From Nitrospirota bacterium (GTDB taxonomy: Bacteria > Nitrospirota > Nitrospiria > SBBL01 > JAADHI01), in NCBI GenBank assembly GCA_029261155.1, contig JAJDBW010000033.1:1-64000 (forward strand): a stretch of 64,000 bases of DNA, given 5' to 3'. A model generated the notes under the pieces. It saw only the letters and a program-made list of their open reading frames with translations, was not told the origin of the DNA and did no database searches. Below, one piece after another: positions 1 to 64,000 of the stretch. Within the stretch, counting starts at the first letter, position 1. Every line of letters begins with the position of its first letter. Made by a program: the position numbers and the translations under genes.

Positions 1-1
1 T

Positions 2-85
2 CTATTTTTCGATACATGGACTCTCCTGGTGCACGCTTTTGGAGGGGGAACGGGTTATTTCTTTGCACTTCAGACATTATACTGA
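2..85 (+). CDS. Possible C-terminal tail of an upstream membrane protein (partial)
   Basis: One forward frame is open from the window edge to a TGA at 83-85 and encodes about 27 hydrophobic, glycine-rich residues including HAFGGGTGYFFALQTLY. This looks like the last membrane segment of a protein that begins outside the window. Another frame is also open here, so the call rests on composition alone. Confidence 0.25.
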   Translation, partial: LFFDTWTLLVHAFGGGTGYFFALQTLY

Positions 86-151
86 AACTAAATTATTTTT
101 AAAATCAAAAACTTAGATGTTTTTCAGCAAGCCCTATTTATTGATCGATTC

Positions 152-1846
152 TTGTTCTCTTTACTTCCAAGCCTCCAACAGTCCCTCGAACGAACAACGC
201 TTAAAAACATTTTTTTCATCCTATCTAGCGCATTATTTTTATGCTTTATGATCTATAGAGAACTAAGGCCTAGCGGTCGCGGTCGGATAGATAACGTGCT
301 GGAAGAACGTAATGAGCACATTGCCCTCGCGATGAAGGTAACCCAAACGGGAACCTGGTCCTGGGATATCAAGACAAATCAAACCTACTGGTCCGATGAA
401 AACTATCTTTTATTGGGGTATGAACCGAGGCAGCTTACATCGAATTACGAAAATTGGGAAAAATGCGTGCACGAGGACGATCTGGAAGAGGTCAAACAAC
501 AAATTCAGCGCGCATTAGAAACAAAAAGCGGTTTCGATTTCGTCTATCGTGCAGTACGCCCGGATGGAAGTTTTATTTGGCTCCAAGATATCGGAGAGAT
601 GTTGCTCAACACTCAAGGAGAAGGCATCGGGATGTATGGCATTCAAATCGATGTGAGTGATCGAAAGCGCGCTGAAGCGAAAGAAAAAAGATTGAACGAA
701 CAGTTGCGGCAAGCCCAAAAAATGGAAGCCATTGGGACCTTGGCAGGGGGTATTGCGCACGATTTCAATAATCTCTTGATGCCCATTATCGGCTACACGG
801 AAATCATTAACACGCAATTCGCCGATCGTCCCGATGTACAATCCGACTTAAACAAAATCCAGGAAGCGGCGTTTCGGGCCCAGGCACTCGTCGTTCAGAT
901 TTTGTCCTTTAGCCGGAGCACCGAAGAAAATAAAGCGCCGCTGCATATTCAGTCCGTCGTGAATGAGGTCTTAGAGTTACTCCAGTCGACAATTCCCACG
1001 GACATCGAGATTCGGGGTCCTTTGCCCGAAAAAGAGCGGCTTGTCCTTGCCGATTCCATCCAGATTCACCAGGTGGTCCTTAACCTTTGCGCCAATGCCT
1101 GCCATGCCATGCGTGCGAAGGGAGGCGTCTTGAGCCTATCAACAGATGAAGTGCAGATCCAGCCCAATGACGAAACCGCCTTGGCATTGGATCTCGCCGC
1201 AGGATCCTATATTCGGCTAAACATTCAGGACACCGGGCAGGGCATGGACGCAGAAACCCTGAAAAAGATTTTTGATCCCTACTTTACCACTAAGGCGAAA
1301 GGTGAAGGGACGGGCCTTGGGCTTTCTGTTGCCCATGGCATTGTTAGGAGTATGAATGGCCTCATCCAAGTGGAAAGTCAACCCGGTGCCGGCACGACAT
1401 TTTCTATTTATTTTCCCAGCTTGGATATCGTCGTACCAGACATAATCGAAAAAGAACAGACGCCAATACCCCGGGGTTCTGAACGGATTTTATTGGTTGA
1501 CGATGATCGGGAAGTCGCGGAATTGGAACAACGCATCCTCGAAAAACTGGGGTATCGGGTGACGATGACAACAAACAGCCAGAACGCATTGGACCGTTTT
1601 GCCTCAGCACCGGATTACTTCGATCTTATTATTACGGATATGAATATGCCTAAACTGTCCGGTGATGCCCTAGCACTGAAAATCTTTTCGATACGGCCGC
1701 AGATGCCCATTCTCCTGTGTACGGGTTTCAGCGACCGGATCGACGGGGAAAAGGCGAAGTCCATGGGCATCCGCGCGTTCATAATGAAACCCGTTCGTCA
1801 GGAGGTGCTGGCCCAATCTGTAAGAGAAGCCTTAGGCGCGTGGTAA
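152..1846 (+). CDS. PAS-domain hybrid histidine kinase with C-terminal receiver
   Basis: This is an inner-membrane sensor kinase of 564 residues from a TTG start. One hydrophobic segment lies at about 19-37. A PAS/PAC sensor follows (about 55-175, ending DVSDRKRAE), then a HisKA domain with the phosphoacceptor in GGIAHDFNNLL (His203). The HATPase domain has an N box near 311-315, DTGQG at 360-364 and GTGLGL near 387. A receiver domain starts near 445 with Asp496 as the expected phosphorylation site. The family autophosphorylates and passes phosphate to its own receiver. No partner regulator lies beside it. It converges on the symporter genes, and kinase/symporter neighbourhoods are known in acetate uptake, but a functional link here is inference. 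The ligand is unknown. Confidence 0.9.
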   Translation: MFSLLPSLQQSLERTTLKNIFFILSSALFLCFMIYRELRPSGRGRIDNVLEERNEHIALAMKVTQTGTWSWDIKTNQTYWSDENYLLLGYEPRQLTSNYENWEKCVHEDDLEEVKQQIQRALETKSGFDFVYRAVRPDGSFIWLQDIGEMLLNTQGEGIGMYGIQIDVSDRKRAEAKEKRLNEQLRQAQKMEAIGTLAGGIAHDFNNLLMPIIGYTEIINTQFADRPDVQSDLNKIQEAAFRAQALVVQILSFSRSTEENKAPLHIQSVVNEVLELLQSTIPTDIEIRGPLPEKERLVLADSIQIHQVVLNLCANACHAMRAKGGVLSLSTDEVQIQPNDETALALDLAAGSYIRLNIQDTGQGMDAETLKKIFDPYFTTKAKGEGTGLGLSVAHGIVRSMNGLIQVESQPGAGTTFSIYFPSLDIVVPDIIEKEQTPIPRGSERILLVDDDREVAELEQRILEKLGYRVTMTTNSQNALDRFASAPDYFDLIITDMNMPKLSGDALALKIFSIRPQMPILLCTGFSDRIDGEKAKSMGIRAFIMKPVRQEVLAQSVREALGAW

Positions 1847-2026
1847 TTATCGTGAGTCCGGTGTTTGCGACAGAAACTGATAGTCAAAGCTAGGCAGGGC
1901 GACCAGAGGAAGAATACCCGCTGCACGGTTCGCAACGGCCGACACGGAAAGCATGACGGGAAATCGGAAGGGCAAGGTCCTGGGCATGAGACGGTTTTTT
2001 AATCGCAGAGATATCGCTTCAACCCT

Positions 2027-3700
2027 TTAGGGCATGCGGATACTTTCGACCAACTCTTGGATTTCGGGGGGTGGGGGCGGAGTCCGATAGGAAACCAGGT
2101 TGGCGACAAGAACATTGAGCAACATGCCCACCGTGCCGATACCTTCCGGCGAAATGCCGAACCACCAGTGTGCCGCATGGTTGGTTTCTGGAGACACGAA
2201 TTTAAAATAGACGATGTAGCTTGCCGTGAACAGTAGGCCGACGACCATGCCGCTAATCGCCCCGTATTTGTTCATCCGTTTCGAAAAAATCCCCATAATA
2301 ATCGCCGGAAAAAAAGAAGCCGCCGCCAGGCCGAAGGCGAAGGCCACCACCTGCGCAACAAAACCGGGGGGATGCAGGCCGAAGTAACCGGCGATGCACA
2401 CGGCCACTCCCGCCGCGATCCGCGCGGCCGCCAGTTCCCGTTCGGGACTGATTTCCGGATATAACTCCCGCTTTAAAAGATCGTGCGCGATAGAGGTCGA
2501 GATCACCAAGAGCAGGCCCGCCGCCGTGGAGAGCGCTGCCGCCAAGCCCCCCGCCGCAACCAAACCCACCACCCAATTGGGGAGCCCTGCGATCTCCGGG
2601 TTGGCGAGTACCATAATGTCGCGATCAATGGTGAGTTCGTTTTCGAGATCCGACTTCGGTCCGCGATACTGAATCAATCCGTCCTTATTTTTATCCTCGA
2701 AAGCAATCAAGCCCGTCGCCTCCCAATTTTTAAACCACTTGGGCGCTTTTGCGTATTCCGCATCCGAAATCGTCGTCAAGAGATTCGTCCGGGCGAAGGC
2801 GGCGACGGCAGGCGCGGTCGTATAAAGCAAGGCGATAAAAAGAAGGGCCCAGCCTGCGGAACTGCGCGCATCGGAAACCTTGGGCACGGTATAAAAACGA
2901 ACGATCACATGCGGGAGGCCCGCCGTACCGACCATGAGGGATGCGGTGATAAAAAAGACATCGATGGTCGACTTGCTGCCGTCCGTATAGGTATTAAAAC
3001 CCAGCTCCTGATTCAGGCCGTTGAGCCGGTCGAGCAGAAAGGTGCCGGAGCCGTCGGTCAGGGTACCGCCGAAACCCAATTGTGGGATGGGCGTGCCGGT
3101 CATCATCAACGAAATAAAAATGGCGGGCACGAGGTAGGCGAAGATGAGTACGCAATATTGGGCGACCTGCGTATAGGTAATGCCCTTCATGCCGCCGAGT
3201 ACGGCGTAGAAAAAGACGATGCCCATGCCGATAAGCACACCCACCGTGATGTTGACGTTTAAGAAACGCGAGAAGACGATGCCGACGCCGCGCATCTGTC
3301 CGGCGACGTAGGTGAAGGAGACAAAGATGGCGCAGACGATGGCGACAAAGCGGGCAAGCTGCGAATAATAGCGGTCGCCCACGAAGTCGGGCACGGTGAA
3401 TTTTCCGAATTTGCGCAGATAGGGCGCGAGTAGCAAGGCGAGCAGGACGTAACCGCCCGTCCAACCCATGAGATAGACCGATCCGTCGCGGCCCATGAAA
3501 GAGATGAGGCCCGCCATCGAAATGAAGGAGGCGGCGCTCATCCAATCGGCGGCGGTGGCCATGCCGTTGAGCACGGGCGGCACGTGGCTGCCGGCGACGT
3601 AGAAATCTTGCCGAGAGCGGGCCTTGGCCCAGATGGCGATACCGATGTAGAGGGTGAAAGAGGCGCCGACCATGATATAGGTCCAGGCTTGCACGCTCAT
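2027..3700 (-). CDS. Sodium/solute symporter, large subunit (VC_2705/ActP-like SSS family)
   Basis: The 557-residue protein is a polytopic sodium:solute symporter with about 13 predicted membrane helices. It opens with the SSS-type first helices (SRQDFYVAGSHVPP, then AADWMSAASFISMAG) and has the conserved PDFVGDRY segment. The paired DUF4212 gene identifies the VC_2705 subfamily, which resembles ActP acetate/cation symporters. The substrate is probably a small monocarboxylate, but this cannot be read from the sequence. Its ATG overlaps the stop of the small-subunit gene by four bases, implying translational coupling. Proline-rich residues (TPPPPPEIQELV) form the cytoplasmic tail. Confidence 0.9.
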   Translation of the reverse strand: MSVQAWTYIMVGASFTLYIGIAIWAKARSRQDFYVAGSHVPPVLNGMATAADWMSAASFISMAGLISFMGRDGSVYLMGWTGGYVLLALLLAPYLRKFGKFTVPDFVGDRYYSQLARFVAIVCAIFVSFTYVAGQMRGVGIVFSRFLNVNITVGVLIGMGIVFFYAVLGGMKGITYTQVAQYCVLIFAYLVPAIFISLMMTGTPIPQLGFGGTLTDGSGTFLLDRLNGLNQELGFNTYTDGSKSTIDVFFITASLMVGTAGLPHVIVRFYTVPKVSDARSSAGWALLFIALLYTTAPAVAAFARTNLLTTISDAEYAKAPKWFKNWEATGLIAFEDKNKDGLIQYRGPKSDLENELTIDRDIMVLANPEIAGLPNWVVGLVAAGGLAAALSTAAGLLLVISTSIAHDLLKRELYPEISPERELAAARIAAGVAVCIAGYFGLHPPGFVAQVVAFAFGLAAASFFPAIIMGIFSKRMNKYGAISGMVVGLLFTASYIVYFKFVSPETNHAAHWWFGISPEGIGTVGMLLNVLVANLVSYRTPPPPPEIQELVESIRMP

Positions 3701-3984
3701 GGGCGAGGCGCCTTTTGTTCATCGACATTGAATTGCTTGTCGAGCTTTTTCATGAGTTTCACGTAGACGAAGATTAAGATCACAAAGACGTAGATCGCGC
3801 CTTGCTGGGCAAACCAAAAGCCCAGATAAAACCCGCCGATCCGGATGCGATTAAGCGCATCGACAAAAAGGATGCCGAAGCCGTAGGAAACCAAGAACCA
3901 AATCGAGAGAAGCACCGATAGATAGCGCAGGTTTTTCTTCCAATAGGCGTCTTGAGAACTAAGCTTCTGCATGAATCGACTCAT
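3697..3984 (-). CDS. Symporter small subunit (DUF4212)
   Basis: This 95-residue protein has two hydrophobic segments (about 21-43 and 55-77) separated by the motif GGFYLGFWFAQQG, which is typical of DUF4212 proteins. The family is the obligate small partner of VC_2705-type sodium/solute symporters and probably sits with it in the inner membrane. The gene immediately precedes and overlaps the large-subunit gene. It lies about 80 bases downstream of a diguanylate cyclase gene on the same strand, so all three may be co-transcribed. Confidence 0.9.
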   Translation of the reverse strand: MSRFMQKLSSQDAYWKKNLRYLSVLLSIWFLVSYGFGILFVDALNRIRIGGFYLGFWFAQQGAIYVFVILIFVYVKLMKKLDKQFNVDEQKAPRP

Positions 3985-4067
3985 TCGGATGAAGCGCTGG
4001 GATAGGATGAATCATGGCGGGGAGATGGTATCTGGATCGATGGATTTATTCAAGCGGACGGCAAGTA

Positions 4068-5159
4068 TTAGCGGAGGTCGTCTTCGTTGAGGGCTCTGTT
4101 CTTCCCGCTCCGTTTGGCCTGGTAGAGGGCCTTGTCGGCGCGTTCAATAATGGACTCCACGGTATCCTGTTTTTGAAAGCTGCTCACGCCGATGCTCACG
4201 CTAAAGCGCAAGGGCGGATTTTGCCTCGAATCGTCCAGGGCATATTGCGTCCCCGCGATCTCTTTGCAGATGGCCTGCGCTTTTTTTGTCGCCTGTTTCA
4301 GATTGGCGCCGGGGAGCACCATGACGAATTCCTCACCGCCGTAGCGGGCTAAAAAGTCGTCGCCTCGAATCAGATTTTTGCATTTTTGAACCAGGGCCAT
4401 AATGACGCGGTCTCCCACGCGGTGTCCATGGGTATCGTTGATCTGCTTAAAATCGTCGATGTCCAGCATCAGCAACGAAAAGGCGGGCTTGGCACTCGAA
4501 ACCAGGGACATGATATGGGCATCGAAAGCGGCGCGATTGTAGGCGCCCGACAAGCCGTCGGTTAAAGAGGCGTCCTTGGTTTTCTTGAGCTCGGTCTTTA
4601 AATCTTCAACCTCGTTGGAAAGAAACTGCATTTGTTTGGCGTCTCGGCCTTTTTTCTCCTTCACAATGTTTTTCAGTAGGGCCACTTCCGCTTCCAATTC
4701 CGACTTGAGTTTGCGGATATCGTCGAGTTGCGACATTTTTTCCAACTTGAGACTTTCTTCCTGAATCCGAAGGTTAAAGTCCTGATTTTCGCTGTCGAGG
4801 GTGGCGATCCCCGAGGAAAGGATCTGGATAATATTTTTAAACTCGGTGTCTTTATGGCTAAAATAGTCTCTCTCCCTGCTAATAAAGTCGGGGATCTCCG
4901 ATTTACTGGTTTCAAACAGGCGCATGAGCTTTTTAGTTTTTTCGTTGGATTCGAAACGCTGAGAAAGAAGGTCGATGGTTTCTTTATATTCGTCGGCGCG
5001 AATTTCCTTCAGATCGAAGGAAAAATCTTTGAGGTAACGGAACAAAATCAAAATCGTCAGGAGGTAGAATTGATTTTTCTCCTGCGCACTTCGGTATTCA
5101 CGCTCAAGATCTTTTGAGGTGGGGAGGATTTGCGTTTTTTTACGTGTAAAAAATCCCAT
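4068..5159 (-). CDS. Diguanylate cyclase with N-terminal coiled coil
   Basis: This cytoplasmic protein of 363 residues has about 190 N-terminal residues rich in Lys, Glu and Leu that look like coiled coil, followed by a GGDEF domain. The catalytic motif is GGEEF (274-278). An RGDD inhibitory I-site lies at 265-268, exactly five residues upstream, so product inhibition by cyclic di-GMP is expected. There is no receiver, PAS or membrane segment, so control probably comes through the coiled coil. The gene lies upstream of the DUF4212/symporter pair on the same strand. Whether cyclic di-GMP production and transport are linked is unknown. Confidence 0.9.
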   Translation of the reverse strand: MGFFTRKKTQILPTSKDLEREYRSAQEKNQFYLLTILILFRYLKDFSFDLKEIRADEYKETIDLLSQRFESNEKTKKLMRLFETSKSEIPDFISRERDYFSHKDTEFKNIIQILSSGIATLDSENQDFNLRIQEESLKLEKMSQLDDIRKLKSELEAEVALLKNIVKEKKGRDAKQMQFLSNEVEDLKTELKKTKDASLTDGLSGAYNRAAFDAHIMSLVSSAKPAFSLLMLDIDDFKQINDTHGHRVGDRVIMALVQKCKNLIRGDDFLARYGGEEFVMVLPGANLKQATKKAQAICKEIAGTQYALDDSRQNPPLRFSVSIGVSSFQKQDTVESIIERADKALYQAKRSGKNRALNEDDLR

Positions 5160-5414
5160 TTTTTCTCCGGCAGGTGGCCAACTGCATTTGCCGCTACGAA
5201 ACCGCTATTCAATAGTATAGCATGCAATTTCATCCGTATTGCCGGTAAAGGCCTGTAAAATAGTCCCCTAAATCGCAGATTGCCCCGTTGTCATTTTCGT
5301 AGAAAATATGTTATTGTGCCGCGATTCAGAACGCGGATATGCATACCTCAATGATCCCAAAAATGACCTTGATAGTCGATTTTCCCTGCATCTTAAACAT
5401 AATTCGGAGTGGGC

Positions 5415-6134
5415 ATGACCAAGGCTAAGTACCGGAGAGTCTTACTAAAGGTAAGTGGCGAGGTTTTGGCCGGTGAAGAGGGCTTTGGGATTAGCCCCAA
5501 GATGATCGACCTGATCGCCGAGCAGATTAAAGACATGGTGGCGATGGGGGTGGAAACCGCTGTGGTTATCGGTGGGGGAAATATCTTCCGTGGGATCGCC
5601 GGGAGCGCCGCAGGCATGGAGCGGACTTCGGCCGACTACATGGGTATGCTTGCAACTGTACTCAACGCCCTGGCCCTGCAAAACCTCCTGGAGACAAAAG
5701 GCGTTTACACCCGCGTCCAATCGGCGATCGAGATGAAAGAGTTGGCCGAAGGTTATATCCGCCGAAAGGCCATCCGGCATTTGGAGAAAAAGCGCGTGGT
5801 TATTTTTGCGGCCGGCACAGGGAACCCCTATTTTTCCACCGACACAGCCGCTGTTTTACGTGCCATGGAAATTAATGCCCAGGTTATTTTAAAGGGGACC
5901 AAGGTCGATGGGGTTTTCGATAGAGATCCGATGAAAGATCCGAATGCAAAAAAATTCGATGAATTGAGTTATTTGGATGTCATCGCGAAGGGTTTGAAAA
6001 TCATGGATTCTACCGCAGTGACCCTTTGCATGGACAATAATCTACCTCTGATTGTGTTCAACATCAAGGAAAAGGAAAATATACGCAAGGTCTTGATGGG
6101 AGAAGCGATCGGGACGCGGGTTAGAAAGCAGTGA
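5415..6134 (+). CDS. pyrH: UMP kinase
   Basis: UMP kinase phosphorylates UMP to UDP in pyrimidine nucleotide synthesis. The protein (239 residues) is a typical amino-acid-kinase-fold PyrH with KVSGE near the N-terminus, [10 protein letters not shown], the [13 protein letters not shown] segment and [11 protein letters not shown]. The ATG at 5415 is preferred over an in-frame GTG six bases upstream because GGAG lies at 5406-5409. frr follows after ten bases, the usual bacterial order, but rpsB and tsf are not immediately upstream: a divergent diguanylate cyclase gene lies there. Confidence 0.97.
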
Positions 6135-6144
6135 GGCACGGCAA

Positions 6145-6702
6145 ATGTCGGATGATTTAAAAAAGCTGATGCGTGAAAAAATGGACACCTCCTTGCACCA
6201 TTTAAATAGTGAGCTGGCGACCGTGAGAACCGGGCGCGCCTCCTTGGCCCTCTTTGATTCGGTTCGGGTGAATTTCTACGGCACGCCGACGCCCTTGAGC
6301 CAGATGGCCTCTCTTTCCATTCCCGATAGCCAAACGGTGACGATTCAGCCCTGGGATATTTCCCAGCTCTCCGAGGTCGAAAAAGCGATTATGAACGCCA
6401 ATATGGGTCTTTCGCCCTCGAACGACGGTAAGCTCATCCGTATTGCAATTCCCCCGCTTAGTGAGGAGCGGCGCAAGGAATTGGTAAAGGTCGTTAAGAA
6501 AATGGGTGAAGACTGCCGCATTGCCATTCGTAACTTAAGGCGCGAAACGAACGACAAGTTGAAAAGCCTACAGAAAGAAGGGACCCTCTCGGAAGATCTA
6601 TTCCATACAGAGCAAGGTGAAGTGCAAAAAATTACCGACCAAAAAATCACCAAAGTGGATGAGGTCTTACACAGAAAAGAAACCGAAGTCCTCGAAATCT
6701 GA
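6145..6702 (+). CDS. frr: Ribosome recycling factor
   Basis: Ribosome recycling factor splits post-termination ribosomes together with EF-G. The 185-residue length is standard. Diagnostic segments are LATVRTGRASLALFD, the FYGTPTPLSQMA loop and the C-terminal helix with RKELVKVVKKMGEDCRIAIR. The gene lies ten bases downstream of pyrH and is very probably co-transcribed with it. It ends about 110 bases before alr. Confidence 0.98.
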   Translation: MSDDLKKLMREKMDTSLHHLNSELATVRTGRASLALFDSVRVNFYGTPTPLSQMASLSIPDSQTVTIQPWDISQLSEVEKAIMNANMGLSPSNDGKLIRIAIPPLSEERRKELVKVVKKMGEDCRIAIRNLRRETNDKLKSLQKEGTLSEDLFHTEQGEVQKITDQKITKVDEVLHRKETEVLEI

Positions 6703-6812
6703 CCCCCTTTATTTCGGGAACGGTCGCGCCCGATCTCGATTGAGTCTCATCCCGCCACCCCCTGCTGCAGCCTAAGGTATTGGCGGCCACTCCGCTAAAA
6801 AGGAGTATCCAT

Positions 6813-7940
6813 TTGTCCTCTGAATCCACTGCGTCCAGCATCGCCGAGATCGATTTAAAGGCCCTACTCAGCAACCTCCAACAAATCAGAAAGCAAATCG
6901 GCGATCGCGAAATCCTTGCCGTCGTCAAAGCCAATGCTTACGGCCATGGCGCTTTGCCCATCGCCCAATACCTCAATCAGCACTTAAGCAAGCCGCCGCT
7001 CTGGGCCGTTGCCTTCTTAGAAGAGGGTATTGCTTTGAGAAGCGGTGGCATCTCCGGTCCAATTATATTAATGACCGGCGCGCCGCTGGCACAGGTTAAG
7101 GAGATTGTCGCGCACGATCTTTGTCCGGTTATTTACGACGCGGAGACCCTTCAAGCCTTAAGCCGCACTGCGATGGCCGCACAAAAAGAGATTGCGGTGC
7201 ATGTTAAAATCGACACCGGCATGGGCCGACTGGGCATCTTGCCCGAAAAAGCCCTGACCTTTATCGAGGCCGCAGTAAAGACGCCTGGGATTCGACTCGA
7301 TGGCATCCTAAGTCACTTCGCCCACCCGGACCTCGCCGACGCCGAATTTACCGGCGGCCAGTTGCATGCCTTTCAAAAGGTCATCCACGCCTTGGAACAG
7401 AAGGGCATCAAGATCCCTTATCGACACATGGCCAACAGCGCGGCCGTCGTGGGCTTCAAAGACGCCTACCTCAACCTGATCCGGCCAGGGCTCATGCTCT
7501 ACGGCTATTCCAATATCGAAAATAGAAAGGCCTTCCGCTTGGCACCTGTGATGCGGGTAAAGGCCCGAGTGATCGCCCTCAAAACCATGCCGGCCGGAAC
7601 TTCCATCAGTTACGGCCGGACCTACTTTACCCAACAAGAAAGCCGCATCGCCACGGTGTCCCTCGGATATGCCGATGGCTACCCCTGTTCCCTATCCAAC
7701 CGGTCCGAAATGATTGCCCAGGGTCAGCGCGTTCCGGTCGTCGGCCGGGTGTGCATGGATATGACCATGGTCGATGTGACCTCAGTCCCCACGCTTAAGG
7801 TGGGGGATTGGCTCACCGCAATGGGTGTGGAAGGCGAGCAAAGCATTTGGGCCGACCAACTTGCAAAATGGGCCGATACCCACCCCTACGAAATCCTCTG
7901 CGGATTCGGCCCGCGCGTCCGGCGGCACTACATCTCATAG
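6813..7940 (+). CDS. alr: Alanine racemase
   Basis: This PLP enzyme interconverts L- and D-alanine for peptidoglycan. The PLP lysine is in AVVKANAYGHG (Lys39). The catalytic tyrosine is expected in the SYGRTYF segment, and GYADGYPCSLSNR and GRVCMDMTMVDVT are also conserved. The TTG at 6813 is chosen because AGGAG lies at 6801-6805 with seven-base spacing. An in-frame TTG at 6780 lacks a comparable site. The length of 375 residues is normal. Confidence 0.95.
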   Translation: MSSESTASSIAEIDLKALLSNLQQIRKQIGDREILAVVKANAYGHGALPIAQYLNQHLSKPPLWAVAFLEEGIALRSGGISGPIILMTGAPLAQVKEIVAHDLCPVIYDAETLQALSRTAMAAQKEIAVHVKIDTGMGRLGILPEKALTFIEAAVKTPGIRLDGILSHFAHPDLADAEFTGGQLHAFQKVIHALEQKGIKIPYRHMANSAAVVGFKDAYLNLIRPGLMLYGYSNIENRKAFRLAPVMRVKARVIALKTMPAGTSISYGRTYFTQQESRIATVSLGYADGYPCSLSNRSEMIAQGQRVPVVGRVCMDMTMVDVTSVPTLKVGDWLTAMGVEGEQSIWADQLAKWADTHPYEILCGFGPRVRRHYIS

Positions 7941-8346
7941 CCCTTCCGAGTCCTCCTCACGATATAAGCTCAGCGCCCATCGCATAAAGTGACGTAAAAA
8001 CTTACAATAATGATGTGGTGACTTGTCGATACACAAGAGAATGATTTTGTTTCGATATTTTCAAAACAGAGTCTCCTCGCCTGACTCAGCGCTTTCTTCA
8101 TGTCGATCTGATTTACACTTTTTAGTTTTCCCTCTTACTGGAATACATCGGTCTCCAGCGCTTCCTTTTTAAGCCTGAGGTTAAAATTCTTCGTGAATTC
8201 AATTTGATATTTGAACAGGGCGCAATGGGTTTTTAGTGGCTTGTCATTTGGCCTATTTTTTGTATATATAGCGAGTGTTGCACAGACCGATTTACTGAAA
8301 AAATCGGGCTAAAACCCACTGTACGCGGTCCCTGGAGTGACCGAAA
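7941..8346 (+). other. Intergenic region upstream of the PEP-CTERM gene
   Basis: About 405 A+T-rich bases with no convincing gene on either strand. The 3' part holds a candidate sigma-70 promoter, listed separately. A short inverted repeat (CCGATTT, seven-base loop, AAATCGG) follows in the predicted leader, and a five-base inverted repeat (CGGTC/GACCG) encloses the ribosome-binding site of the next gene. Confidence 0.5.
8241..8268 (+). promoter_or_regulatory. Candidate sigma-70 promoter for the PEP-CTERM gene
   Basis: TTGTCA at 8241-8246 and TATATA at 8263-8268 are separated by 16 bases and lie about 80 bases upstream of the start codon. I looked for a sigma-54 site because many PEP-CTERM genes use one, but the nearest GG pairs are not followed by GC at the right spacing. 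Confidence 0.4.
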
Positions 8347-8577
8347 ATGAATACCATGAAAAAATTGATCCCGATCTTGGTTTTAGCGATGGCCTTTGGA
8401 CTTTATGGAATCGACATCGCTTATGCGAAAAACGATAAAATCAAAGAACAAAAAGAAGAAAAAGTAAAAGAAGAAAAAGAAAACATTAAAACCGCCAAAA
8501 TTCCCGAACCCGCCACCCTTCTTCTGGTCACGAGCGGCTTGCTTGGCCTGGGGCTGGCTCAGAGGAAGAAATCTTAG
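8347..8577 (+). CDS. Minimal PEP-CTERM sorting-domain protein
   Basis: This 76-residue protein has three parts. A signal peptide comes first (MNTMKKLIPILVLAMAFG, cleavage near the AYA at 25-27). It is followed by about 25 mature residues made almost only of Lys, Glu, Ile and Asn. The C-terminal sorting signal has Pro-Glu-Pro at 53-55, a hydrophobic stretch (LLLVTSGLLGLGL) and a basic tail (QRKKS). PEP-CTERM proteins are processed by an exosortase at the inner membrane and are linked to exopolysaccharide or surface structures. No exosortase gene lies in the window. GGAG at 8334-8337 supports the ATG at 8347. A strong terminator follows, so it is probably transcribed alone. Confidence 0.85.
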   Translation: MNTMKKLIPILVLAMAFGLYGIDIAYAKNDKIKEQKEEKVKEEKENIKTAKIPEPATLLLVTSGLLGLGLAQRKKS

Positions 8578-8610
8578 CCCCCTCCTCTAGATAAACTTCT
8601 TCTATTTTTT

Positions 8611-8646
8611 AGTGCCTGTCAGATCACCCGACAGGCACTTTTTTTT
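8611..8646 (+). terminator. Rho-independent terminator after the PEP-CTERM gene
   Basis: A perfect 10-bp stem (AGTGCCTGTC/GACAGGCACT) with a nine-base loop is followed directly by a run of seven Ts. It lies 34 bases after the stop codon. The left flank gives no T run on the other strand, so it acts in the forward direction. Confidence 0.92.
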
Positions 8647-8799
8647 CGTGTGCACCACCTTCGAACGAAATAGTTCCATCGCTTCAGCCGGGTTTCTAAT
8701 CTGTTCCATAAAATAATTCGATCTTCGTTCTTTAGTTTCTTTACAGGATATTGAAAAAAGAATAATATTTGCGTTTAAACATTGAAGAGAGGAACGGAA

Positions 8800-10008
8800 A
8801 TGGCCTTGAAAACCAAAAAACCGATAAGGCAAAAACAAGAGAAAAGCGCTCACCCTATGCAAACTTTAGGCTCTAAAAAGAAACGTCAAGTGGTCCTCCT
8901 TGTCGCCACGCGCAAGGGGGCCTGGCTGCTTCAGGGCGATACGGCGCGGAAGACCTGGCGGATCGACGGCCCGCATTTCCTGGGGCACATTATCAATCAC
9001 CTGGTGCTCGACCCACGCGATGGGCGAACGCTGTTGGCGGCCGCCAGCACCGGCCATCTCGGCCCGACCATCTTTCGATCCACGAACCTGGGTAAAACCT
9101 GGAAAGAAGCCGCCCACCCCCCCGCCTTCGCCAAGGCCTCGGAGGGAGAACAAGGACGCGCAGTCGATCACACCTTTTGGCTCACGCCCTGCCATGGTAA
9201 CCAGCCCAATGCCTGGTACGCGGGCACCTCGCCTCAGGGCATTTTCCGTTCGGAAGATGGCGGCGATACTTGGAAGCCCTTCTCCTATATCAATGACGAC
9301 CCGCAGTATCGGAATTGGATGGGCACGGTACAGGACGGCACGCCGGACGGGCCCAAGCTACATTCCATCCTTGTCGATCCCCGCGATCCCAAGCATCTTT
9401 ACTTTGCAATGTCGGGCGGCGGCGTTCACGAATCGATCGACGGCGGAAAAACCTTCCATACCCTAGTGAAGGGCATGGACGTGGTCGCCGATTTTGACCC
9501 GGCCAACATCGACTTTCACGATCCGCATTGCATTCGAATGTGCCCCAGCAACCCAGACCGTTTGTATCAACAAAACCACTGCGGCATTTACCGCATCGAC
9601 CGACCCTCCGACACCTGGCTGCGCATCGGGAAAAAGATGCCCAAGCGCGTAGGCGATATCGGCTTTCCCATCGTGGTCCACCCGCGCGACGCGGACACCG
9701 CCTGGGTTTTTCCCATGGATGGCACGATGGTCTGGCCGCGCACAAGCCCCGGCGGAAAACCCGCCGTCTACGTCACCCACAACGGCGGCGGACGCTGGGA
9801 ACGTCTCGACGCAGGCCTGCCCGAAAGCCAGGCCTGGTGGACAGTAAAACGCCAGGCGATGTGCGCGGACACGCAAAAAACCGTGGGGCTGTACTTTGGG
9901 ACGACGAGCGGAGAATTATGGATGAGCCGAAACGAAGGCGCGCGCTGGACTTGTATCGCAAAACACCTTCCAGAAATTTACGCGATAGAGGCCGCCGAAC
10001 TCAAATGA
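8800..10008 (+). CDS. BNR/Asp-box repeat beta-propeller protein
   Basis: The protein has about 402 residues from the ATG at 8800 (AGAGGA just upstream; an in-frame TTG at 8782 is less likely). A basic N-terminal stretch of about 28 residues is followed by a predicted beta-propeller with Asp-box motifs: FRSTNLGKTW, FRSEDGGDTW, HESIDGGKTF, YVTHNGGGRW and WMSRNEGARW. Such folds occur in sialidases and in many non-catalytic proteins. I see no sialidase FRIP motif or clear signal peptide, so glycosidase activity should not be assumed. A MoaD/ThiS-like gene follows after 31 bases on the same strand, suggesting a joint role. Confidence 0.8.
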   Translation: MALKTKKPIRQKQEKSAHPMQTLGSKKKRQVVLLVATRKGAWLLQGDTARKTWRIDGPHFLGHIINHLVLDPRDGRTLLAAASTGHLGPTIFRSTNLGKTWKEAAHPPAFAKASEGEQGRAVDHTFWLTPCHGNQPNAWYAGTSPQGIFRSEDGGDTWKPFSYINDDPQYRNWMGTVQDGTPDGPKLHSILVDPRDPKHLYFAMSGGGVHESIDGGKTFHTLVKGMDVVADFDPANIDFHDPHCIRMCPSNPDRLYQQNHCGIYRIDRPSDTWLRIGKKMPKRVGDIGFPIVVHPRDADTAWVFPMDGTMVWPRTSPGGKPAVYVTHNGGGRWERLDAGLPESQAWWTVKRQAMCADTQKTVGLYFGTTSGELWMSRNEGARWTCIAKHLPEIYAIEAAELK

Positions 10009-10039
10009 GTTTTTATGGGATAAAGGGGCCTCTGTTCAA

Positions 10040-10297
10040 ATGAAGGTCTCGATCCCCAGCCCTTTGCATGACTACACGGAAGTTCAGGAGGTAGACGCGG
10101 AAGGCACGACGCTCGCCGAACTCTTGGCCCATCTCGACCGCCAATTCCCCGGCCTGCGCTTCCGCATCGTTGACGAACAAGACCGCATGCGCCCGCACAT
10201 GCGCTTCTTCGTTAACGGGGAACAGGTCTTCGAAATAAATCACAGGCTTTGTTCGAGCGACACCATTCAAATTATCCAGGCCTTAAGCGGCGGCTGA
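10040..10297 (+). CDS. MoaD/ThiS-family ubiquitin-like protein
   Basis: An 85-residue beta-grasp protein ending in Gly-Gly, the feature used by MoaD and ThiS sulfur carriers for adenylation and thiocarboxylation. Internal features fit the family: GTTLAELLAHLDRQFPG, then MRFFVNGEQV, then a SDTIQIIQALSGG end. No moaE, thiG, thiF or moeB gene is nearby, so it is not part of an obvious molybdopterin or thiamine operon. Its neighbour is the BNR propeller gene, and the two look like a unit. Its role as sulfur carrier or protein modifier is undetermined. Confidence 0.85.
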   Translation: MKVSIPSPLHDYTEVQEVDAEGTTLAELLAHLDRQFPGLRFRIVDEQDRMRPHMRFFVNGEQVFEINHRLCSSDTIQIIQALSGG

Positions 10298-10379
10298 GGT
10301 GTGGCGGTGGGGGACGAAAAATAACGACATTGCCCCTACAAAAGGGAAACTGTTTAGGAAAAGGGTTCTCCGACCTTCC

Positions 10380-10880
10380 TTAAAAAGCATAGCCAATCGT
10401 GATCCCCGGAACGGACCAAATGGTTTCCTCCTCCCGCGTCGCGGTAGCGTTTTTATATTTTTCCTTTTCGTAGACCAGCGACAGGCTGAAGGTGAGGTCC
10501 CAGTGCGCTGCCCAGCGCCATTTGTAACCAACCCCGGCACCCCACCATGTCGCCTCTACTTCTTTATAAAGAACACCATCCTTGGTCTCGTCGTCCTCGA
10601 CGTCGTAGTGTAAGACGTGGGTGCCGAGGAACCACTGCGTTCCCGAGGGATCGAAATAATAACGGACCCCGATGCTGGCCGGCAGGCCCAAGGTGAGGCC
10701 AAAATTCGATTGTTGGAGTTCCAGGCCGACACCCCCTAAGTAGGGAGAAAAGCCCAAATTCACGCTACCGCCCCAAGGCGCGTTCATATCCGAGGCCTCC
10801 GCCGCGAAGGCGGAATCGGAAAACGCGTCTCCTAAGAAAAACACCACAATAAATGCCCCAACGATGACTTTTCGTTTCAT
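10380..10880 (-). CDS. Putative outer-membrane beta-barrel protein
   Basis: A 166-residue protein with an N-terminal signal peptide (MKRKVIVGAFIVVFFLG, cleavage likely after AFA) and alternating Gly/aromatic strands such as GGSVNLGFSPYLGGVGLEL and WWGAGVGYKWRWAAHWD. It ends with an aromatic residue (IGYAF), as expected for assembly by the BAM complex. The size suits an eight-stranded barrel. GGAGT precedes the ATG. No specific family is recognised. It is convergent with the MoaD-like gene. Confidence 0.65.
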   Translation of the reverse strand: MKRKVIVGAFIVVFFLGDAFSDSAFAAEASDMNAPWGGSVNLGFSPYLGGVGLELQQSNFGLTLGLPASIGVRYYFDPSGTQWFLGTHVLHYDVEDDETKDGVLYKEVEATWWGAGVGYKWRWAAHWDLTFSLSLVYEKEKYKNATATREEETIWSVPGITIGYAF

Positions 10881-11238
10881 CTACATTACTCCACTATTCG
10901 TTATGAATACTTTTATCGCATGCGGGTTACCGGCTAATGCGGACCGGCTTTCGAGAATAGTATAAAGGATCGTTTTTTATTTTTCATCGAAATAATGTCT
11001 GCTGGATCAGGAGGACATTGCCGGGGCACGGTACACCGTTCTTATTTCTCGCAGATTCTGCCCTGGCCCATATCTCTATAAGAGAACCCGGCCGATGCGA
11101 TATACGAGTGGCCGAATTCTTGAATTTTAAATCGCCTTGTGCCACTATCGCCCAAGCGCCCGCGATCATCGCTTGAATCCAAGGGGACCGGCGCGTAGAA
11201 CGACGGCAGGGAATCGGCCGAGCGGAGGAACAAACACC
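10881..11238 (+). other. Intergenic region between the barrel protein and the SARP-type regulator
   Basis: About 358 bases between divergent genes. I see no convincing coding sequence or promoter. The only clear element is the Shine-Dalgarno-like GGAGGA at 11224-11229, discussed with the next gene. Confidence 0.4.
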
Positions 11239-14200
11239 ATCTCGAAACTTCACATCCAGTTGTTGGGCGGATTTCATCTTCTCTATCAGGGACAAGCCCT
11301 TCCCGGATTTCATTCTCCCCGGCTCCGGGGCCTGCTGGCTTATCTGCTCTTAAATTGCAGAACACCTCAAACGCGTCAGCACATCGCCTTCTTGCTTTGG
11401 CCCGATTCCGCGGAAGATCAGGCGCGGACGAACCTCCGCCAACTTTTGCACTTTCTGCGGCGCGCCTTGCCCGATGCGGATCACTATCTGGATATTCAGC
11501 ATCATACGGTCCAATGGCGGCAGGATGCGGATTTTGAGTGCGATGTCGCTGTTTTTGAAGAACAGATTGCGCGGGCGAAGGCATTCAAATCGGAGAAGGA
11601 GAAGGCGCAGCGCCTGGCGTGTTTCGAGGAAGCCCTCAACCACTACCACGGCCCCCTGCTGCCCGCCGCTTACGCGGACTGGATCTGCGCCGAAAGAGAA
11701 GGCCTTCAAGCCCGTTTCATCGCGGCGGCGGAGGCCTTGGTTCAAGGCTTGGAAGACGGACGTCACTACCCTCGGGCCCTTCAATTTGCCGAAAGGGTCT
11801 TACGCGAAGATCCCTTGCGGGAGGAGAGCCATCTGCGTTTGATGCGCTTGCATGCCCTCAGCGGCGATCGCGCGAAGGCGCTGCACGTTTTTCATCGCTG
11901 CGAAAGCCTGCTCCGGCGGGAACTCGACGTGGGACCCGGGCTGGCCATGCAGCGATACGTCGCCATTTTTCTCCATGCGGATCGGCCACCTCTGGCCGAG
12001 GACGGACAGACTTCGGCGCAAAGCGCGAAGCGGACGCCGCTTGTCGGCCGGGACCAGGAATGGAAACGCTTAAAAGCGCTTTGGCAAAAATCGCTGGCGG
12101 GTAAACCTTATTTTGTGTTGATGAGCGGCGAGGCCGGCATTGGAAAAACCCGGCTGGCCGAAACCCTCGCCGAAGAAGCCGAACGGCAAGGCTACGCCGT
12201 CGCCAAAACGCGTGCCTACTTTGCCGAGGGCCATGCGGCCTACGGGCCGGTGATCGAGTGGCTCCGGGCCGACCTTTTTAAGGACATCATCAACAAGGTC
12301 GATTCCCACTGGCTGAGCGAACTTTCCCGCCTTTTACCGGAAATCCGTGTTGCCCGCCCCGAACTTTCTCCTCCGAATCTCGTACGGGAAACCGCGCAGC
12401 GGCAAGCGCTCTACGACGCCTTGTCGGGAACGCTTCTTTATCCCGGCCGTCCGCTCTTGTTGCTTTTCGACGATATACAATGGTCCGATGCCGAGAGCCT
12501 GGAGTGGCTCCATTACTTGCTTCGGCGTTCAAGCGAGCTTCCCTTCATGGTGCTCGCGACGGCGCGGATCGAGGATTTGGCGGATCACAAGGGCATTCAA
12601 ACCTTGTTGTCCGGCTTGCATCGGATGGAGCGCGTTACGGAAATCCCGGTCAAGCCTCTGAGCAAAGAGGAGACCCTTCAGTTGATCGACAGCATTGCCG
12701 AAGCGCCAATCGCACCCGAGGCCGCCTTGGCGCTTTATGACGAAACCGAGGGGAACCCGCTTTTTATTGTTGAAATGCTTCGGGCCCGCGCGGCGCAAGC
12801 GGAAGAAGAAGCCTCCTCCAGCCCGCCCGACGCGGGGGGCTGGCCCATTCCGCCGAAACTCCACTCCCTGATCGAAAACCGATTGGCACGCCTCTCGCCG
12901 GATGCGAAACTGCTGTCCGCCTTGGCCGCGACCATCGGCCGCCGGTTTTCTTTTCGGGTGCTGGCCGAGGCCAGCCGGTTTGACGAAGACCGGCTAATAC
13001 AAAACATTGAAGTGCTTTGGCAAGGCCGCATCATTCGCGAGCAGGGCGGGGACGGATACGATTTCAGCCACGACAAGATTCGGGAGGCGGCCTATGCCGC
13101 CCTCAGCACGCCTCGGAAACGGCAATATCATCGGCGCATTGCCGAGGCCTTCGAAGCCCTGCGCGCCGACGGAATCGATGTCGATCCCGCGCAACTGGCC
13201 TATCACTATGACCAGGCAGATCGGATGATACAAGCCCTCGCCTATTACGAAGCGGCAGCCGAAGGGGCACAAGAGATCTATGCCAACCAGAAGGCCATCG
13301 ACTTGATCGACAGGGCGCTGGAGATCCTACAGGCCCTGCCGGAGGCGACGGAAAAAACGGCCCGCTCGCTCCGCTTGCATGAGGCCCTCGGCGCGTCCCT
13401 TGTGGCCGTTCGGGGATACGGCGCCTTCGAAGTCAGCCAGGCCTATCAACGCGCGGAAGCCCTCTCCGCCCGGCTGGGACAGCCTCCGAGCCCTCCCATC
13501 CTCCGAGGCTTGGCCATTGCCTCCCTCGTCCGCGGCGATCTTGGCGGGGCCCAGCGCCTCGGCGAAGCCCTCCTGGCGCGGGCCGGTCAAGAAGCGGACC
13601 GGCAGCTGGACATCGAGGCCCACTATGTCTTGGGGGTCACGGCCTTTTGGTGGGGACATTTCCAGGAGGCCCGGCAGGCCTTGGAAACGGCCTTGAAGCA
13701 TGCCCGTCCGGAGCATTCGGCCGCGCACCTGAGCCTCTTTTCTCAAGACCCGGAAATCGTGTGCGCCATCCGCTTGGCCTACACCCTTTGGTTTCTCGGT
13801 TTTCCGGATCAGGCCCGCGCGCGCTGCGCCTCGGCCCTTCGGCAGGCCCGCGCATTGTCCCACCCCTTCAGTCTGGCCTACGCCCTTAACTTCGCAACAT
13901 GGCTGCATCACGACTGTGGAGACGATGCGCAAGCAGCCCAATATGCCGAGGCCGCCGCCACCCTCTCCGCCGAGCAATCGCTGGGGTTTTTGTTGCCGAT
14001 GGGACGGATCTTTCAGGGTTGGTTGCGCTGCCGCCGGGGAGACACCGACGAAGGCGGCGCCCTGATCGAGGAAGGCCTGCGGCGTTATTTTGAAACCGGG
14101 CAACACCTCTACCGGCCCTATGCCCTTGTACTCTCCGCCCGGGCCTGCATCATGCGTGAGGCCTACCCGCAAGCGCTGGCCGCTTTGAACGAGGGCTTTT

Positions 14201-14520
14201 CGGTCGCCGACCACAGCGAGATCCGGTTTTGGGATGCGGAACTGTATCGCTGCAAGGGGGAATTGCTGTGCTCCGATGGCCGGGAAAATGAAGCGGAGGC
14301 CGAAACCGATTTGATGCAGGCGCTTAAAATCGCCCGCAACCAAGGGTCCCTGTCCCTCGCGCTCCGGGCGGCCATCAGCCTGTTCCGACTTTTCCACGAC
14401 CAAAAAGACCGAGCAAAAAAAACAAAGGCTTTTCAAATCCTTCAAGAGAAATACGCAGGTTTTAACGAAGGCTTCGACACGGGCGACCTCAAGGCGGCCC
14501 GCACCTTATTAAAAAAATAA
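11239..14520 (+). CDS. AfsR/SARP-type transcriptional regulator with AAA ATPase and TPR domains
   Basis: A large cytoplasmic regulator of about 1,093 residues. The N-terminal region (about 1-245) matches the winged-helix plus bacterial transcriptional activator (BTAD) arrangement: LHIQLLGGFHLLYQG, then LRQLLHFLRRALPD, then repeats around ALQFAERVLREDPLREE. A STAND/AAA ATPase follows with Walker A GEAGIGKT (near 297) and Walker B LLLLFDDIQWSD (near 410), then a long alpha-helical TPR-like C-terminus. The family activates nearby genes, often secondary metabolism. The start is unusual: the best ribosome-binding site (GGAGGA, 11224-11229) precedes an in-frame ATC at 11239, while the nearest canonical starts are TTGs at 11137 and 11173 without good sites. 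Transfer is possible, as the gene is visibly G+C-rich. Confidence 0.85.
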   Translation: MSKLHIQLLGGFHLLYQGQALPGFHSPRLRGLLAYLLLNCRTPQTRQHIAFLLWPDSAEDQARTNLRQLLHFLRRALPDADHYLDIQHHTVQWRQDADFECDVAVFEEQIARAKAFKSEKEKAQRLACFEEALNHYHGPLLPAAYADWICAEREGLQARFIAAAEALVQGLEDGRHYPRALQFAERVLREDPLREESHLRLMRLHALSGDRAKALHVFHRCESLLRRELDVGPGLAMQRYVAIFLHADRPPLAEDGQTSAQSAKRTPLVGRDQEWKRLKALWQKSLAGKPYFVLMSGEAGIGKTRLAETLAEEAERQGYAVAKTRAYFAEGHAAYGPVIEWLRADLFKDIINKVDSHWLSELSRLLPEIRVARPELSPPNLVRETAQRQALYDALSGTLLYPGRPLLLLFDDIQWSDAESLEWLHYLLRRSSELPFMVLATARIEDLADHKGIQTLLSGLHRMERVTEIPVKPLSKEETLQLIDSIAEAPIAPEAALALYDETEGNPLFIVEMLRARAAQAEEEASSSPPDAGGWPIPPKLHSLIENRLARLSPDAKLLSALAATIGRRFSFRVLAEASRFDEDRLIQNIEVLWQGRIIREQGGDGYDFSHDKIREAAYAALSTPRKRQYHRRIAEAFEALRADGIDVDPAQLAYHYDQADRMIQALAYYEAAAEGAQEIYANQKAIDLIDRALEILQALPEATEKTARSLRLHEALGASLVAVRGYGAFEVSQAYQRAEALSARLGQPPSPPILRGLAIASLVRGDLGGAQRLGEALLARAGQEADRQLDIEAHYVLGVTAFWWGHFQEARQALETALKHARPEHSAAHLSLFSQDPEIVCAIRLAYTLWFLGFPDQARARCASALRQARALSHPFSLAYALNFATWLHHDCGDDAQAAQYAEAAATLSAEQSLGFLLPMGRIFQGWLRCRRGDTDEGGALIEEGLRRYFETGQHLYRPYALVLSARACIMREAYPQALAALNEGFSVADHSEIRFWDAELYRCKGELLCSDGRENEAEAETDLMQALKIARNQGSLSLALRAAISLFRLFHDQKDRAKKTKAFQILQEKYAGFNEGFDTGDLKAARTLLKK

Positions 14521-14634
14521 CAAAAAAATATTCGACGGAACGCCGGATCGAACGCTTTCGGAACGCGCCATCCTTATCATAGGCGACAGAACAAAGGGCT
14601 CCCTGGGGCACAACACGATAAGGAGGCGCAAAAA

Positions 14635-15501
14635 ATGAAAACGGAAAGCATCACGTTCGATTCGGAAAAATATAAAGAAACCACAAGACAGCAATGGGAT
14701 ACGGCCGCCGAAGCTTGGCACCGTTGGACCCCCTTTCTCTCCCGCTGGCTGGGACCGGCGACGGAAACCCTGCTGGATCGGGCTGAGGTCGGTATCGGGC
14801 AACGCCTGCTCGATATTGCGGCCGGAACCGGAGACCAAAGCCGGCAGGCCGCGAAACGGGTCGGCGCGGGCGGTTCTGTCCTCGCAACGGACATTTCGGA
14901 AAAAGTCCTGGAATTCGCTGCGCGGGACCTCGCGCGTTCGGGCCATCGCAATGTCGAATGCCGGGTGCTGGATGGCGAGCGTCTTACGCCCTTGCCTTCG
15001 CAATCCTTCGACGCGGTCATTTCTAGGGTGGGCCTGATCTATTTTCCCGACCGCCAAAAGGCACTTGCGGGGATGCACCGCGTGCTCAAACCGGGCGGAC
15101 GCATCGGGGCGATCGTTTACGCAAGCGCCGAGCGCAATCCCTTTTTTTCGATTCCGGTGTCGGTGATTCGCCGCCGAGCGAAGCTGCCGCCGCCCTTGCC
15201 GAAACAACCGGGCCCCTTCAGTCTCGGCGCGCCGGGCGCTCTCGAATCGGCCTTTGCCCAGGCGGGCTTTCGCGACATCGCCGTCTCGGTGGTATCCGCG
15301 CCGCTTTTAATGAAGGATGCATCGGAATGCGTCCGATTCGAACGGGAATCCTTCGGCGCGCTCCATCAAATGATGGCCGGTCTCCCGGTATCGGAACAAG
15401 ACGCAACCTGGTCGGAGATTGAAACGACCCTGCAACGCTACGAAACGCCGGAGGGCTTTGTCGGCCCTTGCGAGCTGGTGATTGCCACGAGCCTTCGTTA
15501 A
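14635..15501 (+). CDS. SAM-dependent methyltransferase (class I, UbiE-like fold)
   Basis: A 288-residue methyltransferase with SAM-binding motif I LLDIAAGTGDQSRQAA, the acidic motif II region VLATDIS, and FDAVISRVGLIYFPD followed by LKPGGRIGAIVYA. The substrate is unknown. It starts after a strong AGGAGG. It follows the SARP-type regulator by 114 bases and precedes a flavoprotein oxidase gene by 15 bases. It may therefore act in small-molecule tailoring, but that is inferred from context. Confidence 0.88.
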   Translation: MKTESITFDSEKYKETTRQQWDTAAEAWHRWTPFLSRWLGPATETLLDRAEVGIGQRLLDIAAGTGDQSRQAAKRVGAGGSVLATDISEKVLEFAARDLARSGHRNVECRVLDGERLTPLPSQSFDAVISRVGLIYFPDRQKALAGMHRVLKPGGRIGAIVYASAERNPFFSIPVSVIRRRAKLPPPLPKQPGPFSLGAPGALESAFAQAGFRDIAVSVVSAPLLMKDASECVRFERESFGALHQMMAGLPVSEQDATWSEIETTLQRYETPEGFVGPCELVIATSLR

Positions 15502-15516
15502 GAAAGGAGTATCCAC

Positions 15517-16935
15517 ATGAAAGAGATCTTGTATTTAACAAATGAGAGGCGCGAAAAAAACCTGCCGGCCCAAGCGGTCGAGGAACTGCGTGCGCGATTG
15601 CGAGGAAGGCTGTTGTGCGAAGACGATTCCGGCTATGACGACCTGCGGCAGGTTTGGAACGGGATGATCGACCGGAAGCCGGCCCTGATCGTCCAATGCA
15701 TCGGCGCGCACGATGTCATCGAATCGATTCGCTTCGCCCGGACGCACGACATCGCCACGGCTGTTAAGGGGGGCGGCCATAATGTCGCCGGCATGGCGGT
15801 TTGCGCCAAGGGGCTGATGATCGATCTCTCCCCGATGCGCTCGGTGCATGTGGATGCCCAGCAAAAGACCGTGCGCGTGGGCGGCGGCTGCCTGCTGGGG
15901 GATGTCGATTGCGAAACCCAGCGCAATGGATTGGCGGTTTCGGCGGGGATTGTTTCCCACACCGGCGTTGCCGGTTTAACCCTGGGCGGTGGTTTCGGAT
16001 GGATCAGCCGCAAGCACGGCCTGTCCATCGACAACCTGCTTTCCGTGGACCTGGTTACCGCGGAGGGCCAGCTGCTGACCGCCAGCCCCGAGGCACACCC
16101 GGAACTTTTCTGGGCGATCCGGGGGGGCGGGGGGAATTTCGGCATCGTGGTTTCCTTTGAATTCAAGTGCGCCGAGATCGGAACCGAGGTCTATTCGGGC
16201 CTCATCGTGAAAAAGTTCGAGGATGCAAGACAGTACATCCAATTTCACCGGGACTATGTGCGAACGCTACCGGACGAGATGACGGTGTGGATGGTGGTAC
16301 GCCACGCGCCGCCCCTCCCCTTTTTACCGGCCGAGGTACACGGAAAGATGATCGTTGTGGTCCCCTTCGTGTGGCTCGGGAATGAGGCCGAAGGCCGGGA
16401 CTTGATTCGACCCATACAAGAAGCCACGCCCTCGCACGCCGAGGCCATCGGCATGAATCCCTGGGCCGCTTGGCAGTCCGGCTTCGACGGGCTGGTGGGT
16501 CATGGCGCGCGCAATTATTGGAAGTCGCACCACATCACGGGGCTATCCGATGAATGTATAGACCAAACGATCGCCTTTGGGGAGACGATGCCTTCAGCCG
16601 AGTGCGAGATCTTCATTCCGCATATGGAAGGCGCCCCGAGCCGGGTGCCGATCGAAGAGACCGCCTTTTCACATCGGAAAACGCCCTTTGTGCTCAACAT
16701 CCATACCCGCTGGCAAGACGCCGCAGACGATGATCGGTGCATCGCTTGGGCGCGGGATTTTCACGCGGCCACCCAGGCCTTTGCGCAGGGTGTTTATGTC
16801 AACTTTTTAAGCGAGGAAGGCGACGAACGGGTGAAGGAGGCTTATACCGAATCCGTGTGGGACCGGCTGGTGAAGGTCAAGCGGCAATACGATCCTGACA
16901 ACTTCTTCCGCATGAACCAGAATATCAAACCCTAA
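15517..16935 (+). CDS. FAD-dependent oxidoreductase, berberine bridge enzyme-like
   Basis: A 472-residue flavoprotein of the PCMH/BBE type. The FAD-binding domain has AVKGGGHNVAG, with His88 placed for 8-alpha-histidyl FAD, followed by LTLGGGFGWISRKHGLSIDN and a C-terminal berberine/BBE motif (NFLSEEGDERVKEAYTE, then YDPDNFFRMNQNI). The second covalent Cys seen in bicovalent members is a Val here (AGIVSHTGVAG), so a single covalent link is predicted. No secretion signal is seen. An AGGAG precedes the ATG. Members oxidise alcohols, sugars or natural-product intermediates. Confidence 0.9.
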   Translation: MKEILYLTNERREKNLPAQAVEELRARLRGRLLCEDDSGYDDLRQVWNGMIDRKPALIVQCIGAHDVIESIRFARTHDIATAVKGGGHNVAGMAVCAKGLMIDLSPMRSVHVDAQQKTVRVGGGCLLGDVDCETQRNGLAVSAGIVSHTGVAGLTLGGGFGWISRKHGLSIDNLLSVDLVTAEGQLLTASPEAHPELFWAIRGGGGNFGIVVSFEFKCAEIGTEVYSGLIVKKFEDARQYIQFHRDYVRTLPDEMTVWMVVRHAPPLPFLPAEVHGKMIVVVPFVWLGNEAEGRDLIRPIQEATPSHAEAIGMNPWAAWQSGFDGLVGHGARNYWKSHHITGLSDECIDQTIAFGETMPSAECEIFIPHMEGAPSRVPIEETAFSHRKTPFVLNIHTRWQDAADDDRCIAWARDFHAATQAFAQGVYVNFLSEEGDERVKEAYTESVWDRLVKVKRQYDPDNFFRMNQNIKP

Positions 16936-17024
16936 TACCGGTCCACAGGCGGATCAGGTTCTAAGCGGAATAAAAACGTAAACAAGACCGAGGGATATCT
17001 TGGTCGACGATTGGGAGGTTGAAA

Positions 17025-17417
17025 ATGGAAAACGCAGCGGAAAACGAAGTGAGAGCGGCAATCGACATCTTTATCAATGGCGTGCGGCAAGGGGATATCG
17101 CGGCGCTAGAAAAAGTGATCGCCCACGAGCCGAATATTGTCTTTTACGGATCGCAAGCGGGAGACAAGGAAGTGGGCTAGGACGCGATTAAAGCCTCCTT
17201 CGAAGAACAATTTAATGATACGGATGAAATCGAATCAGAGGTCTTGGCCAGCACCGTATCGGTTGTGGGCGACATGGCATGGGCGGCCTACGACCTCCGC
17301 TACGGAGAAGCAGGCGGCCCCGCGACGGAGACCTTCGAATCGCGTTGGACCTGCGTGCTCAGACGCGATAACGAGGGCTGGAAATACGTCCACATGCATC
17401 ACTCCCGAGGCCGTTAG
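17025..17417 (+). pseudogene. SnoaL/NTF2-like protein gene interrupted by one in-frame amber codon
   Basis: An ATG at 17025 with GGGAGG six bases upstream opens a 130-codon frame broken only by TAG at 17178-17180 (codon 52). The N-part reads AAIDIFINGVRQGDIAALEK and NIVFYGSQAGDKEVG. After the stop the same frame continues DAIKASFEEQF, then MAWAAYDLRYGEAGG, FESRWTCVLRR and WKYVHMHHSRGR. This fits a SnoaL-like/DUF4440-type fold. A Trp is common after the Gly at this site, so TGG to TAG is the simplest change. The rest is undamaged, so the mutation is recent, a sequencing error, or read through. Confidence 0.75.
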
Positions 17418-17436
17418 CCTGTTGAGTGTAGATCGT

Positions 17437-17468
17437 AAAGCGAAGGGGCCAGAGAGCCCCTTCGCTTT
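17437..17468 (+). terminator. Terminator-like hairpin after the SnoaL-like gene
   Basis: A perfect 13-bp stem (AAAGCGAAGGGGC with GCCCCTTCGCTTT) and a six-base loop lie 20 bases after the final stop, followed by TTAATT. The T run is weak but the stem is very stable. It ends the SARP-methyltransferase-oxidase-SnoaL block. Confidence 0.75.
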
Positions 17469-17569
17469 AATTCCTCGCATACCATCCGGAGCACCAAAGG
17501 CGCTTTTCTTTATTCTTTCACTTTTTTTCTGTAGAATAACGACATTCCTTTATCACCCTGCGGGATGCC

Positions 17570-18643
17570 ATGCATTACGATCACGTCATTGTGAAACGCT
17601 TGGTCAATTTTATCCGGGAGATCCACACGGTTTCGCCCTGGCAGGATCAAGGCCGCTTCTTTAAGACCCTCCACCGCATCATACCCTTCGACAACAGCGC
17701 GGCCTTTATCAAAGTCGATCCGGCGACTTCGCGGATACTGCCTTCCTCGATGACCTTGTGGGAAGACGAAGCGGATGTCATGCGCGATCACAATCAATAT
17801 TATTGGAAATTCAAACAACCGATAGTCGCGGAGATCGTGAACAAGCGATTGCGGAGTTTTCATGTGCAAAATGCCCTGCCTCAGTTTTTATCCAAGCCGG
17901 ATTCCGAAGAATACCGGGTCGACTTTTGGGAAAAACACCGCAAACGTTTTTCCTATGCCCAGTATTTTAAAACGCGCCAGGGCTTGTTCAGCCTTTACCT
18001 GACACGGTCATCTCGAAGTCCGGATTTTTCGGAAGAAGAAGAGGGCCTCCTCAACATGCTGCTGCCTCACATGGAGTTAATTTTATCGGCGGCCGAGCCG
18101 GAAACGCCAACCCTTTTTGCCGATCCGAAAGGAAATATCGTTTGTGTGGATGCCGCCGTGGATGACACGCTTAAGCAAGACCCCACGCTGGCAAAACAAT
18201 TTCAGCAAGCCCTGCCGACATGGATCGGCTGGTTTTTATCTGAGCCCTTCAAGCCGCTATGGGTTGAAATCGGTGAAGGGGAACAGCGTTATCGTTGTAC
18301 GGTCTCACCTGCAGGTACGGCCCGCTTGCCGCTCTTTCGCATTTCATGGGCACCGATGGCGGCACCTGCCGGTTTTTCCGAAAATATCTTAGCCGCATTT
18401 TGCCGCCGCTATCCCTTTTCGCCGCGCGAAAAACAAGTGCTCGCCCTGACTGCAGCGGGCAAGCAGCGCAAGGAAATGGCCCAAGCCCTCGGACTCTCCG
18501 TCGAAACCGTGAAAGAATACCTGAGTGGGGTTTACCGGAAAACCGGGGTGGAAGGCAAGGGCGAGCTGCTCGCGAAAATCCTCTCGCAAACCCACCCTCC
18601 CGCCACAATGGAAGTCACCCCTCCTTTTATCATTTCCGATTGA
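17570..18643 (+). CDS. LuxR-family transcriptional regulator
   Basis: A 357-residue protein with a C-terminal LuxR/GerE helix-turn-helix (FSPREKQVLALTAAG, then MAQALGLSVETVKEYLSGVYRKTG). The N-terminal two thirds show a GAF/PAS-like composition with IIPFDNSAAFIKV, but no recognised ligand site, receiver or autoinducer domain. It lies downstream of the SARP block behind a terminator and is likely transcribed on its own. A role in controlling that block is conjecture. Confidence 0.85.
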   Translation: MHYDHVIVKRLVNFIREIHTVSPWQDQGRFFKTLHRIIPFDNSAAFIKVDPATSRILPSSMTLWEDEADVMRDHNQYYWKFKQPIVAEIVNKRLRSFHVQNALPQFLSKPDSEEYRVDFWEKHRKRFSYAQYFKTRQGLFSLYLTRSSRSPDFSEEEEGLLNMLLPHMELILSAAEPETPTLFADPKGNIVCVDAAVDDTLKQDPTLAKQFQQALPTWIGWFLSEPFKPLWVEIGEGEQRYRCTVSPAGTARLPLFRISWAPMAAPAGFSENILAAFCRRYPFSPREKQVLALTAAGKQRKEMAQALGLSVETVKEYLSGVYRKTGVEGKGELLAKILSQTHPPATMEVTPPFIISD

Positions 18644-18647
18644 AAGC

Positions 18648-18668
18648 GGGCGGGTTTGAAACCCGCCC
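18648..18668. terminator. Palindromic hairpin between convergent genes
   Basis: The ten-base arms GGGCGGGTTT and AAACCCGCCC are separated by one base, four bases after the LuxR-type stop and 13 bases before the next gene's stop. It can act as a transcription barrier on both strands. It also resembles short dispersed palindromes found between genes, but no second copy was found here. Confidence 0.55.
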
Positions 18669-18681
18669 CTATGATAATGCA

Positions 18682-19458
18682 TCATCCCATTCCTGCGTCG
18701 CCTGCCGCATCGCTATCTGTTGTGTCGCAGCCACAAGCGCAGCAGTCCGGCGTCTTTCCCACCGTAAATTGAAAGTTACCTTCCTCGATCAGGAGGGGAC
18801 TGTCTTCCGGTCCCGGCATGAAGGTTCGTAAGACGAGCGTGGCGGTTTCGCCTTCTATCGCACCCGGCCGCGCCTCGATATTAAAGGGGACGAATCCGGG
18901 GTTGTCGTGCATCGGCATCGGATCCGGGAATTCGAAACGCCATCCGGTCGGCAGATCGGCCGCGACCTCGAAGGTAAAACCGGCGGCATCTTCAAAGCCC
19001 GTCCCCACAACGTCGCTGTAGCGCAGGCGGGAACCGCTTTCCATGGAGACCCGCGTCGGCAGGGCGATGGGTTTCGTTGTGATGATGTCACTTACATCGC
19101 CGTCCGTGCCGCGTTTACGTCCAACGGCCACGATGTAGTCGCCTCCGAAGTTGAAAACGGTGGCGGCGACCGCATTCGGGACGTCGCAGCACACCAGCAG
19201 ATAACCGTTCGCGCTGACTTGACCGAGATCGATTCTCGGTCCTACGGTTACCTTTTTCTTTCGACAGACAACTTCAAAAACCTTCCGCGTACTGCCGTAC
19301 TTTCGGGCGCGGGCCTTGATGTCGATCTCCAAAGTTTCCTTGGCCGATCCCGTATTCTCGATGGTCACGCAAACCTGCGTGACCTTGAAATCCTTCTTTG
19401 TGATTGGATTGGTCCGTGTAACATCCGAGACCCTTGCTTTTCCGATTTTGATGTTCAT
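18682..19458 (-). CDS. Hypothetical protein with beta-rich domains and Cys-rich C-terminus
   Basis: I do not recognise this 258-residue protein. The ATG at 19458 is chosen because AGGAGG lies directly upstream; a longer in-frame reading overlaps the NicO gene and is unlikely. It has no signal peptide or membrane segment. The sequence is beta-strand-like throughout (KVTQVCVTIENTGSAKETLEID; ADLPTGWRFEFPDPMP) and suggests two immunoglobulin-like folds. The tail has clustered cysteines (CCACGCDTTDSD) that could bind metal. It is the last gene of the DUF4331/NicO operon, 87 bases after the transporter gene. Confidence 0.65.
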   Translation of the reverse strand: MNIKIGKARVSDVTRTNPITKKDFKVTQVCVTIENTGSAKETLEIDIKARARKYGSTRKVFEVVCRKKKVTVGPRIDLGQVSANGYLLVCCDVPNAVAATVFNFGGDYIVAVGRKRGTDGDVSDIITTKPIALPTRVSMESGSRLRYSDVVGTGFEDAAGFTFEVAADLPTGWRFEFPDPMPMHDNPGFVPFNIEARPGAIEGETATLVLRTFMPGPEDSPLLIEEGNFQFTVGKTPDCCACGCDTTDSDAAGDAGMG

Positions 19459-19544
19459 CTTATTTCCTCCTTTTGGGTTGAGGGACCCCACTTTGGAGCC
19501 CGGGTATCGCTTCGTTAGGCAACGAGGCGGGGTGATCAAAGAGT

Positions 19545-20357
19545 TCATAAGCCGACGCCGCCCAGGGCGATCGCCAAACCGAGGCATGCCATGCCCGCGG
19601 CCGAAAGCGGCGGCAGATATCGTGCGAGGGGTGTGAATCTTTTGGAACTTTGGAAAACACTTCCCACGGTCACGACGATTAGGCCGACGCCAACCAGGGT
19701 TGCCGCCAGCCCGGCGCTGAAGGACAGAATCAAGAACAAACCAAAGCCGACTTGATGAAAGGCCACCGCGCTCAACAACACAACGAGAGCGGAAGGACAG
19801 GGGACGATGCCGCCGCTGATCCCCAGGGCAAGGATGCCGCGCAGGCCTGTTGTTCCAGATTCGTGGGCATGGGGATGAACGTGGCTGTGCGTGTCCAAGT
19901 GTGCGTGATCGTGTCGAGCGCTCGCGTTCAATCCGGCAAGGCGTTTGTGCAAAACGCTAAGGCCGATGATGAAAATGCCTAGTCCCGATACACGACTGAG
20001 CCAGGGATAAAAGGTTTCCGGGACGATCAGGTCCGACAAATAGAGCGTGATGAAACCAAGCAGGAAGACGCCGATGGTATGCGCGAAGGTCACGCACAAT
20101 CCCAACAGCAGCGCATGTCGGATCGTCCCCTGCGAACCGGCCAAGTAGGCGGCGACCAAGGTCTTGCCGTGGCCGGGCGAGAGCGCATGCAGGCCGCCCA
20201 ATCCGAAGGCCAGCGCTAAAGCGAAGACAAGTGTCCATCCGCTTGGGGTCACACCTGTCATGAGTTGGGTCAGGGCGCTTTCTCTTGATGTTGTTGCGGC
20301 CTTGTTTTCGGTGCCTTCGGTCTTTGGAACTTCATTCTTAATCATGCCTATATACAA
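19545..20357 (-). CDS. NicO/RcnA-type nickel/cobalt exporter
   Basis: A 270-residue inner-membrane protein with about six hydrophobic helices. It has the NicO-family motif HALSPGHGKT (His57 to Thr66) and a His-rich cytoplasmic or periplasmic loop (HDHAHLDTHSHVHPHAHE) that probably binds metal, as in RcnA. SGGIVPCPSALVVLL is the second conserved family segment. The TTG start at 20357 has GGAAGAGG upstream with seven-base spacing; an ATG four codons later is the alternative. It follows a gene for a periplasmic domain that is fused to NicO domains in other bacteria. Ni, Co or another divalent metal is the expected substrate. Confidence 0.85.
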   Translation of the reverse strand: MYIGMIKNEVPKTEGTENKAATTSRESALTQLMTGVTPSGWTLVFALALAFGLGGLHALSPGHGKTLVAAYLAGSQGTIRHALLLGLCVTFAHTIGVFLLGFITLYLSDLIVPETFYPWLSRVSGLGIFIIGLSVLHKRLAGLNASARHDHAHLDTHSHVHPHAHESGTTGLRGILALGISGGIVPCPSALVVLLSAVAFHQVGFGLFLILSFSAGLAATLVGVGLIVVTVGSVFQSSKRFTPLARYLPPLSAAGMACLGLAIALGGVGL

Positions 20358-20383
20358 TTTTCAGCCTCTTCCTTTTTTCACAC

Positions 20384-20411
20384 ACTATATTGTGTTCAAG
20401 CATAGTCACAA
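20384..20411 (-). promoter_or_regulatory. Candidate internal promoter for the NicO-type gene
   Basis: On the minus strand TTGTGA (20411-20406) and TATAGT (20389-20384) are 16 bases apart, in the A+T-rich gap between the periplasmic-domain gene and the exporter gene. The exporter could thus be expressed separately from the upstream operon genes. Confidence 0.45.
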
Positions 20412-20421
20412 TTCAAGCATA
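20395..20421. repeat. Ten-base direct repeat overlapping the candidate NicO promoter
   Basis: TTCAAGCATA occurs at 20395-20404 and again at 20412-20421, a period of 17 bases. The copies flank and overlap the -35 element of the candidate promoter, as an operator for a metal-responsive repressor might. No regulator gene for it is visible. Confidence 0.5.
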
Positions 20422-20440
20422 TTGCGCTTGGCTGTGAATA

Positions 20441-21091
20441 CTATAGAGGCAAGTTCTTAATTGATATACCGCCTGCTTGAAATGCAAAGCCGGTCGCCAC
20501 CACTCGGGGTGGGGCTTGAAGCGGATTATCGGGATATGCACGCAATTCGCTGCCTTGCGTCGGCAGCGTCGAATCGATCAGGACGATACCGTTCATTCCT
20601 TGTGCGCTCATTTCTTTCCAACCCGTCCGCTGTGGATAGTTCTCGTCTCGATAGTTCAGCGCATAAGCTCGATTGCTCACGTCGATTCCTGTAGGAAGGG
20701 CAGCGCGATAGTCGATAGACAAACGCATCGTGGGCAGACCGCCTGCACCCGGTGGGAAAAGCAGTTCGTGGGTTTGGACCTGAAGCGGAACATCCTCGTC
20801 CGCAATTTTTAAGACGAGGTAAGGCGCGAGTTGCCCACTCTTTATTTCTAAGTAGCGGGTAATCTCACCGTCAGTCGTTTCGCCGTCCGCATTACTGTCA
20901 ATGGCTTGAATTTCCTGAAAGGCCGGGATCTCGGCAAAGTCGAGGATGTAGCGAATATGAACTGCCTCCTTCCCGATGGTCAGTCCCGAATAATGGTTGA
21001 TGGAAAAGTTTCCCATAGGATGGGCGGCGGCTGAACCCGCCCACAAAAAGAACAATCCAATAAATAATGAAATGTGGATCAACCGTTTCAT
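20441..21091 (-). CDS. Periplasmic domain protein associated with NicO exporters
   Basis: A 216-residue protein with a signal peptide (MKRLIHISLFIGLFFLWAG, cleavage near AAA-HP) and the mature start HPMGNFSINHYSGL. This is typical of the periplasmic domain that precedes NicO transport domains in larger fused proteins. Here it is a separate gene followed by an 83-base gap and the NicO gene. An acidic loop (AIDSNADGETTDGEI) resembles an EF-hand-like segment. AGGAGG precedes the ATG, which overlaps the TPR gene stop by four bases. Confidence 0.75.
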   Translation of the reverse strand: MKRLIHISLFIGLFFLWAGSAAAHPMGNFSINHYSGLTIGKEAVHIRYILDFAEIPAFQEIQAIDSNADGETTDGEITRYLEIKSGQLAPYLVLKIADEDVPLQVQTHELLFPPGAGGLPTMRLSIDYRAALPTGIDVSNRAYALNYRDENYPQRTGWKEMSAQGMNGIVLIDSTLPTQGSELRAYPDNPLQAPPRVVATGFAFQAGGISIKNLPL

Positions 21092-22335
21092 GAGTGTCCT
21101 CCTTTTGAGCGGATATGTTTTAGGGTTTTCCGCGCGGTGGCGGCGTGGCGTGAATGAAAGTTGGGGTTTTGTTTCAAGGCCTGATCGAGATGGGAGACCG
21201 CGGTACTCTCTTGTCCCAAGGCATGGGCGATCATCCCCGCGTGAAAATGAATTAACGAATGGCGGCTGCCAGTCCGAAGGGCGGCCTGCATTGTAGTGTG
21301 TGCTTCTTCAAAACGACCTGCTTTGAAATAGGCCCAGCCAAGAATGTCGGCGCCGTGGATGTCTTTGCGAAGGGATGCTTCCGCCTCGGCGATGCGGATG
21401 GCCGCTTCAATATTGCGGTCGTGGTCGGTGTAAAAGAGGGCAAGGGCGCGGTCGTTTTGTCCGCTGTTGAGGCGATTGAGTTGGGCGATGTGTTCGACGA
21501 GGGCGAAGTGTTTTTGGGCTTTGATTTTATTGCCGAGAGCCAGATGGACCTCGCCCAAGGCTGCGGCGGTTTCGAGCGCGGGAACGACAGCCAGAGCCTT
21601 TCGATAATAGATAAGGGCTTCGCCGTTTCGGTCCCGTGCCGCGGCCAATCGTCCCAAGCCTTCAAAGGCGCGACGATAATCAGGATAAGTCTCCAATGCG
21701 GCGCGATAGGTCTCTTCCGCCTTGTCCCCCTTTCCGAGATGGAAGTATTCGTCGCCCAGTTCCACTTGGCACCAGGCGGTGTTCTCCGGGCTACCGCCGC
21801 CCGACTCTATTGCGTGTTGCCAGAAATCGATGGCTCCTTCGGGGTCGCCGTGGAGCGAACGCAGGTGAGCCGCGCGGCTGAGGGCCGCTTGATCCGGCCG
21901 GAGATCGAGCATGCCTTGGGCTGCGGTGACGGCCTTGTCATATTCGCCCAGTTCCAAGTAGGCGTCACTTAAAAGCCCCTCATAAAAGGCGACAGTCGGT
22001 TCGAGAAGATGGGCGGCCTTGGCCAGGACCACCGCACTCTGAAAGCGGTGTTGAAAGAGGGCGATCCAGGCCCGCAGGCCGAGGACCTTGGCGACGTTCT
22101 TTTCCTTTTGCGGGAACGCATCGAGCATGCGCTCCGCGCGTTCGAAATATTGGACCTCGCCTGTTTCACGTCCTCTTTGGATTTCCGCTTGGACGGCGGC
22201 GATGGAAAGCGCGATGCTCGAAACCTCCGGCGATGCGGCCCAAGCGAGTGATCCATTTGTATAAAGCGATAAAAAAATCGAAAGCAGTATCGTGCCGATG
22301 AAATTCCTGTTTTTAAAATTTATTTTTTTCTGCAT
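21088..22335 (-). CDS. Exported TPR-repeat protein
   Basis: A protein of about 415 residues with an N-terminal hydrophobic export signal (NFIGTILLSIFLSLYTNG, then LAWA) and at least six TPR-like helical repeats, for example AWCQVELGDEYFHLGKGDKAEETYRAALETYPDYRRAF written across two helices. The ATG at 22335 has GGGGAG seven bases upstream. TPR proteins act as interaction scaffolds. It lies between DUF4331 and the periplasmic NicO-associated gene in one operon, so it probably helps assemble that system in the periplasm. Confidence 0.8.
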   Translation of the reverse strand: MQKKINFKNRNFIGTILLSIFLSLYTNGSLAWAASPEVSSIALSIAAVQAEIQRGRETGEVQYFERAERMLDAFPQKEKNVAKVLGLRAWIALFQHRFQSAVVLAKAAHLLEPTVAFYEGLLSDAYLELGEYDKAVTAAQGMLDLRPDQAALSRAAHLRSLHGDPEGAIDFWQHAIESGGGSPENTAWCQVELGDEYFHLGKGDKAEETYRAALETYPDYRRAFEGLGRLAAARDRNGEALIYYRKALAVVPALETAAALGEVHLALGNKIKAQKHFALVEHIAQLNRLNSGQNDRALALFYTDHDRNIEAAIRIAEAEASLRKDIHGADILGWAYFKAGRFEEAHTTMQAALRTGSRHSLIHFHAGMIAHALGQESTAVSHLDQALKQNPNFHSRHAATARKTLKHIRSKGGHS

Positions 22336-22392
22336 GGTCATTCTCCCCGCTTTGAAAACCGGGACGGGGTGAAGGCCCCGCCCCGTATTCAA

Positions 22393-23880
22393 TTAAGGCG
22401 TTTCGCCCGGATCGATATGCCTCCGGTTTCGGCCGTCGTGCGGCGTGGGCAGGAAGGGAAAGGCCACCGCGATGCCGTTAGGCGTAATGTCGCTGCTGGG
22501 GCTGCCGATGTTGAAATTCACCCCGTCGCCCAAGGCGGGGACGCCCGTGTTGATCAAAGCCCCACCCACCGCGCGCAGGGCAATATCGGTCACATCGTCG
22601 TTGGGCCGGCGGCCGTTGGGAAAACCGGCGAGGTCGGGTGTGGGATTCCCCGCCGTGTCCGTCGCAAAGGGGCCTAATCGGCGTTGGCTGAAGGGATTTG
22701 TCGGCTCTACGTCTAAATTCAGACGGAGAAAATCGGCCAAGCGCCCGCTGGGGCTGCTTTGGCTGCAGATATTTGTAATCGCGCCGTCCCCGTAACGGAG
22801 GAAGAGGTTGGCCAAATCATCCCGATTGTCTGTCGGAAAGTTCGTCCCGAAGACCGTGTTGAGGGCCACGGCCAAGGACGAGTTACAGTAGTATTTGAGG
22901 AACTGGGCCTCAAACTCCGAGAAGTTGGCGTTCCACTTGTCCTTGGTGTCGGTGGGGATGATCAGTTCGTTGACCAGCGGATTTCCCATGCGCGCCACTT
23001 GGGCGTAGAAATTGGAGTTCGTCCGCCGGTTGTCCCTCCGCAACACCCGCACGCGCGGGCGGCTGGTGGCGGCATAAGCCCCGATGACTTTGTTGCCGTC
23101 CGCGCCCATCAGTTCAGCAATGGGAACCTCGATGGCGATGCTGTTGACGTTGAAGCCGCTGAAGGCATCGACCGCGCCGAAGACGTTTTGACCATCGTCC
23201 GCATCCTCTGTTTGCGAAAGGATGGGCGAAGTCCGCAGATTCAAGGTATCGAAGACCGCGCCCAGGTCGATGTAGAAGGTCTCGTCGCGCTGTCCGGCAA
23301 AGACCCGTCCGCCATTACTCAAGGGATAGATCCCCTGCTGGGCCAGGCCTTCGTAGTCGGGCAGGGTGCGCGGCCCCACGTTTGAAGGCACGGCGAACAT
23401 CATTCCGCTGCCCAAGGTTTTGGAAGTTTGGCCGAAACGCTTTTCGGTGACGGTGTAGCTTTGCCGTAGGATGAAACCCTCCGAACCCGGACCGTCCAGG
23501 GCCGTGATGGGCGGCAGGGCGGCGTAGCTCAGCGTAAAGACATCGCCGGGAGAGCGGACCTCTGTCTTAAATTGGAACTGATAGACGATATTCCGGGCGA
23601 TGTTGTTCTTGTTGTTGTCGATGTAGATCTCGTAGAGCACCTCATCGTCGAAGTTGAAATAGTTGGGCCCGCTGCCTGGTTCCTGCGCAGGGATGACGTT
23701 CATCACAAAGACCGCCTTATCGGGGTCCGTGGGACTCCGAAAGGCGTAGAAATCTGTGATATCCGCTGCCGGGTCCAAGGAGATGAGTGGGGCCTCCCGG
23801 TGGCTGGCCGCAAAGACTGAAGTCGTCAGCAACATCCCCGCCAGCGATAGTGCGAGTTGTTTTTTAGTTTGGCTAAACAT
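22393..23880 (-). CDS. DUF4331 family exported protein
   Basis: A 495-residue protein with a signal peptide (cleaved near VFAA) and the family-defining mature N-terminus SHREAPLISLDPAADITDFYAFRSP. The middle contains long beta-rich segments and Asp/Asn-rich stretches such as DNNKNN. The function of DUF4331 is not established. AGGAGG precedes the ATG. The gene is the second of six in the operon and is followed, after about 57 bases, by the TPR gene. Confidence 0.88.
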   Translation of the reverse strand: MFSQTKKQLALSLAGMLLTTSVFAASHREAPLISLDPAADITDFYAFRSPTDPDKAVFVMNVIPAQEPGSGPNYFNFDDEVLYEIYIDNNKNNIARNIVYQFQFKTEVRSPGDVFTLSYAALPPITALDGPGSEGFILRQSYTVTEKRFGQTSKTLGSGMMFAVPSNVGPRTLPDYEGLAQQGIYPLSNGGRVFAGQRDETFYIDLGAVFDTLNLRTSPILSQTEDADDGQNVFGAVDAFSGFNVNSIAIEVPIAELMGADGNKVIGAYAATSRPRVRVLRRDNRRTNSNFYAQVARMGNPLVNELIIPTDTKDKWNANFSEFEAQFLKYYCNSSLAVALNTVFGTNFPTDNRDDLANLFLRYGDGAITNICSQSSPSGRLADFLRLNLDVEPTNPFSQRRLGPFATDTAGNPTPDLAGFPNGRRPNDDVTDIALRAVGGALINTGVPALGDGVNFNIGSPSSDITPNGIAVAFPFLPTPHDGRNRRHIDPGETP

Positions 23881-23914
23881 GGTTTCCTCCTTTTTGTTTG
23901 TCTGGGTTCTTGGG

Positions 23915-24139
23915 TTAATTCGTTTCTACAGGGAAATCCGCGACGGCCTTGTTGTGTTCGCCTTCCGCCGAGGCCACTAAATCTTCTTCTGGCTTGCTCA
24001 GGGTGTCGGTCGGAGCCGAAACTGTTTCCTCCAGTCGGCCTTCACCAGCCCCGCCGACACGGTCACTCTGCGAGGAACACGCGAAGGCTAAAGCGGCGAT
24101 CCAAAAAAACAGGATTGTGTATCCGATTCGTCTTCTCAT
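23915..24139 (-). CDS. Small putative lipoprotein
   Basis: A 74-residue protein with a lipoprotein signal (TILFFWIAALAFAC, Cys21) followed by a short acidic, unstructured mature region ending NKAVADFPVETN. A perfect AGGAGGTG lies upstream of the ATG at 24139. It is the first gene of the DUF4331/NicO operon. No family is recognised. Confidence 0.65.
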   Translation of the reverse strand: MRRRIGYTILFFWIAALAFACSSQSDRVGGAGEGRLEETVSAPTDTLSKPEEDLVASAEGEHNKAVADFPVETN

Positions 24140-24234
24140 TTTTTTCACCTCCTTTTCTTGAACTTGCTTAGGGTTGTTTTGGGAACTTGTATTTTGTTTC
24201 GACCCCACTTTAGGTCGGATGGGAAAGACCAACA

Positions 24235-24254
24235 ATCCCCCCACGCGGGGGGAT
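24235..24254. repeat. Strong GC hairpin in the divergent region upstream of dprA
   Basis: An eight-base perfect inverted repeat (ATCCCCCC, loop ACGC, GGGGGGAT) lies between the divergent lipoprotein and dprA genes. It has no T run, so it is not a standard terminator. It may insulate the two transcription units. Confidence 0.45.
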
Positions 24255-24295
24255 CAATGGGAAAGGGTGCGTTGTGGGGGTCCAGGGCATAGGCC

Positions 24296-24323
24296 TTGAC
24301 TGGGGGCTTCGCTTATGTATAAT
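24296..24323 (+). promoter_or_regulatory. Promoter of dprA with symmetric operator-like arms
   Basis: TTGACT at 24296-24301 and a perfect TATAAT at 24318-24323 are 16 bases apart and 23 bases before the dprA ATG. Inverted arms GGGGCTTC (24303-24310) and GAAGCCCC (24324-24331) enclose the -10 box, suggesting a repressor site. Confidence 0.7.
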
Positions 24324-24346
24324 GAAGCCCCATTTCTGGGGATGGG

Positions 24347-25450
24347 ATGGAGCAATACCGAGCCTGGTTGGCCTTAAAGCGGGTTCCCGGCATAGGGAAC
24401 GTGCTCTACAAGCGTTTAATCGATCGTTTCGAGGGACCTGAGGCGGTCTTTGCCGCAGACGAAACAGCCCTACGACAGGTGGAGGGTCTTTCGGCACGGA
24501 ACGCGGGCGAAATCCTTTCTTTTCACGATAACGAGGCTGTCGATCGTGAATTAGAGAAGATTGAAAAAGAAGGGACTGATCTGCTGTGCCTCCAGGACAC
24601 CGACTACCCTCCGCTTCTCGCCGCGATTTACGATCCGCCGCCCTTGCTCTACCTGAAAGGATTTCTGCCCAAGGAAGTTTGGCGTGCAGGGGAAGCCTTT
24701 TTCCCCCTTGCCGTGGTCGGATCGCGCAAAACGAGTCCTTATGGAAAATCGGTCACTGAAAAGCTCTGCCGCGCTTTGGCAGAGCAGGGTCTGTGTATCG
24801 TTAGTGGTTTTGCCCGAGGAATCGATGGCATTGCCCACCGCGCAGCCTTGACTGCCGGAGCGGCGACCATTGCCGTCTTGGGCTGTGGGATCGATTGTGT
24901 CTATCCGACCGAGCATCGGAAGTTATATGATGAAATTAAAGAACGAGGCCTGCTTGTTTCGGAATTTCCGATCGGGGCCCCACCCGAGGCGCATCACTTT
25001 CCCCAGCGCAACCGCATTATTAGCGGTTTGTCGCTCGGCTGCCTTGTGGTAGAGGCCGGCCTGAAGAGCGGCTCGCTTATTACCGCCCGTTTGGCGCTTG
25101 AACAAGGTCGAGAGGTTTTTGCGGTCCCGGGGCCCATTTTTTCCGAAAGGAGCGCGGGTCCCCACCAATTGATTGCCTCAGGGGCAAAGCTGGTTCAAAA
25201 GGCGGAGGATATTCTTGAGGAAATCTTCCCACAATTGCCAAGGACGGCCTCAAGCCCCATTCCAGCGCCGCCCCAACTTGAAACCGAGGAGGCGCTCGTT
25301 TATCGCTTCTTGTCTTTCGAACCGAAACATATCGATTTGTTGATACAAGAGAGCGAAAAGGCGGCCTCCGAAGTCTTAGGGCTGCTTCTCGGACTTGAAC
25401 TCAAAGGAGCTGTCCGGCAAATGGCCGGACAATTTTATGCTAAGATATGA
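24347..25450 (+). CDS. dprA: DNA processing protein DprA
   Basis: DprA loads RecA on incoming single-stranded DNA during transformation. The 367-residue protein has an N-terminal helical region with a helix-hairpin-helix-like VPGIGNVLYKRL, a Rossmann-fold core (VVGSRKTSPYGKSV; VSGFARGIDGIAHRAAL; LGCGIDCVYPTEH; FPQRNRIISGLS; GSLITARLALEQGREVFAVPG), and a C-terminal winged-helix-like domain. It starts the dprA-topA pair, which matches the conserved dprA-topA-trmFO-xerC-hslVU order. Confidence 0.96.
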   Translation: MEQYRAWLALKRVPGIGNVLYKRLIDRFEGPEAVFAADETALRQVEGLSARNAGEILSFHDNEAVDRELEKIEKEGTDLLCLQDTDYPPLLAAIYDPPPLLYLKGFLPKEVWRAGEAFFPLAVVGSRKTSPYGKSVTEKLCRALAEQGLCIVSGFARGIDGIAHRAALTAGAATIAVLGCGIDCVYPTEHRKLYDEIKERGLLVSEFPIGAPPEAHHFPQRNRIISGLSLGCLVVEAGLKSGSLITARLALEQGREVFAVPGPIFSERSAGPHQLIASGAKLVQKAEDILEEIFPQLPRTASSPIPAPPQLETEEALVYRFLSFEPKHIDLLIQESEKAASEVLGLLLGLELKGAVRQMAGQFYAKI

Positions 25451-25576
25451 AGTGCCATCGGCAAAACAGTTGCGTTATTTTTAAGTCAAGGGGATGCATA
25501 GGCAGCTCGCGTTAGACAACGCAGTAAAATAAGGTAAGCTATATTTCTAAGGTGATCTAAGGTTCAGGAGGTCGGT

Positions 25577-27862
25577 TTGGCGAAAAAGAAAGCTGCGGCG
25601 AAGAAGGGGCGATCCTTGGTGATTGTCGAATCTCCCGCCAAAGCAAAGACAATAACAAAATATTTGGGAAGAAAGTATCAGATGATGGCATCCATCGGCC
25701 ATTTGAAGGATCTGCCCAAATCTCGCTTTGGCGTTGACATTGAAGCCGGCTTCAAACCCGAATACATCGTTGTCAAGGGAAAAAGCAAGGTGCTCACGGC
25801 GATTAAGAAGGCGGCAAAAGCGGCCGACCAAGTCTTTATCGCCCCTGACCCCGACCGGGAAGGCGAGGCCATCGCCTGGCACATTGCCGAAGAATTAAAA
25901 CCGCTCAACGACCATGTCTACCGCGTGCGATTTAATGAGGTCACGAAGAAGGCTGTGAAAGAGGCCATTGCCGCGCCCACCGAAATCGACATGAATTTGG
26001 TCAATGCCCAGCAAGCACGGCGAATTCTCGATCGCATCGTCGGTTATAAGATCAGCCCCCTGCTTTGGGAAAAGGTCCGTCGCGGCCTTTCCGCCGGACG
26101 CGTCCAGTCGGTGGCCTTGCGCATCATCTGCGAACGCGAAAAAGAAGTCCTGGCTTTTGTCTCGGAAGAATATTGGACGATTGATGCGAGCCTGGCCGGT
26201 GCCAATCCACCCCCCTTTTCGGCACGATTGATCCAAAAAAACGAAGAGACCCTCAAAATCAACAATGAAGCGGAAGCCCAGGCGCTCACCGAGGCTCTTC
26301 AGACGGCGGCTTTTGTTGTCTCGAAAGTCGAGAAAAAAGAGCGCAAGCGCAACCCGACGCCACCCTTTATCACCAGCCGCCTCCAGCAAGAAGCGGCGAG
26401 AAAACTTCATTTCACACCCAAGAAAACCATGATGCTGGCCCAGCAATTGTACGAAGGGGTTAATGTCGGCACAGAAGGCGCCGTCGGTTTGATCACCTAT
26501 ATGCGTACGGATTCCGTTCGTATTTCGCCCGAATTTCAAGCCGAGTCCCTGGGCTGGATTCAAGAAAAGTACGGGCCCGACTATGTGCCTGACACGCCAA
26601 ATGTCTACAAAAGTAAAAAGGGCGCGCAGGAAGGGCACGAGGCCGTTCGCCCCACGGCAGTCACCCGGGAACCGGTATCACTTCGAGACGACCTGACAAA
26701 GGACCAGTTCGCCCTCTACCAATTAATCTGGAATCGCTTTGTGGCCAGCCAAATGCGGCCTGCAATTCTCGATGTCACGCGCATCGAGGTGAAGGCGGGC
26801 GACTATCTGCTAAGGGCAACGGGGTCCATTGTGCGCTTTCCGGGCTTTACCATTGTCTACACCGAGGGCAAAGAAAAAAGTACAAACGGACAAGGGGAGG
26901 TCTCCGAACAAGAGGCAACCCTGCCGGAGTTAACGGTCGGAGACACGCTGAGTCTCCAAACCCTCGATCCAAAACAGCATTTTACCCAACCGCCGCCACG
27001 CTATAACGAAGCCCTGCTCATTCACGATCTGGAGGACAAAGGCATTGGCCGGCCAAGTACCTACGCGGCCATTATTTCGACGATTCAAGACCGGAAATAT
27101 GTCGAAAAACGGGAAGGCCGTTTTTATCCAACAGATCTTGGAGATACGGTCAACGAACTCTTGGTCGAAAACTTTTCCGGGGTGGTTAACGTGGAATTTA
27201 CCGCTAAAATGGAAGAAGCCTTAGACGCCGTCGAAGCCGGAGAGCGAGATTGGATCGACTCGATTAAAAGCTTTTATGCCCCCTTCAGCAAAAATTTCGA
27301 AAAGGCCCAGACCGAGATGCGCGATGTCAAACGGGAGGAGCAACCGACCGACATCAATTGCGAAAAGTGCGAAAAACAGATGGTCATCAAATGGGGCCGA
27401 TTCGGCCGTTTCCTGGCCTGTTCCGGTTATCCGGAGTGTAAAAACACGAAGGAGTTTGTCGAGTCCGAAGGTAAAATAGAAATCGTCGCGAAAGAAACGG
27501 CAACCGATCTCTCCTGCAAGAGCTGCGCAAAGCCAATGATGATCAAGAAGGGCCGGTTCGGCCGTTTCCTTGCTTGTTCGGGCTATCCCGAGTGCCAACA
27601 TACCGAACCCATTAGCATCGGCGTGGCCTGCCCAGAAGAGGGCTGCACGGGGCAACTGACCGAAAAAAGAAGCCGGCGAGGTAAAACCTTCTACTCCTGC
27701 AACAACTACCCCGACTGCAAATTCGCCCTTTGGGACCGCCCCGTCAATCGCCCTTGCCCAAAATGCAAGGACCCTTTTCTCGTCGAAAAGTACGACAGAA
27801 ACAGGGGCGTCAAAATCCTTTGCCGCAACAAGGAATGCGGTTTCGAAGAAGTGGCGAGTTAG
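25577..27862 (+). CDS. topA: DNA topoisomerase I
   Basis: Type IA topoisomerase that relaxes negative supercoils. The 761-residue protein has the Toprim motifs VIVESPAKAKTITKYLG and DPDREGEAIAWHI, and the catalytic tyrosine in GLITYMRTDS (Tyr308). The C-terminus has four zinc-ribbon units: two near-duplicate ones with GRFGRFLACSGYPEC, one with CSRRGKTFYSC-like spacing, and a final PCPKC/LCRNKEC unit. The TTG start at 25577 is supported by AGGAGGT at 25566-25572. The last 30 bases before it hold no other start. Confidence 0.97.
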   Translation: MAKKKAAAKKGRSLVIVESPAKAKTITKYLGRKYQMMASIGHLKDLPKSRFGVDIEAGFKPEYIVVKGKSKVLTAIKKAAKAADQVFIAPDPDREGEAIAWHIAEELKPLNDHVYRVRFNEVTKKAVKEAIAAPTEIDMNLVNAQQARRILDRIVGYKISPLLWEKVRRGLSAGRVQSVALRIICEREKEVLAFVSEEYWTIDASLAGANPPPFSARLIQKNEETLKINNEAEAQALTEALQTAAFVVSKVEKKERKRNPTPPFITSRLQQEAARKLHFTPKKTMMLAQQLYEGVNVGTEGAVGLITYMRTDSVRISPEFQAESLGWIQEKYGPDYVPDTPNVYKSKKGAQEGHEAVRPTAVTREPVSLRDDLTKDQFALYQLIWNRFVASQMRPAILDVTRIEVKAGDYLLRATGSIVRFPGFTIVYTEGKEKSTNGQGEVSEQEATLPELTVGDTLSLQTLDPKQHFTQPPPRYNEALLIHDLEDKGIGRPSTYAAIISTIQDRKYVEKREGRFYPTDLGDTVNELLVENFSGVVNVEFTAKMEEALDAVEAGERDWIDSIKSFYAPFSKNFEKAQTEMRDVKREEQPTDINCEKCEKQMVIKWGRFGRFLACSGYPECKNTKEFVESEGKIEIVAKETATDLSCKSCAKPMMIKKGRFGRFLACSGYPECQHTEPISIGVACPEEGCTGQLTEKRSRRGKTFYSCNNYPDCKFALWDRPVNRPCPKCKDPFLVEKYDRNRGVKILCRNKECGFEEVAS

Positions 27863-28015
27863 AAGCGGGTTCTATTCAGAATTTTCTTATTTTAGACCAC
27901 CCAAACAGTCGAGTCCGACGAAGTCATTCAAGATCGTCTCAGGTCTTCCTTTAATGACAAACGGCACAAAGCGATCAGTATAGATAAAACGGATGCAGCT
28001 TTCGCGGATTCTGTT

Positions 28016-28591
28016 TTACTCTGCCGATTCCACCCGTTTATCTCGCTTGCGGCGTTTGGACCATTTGCTGTAGAGCCAGACCAGGGCGATTGTTCCGACG
28101 ATGACGGCCATGGCCGTTTTTTCGTATTTTTTGAGGATCTTTTGCAGGGTGTCGCCGAGCATGCTGCCCGCGTAGGCGAAGGAGCTGGCCCAAATGGCCG
28201 CCCCGACCATGTTGAGTATGAGATGGCGCATCGGTTTTATTCCGCTGGCGCCGATGACAAAGGGCGTAACGATGCGAATCCCGTAAAGAAAACGATAACT
28301 GACGATCAATAGATTTTGATAGCGGTGCAAAAGCTTGATGGCGCGATCGGCTTTCTCGCGCCACTGCGGCTTTTTTTTAAGGAGCTTTCCCCCTTGGGTC
28401 CGGCCGATGTAGAAATAGAGCTGGTCGCCGAAGGTCGATCCGAAAAAGGCGGCCGCGATGACGCCCCACAGATCGAGGTAGCCGCGACTGGCAAGAAAAC
28501 CTGCGATAATCACAATGGTTTCCCCTTCCAAAAAAGTAACCAGGAAGATGATGGGATAGCCGTAGCTTAAAAGCAGTTGTTCTAAATCCAT
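28016..28591 (-). CDS. DedA-family membrane protein (YohD-like)
   Basis: An inner-membrane protein of 191 residues resembling E. coli YohD: the start MDLEQLLLSYGY, LEGETIVIIAGFLASRGYL, STFGDQLYFYIGR and SYRFLYGIRIVTPFVIGASG are shared features. The DedA family is implicated in lipid carrier (undecaprenyl phosphate) recycling and membrane homeostasis. The ATG at 28591 matches family starts; a GTG at 28624 would add 11 acidic residues. The gene is inverted between topA and trmFO. Confidence 0.88.
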   Translation of the reverse strand: MDLEQLLLSYGYPIIFLVTFLEGETIVIIAGFLASRGYLDLWGVIAAAFFGSTFGDQLYFYIGRTQGGKLLKKKPQWREKADRAIKLLHRYQNLLIVSYRFLYGIRIVTPFVIGASGIKPMRHLILNMVGAAIWASSFAYAGSMLGDTLQKILKKYEKTAMAVIVGTIALVWLYSKWSKRRKRDKRVESAE

Positions 28592-28790
28592 CTCCGATTC
28601 AATCTCAGCTTCGGGCGCGGGCACAGGCGGACATCGCCTGGTCCAGCACGATTTATCTTAACCGTTTTTCACCAGGCAGTTTGCGATCGAAACGGTGTCG
28701 GCCAGTGTATAACGCAATTTGCCTGATTTCGCAAATTTTTTGACCCATTTTTTGGCCGAACGACATCTGTTTTTTCGAGAAGGCCCTTGG

Positions 28791-28820
28791 TTGATTTTAA
28801 GAATGACCTTCCCGTAGAAT
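28791..28820 (+). promoter_or_regulatory. Candidate promoter for trmFO
   Basis: TTGATT at 28791-28796 and TAGAAT at 28815-28820 are 18 bases apart and about 60 bases upstream of trmFO. The inverted arms GAAGGCCC (28779-28786) and GGGCCTTC (28837-28844) bracket the promoter. Confidence 0.5.
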
Positions 28821-28880
28821 GGGCCCACTTAAAGACGGGCCTTCCTTTGGCGCGCCGAGTCTAAATCAGAAAGCGGTCAT

Positions 28881-30230
28881 ATGCGTATCACAGACGAAAA
28901 AGTAACGATTATTGGTGGGGGATTGGCAGGCGCCGAGGCCGCTTGGCAGGCCGCTCAGCTCGGCGTGAACGTCCTCCTCTACGAAATGCGGCCCGTGAAA
29001 TTAACGGCCGCCCACAAAACAGGGCGTCTGGCTGAATTGGTCTGTAGCAATTCTTTGGGTTCGAAACAGGCCATCAGCGCCCCCGGACTACTCAAGGAAG
29101 AGATGCGCCGACTCGGTTCCTTGGTTATTCCTACGGCGGAGGCGGCTTCCGTCCCTGCGGGCGGGGCGCTTGCGGTCGATCGGGATATTTTTTCGACCAT
29201 CGTCACAACGGCAATACAGGAGCATCCCCTCATCACCGTCTTGCATGAAGAGGTTAAAGAAATTCCCTCAGAAGGCGTGGTCATCGTCGCCACAGGCCCT
29301 CTCACCTCCGATGCCTTGGCGGACGCGCTCAAACAGGTGACACACGCGGACCATTTGGCCTTCTACGATGCCATATCGCCCATTGTCGATGCCGAAGAAA
29401 TCGATATGGACATCGCCTTTCGCGCCTCTCGCTACGGGAAAGGGGGAGATGATTACATCAATTGCCCCATGAACGAGGCGCAGTACGATCTTTTTTATGA
29501 TGCCTTGATGCAGGGAGAACGCGTGGCCTCAAAACCCTTCGAGAAACCCAACTACTTTGAGGGCTGCCTTCCCATTGAAGTCTTAGCCGAACGCGGAAAA
29601 AAGACCCCGCTCTTTGGTCCCATGAAGCCCGTGGGCCTCATGGATCCGAAGACCGGCAAACAACCTTTTGCGGTCGTGCAGTTACGGGCGGAAAACCGTT
29701 TCGGCACATCTTACAGTCTGGTGGGTTTTCAGACCAAGTTAAAATACCCCGAGCAACAGCGTGTCTTTAAAATGATTCCAGGATTGGAGAAGGTGAACTT
29801 TCTCCGGCTCGGCAGTCTGCATCGAAATACCTTTATTAATTCGCCCATGCTCTTGTCGAAAACCCTGCAATTTCGAACGCGGCCGGGCTTGTTTATGGCC
29901 GGACAGATCATCGGGGTAGAGGGCTATGTGGAATCGGCGGCCATGGGTGGCCTGGCGGGTATTCATGCCGCTCGGATCCTGTATGGGGCCTCTTTATCCG
30001 CACCGCCCGAAACGAGTGCACACGGTGCGCTCATTCAATACATTACGGAAAGTAGCCCCGCCTATTTTCAACCCATTAATACCAACTTCGGCCTTTTCCC
30101 TCCGGTTGAAAACAAAGAAAAGGGTTCGCGGAAAATGAAGAAGGCCCTCCGCTACGAAAAAATTGTAACACGCGCCCTAGAGGATTTTTCGGCATGGATG
30201 ACGCCATACAAGAATATCAACACTACTTAG
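28881..30230 (+). CDS. trmFO: Methylenetetrahydrofolate-tRNA-(uracil-5-)-methyltransferase TrmFO
   Basis: This flavoenzyme makes m5U54 in the T-loop of tRNA using methylenetetrahydrofolate. The 449-residue protein begins with the FAD-binding motif [18 protein letters not shown]. It also has the family segments [28 protein letters not shown] and [22 protein letters not shown]. It overlaps xerC by 37 bases in another frame. Confidence 0.97.
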
Positions 30231-31132
30231 AGGTTGCACGCCAGGTCTCTCCGCACACCCTGAGAAACTACCTCTCCGATTTGCGGGCTTTTCGCGCAGA
30301 TTTAGCGGATCGGGTTTCGTCTCCAACGAAAAAAAAGACTTCAGACGCGCAAATCGAAGAAAAGGCCGATCTTCCGTGTTGCGGCATTGATCAAGTCACG
30401 GTCTTGGCCATTCGGGGTTTTCTGGCCCGGCTCCATAAGAAAGGCTGCGCGAAAGCCACCCTGGCCCGAAAACTCGTCGTGCTGCGCTCGTTCTTTGACT
30501 ACTTCGTGCAAAAGGGCGATCTTTCCTTTAATCCGGCGGGCCAGGTCACCAGCCCGAAACAGGACAAGCTTCTTCCCGAATTTCTGAGTATCGATCAGGC
30601 CTTGAGTGTGCTAGTTTCACCCCAAGGCGACAGCCCCGCCGGCCTCCGCGACCGGGCAATCCTCGAAACCTTTTACTCAACCGGCATTCGGGTGTCAGAA
30701 CTTTCGGGGCTTGAGCCGGGTGATGTGCACTTCGATTCCGGTGTCGTGCGCGTTTTCGGTAAAGGACGCAAAGAACGCATCGTCCCCATCGGCAAGAAAG
30801 CCTTAACTGCGATCCGAGCCTATATGGCAGTGAGGCCGGCCTCCGGAATAGGACTTTTTTGTAATTTGCGTGGCGGCGGTGCCTTGACCTCCCGCTCGGT
30901 TTTCCGCATTGTAAAAAAATATATGCGGGGGATCGATCGACCCGGCGCGGGTCCGCATACCCTCCGGCACAGCTTTGCAACCCATTTGCTGGAAGGTGGG
31001 GCGGATTTGCGCGCGGTGCAAGAACTGCTTGGACACGCCAGCCTATCCACGACGCAGCGCTATACGCATCTCCAAATCGATCACCTGATGCAGGTCTACG
31101 ACAAAACACACCCACGAGAACCCACATCCTAA
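30194..31132 (+). CDS. xerC: Tyrosine recombinase XerC
   Basis: Site-specific recombinase for chromosome dimer resolution. All catalytic residues are visible: Arg166 in STGIRVSEL, Lys190 in [10 protein letters not shown], His255 and Arg258 in [12 protein letters not shown], His281 in [11 protein letters not shown] and nucleophile Tyr290 in RYTHL. The SAM-like N-terminal domain is at about 1-110. The ATG at 30194 lies inside the end of trmFO, implying coupling. The location before hslVU parallels CodV of Bacillus. Confidence 0.96.
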
Positions 31133-31151
31133 ACTGAGAGTCTAAATCGTG

Positions 31152-31706
31152 ATGAGCCCAAAAAAAAATGAACGACTGATCCGCTCGACAACGGTGCTTT
31201 CGGTCCGGCGCGATGGCCGGGTCGCCATGGGCGGAGACGGCCAAGTGACCCACGGCAATACCGTCTTGAAGCACAACGCGAGAAAGGTCAGAAAAATATT
31301 TAACAATACGATCTTAACCGGTTTTGCGGGCGCGACGGCCGACGCCTTTACCCTGCTCGAAAAGTTCGAGGGGAAGCTGGAAGCCTATCATGGCAACTTG
31401 ACCCGCGCGGCGGTTGAACTGGCCAAAGACTGGCGGACTGATCGCATCCTTCGCCGGCTCGAAGCCCTACTGGCCGTGGCCGACAAAGATCATTCCCTGC
31501 TCATTACGGGAAACGGCGACGTCGTTGAACCGGAACATGGGATCTTGGCCATCGGTTCAGGCGGGGCCTATGCCCAAGCGGCAGCCCAGGCAATGATCGA
31601 CCATTCCGATCTCGACGCCGAGGCGATTGTGGATGCCGCCATGAAAATTGCGGCTGGAATTTGTATCTATACCAACGATGACATCAATATTGAAGTATTG
31701 AATTAA
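31152..31706 (+). CDS. hslV: ATP-dependent protease subunit HslV
   Basis: Proteolytic dodecamer subunit of the HslUV (ClpYQ) protease. The mature N-terminal Thr is the first Thr of [12 protein letters not shown], about residue 13, so a short propeptide is removed. [21 protein letters not shown] and [20 protein letters not shown] are conserved. The ATG at 31152 is preferred over an adjacent GTG at 31149. Confidence 0.97.
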
Positions 31707-31791
31707 AGCGCTTTTGCCCTGAATTTTCTGCGCGGCTTGATCGAAAGGATGGAGAAGACTGGGCAAAGCGAGACGGAGTGGAAGGGAGAGG

Positions 31792-33168
31792 ATGGACGCA
31801 GTTGAATACGAGAATTTAATTCCGAGCAAGATTGTCGAGGAACTCGACAAATACATTGTCGGACAAAAGAACGCCAAACGCATGGTGGCCATTGCCCTGC
31901 GCAATCGATGGCGGCGGCAGCGTCTGCCAGACGAACTCAAAGACGAAGTCCTGCCCAAAAACATCATCATGATGGGGCCGACCGGCGTGGGCAAGACGGA
32001 GATTTCCCGGAGGCTGGCCAAACTCTCGGGCGCGCCTTTCATCAAGGTGGAGGCCTCCAAGTTCACCGAGGTCGGTTATGTCGGGCGGGATGTTGAATCG
32101 ATGGTGCGGGACTTGGTTGAACTGTCCATCAACATGGTCAAAACTCGGTATAGTGAAGCCGTTAGAGAAAAGGCCACCGACCTGGCGGAGGAACGTCTAC
32201 TCGATTTGTTGCTCCCCCCGCCGACGCGGGTGCCGACGGGCGTTTATAGCCCTGAAAAATCGCTTGAAGGTCCAATGCCCGATTCTTATCAAGACAGCCG
32301 CCAAAAGCTCCGTAAACAACTGCGCGAAGGAAAGCTGGATGAGCGCTTTGTCGAGTTGGATGTGAAGGACAAAACCGGTCCGCCCATTGGCGTAATCTCG
32401 AATGTCGGCATGGAAGATATTGAGATGAATCTTCGCGAGATGCTGGGAAATATGATGCCGGGTAAAAAAAAGCGGCGACGTGTGAAGGTGCCTGAGGCCC
32501 TGACCCTCTTAAATCAGGAAGAGGCGCAAAAGCTGATCGACATGGACGAGGTGGTACAGGAGGCTCTGCGGCAGGTCGAGGATTCAGGTATCATTTTTTT
32601 GGATGAAATCGACAAAATCGCCAGCCGGGAAAAGGGGCAAGGCCCCGATGTCTCGCGCGAAGGGGTACAACGCGATCTCCTCCCCATCGTGGAAGGCTCG
32701 ACGATCAATACAAAGTACGGTATGGTGAAGACCGACCACATTTTGTTTATTGCGGCGGGGGCCTTTCATACGGCGAAGCCTTCTGATTTGATTCCCGAAC
32801 TCCAAGGCCGATTTCCCATCCGGGTGGAATTGGATTCCTTGGGAAAAGACGAATTTGTCCGCATCTTGACCGAACCGAAAAATTGCCTGCGCCGCCAATA
32901 CCTCGCCCTGTTGGCGACCGAGGGCATCGACTTGAATATTACGGACGAGGCGGTCGAGGCCATCGCCGCCACCGCTGTAAAGGTCAACGAGCGAGATGAA
33001 AACATCGGTGCGCGCCGACTCTTTACCATTATGGAACGGCTCCTCGACAAGATCTCTTTCGACGCGCCAGAGATGGAAGAGAAAAAAGTCGTCATTGATG
33101 CCGCTTACGTGAATGAGCGCATGCAGGATATCGTGAAAGACGGCGACCTCAGCCGCTACATCTTATAA
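31792..33168 (+). CDS. hslU: ATP-dependent protease ATPase subunit HslU
   Basis: AAA+ unfoldase partner of HslV, 458 residues. It has the N-terminal [19 protein letters not shown], Walker [10 protein letters not shown], Walker [12 protein letters not shown], an I-domain insertion with many charged residues (about 110-240) and sensor 2 region [14 protein letters not shown]. The C-terminal tail SRYIL is the type that docks into HslV. It sits 85 bases after hslV. Confidence 0.98.
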
Positions 33169-33170
33169 GG

Positions 33171-33206
33171 GCCCTTGTCGCTTCATATCGAAAACGCGAC
33201 AAGGGC
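33171..33206 (+). terminator. Stem-loop between hslU and argB
   Basis: An 11-bp perfect stem (GCCCTTGTCGC with GCGACAAGGGC) with a 14-base loop begins two bases after the hslU stop. There is no T run, so it is more likely an mRNA-stabilising or attenuating structure than a strong terminator. Confidence 0.5.
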
Positions 33207-33229
33207 GAAAATAGAAGCGAGACAGCAGC

Positions 33230-34090
33230 ATGGATATGCAAAATAATTTGAGCCAGAAGGCCGAAATCCTCGTTGAAGCACTCCCCTACATCCAGTCTTT
33301 TTTTGGAAAGACGATCGTAATTAAATACGGCGGCGCGGCGATGACTGAAGAGAAACTCAAGCGCCAATTCGCCGAGGATGTGGTCTTGATGAAATACGTC
33401 GGCATGCATCCCATCATTGTTCACGGCGGTGGGCCCCAGATTTCGGGGATGATGAAGCGCTTGGGCAAAGAACCGGAGTTTGTCGGCGGGGTCCGCGTGA
33501 CCGACCCCGAAACCATGGCGATCGTCGAGATGGTCTTAGGCGGAACCATCAATAAAGAAATTGTGACGCTGATCAATCAACTTGGTGGAAAAGGCGTCGG
33601 ACTCACGGGAAAAGACGGCGGACTGATTCGCGCAAAACCATTAAGCGGCAAGACACACAAGATGGGGCAGGTCGGCGTGGTCGATTCCATCGATCCGCAG
33701 ATCTTAATTACCTTGGAAGAGGGGCGGTTTATCCCTGTGATTTCTCCCGTGGCCTCGGATATCTCCGGCGCGAGTTTTAATATTAACGCGGACTTGGTTG
33801 CCGGAAGCCTGGCCGGAGCGCTCTCAGCCGAAAAGTTGTTGATCCTTACCGATGTCCCCGGCATTCTCGACAAGAAAAAACAACTGGTGCCGAGCCTCTC
33901 GAAGAAAGAGGTCCACAAATTAATCAAAGAAGGTGTCATCAGCAAGGGCATGTTACCTAAAGTAGAGGCCGCACTCTCCGCCCTTGAATGCGGCGTTCGA
34001 AAATCCCACATTATTGATGGGCGCGTCCCTCATGCCCTCCTCCTCGAAATCTTCACCAACCAAGGCGTCGGCACGGAAATCGTCGCCTGA
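33230..34090 (+). CDS. argB: Acetylglutamate kinase
   Basis: Phosphorylates N-acetylglutamate in arginine synthesis. The 286-residue protein has the amino-acid-kinase motifs KTIVIKYGGAAM, VHGGGPQISGMM, GKDGGLI and the substrate segment NINADLVAGSLAGAL, and it ends with the MLPKVEAALSALECGVRK region. No other arg gene is adjacent. Confidence 0.97.
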   Translation: MDMQNNLSQKAEILVEALPYIQSFFGKTIVIKYGGAAMTEEKLKRQFAEDVVLMKYVGMHPIIVHGGGPQISGMMKRLGKEPEFVGGVRVTDPETMAIVEMVLGGTINKEIVTLINQLGGKGVGLTGKDGGLIRAKPLSGKTHKMGQVGVVDSIDPQILITLEEGRFIPVISPVASDISGASFNINADLVAGSLAGALSAEKLLILTDVPGILDKKKQLVPSLSKKEVHKLIKEGVISKGMLPKVEAALSALECGVRKSHIIDGRVPHALLLEIFTNQGVGTEIVA

Positions 34091-34689
34091 CGAAAGTCGC
34101 TTTTTTAGACGATTAAAGTTGTTGCCTCGTGTCCGCGAACTGTCTGTTGCCGAAGACACATCGAAATTTTCCATATCCTCCCGACATCACTCCAGTTAAA
34201 ACGAGACAGCCTTCGCGCTAAAGCGCAAGAACCGTCCCCGATTGTGACCTTGGTTTTTTTTGCCGAAGCTCCTTCTATAAATCTTGTCTGAAAAAGGAGA
34301 CAGGCCGCCTTTGCCTAAAAAGGCATTATAAAATTGAAATGTAGCGACGTCTATCCCAATATAATTCATCTAGAGGATTGGAGCGGTCATTTTAAGGGAA
34401 ATCTTACGGCGCGCCGATTTTGAATTGGGGTGACGCCGATTGGAGAGGTTTTTTCATTGCATGTCCCCATGGATGTTTAGGTTCAATTTTCTTTTTCAAG
34501 AAAAAACAAAGGGACCCTAGGCGGATTTTTTGTCAGGCTTCAGAATTGCACTTTGCGAAGTGGGTCGAGAATACCCGGCTATAAAATGGCGTTCCGACCA
34601 CCCTCTTCGAGTCCAAGAATGAAGGTGCCCATTTAGACAAGAGGCTGGGAACGCAGGGTTCGAACTTCTAAGGATACAAGGAGGATTCG
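34091..34689 (+). other. 600-base intergenic region after argB
   Basis: No convincing gene. Elements seen are GAACCGTCCCCGATTG preceded by the small hairpin GCGCTAAAGCGC (34216-34240), which resembles repetitive extragenic palindromes in other genomes; a CGGCGCGCCG palindrome near 34408; two copies of CGCCGATT at 34412 and 34434, 22 bases apart; and a CACTTTGCGAAGTG hairpin. None has a firm role. Confidence 0.4.
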
Positions 34690-35004
34690 ATGAAGATTAA
34701 ATCGAAAATAGCCTGGGCCACAGGTTTAATTCTGTTATCGGCGGGGATCGTCATGGCTGGAATCCCGCCGAATGTACAAGGCACAGTGATCGAAGTAAAC
34801 GAAGGTTTGGTAATTGTCGAAACGCCTGAAGGAGATATTCAGGCCTTTCAGGTCGACAAAACAACAACACGAAAAGGGGCGCGGGTTGCCATTGGCACCC
34901 TCGTCTCTGCGGACGTGAATGACCGAGGACACGCAAATTGGATCAGCGTTATGTTGAGTAAAGATACAGCCAAAACGAAGCTGAAAGATAAGCCCAAAGG
35001 CTAG
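34690..35004 (+). CDS. Small exported protein, OB-like
   Basis: A 104-residue protein with a signal peptide (MKIKSKIAWATGLILLSAGIV, cleaved near MAG). The mature part is a compact beta-rich domain (NVQGTVIEVNEGLVIVETPEG, then VAIGTLVSADVNDRG) reminiscent of small OB-fold periplasmic proteins, with a Lys-rich end. AAGGAGG precedes the ATG. The specific family is unknown. Confidence 0.7.
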   Translation: MKIKSKIAWATGLILLSAGIVMAGIPPNVQGTVIEVNEGLVIVETPEGDIQAFQVDKTTTRKGARVAIGTLVSADVNDRGHANWISVMLSKDTAKTKLKDKPKG

Positions 35005-35012
35005 GAGAGGGG

Positions 35013-35047
35013 GCCAGAGGGGGGTGTCCCGCTTTCCGCCCTCTGGC
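35013..35047 (+). terminator. Terminator-like hairpin
   Basis: A nine-base stem (GCCAGAGGG with CCCTCTGGC) and a 17-base loop begin eight bases after the stop codon. The downstream T run is short (ACTTTC), so efficiency is uncertain. Confidence 0.55.
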
Positions 35048-35181
35048 ACTTTCGAGAATTGGATCATTCAAGGGTGATATCCATACGAGTTTAAATTCGT
35101 TTAATCTAAGATGCTGAAACGGGGCTTTGTCCTGGAGGAGGATTTGAGTCGGCAGGATCTTTTTTGCAGTTCCTAAATGCC

Positions 35182-36000
35182 TTAAGACGAAAGGGCGCAT
35201 CGGAAGCCGAGGTCGGCATAGGCTTCTTCCGGCGGGATGGAGGATCGATAGGCGGCGCGGTAGAAAAGCGGTAAGGCATAGTGGCCGATACCGCCCCAGC
35301 CCCCACCCCGAAATACTTTTTGCTTCTCTCCGAACTCGTCCACTTCATAGTCTGAATTCGGATAGGGCTGGTACCAATCGGAGGTCCACTCCCAAACATT
35401 GCCCGACATATCCATGACACCATAAGGGCTAGCTCCGGCTTGAAAAGATCCCACAGGTGCAATGTCACCAATGCCCGAATCGCCTGCATTCAGTTTTGTT
35501 TTGTCGTATCCTTCTCCCCAGGGGAATTCACGGCCGTCGGTGCCGCGCGCGGCCTTTTCCCATTCCGCTTCGGTGGGCAGACGTTTGCCCTTCCATTCGC
35601 AATAGCGACTGGCCTCGTACCAATTGATGTCGGTGACCGGATAGCGTTCGCGCCCCGGAGGCACACCGCGCCCAAAGAAAGAAACCGGTGGACGCGAATT
35701 CGTGGCGTCAATGAAAAGCTTGTACTCACCGGTTGTCACTTCGTATTTGTCGATATAAAAAAGAGGAAGATGATGCCTGTGCGCAGGATGTTCGTCGAGA
35801 TACCAGGGTTTGAGTGTACCCAACTCGCTCGATTGTTGGTTCACATCCACCTTGTCGCTGCCGCGGATAAATTCTCCTGCGGAAATCTCGACCATACCGG
35901 GCGGTGGCGGCAAGCCGGGCGATTTTAAAAAACAGCTCGCCGTTAACAGGGCCGTAAAAAGAACGAACAGCAAGGCAAGTATGGATTTTATCCGGATCAT
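35182..36000 (-). CDS. SUMF1/FGE-sulfatase-domain lipoprotein
   Basis: A 272-residue protein with a lipoprotein signal (LLFVLFTALLTASC, Cys23) and a formylglycine-generating-enzyme-like domain: MVEISAGEFIRGS, YEVTTGEYKLFID, YPVTDINWYEASRYCEWKGKRLPTEAEWEKAARG, YGVMDMSGNVWEW and the end LGFRCALSS, all cited in short parts. The catalytic cysteine pair of true formylglycine enzymes is not evident, so a structural or carbohydrate-binding role is equally possible. No sulfatase is adjacent. Confidence 0.85.
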   Translation of the reverse strand: MIRIKSILALLFVLFTALLTASCFLKSPGLPPPPGMVEISAGEFIRGSDKVDVNQQSSELGTLKPWYLDEHPAHRHHLPLFYIDKYEVTTGEYKLFIDATNSRPPVSFFGRGVPPGRERYPVTDINWYEASRYCEWKGKRLPTEAEWEKAARGTDGREFPWGEGYDKTKLNAGDSGIGDIAPVGSFQAGASPYGVMDMSGNVWEWTSDWYQPYPNSDYEVDEFGEKQKVFRGGGWGGIGHYALPLFYRAAYRSSIPPEEAYADLGFRCALSS

Positions 36001-36095
36001 TCAGGCATCATAATCGCTCAGGAGAAGGGGGTCAAGGCTCTCTTGCCTTTTTACTTAAGGCAAAGGGCAAATTGCTACTTTTGAAGCGCGGAATC

Positions 36096-36124
36096 TTGCG
36101 ATTCTAAGTCCTTTATAGTACTAT
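36096..36124 (+). promoter_or_regulatory. Candidate promoter for the cyclophilin gene
   Basis: TTGCGA at 36096-36101 and TACTAT at 36119-36124 are 17 bases apart, about 50 bases upstream of the start codon. Both boxes are partial matches. Confidence 0.4.
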
Positions 36125-36173
36125 CCAAAAAAATAAGTCGCTTCGTGTTCTTAGACCGAAAATGGAGGAAACG

Positions 36174-36776
36174 ATGTCCCTTTTCAATACAATCTTGATC
36201 CTATCCGTTATCTTGTTCGCCGTTGTACCCGATTCTTCTGCGGAAGACAAACCCTTACCCTCCGGGCTCTATGCCGTGCTCAACACCACACTCGGAAAGA
36301 TCACCTTGACCCTTTTTGAAAAAGAAACGCCTTTAACTGTGGAAAATTTTGTGGGCCTCTCGGAGGGGACGAAAGAATGGACCGATCCGAAATCACGTGA
36401 GAAGGTTAAAAAACCGATGTACGACGGTTTAATCTTTCATCGCGTGATCCCGAACTTTATGATTCAGGGCGGCGATCCGATGGGCAGCGGGATGGGCGGC
36501 CCAGGCTATCAGTTTAAGGATGAGTTTTCGCCGAATTTAAAGTTCGATCGCCCAGGACGCTTGGCCATGGCGAACGCCGGTCCGAATACCAACGGCAGCC
36601 AATTTTTTATTACGGAAGGCGCGACGCCTCATCTCAACAATCGCCACACCATTTTTGGACAGGTTTATGAAGGACAGGATGTGGTGCGAAAAATCGCCAA
36701 CACCTCACGCGACCGGCGCGACCGTCCGACAACGGACGTGGTGCTGACTCAAGTTGAGATTCTCCGGGTAAAATAG
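36174..36776 (+). CDS. Exported cyclophilin-type peptidyl-prolyl isomerase
   Basis: A 200-residue periplasmic proline isomerase. After a signal peptide ([13 protein letters not shown], cleaved near SSA) it has the cyclophilin core: [29 protein letters not shown] with the catalytic Arg, [32 protein letters not shown] and [20 protein letters not shown] supports the ATG at 36174; an ATG at 36162 contains this ribosome site. It is convergent with glgC. Confidence 0.93.
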
Positions 36777-36798
36777 GAAGCACGCGTTTTAGCGCGCC

Positions 36799-38025
36799 TT
36801 AAAAGGTGTATCCCTTCGGCACAACGACAACGCCGTTTTCGGAAACGGTAAACCGTTTTTTATCGAGCACCGGGTCGTAGCCAACGGTTGCACCTGGCGG
36901 AACCCGCACCTCTTTATCGATAATACATTTCCGCACCCGTGCACCCGAGCCGACGCGAACCCCATCAAAGAGAATGGCCTCCTCAACTCGCGCACCCGAT
37001 TCCACACGCACGTCATGAGAGAGGATGGAGCGAAGAACCCGCGCGCCAATAATGACGTCTCCGCCCGCCAAGGAGGCATTCTCCACAATGCCGACTTCGC
37101 CTTCGGACGAAGGCACCATACGCGCCGATGGAAATTGCCCGTGATAGGTTCGAATAAGCCAATCTTTCTGATAGAGATCGATCGGGGGAACCGGCATCAG
37201 TAAATCCATATTGGCTTGATAATAGGCATCAAGGGTGCCCACATCGCGCCAATAATAATCTTGAGAAACCCGGCCAGATTTTCCGCCGAAGAGGTAGGCG
37301 CCCACATTCTTTTTCGCCTCAACCATTTCGGGAAGAATATTCTTACCAAAATCATGGCCGGAGCTGCGCTCCGAGTGATCTTCCTGAAGGACATTGAGTA
37401 GAACCGGAAGATTGAAAATATAGATCCCCATAGATGCGAGCGCGCAATTTGGATTTTCAGGCATGGCGGGTGGACGGGGTGTTTTCTCAATGAACCTTCG
37501 AATCAGTTGCTCCTCGTCGGTTTCAATTACGCCAAAGTCTTTCGCCTCTTCGAGGGGGACCGGCATGGCGGCCACCGTCACATCGCGTTTTCTGTTCACA
37601 TGCTCTTTCAGCATCTCCGCATAGTCCATACGGTAGATATGATCTCCTGCTAATATCAGGATATACTCGGCATCGCTGCGCTCAAGAAGGTAGCGATTTT
37701 GAAAGATGGCATCGGCGGTTCCGGCATACCATTCTTCGCCCATGCGCATTTGCGCCGGTATGGCCGTGATAAATTCTCCGATCTCTGGATTGAAGATCGA
37801 CCAGCCATCTCGCAGGTGTTTATTCAGCGAGTGAGATTTGTATTGTGTGAGAATCATGATCTGGCGCAGGCCGGAATGAAGGCAATTCGAAAGCGTAAAA
37901 TCGATAATGCGATAGATGCCGCCGAAAGGAACGGAAGGCTTCGCGCGATCTTCGGTTAAGGGATGAAGTCGTTTGCCGATGCCGCCGGCAAGGATGATCG
38001 AGAGGGTTTTATCGACAATTTTCAC
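36799..38025 (-). CDS. glgC: Glucose-1-phosphate adenylyltransferase
   Basis: Makes ADP-glucose for glycogen synthesis. The 408-residue protein has the nucleotide-binding LAGGIGKRLHPLTEDRAKPSVPFGG, FTLSNCLHSG, LILAGDHIYRMDY, and the C-terminal left-handed beta-helix (GARVLRSILSHDVRVESG, GVRVGSGARVRKCII). The start is GTG. No glgA or glgB gene is nearby. Allosteric control as in the family is expected. Confidence 0.96.
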   Translation of the reverse strand: MKIVDKTLSIILAGGIGKRLHPLTEDRAKPSVPFGGIYRIIDFTLSNCLHSGLRQIMILTQYKSHSLNKHLRDGWSIFNPEIGEFITAIPAQMRMGEEWYAGTADAIFQNRYLLERSDAEYILILAGDHIYRMDYAEMLKEHVNRKRDVTVAAMPVPLEEAKDFGVIETDEEQLIRRFIEKTPRPPAMPENPNCALASMGIYIFNLPVLLNVLQEDHSERSSGHDFGKNILPEMVEAKKNVGAYLFGGKSGRVSQDYYWRDVGTLDAYYQANMDLLMPVPPIDLYQKDWLIRTYHGQFPSARMVPSSEGEVGIVENASLAGGDVIIGARVLRSILSHDVRVESGARVEEAILFDGVRVGSGARVRKCIIDKEVRVPPGATVGYDPVLDKKRFTVSENGVVVVPKGYTF

Positions 38026-38227
38026 AGGGGGTCCAATACCGTATTTCTAAATTGATGTGTCGTTGAGATCCACGCAGAAAAAGTTTATGATAAAGCTCGA
38101 AAAATTTCAATGGAAAAAGGACATCAGGCAATCCTAGTCCATTCGCGGATCCTATCGTCAATGAATTCTGGCCTGCCATTCTGGACTGATACCCGCTTGT
38201 AGAATCTTCAATAAAAGGGAGCGAGCC

Positions 38228-39046
38228 ATGACATCGTTAACGAAATTCAGATCTATTTTTTGGGGCGCTGTCTTTTTTGTCGCCCTCTTCGCAAGAACGA
38301 GTCGGAGCGCAGACATTAAGGATGTAAAATTTTACGAGATCGAATCCGGCCGGATCACCTATTCTATTTCGGGCGTTCAAGTCGGTACGGAAACGGTTGT
38401 GTGGAAAGACTACGGCCGTCGGTCGATGCGAAAGGTTGAAAGCCAGATCGAGTTCATGGGGGTTAAACAGGAAAATCGGCAGACCACGATCACGGATGGC
38501 ATTTGGATCTACACCCTCGACCTCGATAACAATTCAGCGACGAAAGTGGAAAATCCGATCCTGAAGGGCTTGCTTGAAAAAGGCGACGGAAATATGCTCA
38601 AAACCGGGGAAGACATGATGCGAGGCATGGGAGGAAAGGTCGTCGGAAAAGACACGGTGTTAAAAAAATCGTGTACGCTCTGGCGCAACGAACAGATGAT
38701 GAACATGACCGCATGTATATGGAAAGGCCTGCCTCTCATGACAAAGGGCGGGACCCCAGGCATGGAAGTCGTTCAAACCGCAACGGCGCTGAGCATCGGA
38801 AAGGTCAGGGATGAGGAAGTCTCGCTGCCGGCGGGCATGAAAATCGTTGAAGGTGAAGATCCGATGGCGGCACTCCGAAAAATGCAAGGGAATCGCTCGC
38901 CAGAAGGAGGAGGCATGAGCAATTTTAAAGGCATGCCGGGTGGATCTTCTGAGGGGCAGGATCCAGCAAAAATGATGGAGGAGATGAAAAAGATGCAAGA
39001 GCGGATTCAAGAAGAAATGAAACAGCGCGGCATGGGCACGAAGTAG
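38228..39046 (+). CDS. Exported hypothetical protein with Met-rich C-terminus
   Basis: A 272-residue protein with a signal peptide (SIFWGAVFFVALFARTSR, cleaved near RSA). The N-terminal half is beta-rich (YEIESGRITYSISGVQVG, TTITDGIWIYTLDLD) and resembles LolA/outer-membrane lipoprotein-sorting type folds. The C-terminus is Gly/Met/Lys-rich with charged helices (EMKKMQERIQEEMKQRGMG). Function is unknown. GGGAG precedes the ATG. Confidence 0.65.
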   Translation: MTSLTKFRSIFWGAVFFVALFARTSRSADIKDVKFYEIESGRITYSISGVQVGTETVVWKDYGRRSMRKVESQIEFMGVKQENRQTTITDGIWIYTLDLDNNSATKVENPILKGLLEKGDGNMLKTGEDMMRGMGGKVVGKDTVLKKSCTLWRNEQMMNMTACIWKGLPLMTKGGTPGMEVVQTATALSIGKVRDEEVSLPAGMKIVEGEDPMAALRKMQGNRSPEGGGMSNFKGMPGGSSEGQDPAKMMEEMKKMQERIQEEMKQRGMGTK

Positions 39047-39369
39047 GCGGTTCTACATCCTATTCCCTCAAAACAACCTCGACAGAAAATTTCGTGCGAA
39101 AAGGTCTTTACGCTCTTCTCGCGGTCAAAGCGGCAATCGGCATAAAGCTTCTGCGAAAATAAACCCGGAAAATGGATTGTATCGTAAAGGTTAGCCACGA
39201 GGAACGATGTGATTCTTCTTTCAACGCCCGCCCCCTAATTATACCGCCATGCTGCTCAGGCCTTCTTAACCCTACTCCCTTTACGGACTCTACAAGGCTT
39301 GACTGAATGTCCACAACGAGAATATGATCCGGTGTCAAAGTTTTTCAATCATTTAACCAGGAGTGTCTA
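39047..39369 (+). other. Intergenic region upstream of the cupin gene
   Basis: A 323-base stretch with no credible gene. Its 3' end carries a good promoter, listed separately. Confidence 0.45.
39299..39328 (+). promoter_or_regulatory. Promoter of the cupin gene
   Basis: TTGACT at 39299-39304 and TATGAT at 39323-39328 are 18 bases apart, each matching consensus at five of six positions, about 40 bases upstream of the start codon. Confidence 0.6.
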
Positions 39370-39798
39370 ATGAAGCCAAACGCGACGTTGTATATTGTTT
39401 CCTTACTTCTTGCCTTTGTCAGTCATCCCGTGCAGGCAGCGGAAGACGTCAAAATCACTAAATTACTGCAAAGCACCACGACCATTGAAGGAAAGGCCAT
39501 CGCCTATCCCCCATCCGATAAGGCCGAAATGTCGGCACTCTTGGTCGAAATTGCACCCGGCAAAGAAATTGGCCTGCATATGCACCCTGTTCCGCTTGTT
39601 GTTTACATGTTAGAAGGAGAATTGGATGTTGAAGTCGCCGATGGAGGAAAACACAAGATACCAGCGGGCAAGGCCTTTTTGGAGGTCGTCAATACCTGGC
39701 ATAACGGGATTAATAGAGGGGACACACCCGCAAAATTTCTAGTCGTTTTCGCAGGTGAAATCGGCAAATCCAATCTCATTCGCGCAGGGGGGAAATAA
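39370..39798 (+). CDS. Exported cupin-domain protein
   Basis: A 142-residue protein with a signal peptide (LYIVSLLLAFVSHPVQA) and a single cupin_2 barrel. Motif 1 is GLHMHPVPLVVYMLEGELDV with probable metal ligands HMH and Glu; motif 2 ends near VNTWHNG. Exported single cupins often bind small ligands or metals. The substrate is unknown. AGGAG precedes the ATG. Confidence 0.85.
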   Translation: MKPNATLYIVSLLLAFVSHPVQAAEDVKITKLLQSTTTIEGKAIAYPPSDKAEMSALLVEIAPGKEIGLHMHPVPLVVYMLEGELDVEVADGGKHKIPAGKAFLEVVNTWHNGINRGDTPAKFLVVFAGEIGKSNLIRAGGK

Positions 39799-39924
39799 GA
39801 AAACCCTCCCCTTATTATTTAGCGATGAGACCTTCTAAATAAGAGGCATTGATAGAAACAAAGGGGCAAGCCTCATGCTGATCGCGCGATGGTTCATTTG
39901 ATCGCTTGTTGGAGGTCCTTCCCC

Positions 39925-40290
39925 TCAAGCCCCCGAAGGCTTCACCTTCCAACCTTCTTTTTTTAAGAGTGCGATCAAGAGATCCCGGTAATCGCCCTGA
40001 ATTTCGATCACGCCCTCCTTCACGGTACCACCTGTTCCGCATCGTGTTTTAAGTTTTTTGGCCAGTGCCTTGAGTGCAGCCTGGTCAAGTGAAAGACCTT
40101 TAATCAGGCAGACCCCTTTTCCCTTGCGGCCTTTCGTTTCTCGCCATACCTGGACAGTACCGTCCCCCGCTGGGATGGATTGATGCTGCTGGCAGCAACA
40201 TTCGGCAAGCGCCTTGCCGCACTGGGGACACATTTTTCCAAATGCACTTGAATAAACAAGCGCACTTTTTTTATTGCTTTTATTTTTCAT
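39925..40290 (-). CDS. SUI1/YciH-family translation factor
   Basis: A 121-residue protein with the SUI1 fold (RKGKGVCLIKGL, then LKTRCGTGGTVKEGVIEIQGDYRDLLIALLKKEGW in parts). An N-terminal Cys-rich segment (CPQCGKALAECCCQQ) is a probable zinc-binding addition seen in YciH-like proteins. YciH affects start-codon selection and initiation fidelity. No partner gene is nearby. Confidence 0.9.
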   Translation of the reverse strand: MKNKSNKKSALVYSSAFGKMCPQCGKALAECCCQQHQSIPAGDGTVQVWRETKGRKGKGVCLIKGLSLDQAALKALAKKLKTRCGTGGTVKEGVIEIQGDYRDLLIALLKKEGWKVKPSGA

Positions 40291-40387
40291 GTTTTACGTT
40301 TTGGATTAATTTTAAGCTGGACGATCCATCATACGATAAAAACCATTGATCATGCTATGAAACGCTCTTCTTCCAAAGCCAGTCATG

Positions 40388-40477
40388 TCGGAGGATGCAC
40401 CTCGCCCTTCGCCCTAAGAAGAGAGCCTCAACGATTTGCCTCCTTAGAGCAAGCTCGGTCCGATGTGCGCCCTCCGA
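40388..40477. other. Long imperfect inverted repeat, possible structured RNA
   Basis: Arms of 13 bases (TCGGAGGATGCAC, 40388-40400; GTGCGCCCTCCGA, 40465-40477) pair at 11 positions plus one G-U, enclosing 64 bases that contain a second stem (CTAAG with CTTAG). It lies upstream of the operon promoter, and about 100 bases upstream of the YciH gene on the other strand, so its transcript, if any, is unknown. Confidence 0.35.
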
Positions 40478-40548
40478 AAATTGCCTTTCTCGCGAATTGA
40501 CGATTTATTTGGAAATCCAATCGCGCATCTTAGGGCAAGGCCATGCGA

Positions 40549-40577
40549 TTGACAACTTCCAGCGTTTAAAATAGAAT
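40549..40577 (+). promoter_or_regulatory. Near-consensus sigma-70 promoter of the amino acid operon
   Basis: A perfect TTGACA (40549-40554) and TAGAAT (40572-40577) are exactly 17 bases apart. The leader would be only about 30 bases, leaving no room for a riboswitch or attenuator. Confidence 0.85.
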
Positions 40578-40615
40578 GTGAGAATTCATTTGTTTTTACC
40601 CACTTGGAGAAGATT

Positions 40616-41791
40616 GTGCGCGAATTTTCACGAATTAAACGCCTCCCGCCCTATGTCTTTAACGCCGTCAATGCCCTGAAGATCGACGCGCGGCATCGGG
40701 GGGAAGATATTATCGATTTCGGGATGGGAAACCCCGACCAGCCGACCCCAGCCCATATCGTGGCCAAAGCCATCGAGGCCATCGGAAACCCCAAAAATCA
40801 TCGCTATTCAGCCTCGAAGGGGATCACCAAGCTGCGCCTCGCCATTACCAACTGGTATAAGCGGAAATACCAAGTGGAGCTCGATCCCGAATCTGAAGCC
40901 ATTGTGACCATCGGCTCGAAGGAGGGCATCGCCCACCTGGCCTTGGCTTTGGTGGGTCCGGGAGATATCGTGATGGCCCCGAGCCCGACTTATCCCATCC
41001 ATACCTATAGCGTCATTATCGCCGGAGCGGAGCTGCGCTCGATACCCTTGCGCCCGGACAGCGACTTTTTTGAAGACATGGCCACCGCCACCAAACAGGC
41101 CTGGCCCCGTCCGAAGCTTTTAATCATCAACTTTCCGCACAACCCCACCACACAGACCGTCGGCCTCGACTTCTTTAAAAAGATTGTCGATTTCGCACAT
41201 GAAAACGACCTGATGGTGATTCACGACTTGGCCTATGCCGACCTGGTCTTCGACGGCTATGAAGCGCCGAGCCTGCTTCAGGTGCCAGGCGCAAAAGAAA
41301 TCGGCGTCGAAATGTATACGCTTTCAAAGAGTTATAACATGCCCGGCTGGCGCGTCGGCTTTTGCGTGGGGAACCGTGAGATGATCGCCGCCCTAACGCA
41401 GTTGAAGAGCTATTTGGATTACGGCATTTTTCAGCCGGTTCAAATTGCCGCGATTATCGCGCTCAACGGTCCGCAAGATTGCGTGGATGAAATGGTCTCC
41501 CTCTATTGCAACCGCCGTAACGTGCTGGTAGACGGTCTCAACCGCATCGGCTGGCAAATCGAAAAACCCAAGGCCACCATGTTTGTATGGGGCCAAATTC
41601 CCGAACCTTTTCGAAAAGACGGCTCCATCGCCTTTTCGAAACACCTGCTCAAGGAAGCGAAAGTCGCCGTTGCACCCGGCATCGGCTTCGGCGAATATGG
41701 CGACGATCACGTGCGCTTTGCCCTCGTCGAAAATGAACATCGGACCCGGCAAGCCATTCACGGCATCAAACAGGCACTCAAGGGAATCTAA
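40616..41791 (+). CDS. AlaC-like aminotransferase
   Basis: A fold-type I PLP aminotransferase of about 391 residues, close to glutamate-pyruvate aminotransferase Ala[43 protein letters not shown], and the PLP-lysine motif [15 protein letters not shown]. The GTG at 40616 is preferred because GGAGA lies five bases upstream; a TTG at 40604 overlaps that site. It is first in the operon with hom, thrC, lysC and cimA. It could make alanine or transaminate an aspartate-family or branched-chain acid. Confidence 0.88.
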
Positions 41792-41794
41792 TTA

Positions 41795-43120
41795 ATGCCT
41801 TCTAGGAAATCTTCCATTAAAGTCGGATTCATCGGATATGGCACGGTTGCGAGCGGCGCCATCAACATATTGCGATCGCAGCAAGAGCTGATTGCGCGAC
41901 GACTCGGCACCCGAATTGACATCGCTCGCGTTGCCGATTTAGATATCAAACGCGACCGCGGCATTGCCCTCGATAAGGGCCTCTTGACCACGGACGCCAT
42001 GGACATCGTTAAAGATCCTGAGATCGATATTGTGGTCGAACTGATTGGCGGAACGGATCACGCAAAAGGCTTCATCCTCGACGCCATCGCACAAGGAAAA
42101 CATGTCGTCACAGCCAACAAGGCCCTGGTCGCCGCCTACGGAGAAGCTCTCTTTGCCGCGGCTTCGGAAAAAGGCGTCGACATTGGATTCGAGGCCTCCG
42201 TCTGCGGCGGCATTCCGATTATCCGGGCCATCAAAGAAGGCCTGGCTGCTGAACAAATCAATTCGATCTACGGCATCGTCAACGGCACCTGCAACTATAT
42301 TTTGACGAAAATGCTTGAAGAAAACCGGGATTTCAGCGAAGTCTTGAAGGAGGCCCAGGCCCTCGGCTTCGCCGAGGCCGATCCAAGCTTGGATATCGGC
42401 GGCGGCGACTCGGCCCACAAACTCGCGATCCTCGCCAGCCTGGCCTTCGGCACGCCTGTTTCGCTTGAGGACATTTACACCGAAGGAGTTGAGAAGATTT
42501 CGCCCGTCGATATTGCCTTCGCCGATGACTTCGGCTACCACATCAAGCTCCTGGCCATTTCGAAACGGATCGGCGACGAAATAGAAGCCCGAGTACATCC
42601 AACGATGATTTCCAACGACACCCTGCTCTCCAATGTCGGTGGGGTCTTCAATGCCGTCTACATTGACAGCGAAGCCTTGGGATCGACTTTATACTACGGA
42701 CAAGGCGCAGGCAGCCTGCCCACCGGGAGCGCAGTGGTTTCCGATCTCATCGATATTGCGAGAAACATTCGAAGTGGATCGCCTGGACGGGTGCCGCCCG
42801 CAGCCTTTGTCCCCGCAGCCCGAAAGCCGCTTCGCATCAAACCGATGGAAGAAATCGAGAGCCTCTACTATCTCCGCTTCATGGTCAAAGACCAGCCCGG
42901 CGTGCTCTCAAAGATTTCCGGTATTTTAGGGGCGCATGGAATCAGCATCTCCTCCGTCATTCAGCAGGGGCGAAAAGCAGTGGGTGTGGTCCCTTTAGTC
43001 ATGATGAGCCATCGGGCAAAAGAGCGAGACCTTCAACTCGCCCTGAGCGAAATCGATCGGCTCGAATACGTTTCCGGGGCCACCCTGCTGATTCGCGTGG
43101 AAGGAGAAGACGAAGAATGA
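41795..43120 (+). CDS. hom: Homoserine dehydrogenase
   Basis: Reduces aspartate semialdehyde to homoserine. The 441-residue protein has the NAD(P) motif VGFIGYGTVASGA, NGTCNYILTKMLEE, the catalytic region ADPSLDIGGGDSAHKLAI and a C-terminal ACT domain (about 355-441), which allows threonine feedback inhibition. It starts three bases after the aminotransferase and overlaps thrC by four bases. Confidence 0.97.
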   Translation: MPSRKSSIKVGFIGYGTVASGAINILRSQQELIARRLGTRIDIARVADLDIKRDRGIALDKGLLTTDAMDIVKDPEIDIVVELIGGTDHAKGFILDAIAQGKHVVTANKALVAAYGEALFAAASEKGVDIGFEASVCGGIPIIRAIKEGLAAEQINSIYGIVNGTCNYILTKMLEENRDFSEVLKEAQALGFAEADPSLDIGGGDSAHKLAILASLAFGTPVSLEDIYTEGVEKISPVDIAFADDFGYHIKLLAISKRIGDEIEARVHPTMISNDTLLSNVGGVFNAVYIDSEALGSTLYYGQGAGSLPTGSAVVSDLIDIARNIRSGSPGRVPPAAFVPAARKPLRIKPMEEIESLYYLRFMVKDQPGVLSKISGILGAHGISISSVIQQGRKAVGVVPLVMMSHRAKERDLQLALSEIDRLEYVSGATLLIRVEGEDEE

Positions 43121-44172
43121 TCTGGCCCGGCATCATCGAAGCCTATCGGGAATTTATGCCCGTCAGCAAACGCACGCCGGTGGTGACGCTTCAAGAAGGC
43201 GGAACCCCACTCATTCCTGCGCCGCGCCTCGCCGCGGAGATTGGCGCCGACATCCAACTCTATCTTAAGTTCGACGGGACCAACCCGACCGGATCCTTTA
43301 AAGATCGGGGCATGACCCTGGCGATTTCAAAAGCCAAGGAGAAAGGCGCGGAGGCGGTCATCTGCGCCTCCACGGGCAACACCTCAGCATCGGCGGCGGC
43401 GTATAGCGCCCAGGCCGGCTTAAAAGCCTATGTCCTCATCCCCAAAGGCAAGATTGCCCTGGGAAAACTGGCCCAGGCGATGATTCACAAGGCAACGATT
43501 CTTCAAATCGACGGCAACTTCGACACCGCCCTGACCCTGGTGAAAGCAGTAGCCGACAAATACCCAATCACCTTAGTCAACTCGATTAACCCCTATCGAC
43601 TCGAAGGCCAAAAGAGTGGGGCCTTCGAAGTCTGCGATCAACTCAAGGGGTCACCGCTACACCATTTTCTGCCTGTCGGCAACGCGGGAAATATTACCGC
43701 GTATTGGATGGGCTACAAGGAATACTACAAACGCGGCATCATTACTTCGCTGCCGAAAATGCTTGGATTCCAGGCAGCGGGGGCCGCACCGATCGTCCTT
43801 GGCCGCGTGGTGGAACATCCAAAAACCATTGCCACTGCCATTCGTATTGGAAATCCGGCGAGCTGGAAACAGGCCGTTGCGGCCGCCGCCGAATCGAAGG
43901 GTCAAATCGACTTGGTCACGGACGAGGAGATCACAAGCGCTTATCAAATGATCGCCGGTTTGGAAGGTATCTTTTGCGAACCGGCCTCGGCCGCAGGCAT
44001 CGCGGGCGTGATCAAACTGAATCGGAGCGGCTATTTCAAAAGCGGCGACAGCGTTGTGTGCACCCTCACCGGGCACGGACTCAAGGACGCCGATTTTTCG
44101 ATGGGCATTTCGCAAAAACCGCAATCGATTAACGGGGAATTTGAAGACCTGGTCAAGGCCCTTGGCTTTTAG
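43117..44172 (+). CDS. thrC: Threonine synthase
   Basis: PLP enzyme converting phosphohomoserine to threonine, 351 residues, short class. The PLP lysine is in NPTGSFKDRGM, with CASTGNTSASAAAYSA and the phosphate loop PVGNAGNITAYW. The ATG overlaps the hom stop by four bases, implying coupling. Homoserine kinase (thrB) is not in this cluster. Confidence 0.96.
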   Translation: MIWPGIIEAYREFMPVSKRTPVVTLQEGGTPLIPAPRLAAEIGADIQLYLKFDGTNPTGSFKDRGMTLAISKAKEKGAEAVICASTGNTSASAAAYSAQAGLKAYVLIPKGKIALGKLAQAMIHKATILQIDGNFDTALTLVKAVADKYPITLVNSINPYRLEGQKSGAFEVCDQLKGSPLHHFLPVGNAGNITAYWMGYKEYYKRGIITSLPKMLGFQAAGAAPIVLGRVVEHPKTIATAIRIGNPASWKQAVAAAAESKGQIDLVTDEEITSAYQMIAGLEGIFCEPASAAGIAGVIKLNRSGYFKSGDSVVCTLTGHGLKDADFSMGISQKPQSINGEFEDLVKALGF

Positions 44173-44286
44173 GCCCACAATTCCTTTGGTATCAATCAAG
44201 TCGAAGGACCGATGCCCCGTTACCGGCGCGCGATTTCTCGCCTTCTTCTTCGAATACACGGCCGAATAAAAAAAGTAAATTCAACC

Positions 44287-45534
44287 ATGTCCTTAATTGT
44301 ACAAAAATATGGCGGCACCTCTATTGGCTCAGTCGAGCGGATTCAAAATGTGGCCGAACGCATAGCCAAAAAGAGCCGCAAGGGAAATGAAGTGGTCGTG
44401 GTGGTCTCGGCCATGTCCGGGGAGACTGATCGTCTCATAAAACTGGCCCGCCAAATGACGAGCGACCCGGACCAACGTGAAATGGACATGCTCATCTCCA
44501 CCGGAGAGCGCGTCACCATCGCCCTCCTGGCCATGGCCCTGCAGGCCCTGGGGTGCAAGGCCCAGTCTTTTACCGGACGGCAAGTCGGAATACTCACCGA
44601 CAGCATGCACACCCGGGCGCGGATTGAAGAGATTAAGGCCGACCGTCTTAGGCAGGCCTTGTCGGAAGGGGTGATTCCCGTGGTGGCCGGTTTTCAGGGC
44701 ATTAACCAAAAATCGGATGTGACAACCTTGGGACGGGGCGGATCGGATACAACGGCCGTCGCCCTCGCCGCCGCATTAAAAGCAGATCTCTGCGAGATCT
44801 ACACCGATGTGGACGGGGTCTATACGACCGATCCGAACATTGTCTCCGCCGCAAGGCGGATTCCCAAAATCTCCTATGAAGGAATGCTGGAAATGGCCAG
44901 TCTCGGAGCGAAGGTCCTCCAGACCCGGTCTGTTGAATTTGCGATGAAATACCGTGTGCCGGTCCATGTACGCTCGAGCTTTAACGAGGGCCCTGGCACC
45001 TTGGTGACGCAGGAGGATGCCGATATGGAACAGGAAATCGTCTCAGGAATTACCTATAATAAAGACCAGGCCAAGGTGACCCTGGTCGGCGTCCCCGATC
45101 GCCCGGGCGTGGCCTCGATGATCTTCGGCGCTATCTCAAAGGAAGAGATGAATGTCGATATGATTATTCAAAACGTGGGTCAGGCCGGCTTGACCGATCT
45201 TTCTTTTACGCTTCCGAAAGAGGATGCAAGACGCGCCAAGGATATTCTCTTGAAATTGGACAAAGAACTCGGCATTAAAAACATCGCCCTCAACGAAAAG
45301 ATCGCCAAGGTTTCGCTTGTGGGCGTCGGCATGCGCTCCCATTCCGGCGTCGCGGCGAAGATGTTTGCTTGCCTTTCCACGGAAGGGATCAATATAATGA
45401 TGATTTCGACCTCCGAGATTAAAATTTCCTGCGTGATCGAATCGAAATATACAGAGTTGGCCGTTCGAACGCTGCATGACAACTTTGGCTTGGGCGAAAA
45501 CCAAGCCCCGAAATCCGAGTCGGCCACGGGATAA
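44287..45534 (+). CDS. lysC: Aspartate kinase
   Basis: Phosphorylates aspartate, the first step for Lys, Thr and Met. The 415-residue protein has [58 protein letters not shown] and two C-terminal ACT domains (from about 265). The ATG at 44287 matches the family start, but no good ribosome site is seen; an in-frame ATG at 44212 would add 25 basic residues. Confidence 0.96.
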
Positions 45535-45537
45535 GTG

Positions 45538-47109
45538 ATGAAAAAGAAACCAGCACTCAGCCTCTACGATACAACCCTACGTGACGGGGCGCAGTCGGAA
45601 GACGTCTCCTTTTCCGTCGAAGATAAGATTCGGATTGCGCAAAAAATCGACGAACTCGGCATCCATTTTATCGAAGGCGGTTGGCCGGGGGCGAACCCGA
45701 AAGACATCCTGTTTTTCGAGAAAATGAAGACCCTCCCCCTCAAATCGGCCAAGCTGGTGGCCTTCGGTGCCACACGACGATGGCGTTTCAAACCGTCCAA
45801 AGACAAAAATCTGCAAGACCTCTTGGATGCCGGCACAGAATGGATTACCCTCTTCGGAAAGACCTGGGACCTCCATATTACAGATGCCTTGGGCATTACC
45901 TTAGACCAAAACTTGGAGATCATCTCCGATTCGATCGCCTATTTAATCTCCAAGGGAAAGAAGGTGTTCTACGATGCGGAGCATTTTTTCGATGGCTACA
46001 TGGCACAACCGGACTATGCCTTAAAAACCTTGGAGACGGCAAAAAAGGCAGGGGCCGAGACCCTCATTCTTTGCGATTCGAACGGTGGGTCGATGCCCTG
46101 GCAGATTAAAGAAATGGTTGAGGTCGTCGTGAAAGAAATTGCGGGGCCCTTCGGCATTCATGCGCATAACGACACGGAAATGGCGGTGGCCAACAGCTTG
46201 ACGGCGGTCGCCGAAGGGGTTACACAGATTCAGGGCACGATCAACGGCTATGGCGAGCGCTGCGGGAACGCCAATCTTTGCTCAATTTTGCCCAATTTAA
46301 AATTAAAAATGGGCATCGACGTGATTTCAGACGAACAACTCCGCCATTTAAGAAATGTCTCCCGCTTCGTGAGCGAGATCGGCAACCTGCCACACAACAA
46401 GCGCCAAGCCTATGTCGGCGAGTCCGCTTTCGCGCACAAGGGCGGCATCCACGTCCATGCGGTTCGGAAAAAATCGGAGACCTATGAGCACGTGCTGCCT
46501 TCCACGGTCGGCAATCGCCAGCGCATCCTCATCTCCGACTACGCGGGAAAAAGCAGCCTGCTGGAGAAAGCCGCGGCCTACAACATTCCCTTGGAAGACG
46601 ACAATCCTCAGGTGCAAACACTTCTAAAAAAACTGAAGGACCTCGAACATGAGGGCTTTCAATTCGAGGGCGCGGAAGCCTCTTTTGAATTGATGATGAA
46701 ACGGGCGATGGGCACGCAAAGCAGTTTTTTCGATCTGATTGGTTTTCGCGTCATAGACGAAAAGCGGAAAAAGAATGAGAAATCGATCTCTGAGGCGACG
46801 ATCCGGGTGTCGGTGGATGGACAAATCGAACATACGGCGGCAATGGGCAACGGCCCAGTAAACGCGCTCGACAATGCCCTGCGCCGCGCCTTGGAAAAAT
46901 TTTATCCCGTTCTGTCCGAGGTCAAACTCTTGGATTACAAAGTCCGCGTTTTGACGGCCAGCCAGGGAACCGCCTCACGGGTTCGGGTCTTGATCGAATC
47001 GGGCGACGGGAAGAAGAAATGGGGGACAGTCGGCGTGTCCGAAAATATCATCAGCGCCAGCTGGCAAGCCCTTGTGGACAGTATCGAGTACAAACTTTTA
47101 AACGGATAG
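45538..47109 (+). CDS. cimA: (R)-citramalate synthase
   Basis: Condenses pyruvate and acetyl-CoA to citramalate, a route to isoleucine that bypasses threonine deamination. The 523-residue protein has the DRE-TIM metallolyase motif LYDTTLRDGAQSEDVSFS, FIEGGWPGANPKD (specific to the CimA type), HAHNDTEMAVANSL, NGYGERCGNANLCS and a C-terminal LeuA-type regulatory domain. The ATG lies three bases after the lysC stop. Confidence 0.95.
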   Translation: MKKKPALSLYDTTLRDGAQSEDVSFSVEDKIRIAQKIDELGIHFIEGGWPGANPKDILFFEKMKTLPLKSAKLVAFGATRRWRFKPSKDKNLQDLLDAGTEWITLFGKTWDLHITDALGITLDQNLEIISDSIAYLISKGKKVFYDAEHFFDGYMAQPDYALKTLETAKKAGAETLILCDSNGGSMPWQIKEMVEVVVKEIAGPFGIHAHNDTEMAVANSLTAVAEGVTQIQGTINGYGERCGNANLCSILPNLKLKMGIDVISDEQLRHLRNVSRFVSEIGNLPHNKRQAYVGESAFAHKGGIHVHAVRKKSETYEHVLPSTVGNRQRILISDYAGKSSLLEKAAAYNIPLEDDNPQVQTLLKKLKDLEHEGFQFEGAEASFELMMKRAMGTQSSFFDLIGFRVIDEKRKKNEKSISEATIRVSVDGQIEHTAAMGNGPVNALDNALRRALEKFYPVLSEVKLLDYKVRVLTASQGTASRVRVLIESGDGKKKWGTVGVSENIISASWQALVDSIEYKLLNG

Positions 47110-47112
47110 TCG

Positions 47113-48003
47113 ATGAACCGCTTCATTCAATTTCTCGAAAAAAGATGGTTTCTTGTCACCCTCGCACTTGTCGCCCTTACGCTATTCTACTCTGGGAGAC
47201 ACGAACTGACACCCTCCATGCCGATTCCCACTTCACTGGTTTTGCCGGACGACGCCCCCCGTGAATTTATCGAGGAAATTCCGGCGAGGGCTTTGCTGAT
47301 TACGGAAAAAGCCTTTATCCGCGTGGCCAAGCAGGTGACCCCCGCCGTCGTGAACATCAGCTCCGTTCATTTTGTCCGGCATCCAGACCGTTTTGGTGAC
47401 AAAGATCAGGGGGCGCTTAAAGGTTTTTTTAAAAATCTCTTCAAAAATCCATTACAACCCAAGTTCCGGCAAAAAAGTTTGGGTTCCGGTTTTATCTTCA
47501 GCAAAGAGGGCTTTATTATCACCAATCAACATGTCATCGCCGATGCGGACAAAATTACCGTACGGCTTTCGGATCGGAGAGAATTTATTGGACAGATTGT
47601 GGCGCAGGACGAGAATTACGATTTGGCGGTGATAAAAATTCCCGCAAGCGACGATCTTCCCGTGGCGCGCTTGGGTGATTCTGGGCGCACGGAAATCGGT
47701 GAATGGGCCATTGCGATCGGCAACCCTTTCGGTTTGGATCGAACCGTTACGGTCGGGGTGATCAGCGCCACCGGCCGCTCCGACCTGGGCCTCACAGACA
47801 ATGAGGCCTTTTTTCAAACGGACGCTTCAATTAACGTGGGCAATAGCGGTGGCCCGCTTCTGAACGCTTCCGGCGAAGTTATTGGCATCAACACCGCCAT
47901 TATCTCTACAGGACAAGGCATCGGCTTCGCCATTCCTATTAACACCGCCAAAGCGATCATTCGAAAATGGATCGCCGCAGAACAGCTGCAGTCGAACTCT
48001 TAG
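47113..48003 (+). CDS. Membrane-anchored HtrA/DegP-type serine protease without PDZ domain
   Basis: A 296-residue trypsin-like protease with an N-terminal membrane anchor (about 11-28). Catalytic residues are His in TNQHVIADADKI, Asp in NYDLAVIKI and Ser in DASINVGNSGGPLLN. The chain ends soon after GIGFAIPINTAKAII, where HtrA proteins normally continue into one or two PDZ domains, so substrate gating must differ. The ATG lies three bases after cimA, so it is in the amino acid operon. Confidence 0.93.
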   Translation: MNRFIQFLEKRWFLVTLALVALTLFYSGRHELTPSMPIPTSLVLPDDAPREFIEEIPARALLITEKAFIRVAKQVTPAVVNISSVHFVRHPDRFGDKDQGALKGFFKNLFKNPLQPKFRQKSLGSGFIFSKEGFIITNQHVIADADKITVRLSDRREFIGQIVAQDENYDLAVIKIPASDDLPVARLGDSGRTEIGEWAIAIGNPFGLDRTVTVGVISATGRSDLGLTDNEAFFQTDASINVGNSGGPLLNASGEVIGINTAIISTGQGIGFAIPINTAKAIIRKWIAAEQLQSNS

Positions 48004-48025
48004 TCCCTGAGTTCTTGACCGCACC

Positions 48026-48607
48026 CTATTTTTTGAGAATGCCCTCTACTTCCAAAGAAACCTTGATGGTATCGCCAACAACCAGACCGCCTGTTTCGAG
48101 CAGCTTGTTCCACACGATCCCAAAGTCCTGACGGTTGAGTTCCGTAGATCCGGTAATGCCGGCCCTAAAATTTCCCCAGGGATCCTTCACCTTACCAAGC
48201 AGCTCCAAATCCAGGAGCACCTCCTTTGTTACGCCGTGGAGACTGAGGTCGCCAAGCACTTTATATCGATTGCCCGAACGCGATTGAGTGCTTTTATATG
48301 TGAAGGTTAAAGTCGGATATTTCTCGACATCCAGAAAATCCGGACTACGAAGATGCTTATCTCTCTTTTCGTGGTCCGTATCGATACTGGAGGCGTCTAT
48401 TTTTACCGTCGCGCTTTTTATATTGTCTTTTTCATCGGTCTCGACGACGCCCGAAAAGGCATTGAAATCGCCTTTAACATTGGAAATCACCAGATGCTTG
48501 ACCGAAAAACCAATGTGGCTATGATCCGGATCGATTGTGTATACTTCCGCCAGCACGAACTGGGGAAGGAGAGTCAGTAAAGCCGCAATGATTACTCTTT
48601 TGAACAT
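48026..48607 (-). CDS. YceI-family exported protein
   Basis: A 193-residue periplasmic protein with a signal peptide (IIAALLTLLPQFVLA) and the YceI lipocalin-like fold: YTIDPDHSHIGFSVKHLVISNVKG, IDASSIDTDHEKRDKHLRS, FTYKS and LSLHGVTKEVLLDLELLG, cited in parts. The family binds polyisoprenoids or similar amphiphiles. GAGGAGG precedes the ATG at 48607. It is convergent with the HtrA gene, with 22 bases between. Confidence 0.93.
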   Translation of the reverse strand: MFKRVIIAALLTLLPQFVLAEVYTIDPDHSHIGFSVKHLVISNVKGDFNAFSGVVETDEKDNIKSATVKIDASSIDTDHEKRDKHLRSPDFLDVEKYPTLTFTYKSTQSRSGNRYKVLGDLSLHGVTKEVLLDLELLGKVKDPWGNFRAGITGSTELNRQDFGIVWNKLLETGGLVVGDTIKVSLEVEGILKK

Positions 48608-48914
48608 CCTTTTTTCCTCCTCATTAATGCCCATCCTTCCCGATTCGTTGCCTTAAAAAACCCACCGGCGATCAAATCCAATTCCTAAATTCTTGCCGAT
48701 AGGTCATGACGCATTATCCCACGATTCGAGTTTGCAATCAAAGTGACGCACAATGTACAGCAATATTTAAGTTCTATTGCTCAGAGGTGCTGAAGTTTTT
48801 TTGGCGAGTAAAAAACATACACGATTTGAGTTCGGATATTAAAAAGAAGAGCTTGAAATGGAACGGTAGAGCACGTTTTTTTCAGAGAAAGACCAGGGGG
48901 GAGATCGATACAGA
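48608..48914 (-). other. Intergenic region between yceI and the chemosensory operon
   Basis: About 307 A+T-rich bases. A 70-codon forward reading starting at 48706 has no ribosome site and unconvincing composition. I see no terminator with a T run. Confidence 0.4.
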
Positions 48915-50372
48915 TTAATCCGCAAAGCAGACTTGATTACGTCCTTCATGTTTTGCTTTATAGAGTGCGTCGTCCGCCAATTTAATTAATTCGAGTTTGT
49001 CATTGGTCGTTCCATTCAGGGTGGCAACCCCAATGCTCACCGTGATTTTTAAAGGTTGAGGCTCGGCCTCAAACGCATGGCTTTCGGTGGCCTGACGTAT
49101 GCGTTCAGCGATCATTTTAATATCCTGCATGTTCGTGTTGGGTGCGATGACGACAAACTCTTCGCCGCCGTAGCGCGCTGGAATATCGATCTTTCGGATA
49201 CTCTTATTGATAATCTCTCCAATCTCTTTGAGCACGCTGTCTCCTTGCAAATGACCGTAGGTATCGTTCACCGATTTAAAATGATCGATGTCCATTACGA
49301 TGAGGCAGAGGTCATTTTTAAATCGTTTTGCCCGCTCGAATTCTTTTTCGAAAATCTCTAAAAAATATCGTTTGTTGTATAGCTTGGTTAAACCATCGGT
49401 TATCGACAATTCTCTCGTTTCCTCATACAAAAGCATCAACTTAAAGACCATGGAAAAATCATGGGCCAAGATTTGTATAATGTTCTCGATCTTTGGCGCA
49501 AAGGCATTTTGCTTTATCGAAAGAAAGGAAAGGTAGCCAATGCATTCGCTGTGAATGGTGAGCGGAACGATCAGCCTGGAGACAATACTTTCGGTTGCTG
49601 AGGTATCAATTTCCGCACTTTCTCTAAAGAAATGAGTCTCCATTTCACCTTTAACGTACTCGCTATCGATCTTGGTCATGAGGTAGGTTTTAATCTTGGA
49701 TATTTCTTTATCGGAGATGGCTTGTCTGAGATCGAAATAAAGCCTTGTCCCTTTCCCATCGTAGAGACAAAGACATAGACAGGTGTAATCGATCAAACTA
49801 CTGACCAAATCCTTAAACTCTTTTAAGAGGTCATTTTTATCATGAATAAAATTGGCAAGCTGCCGGGCTTCGCTTGAAAGCGTCGATTCAAAAAGCAACT
49901 TATCCAACAAGCGGTTGACATTCGACTTAATCGAGGTCCACTCCGTACTGGCACTGTTAACTGGCACGTTCTCTTGTTCAACATCGGGATGCGCAACCGG
50001 GTTTTTTAAGAGCTGTGTAATCGCTTCTTCAAGTCCCGCTAGATTGCTATCCTTAACGATATATTGATCGGCCCCGGCACGAATGCCCCAGAACCGATCC
50101 TGTCGTTGGTCCAAGCTCGTAAGCAAGATAATGGGGATATGGGAGGTTTTTTTATCGTTCTTTAAGAGGCGGCATAATTGGTAACCATTGAGCTCCGGCA
50201 TCATAATATCCGAAACGACGATATCCGGCCGATCCACGACAGCCCGGCTGACGCCTTCCAGTCCATCGTTCGCCGTGATGACCTCATAGCCATTCTTCTC
50301 GAACGACATCTTCAGGCGGATGAGTTGCGTTTTACTGTCATCAACCAGAAGTATTCTTTTTGTTTTTCCCAT
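48915..50372 (-). CDS. Response regulator with GGDEF output (WspR-like)
   Basis: A 485-residue response regulator: receiver with Asp55 in VVSDIMMPELNG and Lys in YIVKDS, then about 160 residues with a GAF-like core (SRLIVPLTIHSECIGYLSFLS), then a GGDEF domain with GGEEF (402-406) and an RKID I-site five residues upstream. Phosphorylation by the CheA upstream should control cyclic di-GMP synthesis. WspR of Pseudomonas lacks the GAF-like middle. It is the last gene of the operon, 126 bases after cheB. Confidence 0.93.
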   Translation of the reverse strand: MGKTKRILLVDDSKTQLIRLKMSFEKNGYEVITANDGLEGVSRAVVDRPDIVVSDIMMPELNGYQLCRLLKNDKKTSHIPIILLTSLDQRQDRFWGIRAGADQYIVKDSNLAGLEEAITQLLKNPVAHPDVEQENVPVNSASTEWTSIKSNVNRLLDKLLFESTLSSEARQLANFIHDKNDLLKEFKDLVSSLIDYTCLCLCLYDGKGTRLYFDLRQAISDKEISKIKTYLMTKIDSEYVKGEMETHFFRESAEIDTSATESIVSRLIVPLTIHSECIGYLSFLSIKQNAFAPKIENIIQILAHDFSMVFKLMLLYEETRELSITDGLTKLYNKRYFLEIFEKEFERAKRFKNDLCLIVMDIDHFKSVNDTYGHLQGDSVLKEIGEIINKSIRKIDIPARYGGEEFVVIAPNTNMQDIKMIAERIRQATESHAFEAEPQPLKITVSIGVATLNGTTNDKLELIKLADDALYKAKHEGRNQVCFAD

Positions 50373-50498
50373 TTACCTATCCTTGGTTACAAGACCCAAC
50401 CTCAACTTAAAGGTCCGGCCCTGGGTCCCCTGTTTCGAGTTCGATTCGCTTTCCATAGTCGGATTTGTCGTTCACTGGACTCAAAAAATTCAGGCTCA

Positions 50499-51605
50499 TT
50501 ATGATGAGCCCCTTAATTTCGGGCTCTTATCCCCTTTATATTGCTCGGCCCAATTCATGATTTCCCGTGGAATCAATTCTAAGGAACAAATTTTGACGGC
50601 AGCACCGAGATCGATTGCGGCCTTGGGCATACCGAATATCGCAGCACTCTTTTCGTCTTGGCTCACCGTAAAACCGCCACTTTTTTTAATCGATAACAAG
50701 CCATTGGCCCCGTCTCGTCCCATTCCCGTTAAAAGGACGCCCATACAGTGCTCTCCATAGGCATATGCTGCCGAGTCCATTAAGAAATCAACCGAGGGGC
50801 GATGCCCTGAAATCGGGGATCCATTACTTAGGATAATCCTTTTATTCAAGGTGACGCCCATATGAAATTGATCCGGCGCTAAATATATAGTACCACTTCG
50901 AAGCGGTTCTTGGTTTAATCCAATTTTTACTTTTTTATGACACTCCTTTCCCAACCATTCAACAAGTCCATTTATAAAACCGCTGAAGATATGTTGAGTA
51001 ATCAATATTGGAAGCGGAAAGTCGTCTGGAATATTCTTTAAGATGTAGTTCAGAACCGGTGGCCCCCCTGTTGAAGCCCCAATAACCAAAGCACCCTGAC
51101 TCACTAGATTAGGTCGCGTGCTGATCCTTTCAGTTGATTTTGTGCCCTGTACGTTGTTTGAAGGACTTTTTTCAGGGGCGGAGCTAAACTTTCTAAACGG
51201 TTTTACTTTTGCCACCGTTTTAACCCGTTTAATAACTTCATCATTCACCCGGTCTTTAATGTCGCCACGCTGCAATTTGGGTTTCTCGATCACATCAAGC
51301 GCGCCCATTTTCAATAAATTAAACACCATATTCTCATCGTCTTTGACCATGGCGCTGACGACCAATATCGAGGTCGGGAAATTCTCCATAATCGATTTCG
51401 TTGCTTCAATGCCATCCATAACCGGCATATGGATATCCATGGTAATCACATCCGGCTTCAGCACCATGACCTGCTCAATACATTCTTGGCCATTTTTTGC
51501 CCAGCCCACCACTTTAATTTGTGGGTCGGACTCCAGGATGGACTTCATCAAATTCCACGATAATTCGGAATCCTCTGTGATCAACACTCTAATCGTATCA
51601 CTCAT
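50499..51605 (-). CDS. cheB: Chemotaxis protein-glutamate methylesterase CheB (WspF-like)
   Basis: A 368-residue CheB: receiver with Asp57 (VITMDIHMPVMDG) and a methylesterase domain with catalytic Ser in IGASTGGPPVL, His in ITQHIFSGF and Asp in LTGMGRDGANG. It removes methyl groups from the chemoreceptor and adapts the system. The ATG at 51605 follows a TTG at 51608; both lie just after GGTAG. It sits between cheA and the GGDEF regulator. Confidence 0.95.
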   Translation of the reverse strand: MSDTIRVLITEDSELSWNLMKSILESDPQIKVVGWAKNGQECIEQVMVLKPDVITMDIHMPVMDGIEATKSIMENFPTSILVVSAMVKDDENMVFNLLKMGALDVIEKPKLQRGDIKDRVNDEVIKRVKTVAKVKPFRKFSSAPEKSPSNNVQGTKSTERISTRPNLVSQGALVIGASTGGPPVLNYILKNIPDDFPLPILITQHIFSGFINGLVEWLGKECHKKVKIGLNQEPLRSGTIYLAPDQFHMGVTLNKRIILSNGSPISGHRPSVDFLMDSAAYAYGEHCMGVLLTGMGRDGANGLLSIKKSGGFTVSQDEKSAAIFGMPKAAIDLGAAVKICSLELIPREIMNWAEQYKGDKSPKLRGSS

Positions 51606-51738
51606 CAATCTACCTTCTTAGAAATACCTTTCTTAAAAAAGACCTACTTACCCCTAATGATCAAACCCGGTCAAACCAAGTGATTGATCTTTAGTGGCTA
51701 TCGTCCCTATCTTCTTTGTGTACACTTAAAAACAAAAG

Positions 51739-54700
51739 CTAGGCCAATTTTTTAATCGTACTTAACAGACTCGATTGGTCAAAAGAACTTTTTACAATAT
51801 AGGCATCCGCGCCTACTTCTATTCCTCTTTTTTTATCTTCATCGGATTCAAGCGCTGTGACCAAAATTACGGGGATGTCCTTATAACGCCTATCCTGCTT
51901 CACTTGCTGCGTAAAGTCGAGTCCGTCCATATTCGGCATCTGGACGTCGCTCACGATAATATCGAACTCTGCTTCCTGAAGTTTTGCGAGCGCATCTTGT
52001 CCATCGCAAGCCGTTGAAACTTGATAACCATACGATTCGAGGATATTTTTTTCCAGCGTTCGGGTCATTACGGAATCGTCTACGACCAGAATCGATAGGG
52101 CGACCTTCACGTCATTTTTACCTCGATCTCGCTTCGAAGATGAAATGCCGCTGAGTTGTACCGTGTTCATCAAGTCTGTCACGTTCAATACAGGAGCGAT
52201 CGTTCCATCCCGCATAATGGTTACCCCCGACACATTTCGGACACGCTTCATGTATTTGCCCAAACCTTTCATTAAGATCTCTTCCTCCCCCATAAAACGA
52301 TCCATCGCAAAGGCAGCAAGTGCTTTTCCGCTTCTTAGAATTGCGACAGGGCGCTCCGTATCGCCATTTTCGGCAGCATCGGAATTCGCCATCTCGAGAA
52401 TTTTTCCAAGCTTGACATAGGGAATATAAGATCCAGAATAGTAGACTGCAGGAAAGCCTTCAATGACCGGCAATGTGCTTTCAACAACTTTAATAATCCG
52501 CTCAACCATATTCACAGGCAAGAAATAGGTGGCCCCGTTCACCGCTATCTTTAAAGATTGTGTTGTACTCAAGGTCAGTGGAATAACCATGGTAAAGGTG
52601 GAGCCCTTCGACGGTTCCGTATCGATATCGATCGAACCGTTTAACTTTTCGATATTGGACTTCACCACGTCCATGCCCACGCCTCTTCCCGAAATATCGG
52701 TAATGATATCGCTGGTTGAAAATCCAGGATGAAAGATCAGGTTCAAGACTTGCTTCTCTTTCATCTGCCCGACCTCTTTCTCGGTGTAGAGTGATTTTTT
52801 GACGGCCAGCTGCTTAATTTTATCGACATGAATGCCTCTGCCGTCATCCATGACCTTAACGACCCCGTTATTCCCTTTGTGCGAAACCTCTATGGTAATG
52901 ACCCCGTCTTCGGATTTACCGGACTTTTGGCGTTCTTCTGGCGTCTCGATACCGTGATCGATGCTGTTACGCACAATGTGCATGAGGGGATCTTTAATTT
53001 CTTCGAGAATGTATTTGTCCAACTCGATATTAACACCCAAGGTTTCTAATCTGACTTTTTTATGAACCGAAGCAGAGAGATCGCGTACCATCCGTGGAAA
53101 GGTCTCAAGGACTGTTTGAAATGGGAAAAGCCGTGTTTTTTTTACATCGTCTTGTAATTGCTCAATGATGATAGAAAACTGGCGAAAATCATCGTATAAG
53201 GACTTATGCAAAAATTCCAATCGGTCGGATATAAAAGAGAACGCGCTACCCAAACCAAGGGCATCCGGTTTCTGATGACCTATTTTTTGATTTTCAAGAT
53301 CGTCTCCTGGAAGGTTGGTGGTTTTGAACTGTACAATTTTGTTCTTGATGTCCCGTGTCGCGCTATTATAGTCATCGATCAGCGTCTGCATATCCACCAA
53401 GCGTTGTTGAGCCTTCAATTTCATAATGAGGAACTCTCCGGCCTGGTCCATAAGCCGGTCTAACTTCTCTGAACTCACCCGTACCGTACTTTTAGGCTTT
53501 TCCTTCGACGGCCTGTTTGGTTTCTTTTGTTTTATTGGAGGGGGTTTTGGCTGGGTGTCTTTCGGTTGAATCGGTTTCTTATGAACAACCGGTTTCGTTT
53601 GAGCAGGCTTGTTTTTTAGGGATTGCGGCAGATCGGGAGGCTTAACGAGAAAGTCTATCGCAGAAATTACTTTTTCAAATTCAGGAGATACGCTTTCGGC
53701 TTCCTCCTCTTCAACCTGATTGATAAATTTTCGGATAAAATCCGATCCTTCTAAAAGAATACTGACAATCGGAGACGAAATCGGAAGCGTTTTCTCTAGA
53801 ACAGCGTTCAACAAATTTTCCATTGAGAAAGCGATATCACCCATGGCTTTATGTTTTACAATCCGAGCACTGCCTTTCAGTGCATAGGCTTGCTCATAGG
53901 CAATCTTAATTTCTGAAGTATTGTCGGGGCCCTTTTCTATTTCAAGCAAGCTATCAACCAGTTTGCGATGCGCAACCCTCGTTTCTTCCGAAAAAAGACC
54001 CAGATCCCTTTTATAAACATGGTCCTCTTGAGTTTCCGTATTCGCTTCGCCCTTCTTGTCTTCTGTCTTCTCTTCAACCGGGATTGCGAGAGACTCTTCT
54101 TTGGACGCTTGCTCAAGTGCCTCCAGTAGGGCCAGGGAATCAACCTCCCCTTCGCTTCCTCCATCCGATATGGTTCGAACGATGGTCTCAACGACGTCCA
54201 ATCCTTTCAAGATTAAATCATTTACCTCGGCACTTAAAACAATGCCCTCATTCTTCACTCTTCCGAGAATGGTTTCCATATGATGAGAAATCGCTTCGAT
54301 AGAGCTGAAATTCATCATACGAGCTGCACCCTTCAAACTGTGCGCCTCGCGAAAAATCTCTTCGATTAAATCCGTTTGGTCTGGATTCGTCTCGAGCGAA
54401 ATCAAAGAGGCAATCAGCTTCTGAATATGCTCATCGCACTCCGTCTTAAATATCTCGAAAAGTTTATCGAAGTCTTCCTGACTTAAGCCGCCATAATCCT
54501 GAGCTGCATCCTCAGTGAAATCCTCGGCCTCCGGACCGTCCTCGTCAGGATCGACTTGAATCGGTGATTCACCCTTCGAAACCCGTTCAAGATCGTTCAA
54601 AATATCAGAAGAATCGACCTCGCCTTCTTCCCCGAGCCCTGATATATTCTGAACGATCGATTCGACGGCATCTAAACCTTTCAGAATTAAATCGTTGATA

Positions 54701-54966
54701 TCCGTTGACAAAGCCACTTCATTATTCTTCACTTTTCCGAGAATGGTCTCCATATGATGAGAAATCGCTTCGATAGAGCTGAAATTCATCATGCGAGCCG
54801 CACCTTTCAAACTGTGCGCCTCTCGAAAGATCTCTTCGATTAAATCCGTTTGATCGGGATTCGTCTCAAGCGAAATCAAAGAAGCATTGAGCTTTTGGAT
54901 ATGCTCATCGCACTCCGTTTTAAATATCTCTAAGAGTTTATCGAAGTCTTCCTGACTTAATTCCAT
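51739..54966 (-). CDS. cheA: Hybrid CheA kinase with duplicated HPt domains and C-terminal receiver (WspE-like)
   Basis: A 1,075-residue kinase. HPt1 has phosphoacceptor His51 and HPt2 has His209, both in IFREAHSLKGAARMMNF. A third HPt-like domain (about 315-420) has YALKGSARI, with Tyr361 in place of His. A Pro/Lys-rich linker (about 440-495) follows, then the dimerisation domain (VSSEKLDRLMDQAGEFLIMK), ATPase with VRNSIDHGIETPEERQ and GRGVGMDVV, a CheW-like domain and a receiver with Asp1007. Family members phosphorylate CheB and the output regulator. The ATG at 54966 has AGGA seven bases upstream. Confidence 0.95.
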   Translation of the reverse strand: MELSQEDFDKLLEIFKTECDEHIQKLNASLISLETNPDQTDLIEEIFREAHSLKGAARMMNFSSIEAISHHMETILGKVKNNEVALSTDINDLILKGLDAVESIVQNISGLGEEGEVDSSDILNDLERVSKGESPIQVDPDEDGPEAEDFTEDAAQDYGGLSQEDFDKLFEIFKTECDEHIQKLIASLISLETNPDQTDLIEEIFREAHSLKGAARMMNFSSIEAISHHMETILGRVKNEGIVLSAEVNDLILKGLDVVETIVRTISDGGSEGEVDSLALLEALEQASKEESLAIPVEEKTEDKKGEANTETQEDHVYKRDLGLFSEETRVAHRKLVDSLLEIEKGPDNTSEIKIAYEQAYALKGSARIVKHKAMGDIAFSMENLLNAVLEKTLPISSPIVSILLEGSDFIRKFINQVEEEEAESVSPEFEKVISAIDFLVKPPDLPQSLKNKPAQTKPVVHKKPIQPKDTQPKPPPIKQKKPNRPSKEKPKSTVRVSSEKLDRLMDQAGEFLIMKLKAQQRLVDMQTLIDDYNSATRDIKNKIVQFKTTNLPGDDLENQKIGHQKPDALGLGSAFSFISDRLEFLHKSLYDDFRQFSIIIEQLQDDVKKTRLFPFQTVLETFPRMVRDLSASVHKKVRLETLGVNIELDKYILEEIKDPLMHIVRNSIDHGIETPEERQKSGKSEDGVITIEVSHKGNNGVVKVMDDGRGIHVDKIKQLAVKKSLYTEKEVGQMKEKQVLNLIFHPGFSTSDIITDISGRGVGMDVVKSNIEKLNGSIDIDTEPSKGSTFTMVIPLTLSTTQSLKIAVNGATYFLPVNMVERIIKVVESTLPVIEGFPAVYYSGSYIPYVKLGKILEMANSDAAENGDTERPVAILRSGKALAAFAMDRFMGEEEILMKGLGKYMKRVRNVSGVTIMRDGTIAPVLNVTDLMNTVQLSGISSSKRDRGKNDVKVALSILVVDDSVMTRTLEKNILESYGYQVSTACDGQDALAKLQEAEFDIIVSDVQMPNMDGLDFTQQVKQDRRYKDIPVILVTALESDEDKKRGIEVGADAYIVKSSFDQSSLLSTIKKLA
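54100..54966 (-). repeat. Tandem internal duplication in cheA (158-codon period)
   Basis: The first 130 or so codons recur 158 codons later. In the best-conserved 240 bases the copies differ at about 19 sites by eye, mostly silent, so the duplication looks recent or is being homogenised. Both copies keep the histidine motif. Confidence 0.85.
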
Positions 54967-54979
54967 CACACGGTCCTAA

Positions 54980-56506
54980 TTAATTTTCATCCTGTATATT
55001 ATCTGACCATTCTTTTTCCTGTTGCTCTTTAATCTTTCGATCGATCAAGTGATGCAACTGTTGGATTGATTTCAAGGATTCCTTGGTTGCCGCTGCTGAA
55101 GCTTGCATGCCTTTATTAATTTGATTCATTGCATCCGCCACTTGATCGTTGGCCAAAGACTCCTGCCTGGACGCGATGGCGATTTCATTCGCGGCATCCG
55201 CAGTTGAACTGATCGTATCGATCGCATTATTAATCGTTGCCCCTGCCTGAAGGATATGGGTCACACCGGCATCGACTCTTCTCCCGCCGTCTTCCGTGGT
55301 CATGACGGTTGAATTGACGGAGTTTTGAATTTCCTGAATGAGTGATTCGATCTTTTCCGCTGCCTTTTTACTTTGGTCGGCAAGAGACCGGACTTCAGAT
55401 GCAACCACCGCGAAGCCTTTGCCATGTTCGGCTGCTTTGGCCGCCTCAATTGCAGCATTAACAGCCAGCATATCCGTCTTATTCGCGATGTCCCCAACCA
55501 CATTAATAATGGCGCCAATCTGATTGGTATTCTCACTTAAAGTCAGGACATCTTCCGCGATCTCTCCGACCTTTTTCTTGATAGAATTCATTTCAGAAAT
55601 ACTTTCATCGATTGCTTTTCTTCCTTCGTGCGCAACCGCGAGCGCTTGTTTGGATTGTTCGGCCAAAGATTCGGCTTTTGCGTTGACTTGCTTTGATGAG
55701 GCGTTGAGCTCTTCGACGGTTGTCGTAATTTCGTGAACGGATGACGCTTGTTGGGAGGTGATTTTATCCTGACTATCCGCGACATCCGATATATTGGAGA
55801 TGGCGACCGAAATCGGCGTAATCACCTCCCGATTAATCAACAAGCTCATGACTACACCAATGAGCACGATCACCACAACCGAAGAAATGACTGCCCACAG
55901 GATATTATTGTTAATTGCCTCTATCGTTGCGACTTTTGAAACCGAAATCTGAAGGATGCTCCGAACGGGGTGGTCTTCATAGCCATGACAGAGGATACAT
56001 CGATTATCCCTGACAATCGGAAGCAGACGCGTGTGCACGGGCTTCCCGTCGATCACTTCATCGTAGCCAACGGGTTCTGCGGTATCGACGGCCTGTTTAA
56101 ATTCTCCTTTAAAAAGGGTGTTAAATCGCTGCGGGACCTTCTTAACCTTTCTCGGTGGGAATTTCTCAAAAGTAAGGAAATGGTTGACCTCGTTACGGGT
56201 TTCGTTGTCGATGAAGGCGGCAACCCCGTTTCTACGATAATCTCTCAATTCCACAAGGTCATCGGTTTTTAGAATACTTTCGAGCCAACCGATCACAATA
56301 GGCGCATTGCCGGTGACCATGGCATTTTTTATCCCTTTTTCAAAGACGGTAGAGAGTAAATCCATGTTATTTTTCTCGGCCCGCTTTATATTGGCAATAT
56401 TGTTTCGAATAGAAAAAAAGGAAATAAATCCTAATCCGATTGCCAAGGTAAAGGCGATAATAATGATTAACTTTCGTTGCATGGAAATTTTAGAAATGGA
56501 TAGCAT
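54980..56506 (-). CDS. Methyl-accepting chemoreceptor with periplasmic c-type heme motif
   Basis: A 508-residue inner-membrane chemoreceptor. TM1 is at about 12-32, the periplasmic domain at 33-200 and TM2 at 202-224, followed by a linker and a cytoplasmic coiled-coil signalling domain with the tip ANKTDMLAVNAAIEAAKAAEHGKGFAVVASEVR (shown in parts). The periplasmic domain ends in RCILCHGYED (Cys170, Cys173, His174), a CxxCH heme c attachment site, resembling Tll0287/DUF3365-like sensors. A redox or gas signal is plausible. AGGAGG precedes the ATG. It lies between cheW and cheA. Confidence 0.92.
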   Translation of the reverse strand: MLSISKISMQRKLIIIIAFTLAIGLGFISFFSIRNNIANIKRAEKNNMDLLSTVFEKGIKNAMVTGNAPIVIGWLESILKTDDLVELRDYRRNGVAAFIDNETRNEVNHFLTFEKFPPRKVKKVPQRFNTLFKGEFKQAVDTAEPVGYDEVIDGKPVHTRLLPIVRDNRCILCHGYEDHPVRSILQISVSKVATIEAINNNILWAVISSVVVIVLIGVVMSLLINREVITPISVAISNISDVADSQDKITSQQASSVHEITTTVEELNASSKQVNAKAESLAEQSKQALAVAHEGRKAIDESISEMNSIKKKVGEIAEDVLTLSENTNQIGAIINVVGDIANKTDMLAVNAAIEAAKAAEHGKGFAVVASEVRSLADQSKKAAEKIESLIQEIQNSVNSTVMTTEDGGRRVDAGVTHILQAGATINNAIDTISSTADAANEIAIASRQESLANDQVADAMNQINKGMQASAAATKESLKSIQQLHHLIDRKIKEQQEKEWSDNIQDEN

Positions 56507-56576
56507 TTCCCTTCCCTCCTTAGGAATTGTTACGAAATATCCAAAACCGACATCTTAAAAATGTACACAGAACCGA

Positions 56577-57248
56577 TTAAACATCCTCGTTCACAATAAG
56601 CCGTTCGTCATTTAATAATTCGTTCGAATCGATAAGTAGAAGGGGCGAAGCATTGATTTGCGCCTCCGATTTCACAATTTTATTTTTATCTCGAAAAAAA
56701 GCCGAGACGGGCTTAATCGCATCTTTTGGCAAAGCCAACAAGTTATCGAGTTTATCGATCACGATACCCGCCCGCGTATCTAATGACTCTACGATCAGTA
56801 TCTTTTTCGTGGAAACGGCATGCTGTCGGCTCTCATTTTCATCCACTTCATTCTGATCGGGTAGCACCTCGCCATTCAGATTAAACAGCACCCTCAAGTT
56901 AATGATTGTTAATACAGCACCCCTATAGTTAATTAAGCCCACCAACACCTTCGGCGTGCAAGGAATACGTGTAATCTGACTCACCTCGTAGACCTCCTGA
57001 AGGCATTTGACCTCAATCCCGAAAAACTCTCCAGCCACGTGAAATGAAATCACTTTAACGAGGTCTTCATCCTCAGTCGTCTTACCTTTTTCGATCTTTA
57101 GGCTTTGTGCACGTTCGAAAAATATCTTCTCTTTTTCTTCATCCGAAATGCCATCCCGTCCTCGCGTCGCAATCTTTTGTTTTTCTGCTTTTTGTTTAAA
57201 TTGCGCCCATTGTTCGTTTTCTAAGGGCGCGGGTTCCATATTCGTCAT
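56577..57248 (-). CDS. cheW: CheW-like coupling protein with N-terminal extension
   Basis: A 223-residue protein whose last 150 or so residues form a CheW domain (VISFHVAGEFFGIEVKCLQEV, RIPCTPKVLVGLINYRGAVLTIINLR, GIVIDKLDNLLALP). About 60 charged N-terminal residues precede it. It should link the chemoreceptor to CheA, comparable to WspB or WspD. The start is uncertain: ATGs at 57248 and 57239 and a TTG at 57272 all lack a strong ribosome site. Confidence 0.88.
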   Translation of the reverse strand: MTNMEPAPLENEQWAQFKQKAEKQKIATRGRDGISDEEKEKIFFERAQSLKIEKGKTTEDEDLVKVISFHVAGEFFGIEVKCLQEVYEVSQITRIPCTPKVLVGLINYRGAVLTIINLRVLFNLNGEVLPDQNEVDENESRQHAVSTKKILIVESLDTRAGIVIDKLDNLLALPKDAIKPVSAFFRDKNKIVKSEAQINASPLLLIDSNELLNDERLIVNEDV

Positions 57249-57276
57249 TCGATTTTTATATCGACCTTCCAAGAAT

Positions 57277-57741
57277 TTACGATACCTTGTGTGGATCGAT
57301 CTCCATTTTATTTAAAATGTCTCTTTCCGGTGCTGTAAGGATATTATCTAAATTTAAGAGGAGAACCAGCTCACTTTCCATTTGCGCGACCGAAGCAATA
57401 TATCGATTATCTAATCCGTCGATAACGTCCGGTGGCGCAATCATTTGCTTTTCCTGAATATCGATGACGGAGAGCACTTTATCGACAATGAGTCCTGCGA
57501 TTTTTCCATTTACTTTAATAACGATGATATCGTTGTCCAATTCATAGGGGTGGTCCCCATGCCCCAAGCGTTTTCTTAAGTCGATAATGGGGACTGCATT
57601 GCCCCTAAGATCGATAATTCCGCAAACAGAGGAAGGCAAATTATACAAAGGTGTAATAGCGGGCAAAGGAATAACCTCTTCCACGCGACTCACATCGACG
57701 GCGTAACGCACATTTTTAAGAGAAAAGATAACCAGCGTCAT
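57277..57741 (-). CDS. cheW: CheW coupling protein
   Basis: A 154-residue CheW: LVIFSLKNVRYAVDVSRVEEVIPL, YNLPSSVCGIIDLRGNAVPIIDLRKRLG and KIAGLIVDKVLSVIDI, quoted in parts. It couples receptor and kinase. The ATG overlaps the cheR stop by four bases. Two CheW proteins flanking a TPR-CheR gene is the Wsp arrangement. Confidence 0.93.
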   Translation of the reverse strand: MTLVIFSLKNVRYAVDVSRVEEVIPLPAITPLYNLPSSVCGIIDLRGNAVPIIDLRKRLGHGDHPYELDNDIIVIKVNGKIAGLIVDKVLSVIDIQEKQMIAPPDVIDGLDNRYIASVAQMESELVLLLNLDNILTAPERDILNKMEIDPHKVS

Positions 57742-59300
57742 GTCTCTCGCGCCTTACATTCCAATGAACCAATTAAGCTTCCGACTGTTAGGTTTTCTAT
57801 TTCAAAAATAACTTCATCCGAAGGCTTCGATGCCAACAACTCACGGACCACATTAAAACACTTTTCCCTTAGTGTTAGGCGCTTCATCAAGCCATAGATA
57901 TTGCCCATCACAAAATGACCCAGAATAAAATTCTGATCGATGTAGATGGCCTTCTTTATGGTCTCCATTGCCTCGTCCAAGGCCCCGCGAGCCAAATAAA
58001 TGATCGAACGCGTATAGTAAGGTTCTTTAAAGAGGGGATCGATTTTAATGGACCGACCCGACCAAGCGAGTGCTTCTTCGAAATCGCCCCGGTTTGATGC
58101 GATATGGGCCAGCATCCAGCACGCCCGGGCATTGTCTTGATTAATATGAATCACTCTTAAAAATCGGTCGATCGCCAGCTCGTAATTTTTTTTAAAAAAA
58201 GCTTGCAGGGCCTCATTAAAAATCTCGCTCTCTTCGCTAGCCGTTTTTCGCTGCCTAAAATAACTGACGGGAATAGAAGGAACCGCGTCGCTTTTTCCAT
58301 CCTCCTTTATCAAATCCAAGAGATTCGAAGTTGTTTTATTTGACCCCCTTTTTTCCATTGAGGACAAATATGTTCCAGCTTGATCATCCGCTTGTTTCTC
58401 TACTATTATTTTTTTAGGAACATATAGGGGTGCTTGATGTTCTTGGGTTCTGCTATTTTTCCTCTTTTTTTGATAGATAATTGCATCTGGGAAAGCCCTT
58501 GAATGAAATAAGGAAAAGTTTTCCGCAGAGTGCTCTGCATGTCCAACAATAAGGTAACCGTCGTCCTTTAAGAGATGATGGAACTTTTTTGCAAGCATCT
58601 GAGTGGTCTTCTTTTCGAAATAGATCGTCACGTTCCGGCAAATAATAATGTCGAACTTATTCATAAGGTTTAAGGGGGTTGTTGGAAGATCGGAAATCAG
58701 GTTGTAGTTCGAAAATTTAACGAGCGACTTGTATTCATTTTTGATGAGATAAAGATCGTTTTTTTTATCAAAGCAATCTTGAACAATTTTATGATCAACA
58801 CCCCTGAAAGACCAATCGCTATAGAGACCTCGCTGAGCACTTTTCAATGCACTTTCGTCGATATCGGTTCCAACAATGTTGATGTCCCAAGTCGATATTT
58901 TTGGGAGTATTTTTTTCAATAGAATGGCAATGGAGTATGGCTCTTCACCGGTTGAGCAACCTGCACTCCAAATAGATATCGCGTGTGATTTGGAAGCCTC
59001 ATTTTCAATAATTTCAGGTAAGATATTTTTTTCGAGTAAATTAAAGTGCGCCTTGCCTCTAAAAAAATAGGTTTCATTGGTGGTCAAGAGCGAAACCAGT
59101 CTATTCAGGTAGCTTTTTCCACTAATGGAGCTGAGGTAGGAAATATAGTCCTCAAAGGTTGAAACGGGAGACTCATCAAAGTTCGTTTGGATAATGCTCT
59201 CAATAGAAAAAAACTTCGATTCGGGAAAAAACAAACCGGTTCGCGTTTGAATGAAATCCCGGAATTCGAGAAGATTATCCTTGGATATTTTTTTATCCAT
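57738..59300 (-). CDS. cheR: CheR methyltransferase with C-terminal TPR (WspC-like)
   Basis: A 520-residue chemoreceptor methyltransferase. It has the N-terminal helical domain, LLTTNETYFFRGKAHF, the SAM-binding SAGCSTGEEPYSIAI, GTDIDESAL and IIICRNVTIYFEK. From about 385 there are TPR-like helices (LAWSGRSIKIDPLFKEPYYT, then FILGHFVMGNIY). WspC-type CheRs carry such TPRs. The ATG at 59300 is four codons after a TTG. It is the first gene of the operon. Confidence 0.94.
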   Translation of the reverse strand: MDKKISKDNLLEFRDFIQTRTGLFFPESKFFSIESIIQTNFDESPVSTFEDYISYLSSISGKSYLNRLVSLLTTNETYFFRGKAHFNLLEKNILPEIIENEASKSHAISIWSAGCSTGEEPYSIAILLKKILPKISTWDINIVGTDIDESALKSAQRGLYSDWSFRGVDHKIVQDCFDKKNDLYLIKNEYKSLVKFSNYNLISDLPTTPLNLMNKFDIIICRNVTIYFEKKTTQMLAKKFHHLLKDDGYLIVGHAEHSAENFSLFHSRAFPDAIIYQKKRKNSRTQEHQAPLYVPKKIIVEKQADDQAGTYLSSMEKRGSNKTTSNLLDLIKEDGKSDAVPSIPVSYFRQRKTASEESEIFNEALQAFFKKNYELAIDRFLRVIHINQDNARACWMLAHIASNRGDFEEALAWSGRSIKIDPLFKEPYYTRSIIYLARGALDEAMETIKKAIYIDQNFILGHFVMGNIYGLMKRLTLREKCFNVVRELLASKPSDEVIFEIENLTVGSLIGSLECKARET

Positions 59301-59906
59301 TCGCTCAGGCAATGTGATTGTCGCGATTATTTTTCTGTTTTTGGTTCAGGACAGACTTTGACTTCTTATCTTGCTATACCGTAACCACCTCGGTCGTATT
59401 TTTTCTTGGATCTTGTAGGATGCTGTTCTCTATAAAACGATCCTTTTAGGGTTCATTCAAGATTTATGTAGAAATTCTAAAATGGTTTGATAAAAGAGTA
59501 CTTTCGGATTTCGATGGTGGACCCATTGATTTTTTGTTTTCACGCGACCGATGCTTATTGTCCATCATCGATTTCGATCTCATTCACAAATCGCACTCCA
59601 CGGGTCAAATGCATGCTATCCTTCCTATTATACTCGATATTCTTGAAATCGGGACTTAGGCACAGGATAAAAAACCCTGAAGTGCTGAGGACTTCGCCGA
59701 CCAGAAAGAGAATCAGTTCATCGGCTTTTTTTATTAATATTGAATGAGGGCTCAGGCTTAGAAATTAGTTAGGTAATTTGATAAAAAAGACGATTCACTA
59801 CGAGATTAAGACAAGATCTCAATCTCAGGCTGACAATGCAGATGAGGGAACTTAATAGGGCAAGACTTCATTAAGAAATGAGGAATACCAGACTTCTAAA
59901 GGAAAG
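59301..59906. other. Intergenic region between the chemosensory and dehydrogenase operons
   Basis: About 600 A+T-rich bases. The only unusual element is a minus-strand open frame without a start codon, listed separately. I could not identify the operon promoter upstream of cheR with confidence. Confidence 0.4.
59555..59764 (-). pseudogene. Possible protein fragment without start codon
   Basis: The minus frame is open for 69 codons and ends in TAA at 59557-59555. It reads ADELILFLVGEVLSTSGFFI, LCLSPDFKNIEYNRKDSM and HLTRGVRFVNEIEIDDGQ, a composition more like a real protein than random sequence. There is no ATG, GTG or TTG with a ribosome site near the 5' end. It may be the 3' end of a decayed gene. 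No family is recognised. Confidence 0.3.
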
Positions 59907-59917
59907 CTATTTTCCTT
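59899..59917 (-). terminator. Hairpin overlapping the stop of the E2 gene
   Basis: AAGGAAA and TTTCCTT form a perfect seven-base stem with a five-base loop that includes the stop codon. On the minus strand it is followed by TTTAG only, so terminator strength is doubtful. Confidence 0.4.
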
Positions 59918-61166
59918 CAATCAGCATCAGGTCTGGATCTTCGAGGTGCTCGATGAGCGTATTCATGAAGCGGGCGGCCTCCGAGCCGTAAATCACCCGG
60001 TGGTCGAAGGTGAGTGAAAGCGGAAGCATCTTTCGAATCACGATTTCACCCGCCCGGACGACCGCTTTGTCTTCGATTTTCCCGAGGCCAAGAATCCCGA
60101 CCTCGGGAAAATTAATAATCGGCGTTCCGTAGATCCCGCCGATCACCCCATAATTTGTCAGGGTGAAGGTGCCACCTTTCAATTCCGACAGGGCGATAGT
60201 GCGTGAGAAGGCCTTCTCTGTCAGGGCCGAGATCTCTTGGGCCAGGTCGAGGATGCTTCTTTGATCGGCATCTTTCAACACAAAGACCATCAAACCTTCC
60301 GGCGTATCGATGGCAATACCGATATTGTAATATTTTTTTAGGACGATCTCTTCTTTCGCTTCGTCCAAAGTCGCATTTAAGAAGGGATAGGCCTTCAGGC
60401 CCGCAACGACCGACTTAATAATAAAAGGAAGATAAGTTAGATTAAATCCCCGATCTTCTGCCAAGCCTTTTTTATTTAAGCGAACCTGCTCCAATTTCGT
60501 AATATCGGCGTCATCGACAAAGGTAACCGCCGCAACCTTCTGTGTCGATTCCGAAACCCGCTTTGCCGCGCTCCGGCGTACGCCTCTAAATGGGATGCGC
60601 TCTACTGGACCCAGCACGCTTGTTGTCGTTGAATCGACTGGATTCAATTGTCGAGTAGCCTTTTCGACATCCTCACGTGTGATCCGTCCATCGGGGCCGC
60701 TGCCCACCAGCGTATGCAGATCGATGCCGAGTGCCTTGGCCCGCATCCGAACGGAAGGGATGGCGCGGACCTCCCCTTCGCTCCGTTCTTGAGAAGCTTT
60801 TTGATGAATGGGAAGAACGAACTCCTTTTCGGAAGTTTCCAAGACGCCCACGACCGAACCGGCATCCTTCTTCTTTTCTTTTTTCGGGGGCGCTTCTGGT
60901 TTCGGAGAAGCGGCGGACGGAGTCTTCGGCTCGGTTTCGATCGTCACCAAGTCCGCGCCCACGAGAATGATCTCTCCCGGTTCTCCCTTCAAGGAAATGA
61001 CCCTTCCCGAAAAAGGAGAGGGCAGGCTCACCACCGCTTTATCGGTTTCCATTTCCACGAGAGCTTGGTCTTCTTTGACCACATCGCCTACAGAGACAAG
61101 CCATTGGACGATTTCGCCCTCTGCGATGCCTTCACCGACATCTGGAAACTTAAAGACTTTTTCCAT
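59907..61166 (-). CDS. 2-oxo acid dehydrogenase E2 (dihydrolipoyl acyltransferase)
   Basis: Acyltransferase core of a pyruvate or branched-chain 2-oxo acid dehydrogenase complex, 419 residues. The lipoyl domain carries Lys43 in METDKAVVSLPS. A Pro/Ala/Lys linker, a peripheral subunit-binding domain (SVRMRAKALGIDLHTLVGSG) and the catalytic domain follow. The active-site motif reads FDHRVIYGSEA: His389 is present but Tyr393 stands where family members have Asp. The ATG at 61166 is chosen because the lipoyl domain begins there. It is the last of three genes. Confidence 0.92.
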   Translation of the reverse strand: MEKVFKFPDVGEGIAEGEIVQWLVSVGDVVKEDQALVEMETDKAVVSLPSPFSGRVISLKGEPGEIILVGADLVTIETEPKTPSAASPKPEAPPKKEKKKDAGSVVGVLETSEKEFVLPIHQKASQERSEGEVRAIPSVRMRAKALGIDLHTLVGSGPDGRITREDVEKATRQLNPVDSTTTSVLGPVERIPFRGVRRSAAKRVSESTQKVAAVTFVDDADITKLEQVRLNKKGLAEDRGFNLTYLPFIIKSVVAGLKAYPFLNATLDEAKEEIVLKKYYNIGIAIDTPEGLMVFVLKDADQRSILDLAQEISALTEKAFSRTIALSELKGGTFTLTNYGVIGGIYGTPIINFPEVGILGLGKIEDKAVVRAGEIVIRKMLPLSLTFDHRVIYGSEAARFMNTLIEHLEDPDLMLIEGK

Positions 61167-61185
61167 TTTTAACCGAGGCCTGAAT

Positions 61186-62163
61186 TTAAAATTGGACGAC
61201 CTGTTCAATCGCCTCGACGATTTGATCGCAATCCGGGAAATAATCATTCTCGGACTTTGGCAAGGGCACGGAGGTGTCGTAGCCCGTCACGCGAAGGACC
61301 GGGGCCTTCAAGGAAAGCAGGGCCTTTTCACAAATCTCTGCGGCGATTTCCGCGCCCAGCCCGCAGCTGCGGGCCGCTTCATGCACAATCACGGCACGGC
61401 CGGTTTTTTCGACAGAACGAAGAATCGTCGCGCTATCTAATGGAGAAAGGGTCCGAAGGTCGATTACGTCGGTGTGGACGCCCTTTTCCAACATACGGGC
61501 GGCCGCCTCCAAAGTGGGATGAAGCATCGCGCCCCAGGCAATTAGCGTCACATCCTCCCCTTCTGCGACGAGACGGGCCTCCCCTAGGGGGATGAGAACC
61601 TCATCTTCAGGGACCTCCTCTTTAATCGCCCGATAAATTCTGGAAGGCTCTAAAAAAAGCACCGGGTCGGGATCGCGGATGGCGGAGAGGAGCAGGCCCT
61701 TGGCCTCGGCAGGCGTCGAAGGGGCCACCACTTTAATCCCCGGCGTATGAATAAAAAAAGCCTCCGTGCTTTCGGAATGCAGCTCCGGCGCGTGGATCCC
61801 GCCGCCATAGGGTGTCCGGACGACCAGGGGACAGGTGTAGCGCCCGCGGCTGCGTGTGCGAAGTCGCGCCGCATGCGAAATCAGCTGCTCCATCGCCCCG
61901 TAGAGAAAACCCATGAATTGGATTTCGGCCACCGGCCTCAAGCCGTAGGCCGCCATGCCGATAGCCGTGCCCACGATGGCCGATTCGGAAAGCGGCGTAT
62001 CCACAACACGCGATGGGCCGAAGCGCTCGACCAGCCCGTCTGTGGCACGAAACACGCCGCCGTCGCGGCCAATGTCTTCGCCCAGCAAAACCACGTTCGC
62101 GTCCTTTTCCATCTCATGATGGAGGGCCTGATTCACCGCTTGTATCAAGGTTAGTTTGCTCAC
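61186..62163 (-). CDS. 2-oxo acid dehydrogenase E1 beta subunit
   Basis: A 325-residue transketolase-like subunit: LIQAVNQALHHEMEKDANVVLLGEDIG, GMAAYGLRPVAEIQFMGFLYGAMEQL and the C-terminal VIDLRTLSPLDSATILRSVEKTGRAVIVHEA, seen in parts. It pairs with E1 alpha to bind thiamine diphosphate. Its start overlaps the E1 alpha stop by four bases. Pyruvate or a branched-chain oxo acid is the substrate. No E3 gene is in the cluster. Confidence 0.94.
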   Translation of the reverse strand: MSKLTLIQAVNQALHHEMEKDANVVLLGEDIGRDGGVFRATDGLVERFGPSRVVDTPLSESAIVGTAIGMAAYGLRPVAEIQFMGFLYGAMEQLISHAARLRTRSRGRYTCPLVVRTPYGGGIHAPELHSESTEAFFIHTPGIKVVAPSTPAEAKGLLLSAIRDPDPVLFLEPSRIYRAIKEEVPEDEVLIPLGEARLVAEGEDVTLIAWGAMLHPTLEAAARMLEKGVHTDVIDLRTLSPLDSATILRSVEKTGRAVIVHEAARSCGLGAEIAAEICEKALLSLKAPVLRVTGYDTSVPLPKSENDYFPDCDQIVEAIEQVVQF

Positions 62164-63254
62164 GGCTTTTTCCTTTTCGCAAGCCGCTGCTCAAAGGCCT
62201 CACGCTGCGCGAGGAGATCGGGAGATAAGGAAGCAAAGAGGGTGTCGAACATGCCGAGGGGATCGATGGGATTGGTCGATTCGAAATCTTCGACTGAAGC
62301 GGAGATCCGTTCGCTCACGGCTTGCTGAAGGGCCGATTCTTGAAATTCCGACCAGGCCCATTCCGCTTCCATATAGGTCCGCAATCGCAAAAGGGGATCT
62401 TTCTTGCGCCACAGGGAGACTTCTTCTTCCGAGCGATAACGGGAGGCGTCGTCGGCCGTCGTATGATCGCTAAGCCGATAAGTCAGGCATTCAATAAAGG
62501 TCGGGCCTTCACCCCGGCGCGCCGCATCGAGCGCGTCTTTCACAGCCACATGCACGCCAAAGACATCGTTGCCGTCAACCTGTATGCCCTTAAACCCATA
62601 TGCGATGGCTTTTTGCGCGAGCGTTTTGGCAGCCGTTTGGCGGGAAAGCGGAACGGAAATCGCCCATTGATTGTTTTGACAGAGGAAGACAATGGGAAGT
62701 TTAAAGACCCCGGCAAAGTTGAGCCCTTCGTGAAAATCGCCCTTAGAAGTCGCGCCGTCTCCGAAGGTGGTCAGCACGGCGATGGGGTCTTTCTTATGCT
62801 GCGCCGCCCAGGCGGCCCCGACGGCGTGCGGGATGTGCGTGCCGACCGGGATTGCGACGGGAAAATCGTTGACCCCCTCAGGAACGAGGTTGCCCCGTTC
62901 GTCTCCGGCCCAATATAAATAGAGGGCCTTCATCGGATTGCCACGTAAAATCGACAAGCCGCTCTCGCGAAAAGACGGAAAGAGCCAATCGCTTTGCTGA
63001 AGGGCGGCGGCACAGGCCACTTGAATGGCCTCCTGACCTTGAATCGAGGCATAGGTGCCCAGCCGGCCGCTGCGCTGTAAATTGAGCGCCTTTTCGTCAA
63101 AGGCCCGAATCAGCACCATCGATTCGTAAAAGGCCTTCACCGTTTTTTCTGAGATTAAATCGGGGGAGGGGAGGAGAGCCGCATCCAGCTTGCCAGCTTC
63201 GTCCAGAAGCTGGAACCATTCAATCTTGAATTCTTCCAGAACCCGCCTCGGCAT
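62160..63254 (-). CDS. 2-oxo acid dehydrogenase E1 alpha subunit
   Basis: A 364-residue thiamine diphosphate-binding subunit with GDGATSKGDFHEGLNFAG and VFLCQNNQWAISVP. YRLSDHTTADDASRYRS is the conserved phosphorylation-loop region. The tail lengthens the C-terminus with charged residues. GAGGAG precedes the ATG, and an extended -10 promoter lies upstream. It is the first gene of the E1 alpha-E1 beta-E2 operon. Confidence 0.94.
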   Translation of the reverse strand: MPRRVLEEFKIEWFQLLDEAGKLDAALLPSPDLISEKTVKAFYESMVLIRAFDEKALNLQRSGRLGTYASIQGQEAIQVACAAALQQSDWLFPSFRESGLSILRGNPMKALYLYWAGDERGNLVPEGVNDFPVAIPVGTHIPHAVGAAWAAQHKKDPIAVLTTFGDGATSKGDFHEGLNFAGVFKLPIVFLCQNNQWAISVPLSRQTAAKTLAQKAIAYGFKGIQVDGNDVFGVHVAVKDALDAARRGEGPTFIECLTYRLSDHTTADDASRYRSEEEVSLWRKKDPLLRLRTYMEAEWAWSEFQESALQQAVSERISASVEDFESTNPIDPLGMFDTLFASLSPDLLAQREAFEQRLAKRKKP

Positions 63255-63295
63255 CGCGCTCCTCTAGGGCATAAAAGGACAAAAGTTGATAACCC

Positions 63296-63326
63296 ATTAT
63301 AGCATATGGCGATTTTCTAAAGGCAA
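63296..63326 (-). promoter_or_regulatory. Extended -10 promoter of the dehydrogenase operon
   Basis: On the minus strand TGCTATAAT (63304-63296) is a perfect extended -10. A weak -35, TTGCCT, lies at 63326-63321 with 19-base spacing. The box is about 42 bases upstream of the E1 alpha start. Confidence 0.6.
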
Positions 63327-63360
63327 TTCGGAGGGATGGCTTTTCGAGGAAAAGCCGGTT

Positions 63361-63492
63361 CTACTGAAATACAACAGCCTGGATCTTTATTGAGGAATTC
63401 TGAGGCGAACCTTCGTAGAGAGGGTCGAGGGCGCCGCCGCCGGAAACGATGACGGGGATGTTGACGCGTTCGCAGACTGCGCGGGTCAGCTC
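63361..63492 (-). pseudogene. Remnant of the HisF C-terminal region
   Basis: The minus frame reads EIELTRAVCERVNIPVIVSG then GGALDPLYEGSPQNSSIKIQ. This matches the late HisF segment, in which a xLTxAV helix leads to the VPVIASGG strand and a GG turn. Only about 44 codons remain and the reading after the turn degenerates. No other his gene is near. It overlaps the 3' side of a DUF2283 gene, which suggests a past insertion or deletion. Confidence 0.5.
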
Positions 63493-63496
63493 AATT

Positions 63497-63709
63497 TCAC
63501 GCCGCTTTCCCATTAATCGGCAATGATTCCGTGTCGAGTTTCGTGAGGTCGATGACGTTTTTCGCATGTTCGATATCGATGCCTACGGGTTTTCCGTCGG
63601 CGTCAAAATCGATGACAAGCCCTTCCGCCACTTCTTCGGTCTCTACGCCCGGACGCTCTACAAGGTGAATATAGAGAGAGTCCGTGTCTTTATGATAACT
63701 AAGTCTCAT
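63497..63709 (-). CDS. DUF2283 family protein
   Basis: A 70-residue protein matching DUF2283: RLSYHKDTDSLYIHL, ETEEVAEGLVIDFDADGKPVGIDIEHA in parts. The gene starts inside the stop of the upstream gene (four-base overlap). Such proteins are commonly paired with a small DUF4258-like gene and behave like toxin-antitoxin modules in arrangement, but no activity is shown. Confidence 0.85.
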   Translation of the reverse strand: MRLSYHKDTDSLYIHLVERPGVETEEVAEGLVIDFDADGKPVGIDIEHAKNVIDLTKLDTESLPINGKAA

Positions 63710-63951
63710 CTTTTTATCTCCTTAAACCCCCGATCAAAAAATGCATTATGAATCGTCTTTTGATCCTCAAGGGTGACCACCCTCAAATATCGATTCGAAT
63801 ATTCAGGAATTCTCCCCCAAAAACGGAAGCGGCCATCCGCTTGCTTCTCAACGAACTGCTTTGAAGAAACGACTTCTTCACACCACGCTTTTTTGATATA
63901 GGGCCGTTTCGCTAAAACATCGTCGTCGAAGTATGGCGTATATTCAAACAT
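63706..63951 (-). CDS. DUF4258-like small protein, partner of DUF2283
   Basis: An 81-residue protein: MFEYTPYFDDDVLAKRPYIK, KQADGRFRFWGRIPEYSNRYLRVVTLED in parts, ending HNAFFDRGFKEIKR. The order of a short basic/aromatic protein followed by DUF2283 fits the DUF4258-DUF2283 arrangement. It might be the toxin-like partner. Identification is from the pattern QADGR-W-LRVV-FFDR and is not certain. Confidence 0.6.
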   Translation of the reverse strand: MFEYTPYFDDDVLAKRPYIKKAWCEEVVSSKQFVEKQADGRFRFWGRIPEYSNRYLRVVTLEDQKTIHNAFFDRGFKEIKR

Positions 63952-64000
63952 GAAGGTACATCATATTTCAATTTGAAAGGAATTACTATCGATTTCAACT

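Follow-up and report, generated by a model that had tools for sequence, protein, structure and literature searches.

A minus-strand DUF4331 operon with a TPR protein and a split NicO permease in a Nitrospirota genome: a possible module for extracytoplasmic transition-metal capture

The closest described counterparts of the locus reported here are the anglerases Ang-1 and Ang-2, which are fused to HupE/UreJ-2 permeases (PMC12537917). PDB entry 9GCE is the copper-bound Ang-1 domain of such a protein; its copper ligands are His1 and Asn41, and in vitro Ang-1 binds copper with a Kd of 74 nM and nickel with a Kd of 220 nM (PMC12537917). The HupE/UreJ-2 type has been linked to nickel uptake (reference within PMC12537917), and the DUF4198 family includes a nickel-binding member with an N-terminal His (PMC12537917). 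The word 'anglerase' appears in this single open-access paper, the text of which contains no mention of TPR, tetratricopeptide or NicO. DUF4331, or its Pfam accession PF14224, is named in none of the open-access papers searched, a scope outside which most subscription papers lie, and the open-access literature searched yielded nothing relevant on HupE paired with TPR or ChrR. DUF4331, an uncharacterized domain, is present in several phyla, and a conserved metal-permease operon around it, together with its exactly conserved N-terminus, provides a concrete functional hypothesis.

The DNA analyzed, referred to below as the window, is a stretch of 64,000 nucleotides from a Nitrospirota genome. Six open reading frames on its minus strand, running from 24139 to 18682, form a real operon with the short gaps and overlaps described in an earlier sequence-only reading. 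In transcriptional order these encode (i) a small lipoprotein of 74 amino acids (23915–24139); (ii) a DUF4331 protein of 495 amino acids (22393–23880); (iii) a TPR protein (21088–22335) with a signal peptide (AWA|AS), many TPR matches in Pfam and orthologues that adjoin DUF4331 in most loci; (iv) a secreted periplasmic domain of 216 amino acids (20441–21091); (v) an RcnA-like NicO permease (19545–20357) and (vi) a Cys-tailed protein of 258 amino acids (18682–19458). Pfam assigns no family to the lipoprotein, periplasmic ORF or Cys-tailed protein. Lipoprotein and DUF4331 genes are separated by 34 bp, the TPR gene and the periplasmic ORF overlap by 4 bp, and NicO is spaced 83 bp from the periplasmic ORF and 86 bp from the Cys-tailed protein gene. 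The TPR protein probably starts at ATG 22335, about 57 bp from DUF4331, rather than at TTG 22392, up to which the frame is open. Similarly, the Cys-tailed protein probably starts at ATG 19458 rather than at 19587, and NicO starts at TTG 20357 or alternatively at ATG 20345. Shine-Dalgarno-like sequences are visible by eye ahead of the lipoprotein and DUF4331 genes (GGAGG), the periplasmic ORF and ATG 19458 (AGGAGG) and TTG 20357 (GGAAGAGG).

The periplasmic domain provides a possible structural connection to the anglerases. Its predicted mature N-terminus is His-Pro, and the His1 residue is invariant in 30 aligned domains. An AF2 model of the domain (pLDDT 90.7) has 9GCE, the β-sandwich of Ang-1, as its top PDB match in Foldseek (E = 6.1e-5, probability 1.00), with a TM score of only 0.42. 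Profile searches of PDB sequences with the domain do not recover 9GCE, and the likeness is therefore one of fold. Like the anglerases, the domain is predicted to be secreted, with an invariant His at its predicted mature N-terminus, is probably β-rich and is placed before a metal permease, and most permeases of DUF4331 loci share the Pfam type (PF13795) of the anglerase-bearing proteins; unlike them, it is encoded by a separate gene, its permease is NicO and it has no sequence-level match to 9GCE. All 74 of the permease N-termini that carry the motif fit, by prediction, the –3/–1 rule for cleavage just ahead of the His. An EF-hand-like loop in the window domain, DSNADGETTDGE, is lost in L045, L056 and L061. 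The NicO-type periplasmic domain occurs in 5 of 58 relatives, every time at a DUF4331 locus, and at two loci (L041 and L042) it sits on a HupE permease. Relative to the anglerases, the novelty lies in a NicO-type permease, in its separation from a putative N-terminal-His domain for metal capture and in the tie to DUF4331 and TPR; the anglerase concept would then also cover NicO proteins and a domain that stands alone.

The DUF4331 match is full-length (PF14224, 356.4 bits against a cut-off of 27, E = 3.5e-106, profile positions 2–421 of 421). The signal peptide is followed by ASHREAP, a run of seven residues invariant in an alignment of 45 DUF4331 sequences; (A/S)SHREAP is present in all 96 distinct N-termini bearing the motif. 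Small residues at –3 and –1 flank a variable residue in the cleavage region, and counting by the cleavage rule places the predicted mature start of the window protein at Ala25 (base 23808). Cleavage before (A/S)SH is allowed by the –3/–1 rule in 93 of the 96 sequences and by a strict AxA-like rule in 71. A cut two residues further on, leaving His1, agrees with the loose rule in 94 and with the strict rule in none. Because (A/S)SHREAP lies directly behind the signal peptide, the mature protein likely begins with X-S-His, which we take to be an ATCUN motif and which is a predicted ATCUN-type site for copper or nickel. Either cleavage would leave a metal-chelating terminus, and a sequence so exactly conserved could chelate copper or nickel. 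The AF2 model of the protein (pLDDT 80, pTM 0.87) has low confidence at residues 1–3. The nickel-binding DUF4198 protein (PMC12537917) is likewise secreted and has a metal-chelating N-terminus, as predicted for DUF4331, but it belongs to another Pfam family, and prediction puts the His of DUF4331 at mature position 3 rather than 1. In one pseudomonadotal locus (L107:4870–7450), a DUF4331 gene lacking TPR and permease neighbors is divergent from a DUF4198 gene (PF10670).

DUF4331, TPR and permease genes constitute a conserved module that recurs in several phyla. We sampled DUF4331 loci irrespective of their neighbor genes, as similarity matches in GTDB contigs, in Nitrospirota genomes and in Pseudomonadota genomes; of the assessable full-length loci, 38/39, 33/34 and 11/15, respectively, have a TPR gene and a permease gene no more than 6 kb away on the DUF4331 strand, with both partners absent in the remaining 4 of the 15 Pseudomonadota loci. 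For the 50 loci in which DUF4331 is flanked by 5 kb or more in both directions, the downstream genes on its strand include TPR in 44, HupE in 37 and NicO in 4, compared with one TPR and one HupE upstream and none on the opposite strand. The linkage of DUF4331 to TPR and permease exceeds chance. The recurrence of the same gene set across several phyla makes extracytoplasmic handling of nickel or copper a likely role of DUF4331. In Paraburkholderia TPR and HupE lie upstream of DUF4331; annotated plasmids of Streptomyces carry DUF4331, TPR and a 'nickel transporter' in module order, as do those of Marinobacter, Pseudoalteromonas and Lichenicola with HupE/UreJ; and annotated plasmids of Adhaeribacter and Miltoncostaea have DUF4331–TPR with no permease. 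A search centered on the L056 genome added few DUF4331 loci. On the Lichenicola plasmid (L133:5821–9872), DUF4331, an unknown protein and a HupE/UreJ set lie near IS66 genes, and this proximity suggests that the module may move between genomes.

The sequence-only reading had proposed NicO as the partner of DUF4331 and suggested that the context might be informative. The linkage is real and is found elsewhere, but the usual partner is a HupE_UreJ_2 permease (PF13795) with an N-terminal His domain, and NicO accounts for about one tenth of the loci (9/88). Fused NicO proteins are encoded in relatives of the window, Rokubacteria, Myxococcota contigs and Streptomyces. On a FastTree phylogeny of 94 DUF4331 sequences, the deepest part of which is uncertain owing to long plasmid-sequence branches, the NicO label requires five changes, and at least four of these are forced by starred branches. 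Among Nitrospirota genomes, 30 of the 33 that encode full-length DUF4331 also encode HupE_UreJ_2, compared with 18 of the 263 others (Fisher p = 3e-25, kinship not corrected). That one partner set occurs with either permease family bears on whether NicO and HupE/UreJ-2 proteins share a job.

Our preferred interpretation, in which we place about even confidence, is that the locus is an extracytoplasmic module for the capture and transfer of a transition metal, copper or nickel and possibly cobalt. Secreted DUF4331 would probably bind metal through its new Ala-Ser-His N-terminus, and the TPR protein may serve as an adaptor at the outer face of the inner membrane. Judging from its fold and the conservation of His1, the free-standing anglerase-like domain could act as a gatekeeper, with its N-terminal His holding metal that is exchanged with the NicO permease. 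Several observations support capture and transfer: TPR and permease lie on the DUF4331 strand in most loci; the permease has switched at least four times with DUF4331 linkage retained; the domain resembles copper-bound Ang-1, and permease N-termini uniformly allow an exposed His; the NicO-type domain keeps to DUF4331 loci, and HupE_UreJ_2 and DUF4331 co-occur; most DUF4331 sequences fit X-S-H cleavage, a TonB-like gene lies between DUF4331 and TPR in many Nitrospira loci and one DUF4331 gene has a DUF4198 neighbor. Other observations weaken it, namely the low TM score and the failure of profile searches to find 9GCE, the Pseudomonadota loci devoid of both partners, the lack of an Rfam match to a metal or cobalamin riboswitch upstream of the operon, a cleavage rule that also permits His1 on DUF4331 and the RcnA-like character of the window NicO. 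A more specific version, that DUF4331 is the secreted X-S-His copper or nickel component of an undescribed multi-phylum acquisition system, passing metal to the TPR adaptor and on to an anglerase-type HupE/UreJ-2 or NicO permease, we consider doubtful at present.

The strongest competing explanation is a nickel/cobalt efflux operon for detoxification, in which NicO would export cytoplasmic metal and the periplasmic proteins would buffer or dispose of it. The window permease is above the cut-off for the NicO family (PF03824, 32.3 bits against 27.7), has a His-rich loop, HDHAHLDTHSHVHPHAHE, as had been noted from the sequence, and finds its best NCBIfam match in the RcnA nickel/cobalt efflux model (PRK10019.1, 111.5 bits, E = 4e-32). 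These are also its likenesses to the RcnA efflux transporter itself. The score is nonetheless below the RcnA subfamily cut-off of 195, and the window protein differs from RcnA in being tied to a periplasmic His1 domain, a TPR protein and DUF4331. In addition, the permease that takes its place at most DUF4331 loci is of the uptake-linked HupE/UreJ-2 type (PMC12537917), and the TonB-like gene of the Nitrospira loci also counts against efflux. The homology behind the label 'metal exporter' in the sequence-only reading is present, but 'exporter' is a name taken solely from RcnA homology and is putative for this protein. We regard efflux as somewhat unlikely. For the capture-and-transfer interpretation, HupE interchange and the TonB-like gene lead us to favor uptake or periplasmic delivery slightly over efflux, with NicO homology pointing in the opposite direction.

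It is also conceivable, and in our estimation quite unlikely, that DUF4331 has a role unrelated to metal, as a surface structure, a Ca2+-bound secreted enzyme or an adhesin, with the permease supplying a cofactor metal or being linked through regulation. This explanation would accommodate the many residues, several of them acidic, that are invariant beyond the N-terminus in the 45-sequence alignment, as well as a DUF4331 model that matches no fold in the PDB at E ≤ 0.001; sequence searches of the PDB likewise returned no homologue. In Sulfitobacter and Paracoccus, moreover, DUF4331 adjoins type II secretion genes instead and has no permease nearby. The constancy of strand and neighbors in several phyla argues against a non-metal role, as do the repeated permease swaps during which the linkage was kept.

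The periplasmic and transport domains, fused elsewhere, had been read as separate genes in the window, and comparison with relatives bears this out. In L016, L017, L070 and L077, relatives from the window's family, order and class, the two form a single ORF of 466–488 amino acids; the window halves are 45–62% identical to these fused proteins, and the break falls in a variable linker. Each of the three forward frames is closed by stops within the 83-bp gap, and a ribosome-binding site precedes the NicO start. A single frameshift is ruled out by these features as the origin of the split, and the stops indicate a true gene split in the window assembly. The split is observed in the window genome only, the assembly of which is a draft of 90 contigs. 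That draft status and the four fused close relatives could be taken to mean that an assembly error has divided one fused gene of an otherwise ordinary module copy, a very improbable account given the gap with its stops and ribosome-binding site and the intactness of both halves. In a Rokubacteria contig (L055:3175–5489) the periplasmic and NicO parts are also separate ORFs, with a 4-bp overlap, as a result of either another split or an error in the sequence.

The outer genes of the operon differ in their conservation. Lipoproteins of ~73 amino acids with a related tail, D.LT..E..LV..A..E, recur in about 20 Nitrospirota loci, where their genes directly precede DUF4331, with a further instance at L140:5751–5972, and the small lipoprotein is a conserved DUF4331 partner in Nitrospirota. 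The Cys-tailed protein does have the Cys tail noted earlier (CCACGC) and has no visible signal peptide. The 57 relatives searched gave no copy of it, the window genome being the only one of the 58 that has it; we rejected it as a member of the conserved module. A gene for a ~1065-amino-acid M1/M28 double peptidase lies directly 5′ of DUF4331 in two relatives (L016:2721–5927 and L068:1076–4264) and is absent from the window.

Potential regulatory elements surround the DUF4331 loci. Genes for an ECF sigma factor and for a ChrR-cupin or RskA-type anti-sigma factor, two types that our iterative anti-sigma profile may merge, flank many DUF4331 loci but not that of the window; ECF sigma and ChrR-cupin genes stand beside DUF4331 at L029:6449–7722 and in many Nitrospira loci, suggesting stress-controlled expression of DUF4331. 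The lipoprotein and dprA genes of the window diverge, and their starts are separated by a near-perfect GC-rich palindrome (24236–24253), TCCCCCCGCGTGGGGGGA, possibly an operator or a hairpin. It was rejected as a conserved operator, being present among 140 fetched loci in the window's own sequence only. At the other end, an inverted repeat, GGGCGGGTTT/AAACCCGCCC (~18650–18667), separates the operon from a convergent LuxR-type gene on the plus strand (17570–18643, PF00196); the repeat is absent from the list of a terminator scan that demands a T-run. Full-length orthologues of this LuxR-type protein occur in 7 of 58 relatives, six of which have DUF4331 (hypergeometric p = 5e-4, kinship not corrected), and in G000, G002, G011 and G023 the gene lies no more than about 12 kb from DUF4331 in convergent orientation, making it a candidate regulator of the operon.
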